Shown piece after piece: positions 1 to 38,963 of a DNA stretch of 38,963 nt. Position 1 is the stretch's first letter. Each line of letters opens with the position of its first letter. This stretch comes from Advenella sp. FME57 (GTDB lineage: Bacteria; Pseudomonadota; Gammaproteobacteria; Burkholderiales; Burkholderiaceae_B). The notes under the pieces were generated by a model. The model saw nothing but the letters and a program-made list of their open reading frames with translations. It did no database searches and was not told the DNA's origin. The stretch spans positions 1 through 38,963 of the forward strand of contig NZ_JABUXU010000026.1 of assembly GCF_014897675.1 (NCBI RefSeq), given 5' to 3'. Position numbers and translations under genes: made by a program.

Positions 1-137
1 GCGACCGTGAAATGATTTAACAAATCCACACCGAGGCTCGCCTGGCAGGCCATAGCTGGTGCAGTGGATATGTGCACGGGCGTCTAGTCGACAAACGACG
101 CGGATACCCGCATTTTTAAGCACCTTAAAAAGACTGG

Positions 138-160
138 AGACAGGCGATGCCTGTCTTTTT
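138..160 (+). terminator. Intrinsic terminator
   Basis: An 8-bp perfect stem (AGACAGGC at 138-145, GCCTGTCT at 149-156) with a 3-nt loop is followed directly by a T run. This is a textbook rho-independent terminator in the plus direction. A-rich sequence at 127-131 suggests it may also work on the minus strand. It implies transcription entering from beyond the left edge. Confidence 0.8.
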
Positions 161-334
161 CTCGAAACGCTCCTTTTTATCTGGTTCGCTCCTCTGCGAC
201 AAGGCCTGCCGCTGCGGCTAACTGGTGTACATCGTCTATGCCAAATGCAAAAGGATTGCGATCATATGACACATTTGACGTACTCCCGTGGCTGTTGATC
301 AGCGCCGTTCCTCACTGCCAGCACTCGCCTGTTT

Positions 335-353
335 GCTAATGATAATTATTCGC
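335..353. promoter_or_regulatory. Fur-box-like site upstream of Mn exporter promoter
   Basis: The sequence GCTAATGATAATTATTCGC matches the classical 19-bp Fur consensus at 15 of 19 positions by eye. It lies about 55 bp upstream of the -10 of the riboswitch transcript, rather far for simple repression. It could serve a Fur or Mur-type regulator or be a chance match in AT-rich DNA. Confidence 0.35.
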
Positions 354-408
354 ATTTTATATTTCCATATACTTTCTACGGTTTATCCCGTTACGGTAAA
401 AGGTCCGA

Positions 409-414
409 TATAAT
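409..414 (+). promoter_or_regulatory. Probable -10 element of the GDT1 exporter transcript
   Basis: A perfect TATAAT lies 12 nt upstream of the first conserved block of the riboswitch, which places the transcript start near 420. No good -35 hexamer is visible at 16-18 bp, so the promoter may depend on an activator or be weak at the -35. Confidence 0.5.
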
Positions 415-423
415 TTAGCCATC

Positions 424-518
424 ATTGGGGAGTAGCCGCTCATTTTCCTGAGGTTTACGTCAACATACTTGATGCGTGCATCATGGCGTAGACAGCGATA
501 TCGCTTGGCAAGACCTTT
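424..518 (+). promoter_or_regulatory. yybP-ykoY manganese riboswitch (aptamer)
   Basis: The conserved 5' block GGGGAGTAGC is at 427-436, an internal CGTCAACATAC block at 458-468, and the conserved 3' block GCAAGACC at 508-515. Order and spacing match the yybP-ykoY class, which senses Mn2+ and raises expression of Mn exporters. The downstream gene encodes a GDT1/UPF0016 protein, a known partner of this riboswitch class. A second, independent copy precedes the TerC gene at 7612-7712. Confidence 0.88.
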
Positions 519-559
519 GATCACTTTTTTTCGTTATGGCCGGAGAAAAAAGGTGATCA
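518..559 (+). promoter_or_regulatory. Expression-platform hairpin of the Mn riboswitch
   Basis: A 14-bp stem with one G:U pair joins 518-531 (TGATCAC plus seven T) to 546-559 (AAAAAAG plus GTGATCA). The 5' arm begins right after the conserved GCAAGACC block, so it can compete with aptamer closure. No T run follows, so control may be translational or use another exit. The A/U-rich inner stem is unusual. Confidence 0.6.
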
Positions 560-590
560 TTCGTCTATTGTCCGGTCGCGGTATTGATTC

Positions 591-1169
591 ATGCAAACCC
601 TTCTGCTTTCCACCGGCGTGGTTACGCTGGCCGAAATCGGCGATAAAACGCAACTACTTGCCTTCATTCTGGCAACCCGGTTCAAAAAACCCATCCCTAT
701 TATTCTTGGCATTCTGTGTGCCACCATCGTCAATCACGCACTGGCCGGTGCAGTGGGCGCCTGGATTACCACTGCCATCAGCCCGCAAGCACTGCGCTGG
801 ATACTGGGCATTTCTTTTATTGCCATGGCTGCATGGACCATGATTCCCGATAAAATAGACGAGGAAGAAGCGCCGCTGGGCAGAAAATTCGGCGTATTTG
901 GTGCGACCCTGATAACCTTTTTCCTGGCAGAAATGGGCGATAAAACACAATTGGCCACAGTCGCCCTGGCGGCCAAAAGCGCATTTCCGATTGAAGTGGT
1001 CATCGGCACAACCCTGGGCATGATGATTGCAGACGTACCCGCGGTAATCCTGGGCAAACAGCTGGGCCAGCGCGTATCCATGAAGCTGGTACACACAATC
1101 GCGGCCTGTATTTTCCTGGTGCTGGGCATTGCTACCCTGCTTGGCGCCGGGTCTGGCTGGGGGTTCTGA
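591..1169 (+). CDS. GDT1/UPF0016 (TMEM165) family manganese exporter
   Basis: A membrane protein of 192 residues, predicted to export Mn2+ (or exchange Mn2+/Ca2+ for H+) across the inner membrane. It has the two inverted family repeats: the signature E-x-GDKT occurs at residues 15-20 (EIGDKT) and again at 114-119 (EMGDKT), each at the start of a hydrophobic domain, with an acidic linker (DKIDEEEA) between the halves. Length and architecture are typical. An in-frame stop two codons upstream fixes the ATG at 591. The ribosome binding site is weak, which fits control by the leader. The gene is alone, preceded by a Mn riboswitch and followed by a terminator. Substrate is inferred from family plus riboswitch. 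Confidence 0.92.
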   Translation: MQTLLLSTGVVTLAEIGDKTQLLAFILATRFKKPIPIILGILCATIVNHALAGAVGAWITTAISPQALRWILGISFIAMAAWTMIPDKIDEEEAPLGRKFGVFGATLITFFLAEMGDKTQLATVALAAKSAFPIEVVIGTTLGMMIADVPAVILGKQLGQRVSMKLVHTIAACIFLVLGIATLLGAGSGWGF

Positions 1170-1245
1170 CTCTGTTGCTCAAGCGCCATGTTTTACGCTA
1201 TATGCAGTGGATGATAAGATTGTGTCGCACCTGTCGTGACAAGGC

Positions 1246-1292
1246 GCAAGCACGAATCAGATTAACCGGACTCGTGCTTGCCTGAATTTTAT
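1246..1292 (+). terminator. Terminator after the GDT1 exporter gene
   Basis: A perfect 10-bp inverted repeat, GCAAGCACGA (1246-1255) and TCGTGCTTGC (1272-1281), can be extended by a few pairs across a bulged C. It is followed by a T-rich tract (AATTTTATTT). It ends the riboswitch-exporter transcript before the DUF1801 gene. Confidence 0.7.
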
Positions 1293-1353
1293 TTGCAATA
1301 GCGTCTCGTCAGGCGACGTATCTAACCAAACATGAAAAGACAGGAGTGCAGTC

Positions 1354-1857
1354 ATGGCCAGTTCGAGAAAATCCACAACGGCTGCCCCCAAACCCAAAGC
1401 TCGGGCGGCACGCAAAGAAGAGCCCGACAACAGTACCGCGGCAAAGTCGGCACCAGAACACGTTGTTTTGCTTTCCGGCGGCAACCCCCAGATTCCCAAA
1501 GGATATGGCGATGCACCCGTGCAGGCATATATAAAGGCCATGCCCGGCTGGAAAAACGAGACCGGACGCCGACTTGATGCCCTTATCGAACACATCGTGC
1601 CGAGCGTAAACAAAGCCGTGAAATGGAACTCGCCCTTTTATGGTGTCAACGACGATGGGTGGTTTCTGAGCCTGCATTGCTTTACGAAATATATCAAGAT
1701 CACTTTTTTCCGCGGCACCTCGTTGCGGCCGATCCCGCCAGGAGAGTCCAAGCATAAGGAAGTGCGCTATCTGGATATTCGGGAAGGCGAATTTGATGAG
1801 CAGCAAATCAGCGACTGGATCCGGCAGGCCAGCCAACTGCCGGGAGAAAAGCTGTAG
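1354..1857 (+). CDS. DUF1801 (YdhG-like) protein
   Basis: A soluble protein of 167 residues. After a basic, low-complexity Lys/Ala/Pro N-terminus (about residues 1-35) comes a DUF1801 domain with the typical pattern 'AYIKAMPGWK...DALIEHIVP...AVKWNSPFYG...FLSLHCFTKYIKITFF'. The family includes the Bacillus YdhG/Fra protein, proposed as an iron chaperone, but most members have no proven role. The ATG at 1354 has an AGGAG 8-9 nt upstream. It stands alone between a terminator and the convergent deacylase gene. Function beyond the family is unknown. Confidence 0.85.
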   Translation: MASSRKSTTAAPKPKARAARKEEPDNSTAAKSAPEHVVLLSGGNPQIPKGYGDAPVQAYIKAMPGWKNETGRRLDALIEHIVPSVNKAVKWNSPFYGVNDDGWFLSLHCFTKYIKITFFRGTSLRPIPPGESKHKEVRYLDIREGEFDEQQISDWIRQASQLPGEKL

Positions 1858-1922
1858 CCGCAAGGGTCAAAGCGCGCGTTCAAATCCCTCTCCATCTACT
1901 GGAATCGGACGTCGCCCGGACA

Positions 1923-3371
1923 TTAATTTGAAGAACTCAAGCGGCGTGGCGTGAGCACCTTTCCCGGACGCAAAGCGCCTGTCTGTTTCCCATCCCAGAC
2001 CCTGACACCATTTACCCAGACCGCCTCGATGCCTTTGCTGGCTCTGATCGGGTTTTCAAACGTCGCCATATCGGCGACACTATCCGGATCAAACATAATG
2101 AGGTCTGCAAAGTAACCTTCGCGTATCAGGCCTCGCTCATGCAATCCGTAATTTTCAGCGGCAAGACCTGTCATTCGGTGGATTGCCTCCTGAAGTGTCA
2201 GCAATTTGCGCTCCCGTACCATCGTGCGCAACACGTTGGTAAACGTTCCCCACTGCCTGGGGTGAGGATGTGAGTCAAAAGGAAGCCCATCGGATCCAAC
2301 CATTGTCATCGGGAATTTGAAAATCCGACATACATCTTCTTCATCCATGAGAAAGTAGATAGCGCCTGCCGGACTCAGTCGCTCGAACGTCTCCTGCTCA
2401 TCCAATTGCCACTCGTTCATGATTTGACTGAAGTCCATGCCGGCCACTTCCGGATGATTCTGACACCATGTAATCATGGTGCGACGCGAGATACGGACCC
2501 GATCCAGACGCAGCATTGTCGAGGTAGCAGGGTAAGGGTGACAATCAAGGCAAACGGGCTGCAGCTGCGCAGCCTCAGCGATCATTTTCAGGGTTTCGCG
2601 TGACCGTCCGTGATTTTTCTCACCTGCCAGTTTGTGATGCGAAAAAACGACTCGACAGTCAATCGCTCGTCCAATTTCCAGCGCCTCTTGCATCGCCATA
2701 ACGATTTGATCCGCCTCGTCTCGCAAATGAGTTGCATATATGCCGCCGTGCTCTTTCATGGGCAAACACACATCGATAATTTCGTCTGTGGTTGCCGCCG
2801 CTGCTGGAGGATAAAAAGTACCGGTAGACACGCCGAATGCACCCGCTTGCAGGGCCTCTTTAAGCAATTGACGCATGGCCTGCCGCTCGGCAGGCCATGC
2901 AGCACACGATGTGTCGTTCATCACCCCAACCCGTAGCGTTGTATGACCTACCAACGGTATAACGTTAACGGCTGCTGGCGTAGCACGCAGCGCTTCAATC
3001 CAGGATTTGAACGAGGAAAAGCGAAAAAGATCCATCGGTCCCAGCAAGTCTAGCGGTTGTGGCACCGCCTTTCTGGCCAATGGCGCCAGACTGATGCCAC
3101 AATTTCCCGTTACCACTGTAGTAATGCCTTGCGATACCTTTGGCAACATGTCGGGATGCGCCAATAAATACCCATCATCATGAGTGTGGGAATCGATAAA
3201 ACCTGGTGCAATCATGTACCCGGTAGCATCAACTACCGACACATCCGAAGGATGCTGAAACTGCCCCAAGCAAACAATACGTTCACCATAGAGGCCAATG
3301 TCAGCTTCAAACGGCTCGTTTCCGCTTCCATCGATCAGTATTGCTCCCGCGATTACGGTGTCCATTTGCAT
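1923..3371 (-). CDS. N-acyl-D-amino-acid deacylase (D-aminoacylase family)
   Basis: An amidohydrolase-superfamily enzyme of 482 residues, expected to release D-amino acids from N-acyl-D-amino acids in the cytoplasm. Visible features are the HTHDD metal motif (residues 62-66), the family-specific GNCG with Cys91, an SHHK segment in mid-protein and a C-terminal GSDG with the catalytic-type Asp, in the order seen in Alcaligenes D-aminoacylases. The frame is open upstream to a TTG at 3404, but ATG 3371 has an AGGAA 6 nt ahead and fits family starts; ATG 3365 is a weaker option. It follows a Bug receptor gene by 29 nt in one operon. A D-hydantoinase-like activity on related substrates cannot be excluded. 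Confidence 0.88.
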   Translation of the reverse strand: MQMDTVIAGAILIDGSGNEPFEADIGLYGERIVCLGQFQHPSDVSVVDATGYMIAPGFIDSHTHDDGYLLAHPDMLPKVSQGITTVVTGNCGISLAPLARKAVPQPLDLLGPMDLFRFSSFKSWIEALRATPAAVNVIPLVGHTTLRVGVMNDTSCAAWPAERQAMRQLLKEALQAGAFGVSTGTFYPPAAAATTDEIIDVCLPMKEHGGIYATHLRDEADQIVMAMQEALEIGRAIDCRVVFSHHKLAGEKNHGRSRETLKMIAEAAQLQPVCLDCHPYPATSTMLRLDRVRISRRTMITWCQNHPEVAGMDFSQIMNEWQLDEQETFERLSPAGAIYFLMDEEDVCRIFKFPMTMVGSDGLPFDSHPHPRQWGTFTNVLRTMVRERKLLTLQEAIHRMTGLAAENYGLHERGLIREGYFADLIMFDPDSVADMATFENPIRASKGIEAVWVNGVRVWDGKQTGALRPGKVLTPRRLSSSN

Positions 3372-3400
3372 TTGGTTTTCCTGCCTCTGGTGTTCCCGGC

Positions 3401-4390
3401 TCAATTGAGCTTCTCAATGCCAGCCGTCTCGATAATCTGGCGCCACTTTCTGGTTTCCAAATCAATAAGGCGGGTAAATTGCTCTGGAGAGCCTCCCACC
3501 GGCTCCGCGCCCAATAAGGCGAGCCCCTTTAGCACCTCGGGCGCACGAAGTGCATTGCCCAGTGCCTTATTCAATGTCTGAATAATTTCGCCTGGCGTGC
3601 CTTTTGGCGCAACTACTCCGCCCCAGGCAACTGTTTCATAGCCTTTGACACCTGCTTCATCCAAAGTAGGTACCTCTGGTAATAGTTCCAACCGCTTCAG
3701 ACTACTGACCCCCAACGCCCGAACCTTACCGCTCTTGATCATCGGCATCGCCTCAGACGAGTTGGTGAACATAAAATCCAGTCGTCCGCCGACAAGATCC
3801 TGTAATGCTGCCGGCCCTCCCGTATAAGGAATAAACTGCACTTCAATCTTTGCCAGGCTTTTGAACAACTCGCCCCCCATATGCCCGGTTGTACCCACAC
3901 CCGAGGCGCCATAAGATAACTTGTTTGGCGCCTTACGGGCTTTTTCTATTAAATCGGTAACGCTTTTTACCGAGGAATCCGCAGGTACAATCAATACGTT
4001 GTATAAGTTAAACAGATGTATAACGGGCGCAAAATCGGCTTGCACATCGTAGTTCAGCGTATTGAACAGAGAGCGGTTAACTGCCAGCGTATTGATATTG
4101 CCATAACCAATGGTATAGCCATCCGCTGCTGCACGCTTTAACTGAACCATGCCAATGCTGCCTGCAGCGCCAGGGCGGTTTTCAACGACAAACGTCGCAT
4201 TCATCTGCTGCGAAACCTGGTTCATTACCAGCCGGGACAGTACGTCTGGCGATCCTCCCGCGGCAGAAGGCAAGACGAATGAAACGGGTTTTTGAGGCCA
4301 CTGTCCCGTTTCGGCATGAGCAAACGCCATCAGGCAAGAGGATGCGGACAGCATGAGTAAGGCCAGCACCTGCGGGATAATTCGAAACAT
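3401..4390 (-). CDS. Bug/TctC-family periplasmic solute-binding receptor
   Basis: A secreted protein of 329 residues with a Sec signal peptide (cleavage near AFAHA, about residue 26) and the Bug-family core: 'WPQKPVSFVLPSAAGGSPD', 'VENRPGAAGSIG' and 'YGASGVGTTGHMGGELF'. Bug receptors bind carboxylates, amino acids or amides and often work with a TctAB membrane pair encoded elsewhere. The ATG has AGGAG 7 nt upstream. It is first in the operon with the deacylase gene and divergent from a LysR gene, so an N-acylated or free D-amino acid is the likely ligand (inference). No tctAB is nearby. Confidence 0.9.
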   Translation of the reverse strand: MFRIIPQVLALLMLSASSCLMAFAHAETGQWPQKPVSFVLPSAAGGSPDVLSRLVMNQVSQQMNATFVVENRPGAAGSIGMVQLKRAAADGYTIGYGNINTLAVNRSLFNTLNYDVQADFAPVIHLFNLYNVLIVPADSSVKSVTDLIEKARKAPNKLSYGASGVGTTGHMGGELFKSLAKIEVQFIPYTGGPAALQDLVGGRLDFMFTNSSEAMPMIKSGKVRALGVSSLKRLELLPEVPTLDEAGVKGYETVAWGGVVAPKGTPGEIIQTLNKALGNALRAPEVLKGLALLGAEPVGGSPEQFTRLIDLETRKWRQIIETAGIEKLN

Positions 4391-4512
4391 AACGGTCTCC
4401 TGTTTTCATTTTATGCAGTGTCGCCTAGATTAGCACCGACACATAACAACCCCCTTATCGAAAAATATTGCCAAGCTATAATCCGACGTTATCGATAAAG
4501 ACTGGAAGCCTT
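4391..4512. promoter_or_regulatory. Divergent promoter region between Bug receptor and LysR genes
   Basis: This 122-bp gap holds the divergent promoters. A perfect 10-bp palindrome TTATCGATAA lies at 4489-4498, with a related CTTATCG at 4454-4460. Both are candidate half-sites for the LysR regulator (family pattern T-N11-A). The palindrome is only 14 nt from the LysR ATG, as expected for autoregulation. Confidence 0.4.
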
Positions 4513-5454
4513 ATGGAAAATGACGATTTTTCTGACTATATGGGTGCAGATGCCGGTCATGCCCGACCACCGCTGAGTCTTCGGCAAATCGAGGTTTTTC
4601 GCACCATTATGGTCGCCGGCTCGATCAGTAATGCCGGCCGGGCACTGCACGTGTCCCAGCCTGCCATCAGCAGAGTCCTTGCTCTGACGGAAAGCAGACT
4701 TGGCTACCTGCTTTTTGAGCGGTCTCGCAATGGACTGCATCCGACCCCTGAGGCAAGACGTTTATACACGCAAGTAGAAGAGGTCTATAACACTGTGCAG
4801 CGAGTAAATAGTCTTGCTGCATCCCTGGGCAACGATGGGTCAGGGCAACTGAAAATTATCTCAAGCGCCACTTTTGGTCAGAAACTGATTCCGCAGGCGC
4901 TCGCATATTTCAGAGCCAGCAACCAAAGCGCCAACGTCGACCATCGAAATGTCACGTTCGATGAGCAGGTTGCCTATTTTCTGAGCGGACAGGCAGATAT
5001 CGGCATTTCGATGAACGCATCGGATCATCCGCATTTGAGCTCAGTGAAAATTGGAGAGCAACCAATTGTCTGTATCGTTCCAAAAGACCATCCGCTTGCC
5101 AATCATGAGGTGATTGCGCCACATGATTTTACAAACGCTGCCTGGATAGGCTATCCGCAAAACACCCCACTGGCCAATGCACTATTGAACTTCTTTGGAG
5201 AACACGGCGCCAATTGTCCTGCAGCAATAGAGGTACGTTCCCCTGTCAGCGCCTACGCCTTCGTCCTCCAGGGACTGGGGCCTGCTCTCGTAGACCGCAG
5301 TTGCCTGCCCGGCGAGAACGAATCCATTATTATCAAACCGATATCGCCCGCAGCCACGATAGAAATTTGGGTGACCCGGTCCAATCTGAGTCCATTGCCC
5401 TTACTGGCTCGCCGCTTCGTTGCCGCTCTAAAAAAGACCTTGTCGCAGCAATAA
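4513..5454 (+). CDS. LysR-family regulator of the D-amino-acid cluster
   Basis: A transcription regulator of 313 residues. The N-terminal winged helix-turn-helix is at about residues 20-80 ('LSLRQIEVFRTIMVAGSISNAGRALHVSQPAISR'), followed by a periplasmic-binding-like effector domain. The frame is open to a TTG at 4468, but ATG 4513 has GGAAG a few bases upstream and the better context. It is divergent from the Bug-deacylase operon and followed, 208 bp on, by the N-carbamoyl-D-amino-acid hydrolase, so it probably controls one or both. The effector is probably a D-amino acid or its acyl/carbamoyl form (inference). Confidence 0.88.
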   Translation: MENDDFSDYMGADAGHARPPLSLRQIEVFRTIMVAGSISNAGRALHVSQPAISRVLALTESRLGYLLFERSRNGLHPTPEARRLYTQVEEVYNTVQRVNSLAASLGNDGSGQLKIISSATFGQKLIPQALAYFRASNQSANVDHRNVTFDEQVAYFLSGQADIGISMNASDHPHLSSVKIGEQPIVCIVPKDHPLANHEVIAPHDFTNAAWIGYPQNTPLANALLNFFGEHGANCPAAIEVRSPVSAYAFVLQGLGPALVDRSCLPGENESIIIKPISPAATIEIWVTRSNLSPLPLLARRFVAALKKTLSQQ

Positions 5455-5662
5455 TGCCGATTCCGATATCAAATTTTGTCTGCAGCCCATAACCTTTGAC
5501 TATCGACGTTGTCGCCTGCCCTTCTACACCACCTTGCACCAACGCCAATAGGGGAAAGACTCTCACCCAACCGGTGATTGCATTTAAACGATACGGACTG
5601 CCGACACACGCCCTATTTACGACAACCGCAATACGATGGCATGATTCACTTCATCATCTATA

Positions 5663-6616
5663 GTGGACGCATATATCTTGAAAGATCATCCTACTCGCAC
5701 TCTTGGAATCGCCGTTGCCCAGCTTGGTGGCATAAACCTTGACGATACTCGTCAATCGGTCGTCAACCGCTTGATTGAAATGCTCAAAGAAGCACACGGG
5801 CGTGGTGCAAACCTGATTGTTTTCCCGGAGTTAGCATTAACCACTTTTTTCCCTCGATACTGGATGGACGAAAATGAAGCGCAAGCGCGTTTTTTTGAAC
5901 AGAGCATGCCTAATCCGTCCGTACAACCTCTGTTTGATGAAGCCAGAAAACGCAAGATCGCATTTTATCTAGGTTATGCAGAGCTCACACCGGAAGGTAC
6001 TCCCTACAATAGCGCGATACTGGTCAATGAAAAAGGGGAAATAGTTGGCAAATATAGAAAAATTCATTTGCCAGGGCACGATGATCACAAAATGGATGCT
6101 CCGTTTCAACATCTGGAAAAGAAATTCTTCCAGGTTGGAGACAAGACATTTGGCGTATGGGAGGCCATGGGCGCCAATATTGGCATGTGTTTGTGCAATG
6201 ACCGCCGCTGGTCCGAAACCTGGCGCGTCATGGCTTTGCAAAACGCCGAGGTCATCGTGCTAGGGTATAACACGCCCTCGCAGAATATCCATTGGCCGGA
6301 ACCGGTTCATCTGCGAATGCATCATCATTTGATTACACTGCAGGCCAGCGCATACCAGAATAGCGTGTGGGCTGCGGCGGCGGCCAAATGCGGATCGGAG
6401 GACGGCCATCACATGATAGGGGGATCCGTGATCGTTGCGCCCACAGGTGAGATCGTTGCACAAGCGAGCACAGAAGAAGACGAGGTAATCACCGTTAAAG
6501 CGGATCTGGCGCTGGCAGACGTATTCCGCAAGAATGTGTTCAATTTTGAAAACCACCGACGGCCCGAATTTTACGGACTGATTACGCGAAGAACTGGCCG
6601 CGGCAGGCCGCTTTAA
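5663..6616 (+). CDS. N-carbamoyl-D-amino-acid hydrolase (nitrilase superfamily)
   Basis: A cytoplasmic amidohydrolase of 317 residues, expected to cleave N-carbamoyl-D-amino acids to the D-amino acid, CO2 and ammonia. It has the nitrilase triad: Glu56 in VFPELALTTFFPR, Lys133 in KYRKIHLPGH, and Cys178 in CLCNDRRW. It also has the family patches 'PFQHLEK', 'GYNTP', 'HHL', 'SAYQNSVWAAAAAK' and 'HRRPEFYGLI', close to Agrobacterium DCase. The start is uncertain: GTG 5663 gives a short N-terminal extension and has no clear ribosome binding site; TTG 5678 is another option. Its position beside the deacylase and LysR genes supports a D-amino-acid salvage or hydantoin pathway, although no hydantoinase or racemase is in the window. 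Confidence 0.9.
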   Translation: MDAYILKDHPTRTLGIAVAQLGGINLDDTRQSVVNRLIEMLKEAHGRGANLIVFPELALTTFFPRYWMDENEAQARFFEQSMPNPSVQPLFDEARKRKIAFYLGYAELTPEGTPYNSAILVNEKGEIVGKYRKIHLPGHDDHKMDAPFQHLEKKFFQVGDKTFGVWEAMGANIGMCLCNDRRWSETWRVMALQNAEVIVLGYNTPSQNIHWPEPVHLRMHHHLITLQASAYQNSVWAAAAAKCGSEDGHHMIGGSVIVAPTGEIVAQASTEEDEVITVKADLALADVFRKNVFNFENHRRPEFYGLITRRTGRGRPL

Positions 6617-6659
6617 GCGATCCGAAACAAACTGGGCGACGACCCCGCCAGGATACCGG

Positions 6660-6686
6660 CACAGGCGACCACCAAGACCGCCTGTG
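6660..6686. terminator. Hairpin between convergent hydrolase and TerC genes
   Basis: A perfect 8-bp inverted repeat, CACAGGCG (6660-6667) and CGCCTGTG (6679-6686), sits in the 93-bp gap between two convergent genes. No T run follows on either strand, so it is at most a weak bidirectional terminator or an mRNA 3' end stabiliser. Confidence 0.4.
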
Positions 6687-6709
6687 TCGTTGCCAGTACA
6701 GCTGCTGCG

Positions 6710-7420
6710 TTATGCCTGCTTTGCAGATACCACTTTCTTGCGTCGCGCCAGCCAGCTTCCGACCAACGCGACCAGCAAGGCGCCACCGACTTCAACGGCG
6801 ATCTTGACCGTACCGGTGACTTCGCCGAAACGCTCTATCACAACCTGGTCACTGACCAACATGCCACCTGCGATCCAGCCCAGCAATGCTGCACCGAAAA
6901 GCACCACGCCGGGATAATGATCAATAAGTTTCAACACCAGTGTGCTGCCCCAGATGATGATAGGCACGCTGATAATCAGACCCGCAATAACCAGCCCCGT
7001 CTGATGATCTGCGTGCGCACTCTGCGCCGCGCCGGCAATCGCAATGACGTTATCCAGGCTCATGACAAAGTCCGCGATGATAATCGTCTTTACCGCAGAC
7101 AAGACCGACGCGCCGCCATCGATCTTGTCATGCCCATCATCGTCCGGGATGAGCAGCTTGATCCCGATCCAGATGAGCAGCAAGCCGCCCACAATCTTGA
7201 GATAGGGAATCGTCAATAGTGTCAATGCAAATGTAATGAGCACGACCCGAAGAATGATCGCACCGGCAGTGCCCCACAAAATTCCCTGCATGCGCTGCTT
7301 TTTCGGCAGGTTACGGCAGGCCAGCGCAATCACAACCGCATTATCACCACCCAGCAGGATATCAATCATGATAATTTGAAAGACCGCTGTCCAGCTCAGA
7401 GTCTGAAAAAATTCAAGCAT
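6710..7420 (-). CDS. TerC-family membrane protein, probable Mn exporter (Alx/YkoY-like)
   Basis: An inner-membrane protein of 236 residues with seven or so hydrophobic segments. The TerC signatures are present: 'DILLGGDNAVVIALA' near residue 20 and 'DFVMSLDNVIAIAG' near residue 113, an internal repeat with acidic residues that bind the metal. The open frame extends to 7561, but that extension runs through the leader terminator, whereas ATG 7420 has GGTGAA just upstream and a normal TerC N-terminus. TerC proteins under yybP-ykoY riboswitches export Mn2+ (E. coli Alx is an example). It is monocistronic, with its own promoter, riboswitch and leader terminator (7478-7748). Confidence 0.92.
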   Translation of the reverse strand: MLEFFQTLSWTAVFQIIMIDILLGGDNAVVIALACRNLPKKQRMQGILWGTAGAIILRVVLITFALTLLTIPYLKIVGGLLLIWIGIKLLIPDDDGHDKIDGGASVLSAVKTIIIADFVMSLDNVIAIAGAAQSAHADHQTGLVIAGLIISVPIIIWGSTLVLKLIDHYPGVVLFGAALLGWIAGGMLVSDQVVIERFGEVTGTVKIAVEVGGALLVALVGSWLARRKKVVSAKQA

Positions 7421-7477
7421 AAGTTCACCCGGAATCCAATAATATAAAAATTCGAATTGAATATGGATCGGCCCGTT

Positions 7478-7508
7478 CTGGCAGCACGACAGGGTGACGT
7501 GCTGCCAG
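7478..7508 (-). promoter_or_regulatory. Strong hairpin in the TerC leader
   Basis: A perfect 11-bp inverted repeat (CTGGCAGCACG at 7478-7488, CGTGCTGCCAG at 7498-7508) with a 9-nt loop. It lies between the leader terminator and the TerC start codon. On the minus strand no T run follows, so it is probably a structure affecting RNA stability or translation rather than a terminator. Confidence 0.55.
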
Positions 7509-7530
7509 CCAATACAGAAAGTATCGACAG

Positions 7531-7570
7531 AAACGAAAATGGCCTGATCCGTTAAGGACACAGGCCATTT
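7531..7570 (-). terminator. Leader terminator of the TerC riboswitch
   Basis: Read on the minus strand, AAATGGCCTG pairs with CAGGCCATTT (7561-7570 with 7537-7546) around a 14-nt loop and is followed by TTCGTTT. It lies 40 nt downstream of the aptamer and 110 nt upstream of the TerC ATG, the expected place for transcriptional control by the Mn riboswitch. Confidence 0.75.
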
Positions 7571-7590
7571 ATTCTTAATCAGGATTTATG

Positions 7591-7615
7591 GACCTTGCCC
7601 TTTAATGGCAAGGTC
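7591..7615 (-). promoter_or_regulatory. Anti-aptamer hairpin overlapping the riboswitch 3' block
   Basis: On the minus strand GACCTTGCC (7615-7607) can pair perfectly with GGCAAGGTC (7599-7591). The 5' arm contains part of the conserved GCAAGACC block of the aptamer. This hairpin should exclude Mn-bound aptamer closure, and so is a good candidate for the switching helix. Confidence 0.6.
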
Positions 7616-7712
7616 TTGCTTACAACACCAGGTGTGTTGCCCGGGCACCGGGCGTCATGCCAAGGCATGACAGCCGTAATGACGATGCGGCGGCGGAAAG
7701 CTACTCCCCTTG
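7612..7712 (-). promoter_or_regulatory. yybP-ykoY manganese riboswitch (aptamer), TerC leader
   Basis: On the minus strand the conserved GGGGAGTAGC block is at 7709-7700 and the conserved GCAAGACC block at 7619-7612. Between them is the variable arm, which contains a nested ATGCC/GGCAT hairpin. The aptamer starts almost at the predicted transcript start and precedes a TerC-family gene, the commonest partner of this Mn2+-sensing class. Confidence 0.9.
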
Positions 7713-7720
7713 ATCGAATA

Positions 7721-7748
7721 AGTATATCTTTTGAGAAAATTATGTCAA
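7721..7748 (-). promoter_or_regulatory. Sigma-70 promoter of the TerC riboswitch transcript
   Basis: On the minus strand a perfect TTGACA (7748-7743) is separated by 16 bp from TATACT (7726-7721). The transcript would start near 7714, directly at the 5' edge of the aptamer. This is the best-matching promoter in the window. Confidence 0.82.
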
Positions 7749-7812
7749 GTAGGGTCGTTACGTATTGCCCCAGAAAACACCCTCCCTGCTGTTGTGAAAA
7801 ATCGAATCATTC

Positions 7813-8796
7813 CTATTTTTCAAGACTGATACCCATCTGCTGAATCAGTTTGGTGTATTTTTCCGATTCAGCTTTGGCAAAGTCAGCGAACGCTTTGGCT
7901 CCCATAAAATGAGGTGGCGTATCCAGGGGCTCCACATCAGCTTTGTAACCTTCGCTGTTCACCGCCTTTTCGCATGCTGTTTCCAGTTTCGCGACGATGT
8001 CCTGCGGCAGTCCCTTGGGTGCAATCAGCCCTCCCCAGATGGTTGCCTGGATCGGCCATCCACCTTCCTGAGTTGTGGCCACCTGTGGACTGGATTTGAG
8101 CCTTTGGTCGGAAAAAATGCCCAGGGGACGCAGCTTGTATTGCTTGGCCACTGTTGTGGTATCGCTGATCACCATTACCTGTTTTCCCAATAGCCCAGTC
8201 ACCATTTCTGCAGAGCTTTTATAGGGCACATGCAGCGCCGTTGAATTTGCCTGTTTCATGAGCATTTCCATGGCAATATGCAGCAACGTGCCTGTACCGG
8301 ACGTGCCGTAAGTCAGTTGCTTGGGATTTTTCCTGGCGAATGCGACAACATCCTGCATGTTTTTGAATACTGAGTCCTGGGGCACCATCATCACAAGCGG
8401 CACTGAATAGGTCCCGCAGATATGATCAAAATCCTGATATGTGTAACCGGTCTTACGCATGCCAGGTTGCAACACTTCCGGGCCGATGACGGATAAACCA
8501 AGAGTATAGCCATCCGGCTTGGCCCGCTTAAGCTGCATCATGCCGATTGCGCCACCCGCGCCGCCCTTGTTATCTATAATGAGATTGCCACCCATCGCCT
8601 CGCGCAGGTGTTTTGCAAGAATCCTGGCCATGATATCCGACGTGCCGCCCGGGCCGAACGGCACCAGAATGGTCACCGGGTTTTCCGGATAGGCGTTCTG
8701 GGCTGTGGCGCTCGTACTCAGGACCGATGTAGCGACCAAGAGCATTGCATATTTGATACGCTTTTTCCGATTCGATGTCGTGATGCCAAATATCAT
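7813..8796 (-). CDS. Bug/TctC-family periplasmic receptor (last gene of sugar-acid operon)
   Basis: A secreted receptor of 327 residues with a signal peptide ending near 'STSATAQ'. Bug motifs are visible: 'YPENPVTILVPFGPGGTSD', 'IDNKGGAGGAIGM' and 'YGTSGTGTLLHIAMEML'. An upstream in-frame ATG (8811) exists, but the AAGGAG that would serve a start is inside that extension, 7 nt before ATG 8796, so 8796 is chosen. It is the last gene of a five-gene operon and the second Bug receptor in it. Its sequence differs clearly from the one at 11467-12459, so the two may bind different sugar acids or their breakdown products. No TctAB partner is seen. Confidence 0.9.
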   Translation of the reverse strand: MIFGITTSNRKKRIKYAMLLVATSVLSTSATAQNAYPENPVTILVPFGPGGTSDIMARILAKHLREAMGGNLIIDNKGGAGGAIGMMQLKRAKPDGYTLGLSVIGPEVLQPGMRKTGYTYQDFDHICGTYSVPLVMMVPQDSVFKNMQDVVAFARKNPKQLTYGTSGTGTLLHIAMEMLMKQANSTALHVPYKSSAEMVTGLLGKQVMVISDTTTVAKQYKLRPLGIFSDQRLKSSPQVATTQEGGWPIQATIWGGLIAPKGLPQDIVAKLETACEKAVNSEGYKADVEPLDTPPHFMGAKAFADFAKAESEKYTKLIQQMGISLEK

Positions 8797-8856
8797 ATTT
8801 GTCTCCTTCATTGTTCAAGTGCAACGGCACACTACTTTGCCGTCAACGATGACAGA

Positions 8857-9666
8857 TCAATAAGCGCCACCGTCATAGCCCTTTGCCTGTGCCGGGCGGA
8901 TATCCTGAATAAACGCGCTGGCCTGACGCATCATCATGCCCATGTCAGAGGCCACTGCCACAAACGCATAGCCGGAACTGATAAAGGTCGAGACCATTTC
9001 CGGGGTGGGCCCCACAATGCCGCAAGGCACGCCAATGGCCTGGCAACGCCGCGCCACGTCGGCGATCACGTGCTGCACCTCCGGATGGGCCAGATTGCCG
9101 ATATGCCCCATGTTCGCCGACAGATCACCAGGACCAAGAAACAGCGCATCCACCCCGGGCACGGCAGCAATGTCCTCAAGCGCAGCCACGGCCTGTGGCG
9201 TTTCCAACTGAATAATGGTGAAGACCGAGTCATTTGCGCGCTTTGCATAATCGGCTGCGGTGCCATAGCCACTGGCCCGATGTACTGCAGCAAAGCCACG
9301 CGTCCCAAGCGGGGGATATTTGGCGTTGCTGACCGCCTGCCGCGCGGCTTGCGCGCTGTCAACAAAAGGCACCATCACGGTCTGGGCGCCAAGATCCAGG
9401 GCTCGCTTGAACAGAACAGGATCATTTGCCGCTAGGCGTGCTACCGCGCAGGCATTGGTTCCCGCGATAGCCTGCAATACATGCAGGGCATCCTGATTAT
9501 CAAGCGGTACATGTTCCAGATCTACCAGCAACCAATCAAAGCCGGCGCGCCCCATCGCCTCAGCGGTACTCGACGTACCGGACATGAGCCAGGTGCCTAG
9601 CGGCGCCCCGGGCTGAGCAAGGCGGGCGCGAAAAGGGTTTTCTAGCAGATCAGTTGCTGCGGGCAT
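8857..9666 (-). CDS. HpcH/HpaI-family class II pyruvate aldolase
   Basis: A metal-dependent aldolase of 269 residues. It should cleave a 2-keto-3-deoxy sugar acid (or related 4-hydroxy-2-oxo acid) to pyruvate plus an aldehyde. Family motifs are 'DWLLVDLEHVPLD' (the catalytic-type His), 'VARLAANDP', 'VMVPFVDSA', 'IIQLETPQAV' (metal Glu) and 'FLGPGDLSANMG' (metal Asp). ATG 9666 has AGGAG 5 nt upstream. It follows the dehydratase gene by 41 nt, which suggests it cleaves the dehydratase product. Family assignment is firm; the exact substrate (KDG-, KDR- or arabonate-derived) cannot be read from sequence. Confidence 0.9.
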   Translation of the reverse strand: MPAATDLLENPFRARLAQPGAPLGTWLMSGTSSTAEAMGRAGFDWLLVDLEHVPLDNQDALHVLQAIAGTNACAVARLAANDPVLFKRALDLGAQTVMVPFVDSAQAARQAVSNAKYPPLGTRGFAAVHRASGYGTAADYAKRANDSVFTIIQLETPQAVAALEDIAAVPGVDALFLGPGDLSANMGHIGNLAHPEVQHVIADVARRCQAIGVPCGIVGPTPEMVSTFISSGYAFVAVASDMGMMMRQASAFIQDIRPAQAKGYDGGAY

Positions 9667-9707
9667 ACATACTCCTGTTGTCGTTAATGCAAATGCAAGG
9701 GTTTGAA

Positions 9708-11453
9708 TCAGTAGATGGGTGGTTCCGGAGTCTTCTCGTTTCCGGCCAGGGAAGTGAAATCACAACCAAGATTGGCTTGTGTCACCTCGTGCTGGTAGAT
9801 GCGCGTGAAGCCGCGTTTATAGGGCGGTTCGGGGGCACGCCATTGACTGCGGCGCAGCGCCAGTTCGCTGTCGGAAACCAGAACATCAAGTGTTCTCGCA
9901 TTGATATCCAGCCGGATCAGATCGCCCGTACGCACCAGTGCCAAGGGACCGCCCACGGCCGACTCCGGCGCTATGTGCAATACACAAGTGCCATAATGAG
10001 TACCGCTCATGCGTGAGTCAGACAGACGGACGATATCGCGAATCCCCTGCTTCAACAATTTCTTCGGAATAGGCAGATTGCCCCATTCCGGCATCCCTGG
10101 CCCGCCAACCGGACCGCCATTGCGCAGCACCAGGACGGTATTCTCGTTTACGTTCAGGTCCGGATCGTTGATGGCCGCCAGCATATCGGCATTGGAATCA
10201 AAAACCAGAGCAGGCCCGGTATGTCGTAACAGGGCCGGGGTCGCTGCAGAGGGCTTGATCACCGCGCCATCCGGACATAGATTGCCCCGCAATACGGCCA
10301 ATGCCATCCCTGCCTCTGGACACTGTTGTGTTGCGGGAATGACCGGGTTGTCCAGCGGGCGGATCACATCGTCATCGGAACAGGCTTGTCCCTCGATATT
10401 GGCGCCCAATGTTGTTCCGGTGCAAGTGAGGGCATCCAGTTGCAAATACGCCCGAATACGTTGCAATAATGCGGGCAGACCACCCGCGTAGTAAAAATCT
10501 TCCATCAGCCGGTTGCCCGAAGGAAACAGATTGGCCAGTACCGGCACCTGGCGTGCCAATGCATCAAAATCATCAAGGTCCAGTGCAACCCCTGCTCGCC
10601 CGGCCATCGCTGGCAAGTGGACAGCCGCATTGGTGGAGCCGCCCAGCGCCATCCAGGTTGCAACCCCGTTCAGGAATGCATCGCGGGTCAGAATGCGAGA
10701 GGGGCGCAAATCTTCCCAAATCATGGAGACAATGCGCTGGCCGCAGGCCCAGGCCATGCGGGTATGTGCTGCATCCATGGCTGGCAGGCTGGTTGAACCG
10801 GGCAGGGCAAGCCCCATAGCCTCGACGATGGACGTCATGGTGCTGGCGGTGCCCATTGTGTTGCATGTGCCAGGCGCGCGGGTCATCCGGGCTTCCAGAC
10901 TGATCCATTCAGACTGACCGATGTCGCCAATGGTGTATTGCTCCCAGTATTTCTTGGTGTGTGTTCCCGCCCCGACTGCCTGTCCCTGATAGCGATCATT
11001 CAGCATGGAGCCTGCCGGGCAGAACAGTGCCGGCACATCCATGGAAATGGCTCCCATCACCAGGCCCGGCGTGGTTTTATCACAGCCGCCCAGCAACACT
11101 ACGCCGTCCAGTGGGAGACTGCGGATCAACTCTTCAGCCTCCATGGCAAGAAAATTTCGATACAGCATGGTCGTGGGCTTGACCATGACCTCGCCCAGAC
11201 TCATGGCCGGTAGCTCCAGCGGATATCCGCCGGCCTGCAATACGCCGCGCTTGATCGCCTGGGCACGATCCCGAAGATGCGCGTGGCAGGGCGACAGGTC
11301 GCTCCAGGTATTCAGAATACCGACAATAGGGCGGCCCATGAATTCCTCACGCGAGAGCCCTTGCTGCTGCATACGCTGACGATGCGCAAATCCTCGAATA
11401 TCATCGCTCGCAAACCAGCGCTGGCTGCGCAATTGATGTAGTTTTTTCTGCAC
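9708..11453 (-). CDS. IlvD/Edd-family sugar-acid dehydratase (aldonate dehydratase type)
   Basis: A [2Fe-2S] dehydratase of 581 residues, expected to turn an aldonate into the 2-keto-3-deoxy acid. Cluster ligands are Cys56 (SPCHAH), Cys124 (GGCDKT) and Cys197 (GTCNTMGTA), with Lys126, the residue carbamylated in L-arabinonate dehydratase. Length and motifs match the arabinonate/xylonate/gluconate group better than true IlvD, and the C-terminal 'SDSRMSGTHYGTC' is also typical. It starts with GTG at 11453, preceded by GAGG 7-8 nt upstream. Neighbours are a Bug receptor upstream (13-nt gap) and an aldolase downstream. With the GntR-like regulator, a gluconate- or pentonate-like substrate is likely (inference). 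Confidence 0.92.
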   Translation of the reverse strand: MQKKLHQLRSQRWFASDDIRGFAHRQRMQQQGLSREEFMGRPIVGILNTWSDLSPCHAHLRDRAQAIKRGVLQAGGYPLELPAMSLGEVMVKPTTMLYRNFLAMEAEELIRSLPLDGVVLLGGCDKTTPGLVMGAISMDVPALFCPAGSMLNDRYQGQAVGAGTHTKKYWEQYTIGDIGQSEWISLEARMTRAPGTCNTMGTASTMTSIVEAMGLALPGSTSLPAMDAAHTRMAWACGQRIVSMIWEDLRPSRILTRDAFLNGVATWMALGGSTNAAVHLPAMAGRAGVALDLDDFDALARQVPVLANLFPSGNRLMEDFYYAGGLPALLQRIRAYLQLDALTCTGTTLGANIEGQACSDDDVIRPLDNPVIPATQQCPEAGMALAVLRGNLCPDGAVIKPSAATPALLRHTGPALVFDSNADMLAAINDPDLNVNENTVLVLRNGGPVGGPGMPEWGNLPIPKKLLKQGIRDIVRLSDSRMSGTHYGTCVLHIAPESAVGGPLALVRTGDLIRLDINARTLDVLVSDSELALRRSQWRAPEPPYKRGFTRIYQHEVTQANLGCDFTSLAGNEKTPEPPIY

Positions 11454-11466
11454 AACAATACCTCGA

Positions 11467-12459
11467 TCAATCTATTTGAATACCAGCACCGCGAACTTGC
11501 TCGCCCATAACCTTGGTGTCTTTTTGCAATAAATCTGCAAACTCCTGCGGTGTGGAAGACAGCACTTCATACCCCTGATTTTCCAGTGGCTGGCGAAACG
11601 CTTGTGATTGCAGGATTGCCACAATGTTCTGATTCAGTTTGCTGACGATGGCGTCGGGCGTCCCGCTGCGAACGAGAATGCCATTCCAGACGCTGGAGAT
11701 CACACCAGGAACACCGGCCTGCTCGAACGTAGGCACATTCGGTAATACTTTGGCTCGCGTGGGTGCTGCAACCGCGAGTATCCGGATCTTGTCCGAATCG
11801 GCATAGCCGACCACCGAAGGCAGATTGATAAACATCGTGGGCAGCGACCCTCCCATGACATCGGTTAGGGCCGGAGGTGCACCTTTATACGGGACATGCA
11901 TCAATTTTGTGCCACTCTGTTTTTGGAACAACTCTCCCGCCAGATGCATGGAATTGCCATTGCCAGCAGATCCGAAGGCGATACGACCCGGTTCGCCCCT
12001 GGCGGCCTTGACTAAATCTGCAACACTCTTATAAGGGGTACCAGCGCCGACAATCAACACATTTGGCATTTGGTGCGTCAATGTCACCGGTTGCAAATCC
12101 TTGATCGGGTCGTAACCCATATCTTTGTACAAATGCGGATTCACGGCCAGGGTGCTGGTCGAGCCCAACAACAGGGTATAACCATCGGCAGACTGCTTGG
12201 CTGCATAGGCAGACCCAATATTACCGTTGGCGCCGGCACGGTTGCTGACTACTACAGACTGCCCCAGACGCTTTCCCAACTCGGTAGCCATGCTTCGGGC
12301 AAACTGATCAGCCACCCCGCCCGCTGGGTACGGCACGACAAATGTGATTGGCTTTTCGGGATATTGATCTGTCTGGGCGTAAACAGGTGAAAAAAACATC
12401 ATGCCTGCCAGCAGCACGGCCATGGTATAGGTTCGACGTATTAGATTGGATGGGTTCAT
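11467..12459 (-). CDS. Bug/TctC-family periplasmic receptor (second gene of sugar-acid operon)
   Basis: A secreted receptor of 330 residues with a signal peptide ending near 'SPVYAQ' and the Bug core 'YPEKPITFVVPYPAGGVADQFAR', 'VSNRAGANGNIGSAYAAK', 'FGSAGNGNSMHLAGELF' and 'MHVPYKGAPPALTDVMGG'. ATG 12459 has AAGGAG 5 nt upstream. It lies between the 2-hydroxyacid dehydrogenase (24-nt gap) and the dehydratase (13-nt gap), so co-transcription is near certain. The ligand is probably the sugar acid degraded by this operon. Periplasmic location is clear; the membrane partner must be encoded elsewhere. Confidence 0.92.
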   Translation of the reverse strand: MNPSNLIRRTYTMAVLLAGMMFFSPVYAQTDQYPEKPITFVVPYPAGGVADQFARSMATELGKRLGQSVVVSNRAGANGNIGSAYAAKQSADGYTLLLGSTSTLAVNPHLYKDMGYDPIKDLQPVTLTHQMPNVLIVGAGTPYKSVADLVKAARGEPGRIAFGSAGNGNSMHLAGELFQKQSGTKLMHVPYKGAPPALTDVMGGSLPTMFINLPSVVGYADSDKIRILAVAAPTRAKVLPNVPTFEQAGVPGVISSVWNGILVRSGTPDAIVSKLNQNIVAILQSQAFRQPLENQGYEVLSSTPQEFADLLQKDTKVMGEQVRGAGIQID

Positions 12460-12483
12460 GTTATCTCCTTGCTTGTTATAGGG

Positions 12484-13428
12484 TCAGTTCACAGGTGAAA
12501 TAAGACTTTTGACATTGATATGCTGCAAAATATTGTCCACCACGAGTGCAGCCATGGCCTGGCGGGTTTGCACGGTGGCACTGGCAATGTGAGGGCTAAG
12601 GACCGTGGACGCGCAATGGGCAATTGCTTCGGGCACTTGCGGCTCCTCCTCAAAGACATCCAGCGCCGCTGCGCCCAGCCGGCCGCTTTCCAGGCAATCA
12701 ATCAGCGCCGACTGATTTACAACAGATCCACGCGCGACATTAACCAGTACGCCCTCCGGGCCGAGCGCCTCCAGCTCGGCCCGAGACACCAGATGATGGG
12801 TATCGGCGCCACCAGGTGTGGCCACAATAAGCAAGTCTGCCCACCGGGCCAGTGCCAGCACCGTCGGGAAATATGCGTAGGCAACCCCGTCCTGTTGTCG
12901 TCGGCCCGTGTATCCGATTTGGGTCTCAAATGCGCCAGCACGTCTGGCAATCAGATGGCCGATACGACCCAGACCCACAATGCCGACTTTTGAACCCCAG
13001 AACCGCCTGGTCAGCGCAAATGCGCCCAGGCGACTCCACTTGTTCTCGCGCACATACCGGTCTGCCGCCGGCACTCGCCTGAATGCCGCCAATGCCAATG
13101 CCATTGCAAAATCCGCCACATCCGCCGAGAGAACGTCTGGTGTGTTGGTAACACGAATCCCCCGGGCATCGGCCCAGTCCAGGTCAATGGCGTCGTGCCC
13201 TACCCCGTTGCACGCAATGAGCGCCAAATTCGCCAAGGCGTCGCGGCACAGTGCAGGCACACCAGCCATGCCATTGGTAATCAAGACCAGCACCTCTGAC
13301 CCGTGCTGGGCGCAAAATGCCTCGGGCGATGGCAAGGATTGCCATTGCACAATATCAAAGTGCTCCTGCAAGGGCACAAGCGCTTCCTGCGAAAATGGTG
13401 TGACAACAAGGAGGATGGGTCGGGTCAT
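12484..13428 (-). CDS. D-isomer-specific 2-hydroxyacid dehydrogenase
   Basis: An NAD(P)-dependent oxidoreductase of 314 residues from the glyoxylate/hydroxypyruvate/2-ketogluconate reductase family. It shows the dinucleotide motif 'GIVGLGRIGHLIARR', the catalytic Arg in 'NVARGSVV', the Glu in 'ALDVFEEEP' and the His in 'LSPHIASAT'. Two starts are possible: ATG 13470 (328 residues) and ATG 13428, which gives the usual family N-terminus (MTRPILLVV). Neither has a clear ribosome binding site. It is first in the operon and lies next to the doubled operator of the LacI regulator. It may reduce the 2-keto acid or aldehyde-derived acid formed by the pathway. Confidence 0.88.
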   Translation of the reverse strand: MTRPILLVVTPFSQEALVPLQEHFDIVQWQSLPSPEAFCAQHGSEVLVLITNGMAGVPALCRDALANLALIACNGVGHDAIDLDWADARGIRVTNTPDVLSADVADFAMALALAAFRRVPAADRYVRENKWSRLGAFALTRRFWGSKVGIVGLGRIGHLIARRAGAFETQIGYTGRRQQDGVAYAYFPTVLALARWADLLIVATPGGADTHHLVSRAELEALGPEGVLVNVARGSVVNQSALIDCLESGRLGAAALDVFEEEPQVPEAIAHCASTVLSPHIASATVQTRQAMAALVVDNILQHINVKSLISPVN

Positions 13429-13486
13429 AGGTGCAGGCAATCGTCGGAACACACAATCGTAAGAATACATTTAGCCGGTTCGGTAT

Positions 13487-13511
13487 GTTACCGGTAACTG
13501 TTACCGGTAAC
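13487..13511. promoter_or_regulatory. Doubled GntR-type LacI operator
   Basis: Two identical 12-bp perfect palindromes, GTTACCGGTAAC at 13487-13498 and 13500-13511, are separated by one T. The second is part of TGTTACCGGTAACA, which resembles the core of the E. coli gluconate regulator GntR operator. They lie between the divergent dehydrogenase operon and the LacI-family gene, 5 bp before the LacI -10 box, so the regulator should repress both directions. Centres are 13 bp apart, which is unusual. Confidence 0.82.
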
Positions 13512-13516
13512 ATTGA

Positions 13517-13522
13517 TATAAT
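13517..13522 (+). promoter_or_regulatory. -10 box of the LacI-family regulator gene
   Basis: A perfect TATAAT starts 5 bp after the second operator palindrome. The -35 region would fall inside the doubled operator and does not match consensus well. The arrangement implies autorepression by steric block. Confidence 0.6.
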
Positions 13523-13562
13523 TGTAGGGCGTTGGTCAAACAACACGCCATTGGGATAAACC

Positions 13563-14624
13563 ATGACTCAAAAACAAACATCACGTACCACGCGTCGCAA
13601 AGCAGGCTCATACACCATCCATGACGTGGCCGCTCTGGCCGGCGTTTCCTCAATTACCGTTTCGCGTTACTTCAATTCGCCGGAAAAGGTCTCCGTAGCG
13701 TTGCGAGAACGCTTGCGTGAAATTATTGACCGGATCGGCTATGTCCCCAGTCAGGTAGCAGGCGGGCTGGCTTCAGGACATGGGCGGGTGGTTTGCGCGG
13801 TCATGCAGAACATCGCCAGCGCCACCTTTGCCGATCTGGTCAAGGGTATGACAGACGAACTGCAGGCATCGGGACTGCAACTGCTGCTGGCCAACGCCCA
13901 GTATTCTCAGGAACTGGAAGAACAGGCCATCCGCACTTTTGTTGGCTGGCATCCCACCGCCCTGATCCTGACACGCCACGACCACACGCCCGCAGCCGAG
14001 GCCATGCTGCGCGCACTCAACATTCCCGTGATCGAAGCCTGGGGACTGGTATCGGGGCGGCCGTTTCATCAAGTGGGGTTCCCGCATATCGAGACAGGAG
14101 CCATACTGGCCAGGCACTTTCTGGAACAAGGCGCCACCCGGCTCCAGTTTGTCATGTCGCACACCACCGAAGATTTCCGCGCCAAACAACGCGCGCAAGG
14201 GTATGCCCAAGCCATGACGAATGCCGGCCTGAACGCGGACGTGCAAATTATTCCGGAAAATGACGAGTTCGAGGCCGGAGCCATTGGCATTGAAGCGTTG
14301 TCCCGTTTACCTGCAGATTCCCGGCCCCAGGCGTTGATTTTTGCCAATGACAATATGGCGGCGGGCGCCATATTGCACGCCCCTTCATGCGATCTTGTCC
14401 TGCCCCGCGATTGCGCCATTGCAGGGTTTGGCGATGCCTCCATTTCCGCAAGACTGCGCCCGGCCCTGACGACCCTGCGCCCGGCACGCTATCAGATTGG
14501 CCAGCACGCAGCGCGAACCGTGCTGAAGCAGTTGGCGGCCGGACCAGGCGGCGACAATAATATCGTTGAAGACATGTTGCCATGTGATCTGATCATCAGG
14601 GAAAGCAGCCAATTGCATTTGTAA
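13563..14624 (+). CDS. LacI-family regulator, GntR (gluconate) subgroup
   Basis: A DNA-binding regulator of 353 residues. The LacI helix-turn-helix is at residues 17-42 ('YTIHDVAALAGVSSITVSRYFNSPEKVS'), followed by the hinge helix ('IGYVPSQVAGGLASGHGRVV') and a sugar-binding periplasmic-protein-like domain ('FANDNMAAGAI', 'AIAGFGDASISARLRPALTTLRP'). Sequence style and the adjacent operator both point to the GntR/GguR subgroup that responds to gluconate or related aldonates. GGGATAAACC precedes the ATG. It is divergent from the sugar-acid operon and probably represses that operon and itself. Confidence 0.93.
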   Translation: MTQKQTSRTTRRKAGSYTIHDVAALAGVSSITVSRYFNSPEKVSVALRERLREIIDRIGYVPSQVAGGLASGHGRVVCAVMQNIASATFADLVKGMTDELQASGLQLLLANAQYSQELEEQAIRTFVGWHPTALILTRHDHTPAAEAMLRALNIPVIEAWGLVSGRPFHQVGFPHIETGAILARHFLEQGATRLQFVMSHTTEDFRAKQRAQGYAQAMTNAGLNADVQIIPENDEFEAGAIGIEALSRLPADSRPQALIFANDNMAAGAILHAPSCDLVLPRDCAIAGFGDASISARLRPALTTLRPARYQIGQHAARTVLKQLAAGPGGDNNIVEDMLPCDLIIRESSQLHL

Positions 14625-14643
14625 TGGTGCAATGATTCAACGT

Positions 14644-14687
14644 GCGTTAGGTTGCGATGCCGTTTCGCAGGCAACGCAACCTAACGC
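14644..14687. terminator. Long hairpin between convergent LacI and LysE genes
   Basis: A perfect 13-bp inverted repeat joins 14644-14656 (GCGTTAGGTTGCG) to 14675-14687 (CGCAACCTAACGC). A further TGCC/GGCA pair sits inside beyond an A:A mismatch. There is no T run on either side, so it may be a bidirectional terminator of the non-canonical kind or an RNA 3' end stabiliser. Confidence 0.55.
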
Positions 14688-14755
14688 CAGTAAGCAAAGC
14701 CCCGACCTGTCCCGCCAGCGAGGCATTTTCGCCTTGCTCGAACCGATAAATATGA

Positions 14756-15388
14756 TCAACGTCTGGCAGACATGGCCATTCTGATGGCCAGCCCGGCCAG
14801 CACGGTACCCATCAGCCAGCGCTGGACCACCACCCAGGTCGGGCGGGCCGCCAGGAAAGAGGCAATGCTTCCGGCCAGAATGACAATCAGCATATTTACA
14901 CTGATGCTGACAGCAATCTGTACGGATCCCAGAGCCAGCGACTGGGCCAGAATGCTGCCTTTTTCCGGATCAACAAACTGCGGGAGCAGGGAAAGATACA
15001 TGACTGCTATTTTGGGGTTCAGCAGGTTCGTCAGAAACCCCATCAAAAACAGTTTTCTGGGGCTATCGGGCGCCAATGTTTTCACTTGAAATGGAGATTG
15101 GCCACCAGGGCGTACAGCCTGCCAGGCCATATAGAGCAAGTACAGGGCGCCACCATAACAGAGCGCTTCGTAGGCGTAAGGGACGGCAAAAAGCAAGGCG
15201 GTAATACCCAGCGCAGCACTAACCATATAGAAAATGAAACCAAGCAGCACGCCCAGAAGGGACATCATGCCAGCGCGCCGCCCCTGGCAGATCGAGCGCG
15301 ACACCAGGTAAATCATATTGGGCCCGGGGGTGAGCACCATTCCAAGGGAGACCGCAGCAAAAGCAATGATAGTGGTTGTTTCCGGCAC
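14756..15388 (-). CDS. LysE/RhtB-family amino-acid exporter
   Basis: An inner-membrane protein of 210 residues with about six hydrophobic segments. It has the family N-terminus 'AAVSLGMVLTPGPNMIYLVSRSICQGRRAGMMSLLGVLLG' and the mid-protein 'FLMGFLTNLLNPKIAVMYLSLLPQFVDP'. Members export lysine, arginine, threonine, homoserine lactone or similar compounds; the substrate here cannot be told. The ATG has AAGGAA upstream. It is monocistronic and convergent with the LacI regulator gene, with a large hairpin between them. Confidence 0.9.
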   Translation of the reverse strand: MPETTTIIAFAAVSLGMVLTPGPNMIYLVSRSICQGRRAGMMSLLGVLLGFIFYMVSAALGITALLFAVPYAYEALCYGGALYLLYMAWQAVRPGGQSPFQVKTLAPDSPRKLFLMGFLTNLLNPKIAVMYLSLLPQFVDPEKGSILAQSLALGSVQIAVSISVNMLIVILAGSIASFLAARPTWVVVQRWLMGTVLAGLAIRMAMSARR

Positions 15389-15586
15389 GATGGTTCCTTT
15401 TGAGGTGAGCGCGTATGAAAATAATCGTACTGCAAAACAAGCTGTCCCTGATTTAATATGACAGCCGAAATCTATAAAACATGCAATACCGGCGCCGGCT
15501 GCGCATGACTGTGCAAGATTACACTCGTGTACTGTCGAAGTTTTTGCAACAATCTTCGTTGCTGCGGCAACTGCCTGAAAGCGCAG

Positions 15587-16237
15587 CTATTGCGCAATCA
15601 AGTCGCGTACATCCTGTTGCAATTGCGGCAGCACTTCGTCTTCGAACCATATGTTCTGCTTAAGCCATCGATTGTTGTGCCAGGACGGATGCGGTAGCGG
15701 ATAAATGCGCAAAGAAGGGTCGGCCAGATAGTACTGACGCCAGGACCGCACCGTTTCCGTGACTCCCTGGCGTGCCACCTGCGGGCCCAGATGCCAGCGC
15801 TGTGCATAGCCGCCTATTGTTAATAGCAATTTCAGATTAGGCAAGCGGGCAAATAATTGCGTGCGCCATATTTCCTTGCACTCGCGCCGTGGCGGCAAAT
15901 CGCTGCCATCGGCTCTGAGTCCTGGAAAACAGAATCCCATAGGAATAATCGCGACCCGGGAATCGTCATAGAACTCCTCGTCAGATATACTCATCCATTG
16001 CCTGAGTCGAACACCGGATGCATCATTGAAAGGACGTCCGGTTTCATACACCCGCGTGCCGGGCGCCTGACTGGCGATACAGATGGATGCTGTCTGAGAC
16101 ACCTGGATAATGGGACGCGGCTCTGGACCCATGGCCTGTCCAAATCGAGGCTGGTCGTGACAAACCCGACAACTGCGAATCGTATTTATATACTCTGCGA
16201 ACGAAGGATCATCGCTATTTTTTATCGACTGTTTCAT
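15587..16237 (-). CDS. Uracil-DNA glycosylase superfamily protein, Fe-S (family 4-like)
   Basis: A predicted DNA-repair glycosylase of 216 residues. Four cysteines are placed as in family 4 iron-sulfur enzymes: Cys23 and Cys26 (CRVC), then Cys103 (GFCFPG) and Cys120 (RRECKEIW) 17 residues apart. Motif 1 is present in altered form (SQAPGTRVYETGRPF, with Gln where GEAPG has Glu), and motif 2 is LPHPSWHN. The open frame reaches a TTG at 16261, but ATG 16237 is preferred; no clear ribosome binding site is seen. It stands alone. The altered motif 1 leaves uracil specificity open, so another damaged base or a non-repair role is possible. Confidence 0.82.
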   Translation of the reverse strand: MKQSIKNSDDPSFAEYINTIRSCRVCHDQPRFGQAMGPEPRPIIQVSQTASICIASQAPGTRVYETGRPFNDASGVRLRQWMSISDEEFYDDSRVAIIPMGFCFPGLRADGSDLPPRRECKEIWRTQLFARLPNLKLLLTIGGYAQRWHLGPQVARQGVTETVRSWRQYYLADPSLRIYPLPHPSWHNNRWLKQNIWFEDEVLPQLQQDVRDLIAQ

Positions 16238-16376
16238 ACTTGAAATGCGCTGGATCTGCAATGCAGTCGTATCTGGGTCTGTGACTGCAAGTCTAAGAAA
16301 AATGGCAACAGTGGCCGAGTGACATGAGCCATGTCAAGCAGGCCGCTACTGCACGGATGCTCCGAGAGAATGCTTT

Positions 16377-16589
16377 TCACTTAATGTGCCGCAACGCACT
16401 GCCCTTATGTGCGGCAATGTGGTCGGTCCTGTCGCTTTTTATTTCGTATTGGGGTTCATCCTTAGAGGCACGATGAACGTGTCCCTTGTAGTCGAAGTCG
16501 CTGGTATGGATAGCGATGATCCTGCCTGAAACGCTGCCCGCTTCGCTATTCCAGCTGACATGGTCACCTTTTTTGAACTTCGCTGTCAT
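16377..16589 (-). CDS. DUF2945 (hypervirulence-associated TUDOR-like) small protein
   Basis: A small basic protein of 70 residues with the typical DUF2945 pattern 'FKKGDHVSWNSEAGSVSGRIIAIHTSDFDYKGHVHRASKDEPQYEIKSDRTDHIAAHKGSALRHI', which covers the whole protein. The fold is predicted to be TUDOR-like; its role is unknown, although relatives are often near stress genes. The ATG has GGAG 8 nt upstream. It is monocistronic. Confidence 0.88.
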   Translation of the reverse strand: MTAKFKKGDHVSWNSEAGSVSGRIIAIHTSDFDYKGHVHRASKDEPQYEIKSDRTDHIAAHKGSALRHIK

Positions 16590-16963
16590 GTTGCCGGCTC
16601 CATTTTCTCCATATTACACCCGTCATTAATGATCTGCCAAGATCGTGGCAAGCAGCACATGACAGAGTTGCGGATTGATCGCTAACGGAAATACGTATTG
16701 AGCACCGAAGTGCAGTCACAGTCAGAGGTCAAGCCCGCAAACAGCACTCTGTGTAGCCTTCTCCGCCTGAATGCCTTGGCAGACGGATTCACGAGCAGTG
16801 AGCCCATGGCGCATGGGTGTCGCACGAAGAGGAGTTACACCGAAACGGGCAGTCACAAAAAGCCAACATGCCGTATGAAGGCAATGCTGGCTATTGGCAG
16901 ACCTGTTCTCTACGCGATCTGTCTCATGACAAGAGCGCTATGGCGATTCTTAACGTAGCCCGA
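16590..16963. other. Intergenic region, no gene recognised
   Basis: These 374 bases lie between DUF2945 and cytochrome b561. Two short plus-strand frames occur (16698-16958 and 16817-17182), but neither resembles a protein family and the second overlaps the cytochrome gene. I see no strong promoter, terminator or repeat. Confidence 0.5.
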
Positions 16964-17488
16964 TCAAAGCATGCGTGGCAGCACATCGATCGCACCAGAT
17001 GCTTTTCTGTGGGCATAGACCACGCCAATATGACCAAGCACCAGCGCCAGCAGCGTCCAGCCAAGTTCGCCATGCAGCAGCCCGGCCAGATCAATCATCC
17101 ATTGGACCTTTTGGCCGGTGGGTTCCATCAGCGAAATGCCCAGGTAAGAGAATGGGCGATCCGAGCCGTAGGTGCGCAATAGCGCCAGAGCAGGAATGGC
17201 CAGCATGAGTGCATACAATACGCTGTGCCCCAATCCCGACACGGTGGACAGCGACGGTGGCCGGCGTGAAATATTGAGTGCCGCCCAGATTACTCTGAAG
17301 ACGCCCAAACAGAACACGGTGAACCCCATGACCGAATGCGTCGGCCATAACGCATCAGTAATAGGCGTTTCATCGGCAAAATAATGCAGCGCCGCAGTGA
17401 AAAACATCCAGGCAAAGCCCAAAGCCATGAGCCAGTGCAATGCCCGAGAAATCAAACCATATTTATCTGATGAATCAAACAGCAACAA
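16964..17488 (-). CDS. Cytochrome b561 family protein (TTG start)
   Basis: A di-haem inner-membrane protein of 174 residues with four transmembrane helices. Haem-ligand histidines are seen in 'RALHWLMALGF', 'WPTHSVMGFTVFCLG', 'LAGLLHGELGW' and 'LVLGHIGVVYAHR', as in CybB/YceJ, which oxidise ubiquinol and can pass electrons to superoxide or periplasmic partners. The frame is open up to ATG 17539, but that adds 17 residues unlike the family and has no ribosome binding site. A GGAGG lies 6 nt before TTG 17488, giving the normal N-terminus 'LLFDSSDKYG', so TTG is chosen. It is monocistronic. Confidence 0.88.
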   Translation of the reverse strand: MLLFDSSDKYGLISRALHWLMALGFAWMFFTAALHYFADETPITDALWPTHSVMGFTVFCLGVFRVIWAALNISRRPPSLSTVSGLGHSVLYALMLAIPALALLRTYGSDRPFSYLGISLMEPTGQKVQWMIDLAGLLHGELGWTLLALVLGHIGVVYAHRKASGAIDVLPRML

Positions 17489-17935
17489 TGAATACCTCCA
17501 TTCATAAAAAATTAAATTGTTTGTTATCCAGGCCCACATCCCCTCTGAAACAAATTATGACGGCTGTATGCCGGCGGCCCAATGGCTGCCAGTACGGACA
17601 AAATCATGGATCATGACCTATCGCAGCATTTTTACCGGCAGGACAAGCAGCATAAGGCACCAGCAATGATCAATACTTCAGCACTTCAATTCGCACAGAT
17701 ACGGCGTTTGGTATTGGGCGACAGCGCTGAAATCATTAATTGAAAATTCAATCTTATCGTATTTATATCTTATGCATGTGACGGTCGTTTTGATATCAAT
17801 CAACAAATATTTCAATTGGCTACCGGAGTATGGGTTTGCAACCGCTGATCTGTATTTTTTAGACTGGTTTAAAATCCCATCACTGGTGTAGTACCGCTCC
17901 ACTCGGTTTTTTTATTTACCAACGCTGGATCGCCA
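17489..17935. other. AT-rich intergenic region, no gene recognised
   Basis: These 447 bases between cytochrome b561 and pncC become distinctly AT-rich from about 17680. A minus-strand frame of 74 codons (17678-17902) starts with GTG, has no ribosome binding site and no recognisable family. A T run follows 17905, close to the pncC start. The base composition could mark an old insertion or simply promoter DNA. Confidence 0.45.
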
Positions 17936-18436
17936 ATGCTCTCTATAAAATTCGTTGCCCGATATATGGCAGATCATGATCTATCCCTTGTCACTGCAGA
18001 ATCATGCACAGCAGGGCTGATCGCCTCGACCCTGTCGGAAGCGCCGAACGCAGGCAGGCTGCTCGATTGCGCATTTGTCACGTATACAGTGGCCGCCAAG
18101 GAGCAACTATTGAACGTGAGTGCTGACACGATCGAGAAATTTAATCTTACGAGCGAGCAGGTGGCCAGGGAAATGGCCGTGGGCGCATTGGCCCGAAGCC
18201 CGGCCAATGTTGCCGTGTCCAATACCGGTGTCGTCGATGACATTGATCCCGCTATCAGGGCAGGAACGCAATGCTATGCATGGGCGTTCAGACAAGCTGG
18301 CAACAACCAGGAGATTGTCTTCACGGAAACCAGACGATTTACCGGCAGCAGTCGAAAAATCCGCAAGCGCAGCGCACTGTATGCGTTAAGCCGCATTCCC
18401 TTTTATACGGCACAGGCCCTGGGAAACGCTGCTTAA
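17936..18436 (+). CDS. pncC: CinA C-terminal domain protein (NMN amidohydrolase, PncC-like)
   Basis: A stand-alone CinA-C domain of 166 residues, the size of E. coli PncC, which deamidates nicotinamide mononucleotide to nicotinate mononucleotide and so recycles pyridine nucleotides. Family motifs are 'LVTAESCTAGLIASTL' (active-site Ser), 'FVTYTVAAKEQLL' (Tyr and Lys), 'EMAVGALARSPANVAVSNTGV' and an 'IRKRSALYALSRI' tail. Several usually conserved glycines are changed, so it is a diverged member and activity is not assured. Only a weak GGA precedes the ATG. It is monocistronic. Confidence 0.82.
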   Translation: MLSIKFVARYMADHDLSLVTAESCTAGLIASTLSEAPNAGRLLDCAFVTYTVAAKEQLLNVSADTIEKFNLTSEQVAREMAVGALARSPANVAVSNTGVVDDIDPAIRAGTQCYAWAFRQAGNNQEIVFTETRRFTGSSRKIRKRSALYALSRIPFYTAQALGNAA

Positions 18437-18487
18437 CGGGCCCGCCCTTCAGCCACGAGCACGTGCGCAACTGGCGTTAGTCTGGCT

Positions 18488-18670
18488 TTAATGCTTGTGT
18501 TTCGGCTTATCGGACCGGCTGGTGCTGGCCATTTCCTTGAGTTCCTTTTTGGACATGGATTTATACATTGATTTGGATGGGCCTTTCAGATCACCCACTT
18601 TTTTTTCGCCCTCTTTGGCCGATAATGCAGCGCCTGCTGCCTGTTGCTGGCTTTGGGATTTTGCTGGCAT
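18488..18670 (-). CDS. DUF3008 small basic protein
   Basis: A lysine-rich, low-complexity protein of 60 residues with the DUF3008 signature: it begins 'MPAKSQSQQQAAGAALSAKEG', then 'LKGPSKSMYKSMSKKELKEMAST' and a Lys/His-rich end. Function is unknown; the family resembles small stress or desiccation proteins and is probably disordered. The ATG has GGAG 8 nt upstream. It lies 336 bp from csbD on the opposite strand, next to other small stress-type genes. Confidence 0.87.
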   Translation of the reverse strand: MPAKSQSQQQAAGAALSAKEGEKKVGDLKGPSKSMYKSMSKKELKEMASTSRSDKPKHKH

Positions 18671-19006
18671 GATGATATCTCCGTGTCGATGTGAGCGTCT
18701 TCATTATCTGCCTGCGATGCAGAAGGATGCAAACATCGCCGACGGCGTTTTGTAAATACTCGTAAGGCAGGCATTTGCATCAAAAATAAATTCTGGCATT
18801 GCCCTCGCAACGTCGGCGATCCGTCCGCCATGGTGCAGGCTGCCTCGCTCAAAATACAAAAAATCTATATATTTCATATACCTATATTTATTAATAACAT
18901 GTAACAAAAATGCTCAGGCGAGCGTTTTAATTGCTAGTATGAATTGTGGTTAATCCACCCCCCGAGTTGTTCCACCTCAATGCACTTACGTTGAAAGGAG
19001 ATAGAA
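18671..19006. promoter_or_regulatory. Divergent regulatory region of DUF3008 and CsbD genes
   Basis: These 336 bases hold no gene I can support. An extended -10 element on the plus strand (TGC followed by TAGTAT, 18932-18940) lies 66 nt before the csbD ATG, with no good -35, the pattern of many RpoS-type promoters. AT-rich DNA at 18850-18905 lies just upstream of it. Confidence 0.4.
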
Positions 19007-19213
19007 ATGAACCAGGACATTGCTCAAGGAAAATGGGAACAGATCAAAGGCTCCATCAAGGAAAAATGGGGTGATCTGACTGATGACGACATCGCGCAAG
19101 TCAACGGTAATGCACAGAAAATGTGCGGTATATTACAGGAGAAATATGGCAGTAGTCGCGAGGACACCGAACGCGAGGTTAACGACTTCTGGGCCGAGCA
19201 GAATCGGCTATAG
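19007..19213 (+). CDS. CsbD-family stress protein
   Basis: A small hydrophilic protein of 68 residues with the whole CsbD pattern: 'AQGKWEQIKGSIKEKWGDLTDDDIAQVNGNAQKMCGILQEKYGSSREDTEREVNDFW'. CsbD proteins are strongly expressed in general stress (sigma-B in Bacillus, RpoS in E. coli YjbJ); their molecular role is unknown. The ATG has AAAGGAGA in ideal position. It is followed by a strong terminator, so monocistronic. A cysteine inside the core is unusual for the family. Confidence 0.93.
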   Translation: MNQDIAQGKWEQIKGSIKEKWGDLTDDDIAQVNGNAQKMCGILQEKYGSSREDTEREVNDFWAEQNRL

Positions 19214-19224
19214 GATACAAGTCA

Positions 19225-19250
19225 AAGGCACCCTGGTGGGTGCCTTACTT
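19225..19250 (+). terminator. Intrinsic terminator of csbD-like gene
   Basis: A perfect 9-bp stem, AAGGCACCC (19225-19233) and GGGTGCCTT (19238-19246), with a TGGT loop, is followed by ACTTTTG. It ends 33 nt after the CsbD stop codon. Confidence 0.85.
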
Positions 19251-19632
19251 TTGTGGGAGTATTGTGGATGTATTCGCGGATGACCTTGCTGGATGATTTT
19301 TTCGGGTAACGGTGCAGGATGACAATAAAACCTGCTCACGCCCGGCACCACCACATCCGATCAACGCGCCAAACCTGTCCTCAATCACGGAACCACATTG
19401 AGCGACGCCATCCGATAGCCGCAGTATAAACCACCCGGCATGCCGGACCACCATGCCTTGGCGCGACTTCCTGCATAGCTTATTGAACAGCATAAAAAAA
19501 CAGTCTTTCAAGTGGCCTCTGACCGGCTGGTGAGTTCCGTGGCAACCACCGTAGCATAAGGCGCTGCCACCACCAATTTCAATATCCGCTTGTTCGACGC
19601 GGGGCAGGGGCCATCACTTGTTAGTGTGCGCC
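19251..19632. other. Intergenic region, no gene recognised
   Basis: These 382 bases separate the CsbD terminator from the end of the DUF1328 gene. Minus-strand open frames exist (19245-19511 and part of 19508-19822), but they match no family I know, lack ribosome binding sites, and the second is antisense in frame to nothing known. I see no promoter or repeat of note. Confidence 0.45.
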
Positions 19633-19791
19633 TTAGCGTTTCTTCCGAATGAAAATGGTAAGCAGGGTAAGCACCAGAAATACGATAAACAGAATTTGCG
19701 CCACCAGCGCCCCCCAGGTCAGAAACCCTCCAAAACCCAGTATTGCGGATATGACCGTCAGAACAAAGAAAAAAACAGTATGCCAGACCAT
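19633..19791 (-). CDS. DUF1328 (YtjA-like) small membrane protein
   Basis: A protein of 52 residues with two hydrophobic helices: 'MVWHTVFFFVLTVISAILGFGG' and 'VAQILFIVFLVLTLLTIF', ending in a basic IRKKR tail that should face the cytoplasm. This is the DUF1328/YtjA pattern of small inner-membrane proteins often induced in stationary phase or osmotic stress. ATG 19791 has an excellent AGGAGGTG 4-5 nt upstream and the stop is TAA at 19633. It lies in a different frame from the longer 104-codon frame covering the same DNA, which I reject. It sits close to DUF3008 and CsbD genes. Confidence 0.88.
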   Translation of the reverse strand: MVWHTVFFFVLTVISAILGFGGFLTWGALVAQILFIVFLVLTLLTIFIRKKR

Positions 19792-20126
19792 TTGCACCTC
19801 CTATCCTTATGACAAATGTCATGTCGGAACGATGTTCAAAAGAAGCCTATAGTTATTATCCTAATACCGTCAAAGGCGACGTTAAACCTAATTTACAGAT
19901 TAATAACATTCTTAATGTTCGGAAGGAAAATCGGCGTCTGGTATTGGAAAACCACTGCTGGTTCGCCTGAAATAATGTCGCTCGTGCAGCCGTACAGAGC
20001 GTGACTATTTGATAAGCGTGGCCCATGCGGCCTGATTTGGACGTTAACGATCAGCGCCTTATGATCCGGGTGCTCATTATTCAGACCGCTGCACCAATAC
20101 AGCCAAACTATTTGGCCTTCTCTTTG
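19792..20126. other. Intergenic region upstream of the DUF1328 gene
   Basis: These 335 bases lie between the DUF1328 start and the end of the acetyltransferase gene. They contain the DUF1328 promoter (19846-19873) and an inverted repeat ATGACA-AA-TGTCAT (19809-19822) just ahead of its ribosome binding site. No gene is supported. Confidence 0.5.
19846..19873 (-). promoter_or_regulatory. Promoter of the DUF1328 gene
   Basis: On the minus strand TTGACG (19873-19868) and TATAGG (19851-19846) are separated by 16 bp. The transcript would start near 19839, giving a leader of about 48 nt that contains the ATGACA/TGTCAT repeat. Confidence 0.55.
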
Positions 20127-20606
20127 CTATTTCTTGCGAATCGGTACCGGAATATCAAAATGCAGCACATGCTCCTGCACGCCCAGTTTGTTATACAAGG
20201 CAATGGCCGGATCGTCATTCCTGTCGGCCTGGACGTAGACAACCCAGCCTGCGTTATCTGCCGCAAACTCACATAAATGCCGGATAATCGCTGTGGCTAT
20301 ACCCTGCCTACGATGGCCTGCGTCGACAGCAAGATCGTATATGTAATATTCCCGCCGCGCCATCTCGAACTTGTCCAGCGCGTACGCCACCAGCCCGCCC
20401 AGCACGCGTCCGTCGTCTAATGCAACGAAGACAGAAACATGCTCCTTTGCCAGAAAATCCATCAGATAGGCATCAGTCGCAGGCCTGCTCTCATAGCTGC
20501 CCGGATCGTCAAATGCCCGGCTAAACAATAAGTTCAATTGCCGCAGCAACGCGACGTCGCCCGGCAGGAGGCGACGATATTGCATTTCCAATGAAAATTT
20601 TTGCAT
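20127..20606 (-). CDS. AAC(3)-I-like GNAT acetyltransferase
   Basis: A GCN5-type acetyltransferase of 159 residues that resembles aminoglycoside 3-N-acetyltransferases of the AAC(3)-I group along its whole length. Shared features: 'YLMDFLAKEHVSVFVALDDGRVLGGLVAYALDKFE', 'EYYIYDLAVDAGHRRQGIATAII' (acetyl-CoA loop RRQGIA), 'VVYVQADRNDDPAIALYNKLG' and 'EHVLHFDIPV'. It should acetylate an amine using acetyl-CoA in the cytoplasm. ATG 20606 has GGGA about 9 nt upstream; ATG 20585 is the alternative. It lies in an ordinary chromosomal setting without integron or transposon. Whether it acts on gentamicin-type drugs or on a natural amine cannot be read from sequence. Confidence 0.85.
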   Translation of the reverse strand: MQKFSLEMQYRRLLPGDVALLRQLNLLFSRAFDDPGSYESRPATDAYLMDFLAKEHVSVFVALDDGRVLGGLVAYALDKFEMARREYYIYDLAVDAGHRRQGIATAIIRHLCEFAADNAGWVVYVQADRNDDPAIALYNKLGVQEHVLHFDIPVPIRKK

Positions 20607-20721
20607 ATGTCATTCCCGATCTGAAACGAAAGCGCACCGCCCGCTCCTTGTTCGAATCGCAGGCTAAAACACGGGGCAAGGCTGCTGCCCGCCCATCAAT
20701 CGTTCATGGCAGCACTGTTTA

Positions 20722-21114
20722 TCAAGGCGCAGTAACGCAAGAAACATCACCTTCCTTGCATTGAAGCAGCGTATTGAGCTCGTCGGCCCGCTCTTGCGTC
20801 TTATCCGTCAGGCAGCCAGCGATAAGCATTGTCTGTATGGAGCCACCTTGCGCTCCTGAGCTTTGGAATTTGCAGTCCAGATCGCGGAACTGGATCCAGG
20901 CGTTCTGGGCTGCTTTCAAATCGGTTTTTTGGGAGGCCTCAAGCTTATTGAACACTTCCCGATAAACCTTGTTCAAGCGCGCATCCGCTTTTTTATAGTC
21001 GGTACTGGCCGCCTGGTTCATATCGCTTTGCGTCGCAGCGTCACTCTCGTTACTTGCGAATGCGAATACAGCAGCGCAGGCAAACACTGAACACAGTAAT
21101 ACGTTTCTGAACAT
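20722..21114 (-). CDS. DUF1311/LprI-like secreted protein
   Basis: A small exported protein of 130 residues. A signal peptide (MFRNVLLCSVFACAAVFAFAS) is followed by a helical DUF1311 domain with the pattern 'ADARLNKVYREVFNKLEASQKTDLKAAQNAWIQFRDLDCKFQS' and 'CLTDKTQERADELN'. Cysteines in the mature part probably form disulfides. The family includes the LprI-type lysozyme-inhibitor domain. The frame is open to 21180, but ATG 21114 has GGAGG 5 nt upstream and begins the signal peptide. It is monocistronic. Confidence 0.86.
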   Translation of the reverse strand: MFRNVLLCSVFACAAVFAFASNESDAATQSDMNQAASTDYKKADARLNKVYREVFNKLEASQKTDLKAAQNAWIQFRDLDCKFQSSGAQGGSIQTMLIAGCLTDKTQERADELNTLLQCKEGDVSCVTAP

Positions 21115-21308
21115 AAATCCTCCGATAGAGTGTGTATTGATCAACAGCAAAAGAAAACCGAATCGCCACAGCCACTGCAAGACAGACTATTGCGAAACAT
21201 CAAGCGTACGCTGCGAATGAGTCGGGACAATGGCCGGATACCTTGTTACTTGCAGCGAGCAACGAGCCAATGGCCAGCGTATTCACCGCATTAGTCCGCA
21301 GATCAGTT

Positions 21309-21854
21309 TCAGCGACCGATCTGCAGTCCCCATTGCCGGTAAATGTCCTTAATGGCGCGCACCGAGGAAAGCAACACTGTAGGCAATGCGGTTTGCTCAA
21401 GCAGTTTTGTATAACGTTTGTGATTTCCTGGCGTGACAACTGCAATATGGCGGATCATTTCCCATTTGAGACTATCCTGAGCACCTTCCAGGGCTCCATA
21501 ACGCTCACGCTCAAATAGTGTACGACGCAAGTAACGGTACAGGCTGGTCGTCGTATGCACATTCAGCAATATAATACCGGTCGCCCGCTCGAAACGCTGC
21601 GGCATATACTTGGAATAATTACCATCCATCACCCAGCGCTCGCCCGCGATTGCCGCATCATGCAACGCTGAAAACGTTGCTGCAGGGCGAGGTACCCAAT
21701 CGGTATTGGCTTCATGAAAAAGTTGGTCCAGATGTACCGGCTCCAGATTGCATTTGCAGGCAATCGCCGTGGCCAGAGTAGATTTTCCGGCGTTTGACGG
21801 TCCCAGAATACAGATTCTGGGACCCAGAGTGGAAAGAGAGATCGTGTTATGCAT
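21309..21854 (-). CDS. P-loop kinase-like ATPase (FlaR/adenylate-kinase-related)
   Basis: A cytoplasmic nucleotide-binding protein of 181 residues. The Walker A motif is GPSNAGKST near residues 18-26, followed by 'LDQLFHEANTDWVPRP' and 'RWVMDGNYSKYMPQRFERATGIILLNV', and an Arg-rich lid 'YRYLRRTLFERERYGALEG'. This is the pattern of proteins annotated as topology modulation protein or shikimate/adenylate-kinase-like enzymes. The true substrate is unknown. It is divergent from maiA, with 114 bp between. Confidence 0.8.
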   Translation of the reverse strand: MHNTISLSTLGPRICILGPSNAGKSTLATAIACKCNLEPVHLDQLFHEANTDWVPRPAATFSALHDAAIAGERWVMDGNYSKYMPQRFERATGIILLNVHTTTSLYRYLRRTLFERERYGALEGAQDSLKWEMIRHIAVVTPGNHKRYTKLLEQTALPTVLLSSVRAIKDIYRQWGLQIGR

Positions 21855-21968
21855 TGCTTCCCGTGCCCTCAGCTATCGCAAAATGCGATGGCGCCATAGT
21901 AAATGGTTGATTTGGTTAATTTAAATGCCTGATTACAATCAATTTTCAACGATTTTAAAGGGTCAGAA
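21855..21968. promoter_or_regulatory. Divergent promoter region upstream of maiA
   Basis: The AT-rich gap between the P-loop gene and maiA contains TGATT-AC-AATCA (21930-21941), a small inverted repeat of the type bound by LysR proteins, 28 nt before the maiA ATG. The LysR gene just downstream of maiA is the natural candidate to bind here. Confidence 0.4.
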
Positions 21969-22718
21969 ATGAGAAACTACCGAATCGGCCAGATTGTGCC
22001 CAGTTCCAATACCACCATGGAAACGGAAATTCCGGCCATGCTGAACGCGCGCCGCGACCTGTTCCCTAACGAAACCTTTACGTTTCACTCGGCGCGCATG
22101 CGTATGATGAGCGTCACGCCAGAGGAATTGACCGCGATGGATCAGGCCAGCGACCGTTGCGCCATCGAACTGAGCGATGCCCGCATGGATGTCATGGCCT
22201 ATGCTTGCCTGGTGGCCATTATGGCCCAGGGCAACGGCTATCATCGCCAATCACAGGCGCGACTGCAAAAAGCGGTTCAGGAGAACAACACCAACATTCC
22301 TATCCTGAGCTCGGCCGGTGCCTTGGTAGACAGCCTGAAAGAAAAGAACCTGGGCAAGGTCTCCATTATCACCCCCTACATGAAGCCACTCACACAGCGC
22401 GTGATAGAATACATTGAAGCTGAAGGAATCAGTGTTCATGACTCCATCAGCCTGGAAGTATCTGATAACCTTGAAGTCGGTCGCCTGGATCCGGCTAATC
22501 TGCTGGAACACGTGACACGCCTGGATATAGAGGGTGTGGATGCGGTGATTCTGTCGGCCTGCGTGCAAATGCCGTCGCTGCCTGCCATCCAGAAGGCTGA
22601 AGACAAGATCGGCAAGCCTGTGCTGTCTGCTGCTGCAGCCACGGTTTATCAGATGCTGAAAACTCTCAACCTGGAAACGCGAGTGCCTAACGCCGGATTC
22701 TTGCTGTCGGGCAACTAG
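21969..22718 (+). CDS. maiA: Maleate cis-trans isomerase
   Basis: A cytoplasmic isomerase of 249 residues from the Asp/Glu racemase superfamily that converts maleate to fumarate. The N-terminus 'YRIGQIVPSSNTTMETEIPAML' is nearly the Alcaligenes MaiA sequence. The two catalytic cysteines are Cys80 (AYACLVAIM) and Cys198 (SACVQMPSLPA), with 'TPYMKPLTQ' between. Length matches MaiA. It is followed 27 nt later by a LysR gene on the same strand, which may be its activator. In nicotinate degradation maiA usually sits with nicABCDEF; those genes are absent here, so this copy may serve maleate use itself. Confidence 0.93.
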   Translation: MRNYRIGQIVPSSNTTMETEIPAMLNARRDLFPNETFTFHSARMRMMSVTPEELTAMDQASDRCAIELSDARMDVMAYACLVAIMAQGNGYHRQSQARLQKAVQENNTNIPILSSAGALVDSLKEKNLGKVSIITPYMKPLTQRVIEYIEAEGISVHDSISLEVSDNLEVGRLDPANLLEHVTRLDIEGVDAVILSACVQMPSLPAIQKAEDKIGKPVLSAAAATVYQMLKTLNLETRVPNAGFLLSGN

Positions 22719-22745
22719 CGGGTTCGCTCTGCCACTGAACGTGCC

Positions 22746-23633
22746 GTGAAAATTGATCTGCTCACATTAAAATTATTTATACGGGTTGTTGATGAGGGCA
22801 CGATCAGTCGCGCAGCAGAACTGGAAAATATCGCGGCGGCCGCAGTTAGCCGCCGCCTTTCAGAACTGGAAGACAAGCTGGACCTGATCCTGCTGAACCG
22901 GACAAATCGCGGTGTCACACCAACACCTGCCGGTCTGGAACTGCTGTACCGAGGACGCGCGATTCTTAACAGCGTACAAGCTGTAGAACACCAGCTTAGC
23001 GACTTTGGCAAAGGGCAGCGCGGCAGCGTCACGCTCGCGGCCAACCCCACCGCCATAACGCAATTTCTGGCTCCGTTACTGGCCGACTTTACAGGCAAGT
23101 ATCCCAATATCCAATTGCACCTGGAAGAGAAAAACAGCCTTAGCATTACCAGGGCGCTGGCCGCTGGCAAACTGGACATCGGCATCTTCACTCAAATTCC
23201 CTATCAGGACGATATCGAGGTTGCGCATTTTCGCAAGGATACGCTGATCGTTCTGGTGCCGGCCGGACATCCCCTGGCAAAGCGCGATCGGGTTTCTTTC
23301 AGGGATACGCTCGACTATAGCCACATTACGCTTACCGCAGGCACCCAGCTCAATTACCAGCTTATTAATGCAGCGCGGGCAGAGTCGACCAATGTCAGGA
23401 TTGATATTGAGACATCGGGCTATGATGCCATGTGCCTGCTCATCAACGCAAATATGGGCATCGGCATTCTGCCTGAAGGCTGTGTGGATCTATACAGAGT
23501 GCCCGATACAGTAAGGGTCAGGCTTGATGAAGAATGGGCGGAGCGCAAAATCCTGATTGGCGCCCGCCGCATTCGAGACCTGTCACCAAGCGCAAGACAG
23601 GTATTTGATTTCCTTTCGGAAAAGATAGTATGA
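22746..23633 (+). CDS. LysR-family regulator downstream of maiA
   Basis: A regulator of 295 residues. The helix-turn-helix is at residues 1-65 ('LTLKLFIRVVDEGTISRAAELENIAAAAVSRRLSELEDKL'), followed by an effector domain ('GSVTLAANPTAITQFLAPLLADF', 'LDIGIF', 'LIVLVPAGHPLAKRD'). It starts with GTG at 22746 and no clear ribosome binding site, so it may be translated partly by coupling with maiA, 27 nt upstream. Probable role: maleate-responsive control of maiA (inference from position). Confidence 0.88.
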   Translation: MKIDLLTLKLFIRVVDEGTISRAAELENIAAAAVSRRLSELEDKLDLILLNRTNRGVTPTPAGLELLYRGRAILNSVQAVEHQLSDFGKGQRGSVTLAANPTAITQFLAPLLADFTGKYPNIQLHLEEKNSLSITRALAAGKLDIGIFTQIPYQDDIEVAHFRKDTLIVLVPAGHPLAKRDRVSFRDTLDYSHITLTAGTQLNYQLINAARAESTNVRIDIETSGYDAMCLLINANMGIGILPEGCVDLYRVPDTVRVRLDEEWAERKILIGARRIRDLSPSARQVFDFLSEKIV

Positions 23634-23932
23634 GCGGTCCGACCAGCCACCTGGGTTTGGAAGCGACTACATAACATTCCTCAAAATAAAGTAGCCAAAC
23701 CGCGTGCATTATTGCATTTACGCTTGTGCAAATTTGGACTTCTTGTTCACCGGCACTTCTACTCATAAATCTACCGATAACACCCGCCCCCCATCTTTTG
23801 CAATTTGCCGTTTCACACATAACCGCGTCCGCTAAATTTATAAGCTGTAAGTACTAGACGCAACCATACCGCAACCCTATACTAGTTGCAGCCACACCGA
23901 TCCAATCAACATTCGCACCGGAGACCATTTAC

Positions 23933-25252
23933 ATGGCTAACGAATCGACTGAAGAAGCTCTGGCGGTAACAGACGCAGACGCACAGCACACGCGTCGGCA
24001 ATTTTTGCGTAATGGCGTTACTGCAGTCACCGGCGTTCTTGCAAGCAGCGCCGGACTGAGTGCCGCAGCCGCCCAATCCGCGACAGCGGGCAAAGAAGCC
24101 GCGGCCGCAGCCGACAATGCGCTGGCCATCCCACCGTGGACCAAGCAACCAGGCGCCCTGGTTGGCAGTCGTCCTTATGGCAAGCCATCCGAATTTGAAA
24201 GCGGGGTTATTCGCCATCTTCGCAAGACGGACAAACAGTATTTTTCTTCCTCGACCCGCACGCCACTACAGGAACTCGATGGCATCATTACGCCTAACGG
24301 GCTCTTCTACGAACGCCACCACAATGGCATTCCCGATATCAATCCCGCTGAACACCGACTGGTCGTGCATGGGTTGGTAGACAATGCACTGTCTTTCACT
24401 CTGAATGATATCCGGCGCTTTCCCTCGCACTCTCAGATTTATTTTCTTGAATGCTCCGGCAATCCGGGATACGCGGTCTATGGCAAGACGGCAGCCGAAG
24501 CCAACGGCCTGGTCAGTTGCGCCGAATGGACCGGCGTGCCGCTCAAGACAGTTCTGAACGAGGCCGGCGTCAAGCCCGAGGCCAAGTGGGTGATTGCCGA
24601 GGGTGCCGACGGCGCAGGCATGACGCGCAGCATTCCGCTGGAAAAGTGCCTGGACGATGCCATGCTCGTGTACAGTCAGAACGGAGAGCGCCTGCGCCCC
24701 GAGCAGGGATATCCGCTAAGACTGTTGGTGCCCGGCTATGAAGGCAATATGAGCATCAAGTGGTTGCGCCGTCTGCAGGTCGCAGACCAGCCGGTGCATT
24801 CGCGCGAAGAAACGTCAAAGTACACGGACATCCTGCCCGACGGCAAGGCCCGCGAATTCACATTTGTGATGGAAGCCAAATCCATCATTACCAGCCCGTC
24901 GGGCGGACAGCAAATCGATGGCAAGGGGTTTCATGAAATCCGCGGTATTGCCTGGAGCGGCAAAGGACGCATTACCAAAGTAGAGATCTCGGTTGACGAG
25001 GGGAAAACCTGGCAACCTGCCAGGTTGCAGACGCCGGTCCTGAGCAAGGCGTTGACACGCTTTCTCTTTCCATGGGAATGGAACGGCGAACCCGTGGTAA
25101 TACAAAGCCGGGCCACCGATGAAACAGGGTACATACAGCCTACGCTGGAATCACTCATCGAGGTGCGCGGCGTCAATGGCACCTATCACAACAACGCGAT
25201 TACCCCTTGGCGTATCGCATCTGACGGAAAGGTGACTCATGCACGCGCTTAA
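23933..25252 (+). CDS. soxC: SoxC-type molybdopterin sulfite/sulfur dehydrogenase subunit
   Basis: A periplasmic molybdenum enzyme of 439 residues from the sulfite oxidase family. A Tat signal carries the twin arginine at residues 21-22 (RRQFL). The molybdenum-cofactor domain has 'TPNGLFYERHHNGIPDINP' and the ligand Cys174 in 'IYFLECSGNPGY', then 'EWTGVPL' and 'YPLRLLVPGYEGNMSIKWLRRLQV'. The C-terminal dimerisation domain carries 'IRGIAWSGKGRITKVEISVDEGKTW'. Length equals Paracoccus SoxC. The stop overlaps the soxD-like gene by 14 nt, so they are translationally coupled. No soxXYZAB is in the window; it may work as a separate sulfite dehydrogenase. Confidence 0.92.
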   Translation: MANESTEEALAVTDADAQHTRRQFLRNGVTAVTGVLASSAGLSAAAAQSATAGKEAAAAADNALAIPPWTKQPGALVGSRPYGKPSEFESGVIRHLRKTDKQYFSSSTRTPLQELDGIITPNGLFYERHHNGIPDINPAEHRLVVHGLVDNALSFTLNDIRRFPSHSQIYFLECSGNPGYAVYGKTAAEANGLVSCAEWTGVPLKTVLNEAGVKPEAKWVIAEGADGAGMTRSIPLEKCLDDAMLVYSQNGERLRPEQGYPLRLLVPGYEGNMSIKWLRRLQVADQPVHSREETSKYTDILPDGKAREFTFVMEAKSIITSPSGGQQIDGKGFHEIRGIAWSGKGRITKVEISVDEGKTWQPARLQTPVLSKALTRFLFPWEWNGEPVVIQSRATDETGYIQPTLESLIEVRGVNGTYHNNAITPWRIASDGKVTHARA

Positions 25253-25871
25253 AACTTCTCTTGCAGGAACATATGCAGCCAGACACGCCGTTGCGCTGCT
25301 TGCATGCGTCGCGCTACTGGGTGCAACTGCGGGCGCGGCTCATGCAGAACAGAAATTCGGCTTTGGCCATCCAGTCACGCCTGAAGAAATAGTCGCGTGG
25401 GACATCAATGTGTTTGCCGATGGACGCAATCTGCCAGATGGCAGCGGCACAGTCACGCAGGGCGGCGCCATTTACGCCCAGCAATGTGCCTCCTGTCATG
25501 GCAGCAAGGGCGAAGGAGGCAGTGGCGACAAACTGGTGGGCGGCATTGGCAAACTGGCCAGCGGAAAGCCGGTCAAGACAGTGGGCAGCTACTGGCCGTA
25601 CGCTCCAACTTTATTTGACTACATCAGACGCGCCATGCCGTTGACTGCTCCCCAGAGCCTGAATAACGAACAGGTATATGCCGTTACCGCCTATCTTCTT
25701 CACTTGAACGGGCTTGTGGAGCAAGACGCGCGCCTGGATGCAAAATCGCTTGCTGCAATCAAGATGCCCAATCGGGATGGCTTTGTGCCTGACCCGCGCC
25801 CGGATGTTCCACAAACCCCCGGCAGCACCGACAAACCCGCCAGCGACAAGACAGCAACACAATCGCAATAA
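25239..25871 (+). CDS. soxD: SoxD-type monohaem c-type cytochrome
   Basis: A periplasmic cytochrome c of 210 residues that accepts electrons from the SoxC-like enzyme. A signal peptide ends near AHA-E (residue 37), and one haem site CASCH is at residues 83-87. The probable axial Met is in 'RRAMPLTAPQSL' (Met133), and 'NNEQVYAVTAYLLHLNGLV' is typical of SoxD. A Pro/Thr/Lys-rich tail ends the protein. It has one haem site, whereas Paracoccus SoxD is dihaem and about 380 residues, so it is the short form. Its start lies inside the soxC end (14-nt overlap). Electron acceptor unknown. Confidence 0.9.
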   Translation: MHALKTSLAGTYAARHAVALLACVALLGATAGAAHAEQKFGFGHPVTPEEIVAWDINVFADGRNLPDGSGTVTQGGAIYAQQCASCHGSKGEGGSGDKLVGGIGKLASGKPVKTVGSYWPYAPTLFDYIRRAMPLTAPQSLNNEQVYAVTAYLLHLNGLVEQDARLDAKSLAAIKMPNRDGFVPDPRPDVPQTPGSTDKPASDKTATQSQ

Positions 25872-26031
25872 TATCAATGCGATCAGGCAGCTTCAGGCAA
25901 AATGCGATGCTTTCCATGTATATTGCAGAATAATCCATGACCCATAAGGTGATGACAATTGTAATAGTACTGCTGCCCTGGATATCATCGCGCATTGCCG
26001 CCCACAGCCCCAATGCCATAGGGTATCGCCG

Positions 26032-26955
26032 ATGACCCGGCCGATCGGAGACCTGGACATCAATCTGCTGCTCGCGCTGGATGCGCTGTTGCAGGACCAG
26101 AATGTGACGCATGCTGCAGCCAGATTGAACATCACGCAGTCGGCGCTATCGGGGCGCCTGACCAGGCTGCGTCGTATTTTCAATGATCCGCTATTCGTAC
26201 CGTCATCTTCTGGACGCGGTATGACGCCCACCTCGCATACCCTGGCACTCAAGCCGGAACTGCAACGCCTGTTGCAGCAATTGACGCAGTTTGTCCAGTC
26301 GGCGCACGTTTTCGATCCCGCCACCAGTGAACGCACATTTCGTATTGCCGCGATGGATAACCCGGCGGCTATTCTTGCCCCGGCGCTGCTACCGTTGATT
26401 GGAGCCCGGGCGCCGGCAGTCAGGGTCGCCTTTACATTACCCGATAAAAACCAGGTGAATGGGCAACTGGAACGAGGCGAAGTGGATCTGTTTATTGGCA
26501 CCGCGCAGGATGCGGCGCCAAACCTGATCGGACGCCTGCTCTTTAACGAGGAGTTCCTGACGGCGCAACGCATCGGCCATCCCCGCGGCACAGGTCCCCT
26601 CTCCCTGGATACGTTTTGCGAACTGGATCACCTGCTGATTTCGACCAGCGGCGGCATGTTCAACGGCATGATTGACGAGGCGCTTGCCGATCTCGGTCGG
26701 CAACGCCGCGTAACGGTGTCGGTCCAGAGCTACGCCCTGGCCCCGCTGATTCTGAATTCGACAGATTGCATCTGCACGCTACCCAAACGTTTTCTACAGC
26801 GGTTTACCAGCCACCTGGAATTGTTTACCCCGCCACTGACCTTGGATACATTCTCAATGAAGCTGTTCTGGCATTCGACAGTGAATGCCGATCCGGCGCA
26901 CCGCTGGCTGCGGTCGATGGTTTTCGACGCTGTGCAGACGAAGCATGGTCATTGA
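26032..26955 (+). CDS. LysR-family regulator (NodD-like subgroup)
   Basis: A regulator of 307 residues with the NodD/NahR-type N-terminus 'DLDINLLLALDALLQDQNVTHAAARLNITQSALSGRLTRLRRIFNDPLFV', then an effector domain with 'ERTFRIAAMDNPAAILAPALLPLI' and 'EVDLFIGT'. AGGG lies 9 nt before the ATG. It sits between soxCD and the metallo-hydrolase gene, all on the plus strand, 112 bp before the latter. Members of this group usually regulate a nearby or divergent catabolic gene; the metallo-hydrolase is the best candidate (inference). Confidence 0.87.
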   Translation: MTRPIGDLDINLLLALDALLQDQNVTHAAARLNITQSALSGRLTRLRRIFNDPLFVPSSSGRGMTPTSHTLALKPELQRLLQQLTQFVQSAHVFDPATSERTFRIAAMDNPAAILAPALLPLIGARAPAVRVAFTLPDKNQVNGQLERGEVDLFIGTAQDAAPNLIGRLLFNEEFLTAQRIGHPRGTGPLSLDTFCELDHLLISTSGGMFNGMIDEALADLGRQRRVTVSVQSYALAPLILNSTDCICTLPKRFLQRFTSHLELFTPPLTLDTFSMKLFWHSTVNADPAHRWLRSMVFDAVQTKHGH

Positions 26956-27067
26956 GTTTGCAAGCTATCAGTCATATCGATAGGTCGAATTGAAATTTAC
27001 AATTTGTGCAGCGCCAGACAATGGCGCATGATGTGATTTCTCCACCCAACCATGGAAAATCAACGAA

Positions 27068-28054
27068 ATGTCACGTATTACTCCCCTTCTTTTTTCAGGT
27101 GCGCTGGCCATCGCAAGTGTGATTGCCTTGCCCGCCGCCTCTGCCCAAACCGCGCCCGTTGCCAAGACCGCTACTTATACGCAAGTGGCCGATTCCTATT
27201 CTATGCCGCTTGGTAACATGACCATTACCGCTATATCTGACGGCACCGTACCGCAGGATCTTTATCAATTACTGATTGGTCCATCGCATTCTCATATCGA
27301 CAATTTGCTGGACAAGGCTTTCCTTGCGAACCCGGTAGAAGCATCCATCAATGCATTTGTGATTCGCGATGGCGAACGTATTATTCTGGTCGATACCGGC
27401 TCCGGAGAGCTTTTTGGGCCCGGCTTCGGCGGCAAACTTTATGATAGCCTGGCCAGCGTGGGAGTCAAACCCGAACAAGTGACCGACGTGCTTATTACGC
27501 ATATTCATACTGACCACACCGGCGGCCTGGTGATAAACGGCAAGCCGGCGTTTGCAAATGCCACCGTCCATGTCGGTGCGCCAGATCTGGCCTTTTTCCT
27601 GGATGCCGGCAATGCCAAGAAAACCGGCTATGATGATAAGTATTTCGCAGAAGCGATCAAGACAATAGGCGTATATGAAAAACTGGGAAAAGTTAAAACT
27701 TTTGATGACGGGCAAACCGTAATGCCTGGCGTAAAAGCGTCCATTCACCCGGGACACACGCCAGGCAGCGCGTTCTTTACCGTCAACAGCCAAGACCAAT
27801 CCATTGTTTTCGTTGGAGACATTGTCCATGTTGCGTCTCTGCAATTTCCCGAACCTGACATCGCCATTGTTTATGACCTGAAGCCAGAAGACGCAATATC
27901 GGTAAGAAAAAATGCGTTTTCCGATTTCGCCGACAAGCGCCAGCTGATCGCTGCACCCCACTTGCCATTTCCCGGGATCGGCCATGTCCGCTCCGAGGCG
28001 AAGACCCATTTCAGCTGGCATCCGGTCGAATATCGCAACCGCGCAAGCGATTGA
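27068..28054 (+). CDS. Metallo-beta-lactamase-fold hydrolase, methyl parathion hydrolase family
   Basis: A periplasmic dinuclear metallo-hydrolase of 328 residues with a signal peptide ending near 'PAASAQ'. Metal ligands: H145-x-H147-x-D149-H150 (THIHTDHTGG), H230 (HPGHTPGS), D251 (VFVGDIVHVA) and H298 (APHLPFPGIGH). All seven ligand positions of methyl parathion hydrolase are present with small, steady offsets, and the flanking patches 'ITAISDGTVP', 'FGPGFGG' and 'HLPFPGIGHVR' match that family. Native substrates of such enzymes may be lactones or esters; phosphotriesterase activity is possible but unproven. It is convergent with the MFS gene, with a 4-bp gap. Confidence 0.87.
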   Translation: MSRITPLLFSGALAIASVIALPAASAQTAPVAKTATYTQVADSYSMPLGNMTITAISDGTVPQDLYQLLIGPSHSHIDNLLDKAFLANPVEASINAFVIRDGERIILVDTGSGELFGPGFGGKLYDSLASVGVKPEQVTDVLITHIHTDHTGGLVINGKPAFANATVHVGAPDLAFFLDAGNAKKTGYDDKYFAEAIKTIGVYEKLGKVKTFDDGQTVMPGVKASIHPGHTPGSAFFTVNSQDQSIVFVGDIVHVASLQFPEPDIAIVYDLKPEDAISVRKNAFSDFADKRQLIAAPHLPFPGIGHVRSEAKTHFSWHPVEYRNRASD

Positions 28055-28058
28055 TGAT

Positions 28059-29315
28059 TCAGCGCATATCGTGGGTTGGCATCACGGTAGCGGCCGGTAG
28101 CAACCTCTCCTGTTGCGCGCGCCTGGCGACAGGCGCACGCATGGCACGTGCATAACGCCGGGGACAAAAACGCAAGACCAGGATGGTGACAACAAGCACG
28201 GTTGCCAGATGTCCCATCCATCCGGCCTTGTAACTACCCGTCGCCTCGTGCAGTACCGCAACAAGCCATGCCGGCGCCGCGGCGATCAGAAAACCGCCGC
28301 CTTGCATGAGGGCCGAGAGCGCCCCGGCCTGTGCGGGATCGGGCAGATGGTCCAGCGCTACGATCATCAGTAAGGCAAAGCAGCCACCCAGACCGCACCC
28401 CAGCACAATCACCCAGACAAGCGCTGCGTAGCCCGGCGCTAACGCCAAACCAGCAAAACCGATACCCTGCATCACAAGTGTGAGCCACAGCCAGGGCCGG
28501 CGATCCAGTGAGTTCCTTGCAAACAGTGGCAGCGTTAGTGCCGACAGCGCCTGGCTCACCGCCAGCACTGCCAGCAAGCCGCCACTGGCCCCGGCACTCC
28601 AGCCACGCTCCTGATAAGCCGGCGCCAGCCAGGCCACTACAGATGTATAGCCACCATTCATCAGTCCGAAGCAGAGCATCAAAAGCCATGTACGAGGTCG
28701 GGCCAGCAACAGCCGGGCAGCGCCTTCCGCCTTGCTCATGCCGGCATCAATCGGCAGAAAGGACCATGCCAGCATGAGCGCCACAGCAGCCGGCAATGCG
28801 AACCAGGCCAGGCCAACGGCCCATAGTCCTGTGCTCGAAGATACGGCAGGCGCGGTGAGTGCGCCCAGTGCTCCACCGCCCATGAGCATTGCCGAATAAA
28901 GTCCCATCATGGGACCGACATGACGGGCAAACTCACGCTTGATGATCCCCGGAAAAATCGCCTGTATGACAGCAACACCCAAACCGATCAACGCTGCGGT
29001 CGCAACAAGACTCCATCCGCTTATGCTCAGCAGACGCAAAGCGCAACCGCCACAGATCACCAGCAATGCGCCAATGACAGAACGGCGCGCACCAAAAGTA
29101 CTTTGCAGGGCCGGCCCGATAAACGCCACACCGCCCATCAGCAACATCGGCACCAGCGTAAGCAGGGCCATGCCTTGCAGGCCCAGCCCCGTATGCTCCT
29201 GAATATTGCCGGCAAGAGGTCCGATACTTGTCATGAAGGGTCGCAGATTGAACCCTATAAGCGCAACAGTTGCGACAAGCATGGCTCGCACAAGCGTCGA
29301 TTGGCCCCACATCAT
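28059..29315 (-). CDS. CynX/NimT-family MFS transporter
   Basis: An inner-membrane transporter of about 418 residues with twelve predicted helices. Family features are the N-terminal 'FNLRPFMTSIGPLAGNIQEHTGL', 'GARRSVIGALLVICGG', and the second half 'LMNGGYTSVVAWLAPAYQERGWSAGASGGLLAVLAVSQALSAL'. Members carry cyanate, 2-nitroimidazole and other small molecules. The frame is open to 29393, but ATG 29315 has AAGGGG 8 nt upstream and is 4 nt after the stop of the deaminase gene, a classical coupled pair. The likely cargo is a purine, pyrimidine or related base (inference from the deaminase). Confidence 0.9.
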   Translation of the reverse strand: MMWGQSTLVRAMLVATVALIGFNLRPFMTSIGPLAGNIQEHTGLGLQGMALLTLVPMLLMGGVAFIGPALQSTFGARRSVIGALLVICGGCALRLLSISGWSLVATAALIGLGVAVIQAIFPGIIKREFARHVGPMMGLYSAMLMGGGALGALTAPAVSSSTGLWAVGLAWFALPAAVALMLAWSFLPIDAGMSKAEGAARLLLARPRTWLLMLCFGLMNGGYTSVVAWLAPAYQERGWSAGASGGLLAVLAVSQALSALTLPLFARNSLDRRPWLWLTLVMQGIGFAGLALAPGYAALVWVIVLGCGLGGCFALLMIVALDHLPDPAQAGALSALMQGGGFLIAAAPAWLVAVLHEATGSYKAGWMGHLATVLVVTILVLRFCPRRYARAMRAPVARRAQQERLLPAATVMPTHDMR

Positions 29316-29319
29316 GGAT

Positions 29320-29793
29320 TCAAGCCCCTTTTTGTTCCTGATGTTTCCAATGGGCGTACAGATCGGGCCTGGCAGCAAGCCGGGTTGGCACATGCCGAAT
29401 GGTCATGGACTGTTCGGCAAACGGCTTGGCCAGGTCGGCATATATTTCTGCTGTAGACAGACCATAGGGCGCACCGTCTTCATTGCTATAGGCGTATGTA
29501 ACGTCTTTGATTCCCGCCAGCCTCATTGCCCCCATGCACATGGGACACGGGTGACCGCTGGCAAAAACGCTGCACCCTGCCAGACTGGCTAAACCCAGAT
29601 GCTGACTGGCCGCCCTGATGGCCAGCAACTCTGCGTGTGCGGTAGGATCGTTGGTCGTCATGATTTCGTTGACCGCCTGGGCGATCACCTGGCCGTTGCG
29701 AACGACCAACGCCCCAAATGGGCGACCACCCTTTTCTGCGTTGGTATAGGCAAGCGCGATCGCCTGCTGGAGAAAATTTGTATTGTCTTGCAT
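29320..29793 (-). CDS. Nucleoside/guanine deaminase family protein
   Basis: A zinc-dependent cytidine-deaminase-fold enzyme of 157 residues. Zinc motifs are 'TAHAELLAIRAA' (HAE) and 'GHPCPMCMGAMRLAGI' (PCxxC). Sequence style, including 'GGRPFGALVVRNGQVIAQAVNEIMTTNDPTAHAE' and the C-terminal segment, resembles Bacillus guanine deaminase GuaD. It should hydrolyse an amino group from a purine or pyrimidine base in the cytoplasm. It is the middle gene of a three-gene operon: ankyrin protein (19-nt gap), deaminase, MFS transporter (4-nt gap). Confidence 0.9.
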   Translation of the reverse strand: MQDNTNFLQQAIALAYTNAEKGGRPFGALVVRNGQVIAQAVNEIMTTNDPTAHAELLAIRAASQHLGLASLAGCSVFASGHPCPMCMGAMRLAGIKDVTYAYSNEDGAPYGLSTAEIYADLAKPFAEQSMTIRHVPTRLAARPDLYAHWKHQEQKGA

Positions 29794-29812
29794 TGATGTG
29801 ACCTTTCGATTG

Positions 29813-30481
29813 TCAACGCCCGCCAGCGGCGCGCAGCCTATTTTCTATTTCGCGATAGCCATGTGAACGCGCGTGCGCAAGTGGGCTAACGCCTTCACGA
29901 TCAGCCAGATTGGGATTGGCTTGCGCCTTCAGCAGGGCGTCCACGATCTGCTGGTGCTGCTCACCGCCTGAGCCAAGAATAATTGCCTCCAGCAATGCGG
30001 TCCATCCCAGATTGTTAACGTGGTCAACATCGACCCCGGCTTCAATCAGCGTTCTGACGGTTTGGACATGGCCGCGTTCGGCAGCAGGAATCAGTGCCGT
30101 TCCCCCATATCGATTGGTACTCGCCAGATCGGCGCCGTGAGCCAGCGTGAGCTTGAGAATCTCCAAATGCCCTCTGGCGCCGGCATACAAATAGGCGCTG
30201 TCACTGATATTGTCTTTTGCGTTGACATCGGCGCCTGCCGCGATAAGCGTTTGCGCAGCGCGCACCTTGTTCGCCCTGGTGGCAACAAGCAGCGCGGTCG
30301 CGCCAGAGCTATCGCGTGCGTCTGTTTCTGCCCCGCCGGATAAAAGTTGCGTGATGGCAGCAACGTCGTCATTGCCTGCTGCACTATGCAACGGATATGC
30401 TTGCATGACTGCTCCCGAGAAGATAGGCGTGCAGGCCAGTAGCACGGCTGCGAACACTGCCACAACAATCGATCTGGTCAT
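29813..30481 (-). CDS. Ankyrin-repeat exported protein, possible lipoprotein
   Basis: A protein of 222 residues with an N-terminal signal sequence (MTRSIVVAVFAAVLLAC, lipobox-like LLAC at 14-17) followed by about five ankyrin repeats. Examples are 'GATALLVATRANKVRAAQTLIAAGADVNAKD', 'YGGTALIPAAERGHVQTVRTLIEAGVDVDHVN' and 'LGWTALLEAII'. GGAGGT lies just before the ATG. It is the first gene of the operon with a nucleoside deaminase and an MFS transporter. Periplasmic ankyrin proteins are protein-binding scaffolds, and some accompany catalases or other enzymes; the partner here is unknown. If residue 17 is not lipidated, cleavage near 'FSGA' is possible. Confidence 0.86.
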   Translation of the reverse strand: MTRSIVVAVFAAVLLACTPIFSGAVMQAYPLHSAAGNDDVAAITQLLSGGAETDARDSSGATALLVATRANKVRAAQTLIAAGADVNAKDNISDSAYLYAGARGHLEILKLTLAHGADLASTNRYGGTALIPAAERGHVQTVRTLIEAGVDVDHVNNLGWTALLEAIILGSGGEQHQQIVDALLKAQANPNLADREGVSPLAHARSHGYREIENRLRAAGGR

Positions 30482-30572
30482 GTGACCTCCAAAATCATTG
30501 CAATAAGGATTGGGATCGGCGCCTGGCGCTTAATAATCGCGTACAGGACGATGGGCTGCACAAACACTGAAT

Positions 30573-30649
30573 TTAAGCACCTTGTGCGAGTTGTGTCCGT
30601 ATCGGCACCGAACCTATTGCGAAAAAAAGCAGCGCTGTCGGGTGCTTAA
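30573..30649. repeat. Distant inverted repeat in the gap between ankyrin and nadC genes
   Basis: TTAAGCACC (30573-30581) and its exact complement GGTGCTTAA (30641-30649) flank a 59-nt interval in the 282-bp gap between the divergently placed ends of the ankyrin gene and nadC. I see no other gene or promoter here with confidence. It could form a long-loop hairpin near the ankyrin operon start, or be chance. Confidence 0.3.
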
Positions 30650-30763
30650 GTCTAACCTCCGTTCATTGCCACTTGCTTGCCGCCTGACTGCCGTGTTATT
30701 GACGGCGTAACGTGACAAGAGCGTGACTACGCCTGTGTGGTGACCGCCACATCGCCATTGCAT

Positions 30764-31627
30764 TCATACCTGAAAATCAAGGCCGATATCCAGCGCTTTG
30801 GTGCTGTGCGTCAGATATCCGATCGCGATATAGTCAACACCAGTTTGCGCCACGGCTTGCACCGTTTCTGGCGTAATGCCGCCGGACGCTTCCGTTTGCG
30901 CCTTGCCCTGGCACATTGCCACGGCCCGGCGCAAGGTATCGCAATCCATATTGTCCAGCAACACAAGCCTGACGCCTTCTTCCAGGGCAACCGCCAGCTG
31001 TTCCAGGGTATCGACCTCAAGCTCAACGGGCGTCAAGTGTCCTGCATGCGCATGGGCCTGGGCAATGGCTGTACGCAGATCACCGGCCAGCGCAATGTGG
31101 TTGTCTTTGATCAGCATGGCGTCATCCAGCGCCATCCGGTGATTCCAGCCGCCCCCGACGCGAACTGCGTATTTCTGCAGTACCCGCAAGCCCGGAATTG
31201 TCTTGCGGGTGCAGGTAATGCGTGCGTTCGTATCGGCTACCAGTTTGACAATATCTGCGGTCTGCGTGGCGATACCGCTCAGGTGCGTCAGGAAATTGAG
31301 CGCCGTACGCTCAGCGGCAAGCATGGACCGGATATCCCCTGAAACCGTCGCCAGTAACTGGCCTGCCTCAACATGCGCTCCATCCTGCCGGACAATATCT
31401 ACTTTGATGGCTGGATCAATTTGCGCAAAGGCCAGCCGGGCCAGCGCCATTCCGGCGATCACGCCCGGGCGGCGCGACACCAGATGCAGGCGCCCCTGCT
31501 TGCCAGCAGGGATGGTCGCCTGGGACGTAATATCGCCTTTTCGCCCCATATCTTCTGCCAGCGCTGCCTGCACAAATGGTAATAAAACAACGTCGGGTAA
31601 TTCGTGAGCAGCCGGATTCATAAGCAC
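30764..31627 (-). CDS. nadC: Quinolinate (nicotinate-nucleotide) phosphoribosyltransferase
   Basis: A cytoplasmic enzyme of 287 residues that joins quinolinate and PRPP to give nicotinate mononucleotide, CO2 and PPi, the third step of de novo NAD synthesis. Typical motifs are 'ALAEDMGRKGDITSQA', 'ERTALNFLTHLSGIAT', 'ARITCTRKTIPGLRVLQKYAVRVGGGWNHRMALDDAMLIKDNH' and 'VELEVDTLEQL...VLLDNM', 'EASGGITPETV'. GTG 31627 has AGGA at 5-8 nt; the in-frame ATG 31621 is an equally possible start. A 35-bp palindrome lies 31 bp upstream (31658-31692), so nadC has its own regulated promoter. Confidence 0.95.
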   Translation of the reverse strand: MLMNPAAHELPDVVLLPFVQAALAEDMGRKGDITSQATIPAGKQGRLHLVSRRPGVIAGMALARLAFAQIDPAIKVDIVRQDGAHVEAGQLLATVSGDIRSMLAAERTALNFLTHLSGIATQTADIVKLVADTNARITCTRKTIPGLRVLQKYAVRVGGGWNHRMALDDAMLIKDNHIALAGDLRTAIAQAHAHAGHLTPVELEVDTLEQLAVALEEGVRLVLLDNMDCDTLRRAVAMCQGKAQTEASGGITPETVQAVAQTGVDYIAIGYLTHSTKALDIGLDFQV

Positions 31628-31657
31628 GCAGGTCCTGTTAAAAAATCGCCCCCTAGG

Positions 31658-31692
31658 AGCTGTTATATACTCAATTTGAGTATATAACAGCT
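31658..31692. promoter_or_regulatory. 35-bp perfect palindrome, probable NadQ operator of nadC
   Basis: Two exact 17-bp arms around a central T (31675). The left arm is AGCTGTTATATACTCAA (31658-31674) and the right arm its complement (31676-31692). It lies between nadC and the end of the nadQ-like gene. Its core, TATACTCAATTTGAGTATA, is shared with the site before nadA (32768-32788), which makes it the prime binding site for the Nudix-type regulator encoded next door. TATAAC inside it may be part of the nadC promoter. Confidence 0.85.
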
Positions 31693-31723
31693 ATAAAAAA
31701 CCGACAATGGCTTATTGGAAAGT

Positions 31724-32665
31724 TTATTTATTGACAGGCAGTTTGCTGCCCGCGAGCAAGCTCTCGAGCAAAACCGTATCCTTGAACCGATACAGCTGTG
31801 CCGGGCGCCCCCGTTCCTGGACCGTGCTTTGTCCGGTCGCCTCGAGCAAGTCCTGGTGCTGCATCAGGCGGCGGAAATTCTGCTTGTGCAGCTCTACACC
31901 GGCCAGGCTTTCGATACTTTTCTGCAATTGCAGCAGCGTAAATTCAGCGGCCATCAATTCGGAAATGACCGGGCGGTATCTGATTTTCGCCCGCAACCTT
32001 GACATGGCCATGGCCAGCACCCGGCGATGGTTGTGCTGCATGGGCTTGCCCGTCATGGTTTCAGGGATTGCCCCATCAAACAGCGGTGATTCCGGAATGA
32101 GGCCCACTTCGTAGAGCAATTCATAGCGGTACAGGGTATTGTCCTCGATCCAGGCATGTTCTCCCTGACCCCAGCACAGATCCACGCGTCGCTGCCGGCT
32201 CTGGCGAATCGCGTCATCCTCTGCAAAGGCGACCCATTTTCTCAGATAAGGGTAAAACACGCGAGCGATCCATTCCGGCCTGCCCTCGCGATGGTCTTCC
32301 CAGGGAAAGTAACGATACCAGTCCTGCCAGCTGGCGTTGGCTTCCAATTGGCGCTCATCGGCTTCCTTGACCAGCCCCAGGTAACTGACATACAGCAGGG
32401 GCTGCCCTGAAGCGCGGGTACGTAGCGTGTCGACAAAGGTATAGAGCTGCTCGACGTAACCCATGGGTTGCATGGTCTGGTTTTTGACCCATTGGCGCAC
32501 ACCAGCCTGCAACGAGCTATGCACGGGCGATAGCGGCCCATAGGGCAGGATATTGCCGTTTTCCACGGTCAGCACCCTCGCGTTCAGATTGGTAATCGCG
32601 ATCAATACCGCGACAACCTCGGTAGCGCCTTCTGCAGTGCTCGACACGGAAAAACCTGAAGCCAT
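31724..32665 (-). CDS. nadQ: Nudix-related transcription regulator of NAD synthesis (NadQ/NrtR type)
   Basis: A regulator of 313 residues with a degenerate Nudix domain (about residues 15-170: 'VVAVLIAITNLNARVLTVENG', 'QPMGYVEQLYTFVDTLR', 'LLYVSYLGLVKEA') and a C-terminal winged-helix region (about 220-310: 'GKPMQHNHRRVLAMAMSRLRAKIRYRPVISELM', 'FTLLQLQKSIESLAGVELHKQNFRRLM', 'GRPAQLYRF'). The catalytic Nudix box is lost, as in sensor members. Members in alpha- and betaproteobacteria, including Bordetella, control nad genes. It is divergent from nadA-nadB and upstream of nadC, with a matching operator at each. The symbol is by analogy; the ligand (nicotinate, quinolinate or NAD precursor) is not known here. 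Confidence 0.86.
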   Translation of the reverse strand: MASGFSVSSTAEGATEVVAVLIAITNLNARVLTVENGNILPYGPLSPVHSSLQAGVRQWVKNQTMQPMGYVEQLYTFVDTLRTRASGQPLLYVSYLGLVKEADERQLEANASWQDWYRYFPWEDHREGRPEWIARVFYPYLRKWVAFAEDDAIRQSRQRRVDLCWGQGEHAWIEDNTLYRYELLYEVGLIPESPLFDGAIPETMTGKPMQHNHRRVLAMAMSRLRAKIRYRPVISELMAAEFTLLQLQKSIESLAGVELHKQNFRRLMQHQDLLEATGQSTVQERGRPAQLYRFKDTVLLESLLAGSKLPVNK

Positions 32666-32759
32666 ACCTGTACATATCCCTCAAAGATGTATGGATTCTA
32701 TCAGAACGGCCCTGATGGCATTTGCACCACAACGCTTACGCCTGGGAAATAAAAAGTGC

Positions 32760-32789
32760 TTTACGATTTATACTCAATTAGAGCATAAT
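32760..32789 (+). promoter_or_regulatory. nadA promoter containing a NadQ-type operator
   Basis: TTTACG (32760-32765) and CATAAT (32784-32789) with an 18-bp spacer form a plausible promoter. The spacer and -10 hold TTATACTCAATTAGAGCATAA (32768-32788, core of 20 plus 1), an imperfect palindrome with two mismatched pairs and the same TATACTCAATT core as the nadC palindrome. A repressor here would block RNA polymerase directly. Confidence 0.75.
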
Positions 32790-32821
32790 ATATTTTCGAA
32801 AATGGCACGGGATACAGGCAC

Positions 32822-33994
32822 ATGACATCGAACTCCAACTCTGTACGCAAGACGTTTGACATTGATTTTCCGACGCTGGACCGGCCGATATCTGACGCGG
32901 GCATGGGCTCGGCCTGTCAGGTAAAGCAGGCCTGGGCCAGCGTGCCCGAGCCGCTCGACAAAAAGGACCGGGACACCTATCGGCAGTTGATTGTTGATCT
33001 TCTGGCAAAACAGCAGGCAACCCTGGTTGCTCACTACTACGTTGATGGTGAACTACAGGACCTGGCGCTACAGACCGGCGGTTGCGTCGGGGACTCGCTG
33101 GAAATGGCCCGCTTCGGTCGGGATCATCCGGCCACTACATTGGTTGTGGCCGGCGTCAGATTCATGGGCGAGACCGCCAAGATCCTGAGCCCCGAAAAGC
33201 AGGTGTTAATGCCTGATCTGGATGCCAATTGCTCGCTGGATCTGGGCTGCCCGCCCGATGCTTTTGCGGCTTTCTGTGATGCCAACCCGGGACGGACGGT
33301 GGTGGTGTATGCCAATACCAGCGCGCAGGTCAAGGCCAGGGCCGATTGGGTTGTGACCTCTTCGATCGCCCTGGAAATCGTTACCTACCTGCACCAGAGG
33401 GGTGAAAAAATTCTGTGGGGTCCCGACCGCCATCTGGGTCAGTACATACAGCAGCAAACCGGCGCGGACATGCTGCTATGGCAGGGTTCTTGCCTGGTGC
33501 ACAATGAATTCAAGGCCGAAGAACTGGCTGACCTGAAAAAAGCCAATCCGCAAGCACGTGTGCTGGTGCACCCCGAATCGCCGACCTCGGTGGTCGCCCT
33601 GGCAGATGTGGTCGGGTCCACCAGCCGGCTGATCCAGGCCGTTACCGAATTGCCGGCGACAAGCTTTATCGTGGCAACCGACCAGGGCATCGTGCATGAA
33701 ATGCAAAAACAGGCGCCTGAGAAAACTTTCATTGCAGCCCCCACGGCAGGCGAGAGCGCCACCTGCAAGAGCTGTGCCTTTTGCCCGTGGATGGCAATGA
33801 ATGGGCTTGCCGGCGTGGCCAACTGCCTGCAAACGCATAGCGGACAAATCGTGCTAGATCCACAGTTGGGCTATCGGGCGCACAAACCCATCGGCCGCAT
33901 GCTCGATTTTGCTGCTGCCTACAAAAAGAACATCCGGGCCAGCGGCGACCTAAGCCGCGATGTTCATTTATTTTCCCAGATCGGACCTGCATGA
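32822..33994 (+). CDS. nadA: Quinolinate synthase
   Basis: A [4Fe-4S] enzyme of 390 residues that condenses iminoaspartate with dihydroxyacetone phosphate to quinolinate. Cluster cysteines are Cys137 (DANCSL), Cys224 (GSCLVHNEF) and Cys321 ([12 protein letters not shown]), each exactly 24 residues beyond E. coli Cys113, Cys200 and Cys297. Other motifs are '[29 protein letters not shown]', '[11 protein letters not shown]', '[10 protein letters not shown]' and 'HPESP'. The N-terminal extension relative to E. coli is about 24 residues, without clear function. The stop overlaps the nadB start (ATGATG). It is divergent from nadQ. Confidence 0.96.
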
Positions 33995-35673
33995 TGAATG
34001 CCACAGCGCACGACTATGATGTGTTGATTGTCGGTGGCGGTCTGGCCGGCCTGTCGGTTGCACTAACCCTGCCTTGTAATATGCGGATTGCCATTGTCAG
34101 CAAATTGTCGCTGGAGACCACCGCCAGCAGCAAGGCCCAGGGCGGGATAGCGGCGGTGCTGGACGCCGAAGATCATACCGACAACCACATTCGCGATACG
34201 CTGGTTGCCGGCGCCGGCCTGTGCGATATGACAAGTGTCAGCCACATTGTGCAAGCCGCGCCGGCGGCGATCGACTGGTTAAGACGCCATGGAGTCCAAT
34301 TTACCCTTGCTGGCCCGGATCAATTACATCTGACGCGCGAGGCCGGCCACAGTCATCGCCGTATCGTTCATGCAGCAGACAGCACTGGATCAGCGATCAC
34401 CTCGGTGTTGCAGACACAACTGCGACAGCGGCCCAACGTGGACGTGTTTGAGCACACCGTGTGCGTCGATGCATTAATTACGCATGAATTAAATACGCGT
34501 GAGTTACTCTCGTATGGGCATGCAAATCGAACTGCCTGCCAGGGAATTGATGCCGTGGATATGGCCTCGGGTAAAACGTTAACCCTGACCGCCCGCCACA
34601 CTGTCCTGGCCACGGGCGGACTGGGACAGCTGTTCCCCTATACCACCAACCCACCCACCGCCACCGGTGACGGCCAGGCCATCGCCTGGCGGGCGGGTTG
34701 CCGGATTGCCAATATGGAATTCATACAGTTTCACCCCACTGCCCTGGCATTGCCGAACGCTGCCTCCTTTTTGATCTCAGAAGCAGTCCGGGGCGAGGGC
34801 GGTGTGCTTGTGAACGCCGCCAAACGCCGTTTCATGCCTGATTATGATTCGCGCGCCGAACTGGCACCGCGCGATATTGTAGCGCGGGCCATCCACACTG
34901 AAATAACCAGGCAACAAGGGCAACCTGTATGGCTGGATATTTCCCACCGTCCGGCCGGCTTTATTCGCGAACACTTCCCCATGATTTACCAGACTTGCCT
35001 GGACGTGGGGCTGGACATCACCCGCCAAGCTATTCCGGTTGCGCCGGCAGCACATTACTCCTGCGGTGGCATTGTTACCGATTTGAGCGGACGCACCAAT
35101 GTTGACGGTCTGTATGCTGTAGGCGAAGTTGCCGATACCGGCCTGCACGGCGCCAATCGGCTGGCCAGCAATTCGCTGCTTGAATGCATTGTGATCGGGC
35201 GAAATTGCGCACGAGCCATTATTGAGCAATGCAGTCAAGTGGGCCGTACGCAACCTGCCGGCTCAACAGCGTCGCTTGCCGACAACGGTCAGCAAGCGGT
35301 CAATGACGACCCTGATGTGTCTGCATTGGCTGATGAGTCTGTGATACCTGATGCAGCCGTTATCCGGCAGCTCATGGGGAAAAACATGGGCATCATGCGA
35401 ACAGCGTCGGGCATTGGCCAGGCACTTGACCAGTTAGGACGGTGGCGCAGACTATTGGCACAAACACCGCAGGCCTGGACACCAACGCAACTGGATTTGC
35501 GCAATCGTCTGGACTGTGCCTGGCTGATCGCGGCATGTGCAGCCCAGCGCAAGGAAAGCCGGGGCCTTCATGCACTTGCCGATTTTCCCCGGATGCTGGC
35601 CGAACCCGACCCCAGTGTGATCGGTCGGCCAGTGCAGCCAATGCCGGTGCCTGCCGAAAGTGAGCCCGGCTAA
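33991..35673 (+). CDS. nadB: L-aspartate oxidase
   Basis: A flavoenzyme of 560 residues that oxidises L-aspartate to iminoaspartate, using oxygen or fumarate, and feeds NadA. The FAD dinucleotide motif is near the N-terminus ('[19 protein letters not shown]'). Succinate-dehydrogenase-type motifs follow: '[11 protein letters not shown]', '[22 protein letters not shown]', '[32 protein letters not shown]', '[10 protein letters not shown]', '[13 protein letters not shown]', '[47 protein letters not shown]'. ATG 33991 overlaps the nadA stop, so they are coupled. A low-complexity Ala/Asp insert (about residues 410-450) is unusual but in frame. Confidence 0.96.
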
Positions 35674-35688
35674 GCCAATCGTCGTCAG

Positions 35689-36348
35689 TCAGGCGCACGC
35701 CAATTGCTGCACGGCTTGGGCCACCGGCGTGTCGCCCTGAGTCAGCTCAATAATGATCCGGTTTACTTCAGGATGTTCAATGATTTCGACCAGGGCCGCC
35801 GCGACGTCGGCACGCGGTATGCCGCCATAGGGAATGGCCAGACCCGCGCGTACGTTGCCGGTACCGGGAGTATCCAGCAATGTGCCGGGCCGCAGAATGA
35901 CCCAGTCCAGATCCGTCGCTGCCAGATGCACGTCGGCGCGCTTTTTCACTGCCATGTAATTTTCAAAGGTCTCGGACATTGCCTTGCCGCGACCGGCCTC
36001 CGGGAACGCCGACACCAGGACAAAGCGCCGGATTCCGGCTGCCATGGCTGCCGCTACGGCCAGCGCCAGCCCATCCCCATCAATGGCGTTGGTCATCTGG
36101 GCTCCGCCCTTGCCGCCTGCCCCTGCCGAGAACACCACCGCATCGCTGCCTGCCATGAGTCGGGCCAGCTCCGCTGTTTCCAATTGGAGCAGATCTCCGT
36201 AGACGGGAGTCGCGCCCAGGGCTTTGAGTTCCTCTGTCTGCAGGGCATCCCGATGCAGTGAATGGGGCGTATGCCCGCGCGTGCTCAACTGCCGGGCAAG
36301 ATGCCGAGCCACTTTTCCCGAACCGCCAACAATAAAAACATTTGTCAT
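35689..36348 (-). CDS. NAD(P)-binding Rossmann protein (YwnB/HSCARG-like)
   Basis: A short-chain-dehydrogenase-like protein of 219 residues. The N-terminal motif 'VFIVGGSGKVARHLARQLSTRGH' binds NAD(P); further motifs are 'VYGDLL', 'AVVFSAGAGGKGGAQMTNAIDGDGLALAVAAAMAAGIRRFVLVSA', 'WVILRPGTLLDTPGTGNV' and 'IPRADVAAALVEII'. There is no YxxxK catalytic pair of classical SDRs, so it is an atypical SDR, perhaps an NADPH sensor or epimerase-like enzyme. AAGGAGAGAAT precedes the ATG. It is convergent with nadB (15-bp gap). Confidence 0.88.
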   Translation of the reverse strand: MTNVFIVGGSGKVARHLARQLSTRGHTPHSLHRDALQTEELKALGATPVYGDLLQLETAELARLMAGSDAVVFSAGAGGKGGAQMTNAIDGDGLALAVAAAMAAGIRRFVLVSAFPEAGRGKAMSETFENYMAVKKRADVHLAATDLDWVILRPGTLLDTPGTGNVRAGLAIPYGGIPRADVAAALVEIIEHPEVNRIIIELTQGDTPVAQAVQQLACA

Positions 36349-36483
36349 ATTCTCTCCTTGTATGCGCCACTCAGGTCAAGCAACGACGGTGTACGCTGTG
36401 CCAGCCAGTCCCAACACGGGTAACGTGGCCACGCAGACATGGACGCGCCACCGCTACCACATGCGGTCCACGCTTGCCTGCGC

Positions 36484-37182
36484 TTATCTGGCCGTTTTGA
36501 ACACCTGGCCGTTATTGTCAACGATACCCCACCAGCGCAGGGTTTTTTGCAAATGGGTTCTGACCGCTTGCACGGCCTGTTCCGGCGCGCCGGCCTGGAT
36601 GTGATCAATGATCTGCAAATGTTCGGTCATGGCCGGAATGATTCTTTCAGGCAAGGGGCGGCGCGAGTGCTGCATGACACTCAGGCGATAACGATTTTCG
36701 TCATAGACCGCCAGCGCAACCGGATTATTCAACGCTCCGGTGAGCCAGGCATGCAGTGACCAATCTACCTCCATCGCTTTCAACTGTAATTGAGCCGATA
36801 TGGCGCCTTCTGAAGCCTGTTCCAGCACGCGCTCATGTTCCTGGCGCAAGTGAGCCAGCTCACGGTCCGGCGCCTGCTGCGCCAACAGACGGGCGCCTTC
36901 CTGGTCAAACAGATAACGCAGGTGAAAACCGGCATGCAGCGCCTCTGCGGTGGCTTCAAGGACCAGCACGCCGCGCTTGGGCAAAATCGAAACCAGTCCA
37001 GCCGCAGCGGCTCGCTTTACCGCTTCCCGCACGGGGGCCAGCGGCAGGCCGGTCACCTCAACCAGTTCTGATATCGAAATCATCTGGCCCGAGCGTATCT
37101 GACCACAAGCGAGCAAATCCCGAAAGGCATCAAAAGCCTGTTCCGCCAAAGACTGGTCCGAAGAGCGTGTGGGAGTTCGCAT
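36484..37182 (-). CDS. GntR-family (FCD) transcription regulator
   Basis: A regulator of 232 residues. The winged helix is at residues 10-75 ('AEQAFDAFRDLLACGQIRSGQMISISELVEVTGLPLAPVREAVKRAAAAGLVSILPKRGVLV'), followed by an all-helical FCD domain with metal-type histidines ('VDWSLHAWL', 'MTEHLQIIDHI'). FCD ligands are usually carboxylic acids. It is divergent from the dctA-allA operon; the 152-bp gap has a strong inverted repeat that is its likely operator. The role is probably control of that operon in response to an allantoin or dicarboxylate intermediate (inference). Confidence 0.9.
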   Translation of the reverse strand: MRTPTRSSDQSLAEQAFDAFRDLLACGQIRSGQMISISELVEVTGLPLAPVREAVKRAAAAGLVSILPKRGVLVLEATAEALHAGFHLRYLFDQEGARLLAQQAPDRELAHLRQEHERVLEQASEGAISAQLQLKAMEVDWSLHAWLTGALNNPVALAVYDENRYRLSVMQHSRRPLPERIIPAMTEHLQIIDHIQAGAPEQAVQAVRTHLQKTLRWWGIVDNNGQVFKTAR

Positions 37183-37246
37183 GGTAAGAGAGAGGCCTTT
37201 TAAGGGTTTTCACGACTATCGCATTTTAAGTCATTCTAATTATAGT

Positions 37247-37280
37247 TGAAATGTTATCTGACATTTCAGACGACATTTCA
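37247..37280. promoter_or_regulatory. Three-half-site operator between GntR and dctA genes
   Basis: TGAAATGT (37247-37254) and ACATTTCA (37261-37268) form an 8-bp perfect inverted repeat with a 6-nt spacer, and a third ACATTTCA follows at 37273-37280, 12 bp after the second. The cluster lies between the divergent GntR/FCD gene and dctA, about 55-88 bp before the dctA ATG, so it is a good candidate for the GntR/FCD binding site. Confidence 0.7.
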
Positions 37281-37334
37281 CAGGTAACCAACAGGCTGGT
37301 GCACTCAACGGTGCTCCCGGGGAGTGGATCTAAA

Positions 37335-38606
37335 ATGCGTATTATTTATCGAAGTCTCTTTTGCCAAGTGGTTGTGGCGTTGATTCTGGGCGCGATTATC
37401 GGCGTGTTCTGGCCACACTTTGGCGAGCAGCTCAAACCGCTGGGCGACGGCTTTATCAAGCTGATCAAAATGATTATTGCGCCTTTGGTATTTTGCGTGG
37501 TGGTGCACGGTATCTGCGGCAGCAGCGACCTGAAGAAAGTTGGCCGGGTAGGCGCCAAGGCCCTGCTGTACTTTGAGATCGTCACAACCTTTGCCCTGGC
37601 GCTGGGCATTGGCCTGGCCTATTTGTTCGAGCCCGGCCATGGCATGAACGTGGACACATCCTCACTGGACGCCGACGCGCTGGCGCCCTATGCGACCCAG
37701 GCTGAGCACGCAACAGATACGGTCAGCTTTCTGATGCGGGTGATTCCCAAAACCTTTACCGATGCATTTGCCTCCGGTGATATCCTGCAGGTGCTGCTCA
37801 TTGCCATTCTGTTCGGGGCGGCGGTGGCCGTGATGGGGGAACGCGGGCGGCCGGTGGCGGCGCTGGTGAACCAGTTATCCCATGTGTTTTTCAAAATCAT
37901 CGGCTTTATCGTGCGCCTGGCGCCGCTGGGTGTATTGGGTGCAGTCGCGTTTACCGTCGGCAAATATGGCGTCGGAACGCTGGGCCAGTTGAGCATGCTG
38001 GTGGTCCTGTTCTATGTCACCTGCACGATATTTGTGGTGGTCATCCTGGGCCTGATTCTACGACTTGCCGGTTTCAATATTTTCAAACTGCTTGCCTATT
38101 TGCGCGAAGAATTGCTGGTGGTGCTGGGTACCGCATCGTCAGACGCCGTGTTGCCCCAGGTCATGCATAAATTGGAGCGCATGGGCGTAAAAAGCTCCAC
38201 TGTAGGATTGGTGATTCCTACCGGCTACTCGTTCAATCTCGATGGATTTTCCATTTATCTGACCCTGGCTGCGGTTTTCATCGCGCAGGCGACCAATACG
38301 GCCTTGTCATTTACCGATTTGATTACGATCCTGGCAATTTCAATGCTGACATCCAAAGGCGCGCACGGCGTACCCGGCTCGGCCATCGTGATACTGGCAG
38401 CGACCCTGAGCGCCATTCCCGCGATTCCTGCTATCGGACTGGTATTGGTGCTGTCGGTTGACTGGTTCATGGGCATCGCCCGCGCCCTGACCAACCTGAT
38501 CGGCAACTGTGTCGGTACGATCGTTATCGGTGCCTGGGAAGGCGATATTGACCGACAACAAGCACATAATACGCTCAATGGCCAGACTGGAACAAACGAG
38601 GATTAA
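37335..38606 (+). CDS. dctA: DctA-type C4-dicarboxylate/proton (sodium) symporter
   Basis: An inner-membrane carrier of 423 residues in the DAACS family. Signature stretches are 'MRIIYRSLFCQVVVALILGAIIGVFWP', 'FIKLIKMIIAPLVFCVVVHGI', 'VLGTASSDAVLPQVMHKLERMGV', 'GLVIPTGYSFNLDGFSIYLTLAAVFIAQATNTALS' and 'ILTSKGAHGVPGSAIVILAATLS' (motif slightly varied). The frame is open to 37251, but those 28 extra residues run through the operator; ATG 37335 has GGGGAG upstream and the normal DctA N-terminus. The next gene, allA, starts 14 nt later, so the carrier may take up glyoxylate-, allantoate- or ureidoglycolate-related acids rather than succinate (inference). Confidence 0.94.
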   Translation: MRIIYRSLFCQVVVALILGAIIGVFWPHFGEQLKPLGDGFIKLIKMIIAPLVFCVVVHGICGSSDLKKVGRVGAKALLYFEIVTTFALALGIGLAYLFEPGHGMNVDTSSLDADALAPYATQAEHATDTVSFLMRVIPKTFTDAFASGDILQVLLIAILFGAAVAVMGERGRPVAALVNQLSHVFFKIIGFIVRLAPLGVLGAVAFTVGKYGVGTLGQLSMLVVLFYVTCTIFVVVILGLILRLAGFNIFKLLAYLREELLVVLGTASSDAVLPQVMHKLERMGVKSSTVGLVIPTGYSFNLDGFSIYLTLAAVFIAQATNTALSFTDLITILAISMLTSKGAHGVPGSAIVILAATLSAIPAIPAIGLVLVLSVDWFMGIARALTNLIGNCVGTIVIGAWEGDIDRQQAHNTLNGQTGTNED

Positions 38607-38620
38607 AGGTAGCGACAAGC

Positions 38621-38963
38621 ATGACACTCAGGAGTTTGACAATAGAGCCGCTGACACGCAGCGCCTTCGCACCCTTTGGCCAGGTCATCGAGGCCAGCGA
38701 GGCGGCGCAGCACTTTACGATCAACGAGGGCAACACCGAGCGTTATCACGATCTGGCCCATATTGAGCCGGGCCCGCAGGGCAAGGCGATTGTGTCGATT
38801 TTCCGTGGCCTGCCACGCACCCTGCCCTTCGAAGTCTGCATGATGGAGCGTCATCCGCTGGCATCCCAAGCCTTTATGCCGCTGTCGTCGCGCCCCTATC
38901 TGGTCGCGGTTGCTCCTGCCGGCTCTGCCCCTACTATTGACCAATTGCGCGTCTTCCTGTGTC
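38621..38963 (+). CDS. allA: Ureidoglycolate lyase (partial, cut by window end)
   Basis: The N-terminal 114 codons of a ureidoglycolate lyase, which releases urea and glyoxylate from ureidoglycolate in allantoin breakdown. The family pattern is clear: it begins 'MTLRSLTIEPLTRSAFAPFGQVIEA', then 'INEGNTERYHDLAHI', 'IVSIFRGLPRTLPFEVCMMERHPLASQAFMPLSSRPYLVAVAPAG'. The ATG at 38621 follows the dctA stop by 14 nt, with AAAGG a little far (about 11 nt) upstream. The gene continues beyond the right edge, where other purine-degradation genes are likely. Confidence 0.92.
   Translation, partial: MTLRSLTIEPLTRSAFAPFGQVIEASEAAQHFTINEGNTERYHDLAHIEPGPQGKAIVSIFRGLPRTLPFEVCMMERHPLASQAFMPLSSRPYLVAVAPAGSAPTIDQLRVFLC

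Follow-up and report, generated by a model that had tools for sequence, protein, structure and literature searches.

The window, by which we mean the whole stretch of 38,963 nucleotides of Advenella sp. FME57 DNA that was analyzed, contains a group of nad genes in the order nadC (minus strand), nadQ (minus strand) and then the divergent nadA and nadB (plus strand). The following features were located or predicted in this group:

30764..31621, minus strand: nadC, with the ATG start taken at 31621
31640..31660, minus strand: terminator-like element in the nadC leader, a stem of 5 bp (GCTCC-TAG-GGGGC) with a run of six T after it
31658..31692: predicted NadQ operator at nadC, a perfect 35-bp palindrome with its core at 31665-31685
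31679..31707, minus strand: predicted nadC promoter, TTGTCG (31707-31702), 17 nt, TATACT (31684-31679), with the -10 box inside the operator
31724..32665, minus strand: nadQ, 313 aa
32695..32700, minus strand: possible nadQ -10 box TAGAAT with TG before it, found by eye, 67 bp beyond the nadA operator
32760..32789, plus strand: predicted nadA promoter, TTTACG, 18 nt, CATAAT, with the -10 box formed by the right half of the operator
32768..32788: predicted NadQ operator at nadA, imperfect, 21 bp, with one consensus mismatch
32822..33994, plus strand: nadA
33991..35673, plus strand: nadB

The ATG at 31621 was taken as the nadC start because an in-frame upstream GTG (31627) is missing from Advenella sp. 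S44. NadC, NadA and NadB passed the NCBIfam cut-offs of TIGR00078, TIGR00550 and TIGR00551, respectively. A quinolinate salvage role had originally been proposed for NadC; with nadA and nadB intact, such a role need not be invoked.

Residues 15-312 of the 313-residue regulator matched PDB 7q91 "NADQ transcription factor" with an E value of 1.9e-85. It had originally been described as a Nudix-type protein; Pfam recognized a C-terminal NrtR-type winged helix (PF21906, NrtR_WHD, 74.1 bits vs a cut-off of 27) and found no NUDIX domain at an E value of 0.001. The protein scored 55.9 bits against the NCBIfam NrtR equivalog, vs the 400 bits required. Going by the title of Minazzato 2022, NadQ is reportedly ATP-responsive and Nudix-like. 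We compared the locus with the best 80 of 104 confirmed loci (3 from Advenella and 77 from other genera); within this set, the nearest named relatives of NadQ were those of A. incenata (96%), Advenella sp. S44 (95%) and A. kashmirensis (86%). Elsewhere in the window, a manganese (yybP-ykoY) riboswitch was detected at 415-589 on the plus strand (Rfam, 92 bits).

The palindromes as candidate NadQ operators

Two matching palindromes that share a core and flank the regulator gene had been noted, and both were found on either side of the nadQ reading frame. The one before nadC has 17-nt arms around a single central nucleotide (centre 31675) and the one at nadA is shorter and imperfect; the common core, TATACTCAATT, lies on the plus strand at 31666-31676 and 32769-32779. 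In the sections of Leyn et al. 2016 (PMC5343134) that deal with the NadQ regulon (COG4111), the operator consensus is given as ttATRCTCannntGAGYATaa and the core targets as nadA, nadB and nadC. This consensus was fitted with two mismatches at the nadC site and one at the nadA site, all of which fell outside the ATRCTC/GAGYAT half-sites.

When up to three mismatches were allowed, TTATRCTCANNNTGAGYATAA occurred at exactly two places in the window, which were the two sites, whereas 100 dinucleotide shuffles of the window gave a mean of 0.02 matches and two matches in no case (0/100). The inner 33-bp form of the nadC palindrome was found once in the window and in no shuffle (again with up to three mismatches), and this was its single occurrence in the genome. 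A genome search for further copies of the 11-base core, as originally suggested, added only one to the two sites, a lone half-site at C51:31427, and no third paired site; the resulting three copies in 4.74 Mb are close to the estimated chance expectation (2 x 4.74e6 / 4^11 = 2.3). We consider that the significance lies in the pairing of half-sites and not in the 11-base core alone. A chance origin of the palindromes, or a dispersed repeat, would agree with the core by itself being no commoner than expected, but is refuted, as far as sequence allows, by the shuffle controls for TTATRCTCANNNTGAGYATAA and the 33-bp form and by the single genomic copy of the latter, and we regard it as extremely improbable.

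The sites were also scored with a combined matrix built from 58 distinct sites in 70 loci of other genera, Advenella being left out. The two best places in the window were 32768 (nadA, 27.7) and 31665 (nadC, 24.6), and the next scored 9.6. Six places in the genome lay within three mismatches of the full consensus, vs three for a reversed control pattern, and 30 lay within one mismatch of the half-site pair, vs five for its control pattern. All non-nad candidates from these searches (28 from the half-site pair and four from the full consensus, with one place in both lists) were scored, and none exceeded 16.4, the weakest site within the matrix being 19.2. Candidates for a third site that were rejected include C41:18604 (16.4, one half-site broken), C36:184559 (15.6, inside an ftsK-like reading frame), C21:652085 (15.0, below 19.2) and an exact half-site pair at C4:170389 (6.9, within a reading frame). 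Since none of the other genomic candidates scored as high as the matrix's own sites, the regulon looks local; its size is that given by pattern-search candidates, and such searches could overlook a third site that is weak or diverged. The original prediction of a local NadQ regulon in which nadC and nadA have one site each agrees with these data. It is highly likely that both palindromes are operators of the NadQ encoded between them and define a local nadAB and nadC regulon, and they are very probably ordinary NadQ landing sites.

NadQ was present in all 10 Advenella genomes, as was the nadA-side site. One genome (G009, locus L106) had two NadQ-type sites, not one, in the nadA-nadQ intergenic region. 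The nadC gene adjoins nadQ in 6/10 genomes, all six of which have the nadC site. In the other four, nadC is located elsewhere, its product is only 57-59% identical and no site with up to five mismatches was found upstream, which is evidence against a universal NadQ control of nadC in the genus.

Predicted promoters and the nadC leader

Candidate promoters, which rest on weak consensus matches, were predicted at both operators. A promoter scan of 31500-33000 gave three hits (one an overlapping alternative at nadA) vs a shuffle mean of 1.2, a count that is weak when taken alone. Both nadC hexamers were seen by eye in all six Advenella with adjoining nadQ and nadC, the spacer being 16 in one of them, and the nadA promoter layout, also judged by eye, was the same in 10/10 Advenella. 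Across the genus, the nadA -35 box reads TTTAC or TTTG plus variable bases, and the -10 box is TATAAA in one genome. The possible nadQ -10 region, TGATAGAATCCATACAT, is kept in 6/6 Advenella of this clade; nadQ is probably started from this promoter of its own and may itself not be repressed.

The sequence gives the sites, their conservation and the family of the regulator, from which we infer binding, promoters, repression and signal. At nadC, the -10 box would be one half-site of the operator, and RNA would start at approximately 31672, just past the dyad centre. At nadA, the operator would fill the promoter spacer and its right half would serve as the -10 box. A bound NadQ dimer could thus obstruct RNA polymerase at both nadC and nadAB, and would do so when NAD, or its signal (reportedly ATP, per the title of Minazzato 2022), is sufficient.

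This promoter arrangement argues against an RNA hairpin in the nadC leader, which had been part of the original prediction. With the -10 box in the first half of the palindrome, the promoter's own transcript would hold one arm only, and, because the predicted nadC RNA starts near the palindrome centre, a palindrome hairpin would be possible only in RNA reading through from nadQ. The 62-nt leader folded no better than its shuffles (z 0.5), so the small stem within it was rejected as a leader structure, and no Rfam family was matched at the gathering threshold at nadC in the window or in L008, L030 and L054. A scan for terminator-like elements found two, vs a shuffle mean of 1.4, and near the nadC palindrome reported only the small stem (31660-31648). 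This stem is kept in 5/5 close Advenella with a compensating C-G/T.G/T-A change and is missing from the predicted fold of the 62-nt leader; the T-run after it is lost in one close Advenella and weakened in another. A Shine-Dalgarno-like AGGA precedes the nadC gene of the window.

The perfect symmetry of the nadC site had also been taken to predict tighter control of nadC than of nadAB. No such prediction can be upheld, as the ranking of the two sites changes with the matrix used: an O1-type matrix gave 25.2 for nadA and 16.8 for nadC, and with an O2-type matrix nadC led by one bit (29.4 vs 28.4). A perfectly symmetric site need not be the one that fits best, because the consensus itself allows R/Y and because the right half of the nadA site doubles as the -10 box CATAAT.

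Paired sites in relatives and the long arms at nadC

The core had been expected before nad genes in relatives, and two NadQ sites were indeed found no more than 150 bp downstream of nadQ in 70 of the 77 loci of other genera (e.g., L008:5904-5992), loci that are not independent, as three alphaproteobacterial and many Achromobacter loci are among them. Seven loci were left out: L042 and L049 had one good site before nadC, and L035, L045, L059, L065 and L082 had neither such a site nor nadC in the locus. In 68/70 loci, position 13 of the first site was preceded, at a distance of 16-18 nt, by a TTGACA-like hexamer (at least 5/6 matches), and position 13 reads TAGCAT in 66/70. An in-frame nadC start was found near the second site in 65 loci, and in 61 the ATG was exactly one base past the site centre, these nadC starts being predicted ones with later in-frame candidates in several loci. 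None of the 61 ATG loci had AGGA, GGAG, GAGG or AAGG upstream. In 59/70 loci, vs 3.9% of shuffled spacers, the 18 nt immediately preceding the second site contained a run of at least five T, and the mean fold z of the spacers was -1.8 over 69 loci, a value inflated by related species. A conserved terminator between the two operators was considered and rejected: a stem before the T-run occurred in 47/69 distinct spacers and also in 711/1300 shuffles that kept the T-run, and it is not claimed here because it is not clearly above chance.

Two further arrangements were observed. In L144 and L145 (genus g23), two NadQ-type sites 25 bp apart lie downstream of nadQ and before a short-leader gene, with TTGACT 17 nt before the TATGCT of the first site. 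In two Advenella loci in which nadC is located elsewhere (L113 and L116), nadC begins AAAATGAGTATT, which resembles one half of the second operator, and the other half is missing.

One possible interpretation of the paired sites is that, in these families, nadC is controlled by NadQ through a compact device of two layers, of which Advenella has a derived form. In the first layer, the first operator would hold the -10 box of a TTGACA promoter, as seen in most relatives. In the second, an operator would lie on a start codon that has no Shine-Dalgarno sequence, after the conserved T-tract and often with a stem before it, and NadQ bound at the translation start could stall polymerase at the T-tract. 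In Advenella, the start codon would have moved off, a Shine-Dalgarno sequence would have been gained, the operator would have become fully symmetric and been enlarged to a palindrome, and read-through RNA would form a hairpin; release of the nadC site from the start codon may explain its full symmetry. We consider this two-layer scheme unlikely. RegPrecise site lists may already show double sites before nadC.

The nadC palindrome had been described as longer than an operator needs, and it does exceed the general operator. Arm symmetry at Advenella nadC was 0.80-1.00 out to distance 16 (five distinct sequences), whereas, farther than 10 bases from the centre, the sites of other genera and the nadA sites (64 O1, 68 O2 and 11 nadA distinct sites) were symmetric in 0-0.55 of distinct sequences at any given distance. 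The inner 33-bp form was present in 5/6 Advenella with nadQ-nadC; perfect 17-nt arms occur in this genome only among the six, and the other four arm carriers have arms of 15-16 nt. In a genome draw, the 33-bp form was found in 3/7 Advenella and 0/144 genomes of other genera (G004 and G008 also carry it and lay outside that draw). In A. kashmirensis, the core is retained and the arms are broken with no compensating pair. Among five close Advenella, none of 12 arm columns varied, vs 22/71 gap-free flank columns (Fisher p 0.03) or 43/92 when gap columns were counted (p 0.001), both tests treating related sequences, which are not independent. We regard the extra 6-7 bp per arm as a real local feature of one Advenella clade, which may function as an RNA element, provide a contact surface or reflect an accident of descent.

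A recent accident, such as a near-palindrome perfected by template switching in replication and then kept by descent, appears plausible, if somewhat short of probable. It is consistent with the limitation of the arms to one clade, with the 17-nt perfection in this genome alone among six and with the lack of the 33-bp form in 144/144 genomes of other genera. On the other hand, the arms are invariant among the five species, and another symmetric extension, of different sequence, is present in G091, a genome of another genus.

The long palindrome could tentatively be viewed as an RNA element as well, which would form a 16-bp hairpin in nadQ read-through transcripts and protect or end the nadQ message, or hide it from nadC. 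A 41-nt fold had an energy of -21.8 kcal/mol (z -8.4), with none as good in 200 shuffles, and the invariant arm columns are in line with this function. In G091, the same core follows nadQ with different symmetric arms (CACTTTA/TAAAGTG) and then TTTTTTG, has the classic shape of a terminator and precedes a convergent non-nadC gene; however, this form was seen in only one of eight NadQ loci (seven genomes) of its genus. Several observations within Advenella also disagree with an RNA element. The T-run at 31640-31645 stands 12 nt past the palindrome, and a test for an intrinsic terminator found no T-run directly after the stem. The broken arms of A. kashmirensis are uncompensated, no arm pair covaries within the genus, and the right arm compared with the right flank alone gave 0/6 vs 12/37 (p 0.16, not significant). 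As a separate observation, the G091 palindrome (L140:1496-1530) resembles a terminator that incorporates an operator.

It is unlikely that the extra arms provide NadQ, or another protein, with additional DNA contacts or that they accommodate more than one dimer, the latter having been part of the original prediction. In 5/6 Advenella, the symmetry of the arms around the operator centre reaches 16 bases, which would be in keeping with such contacts, but the added sequences (AGCTGTT/AACAGCT) contain no further ATRCTCA half-site, and with only two half-sites at nadC a second dimer is not expected. Moreover, symmetry beyond 10 bases is not a property of the sites elsewhere, and relatives that seem to use more than one dimer have separate sites.

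Comparison with known systems

The locus is a NadQ regulon of a known kind in which one operator is odd. Through our analysis, Advenella is added to the bacteria in which this NAD regulon has been described, and overlaps of operator and promoter are explicitly predicted. The analysis also corrects the view that an operator must be stronger if its palindrome is longer. For many relatives, a repressor site on a start codon that lacks a Shine-Dalgarno sequence and lies behind a T-tract offers a testable layout for how nadC may be silenced.

NrtR, the Nudix-related NAD regulator, has in common with the NadQ of this locus the C-terminal winged-helix domain and differs in its N-terminal part and its operator. 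The NadQ regulon as outlined in PMC5343134 is similar to the present one in the NrtR-type winged helix, the consensus and the linkage to nadABC; the two differ in operator symmetry, which reaches approximately 10 bases from the centre in that regulon and 17 bases at the nadC operator of this locus. PMC5343134, PMC11452294 and PMC12421817 describe the NadQ family with its consensus and its nadABC core, and for Bordetella and Achromobacter they connect it with nadC and with proteins that bind quinolinate. As in the nadQ-nadC-bug69 arrangement of these organisms, going by the account in PMC11452294, nadC comes directly after nadQ, and the DNA that separates the two genes contains NadQ sites. According to the same account, however, Bordetella and Achromobacter lack nadA and nadB and use nadC for salvage, whereas nadAB is next door here, and they have two operators, of which the second coincides with the start codon of nadC, whereas the locus described here has a single nadC operator.
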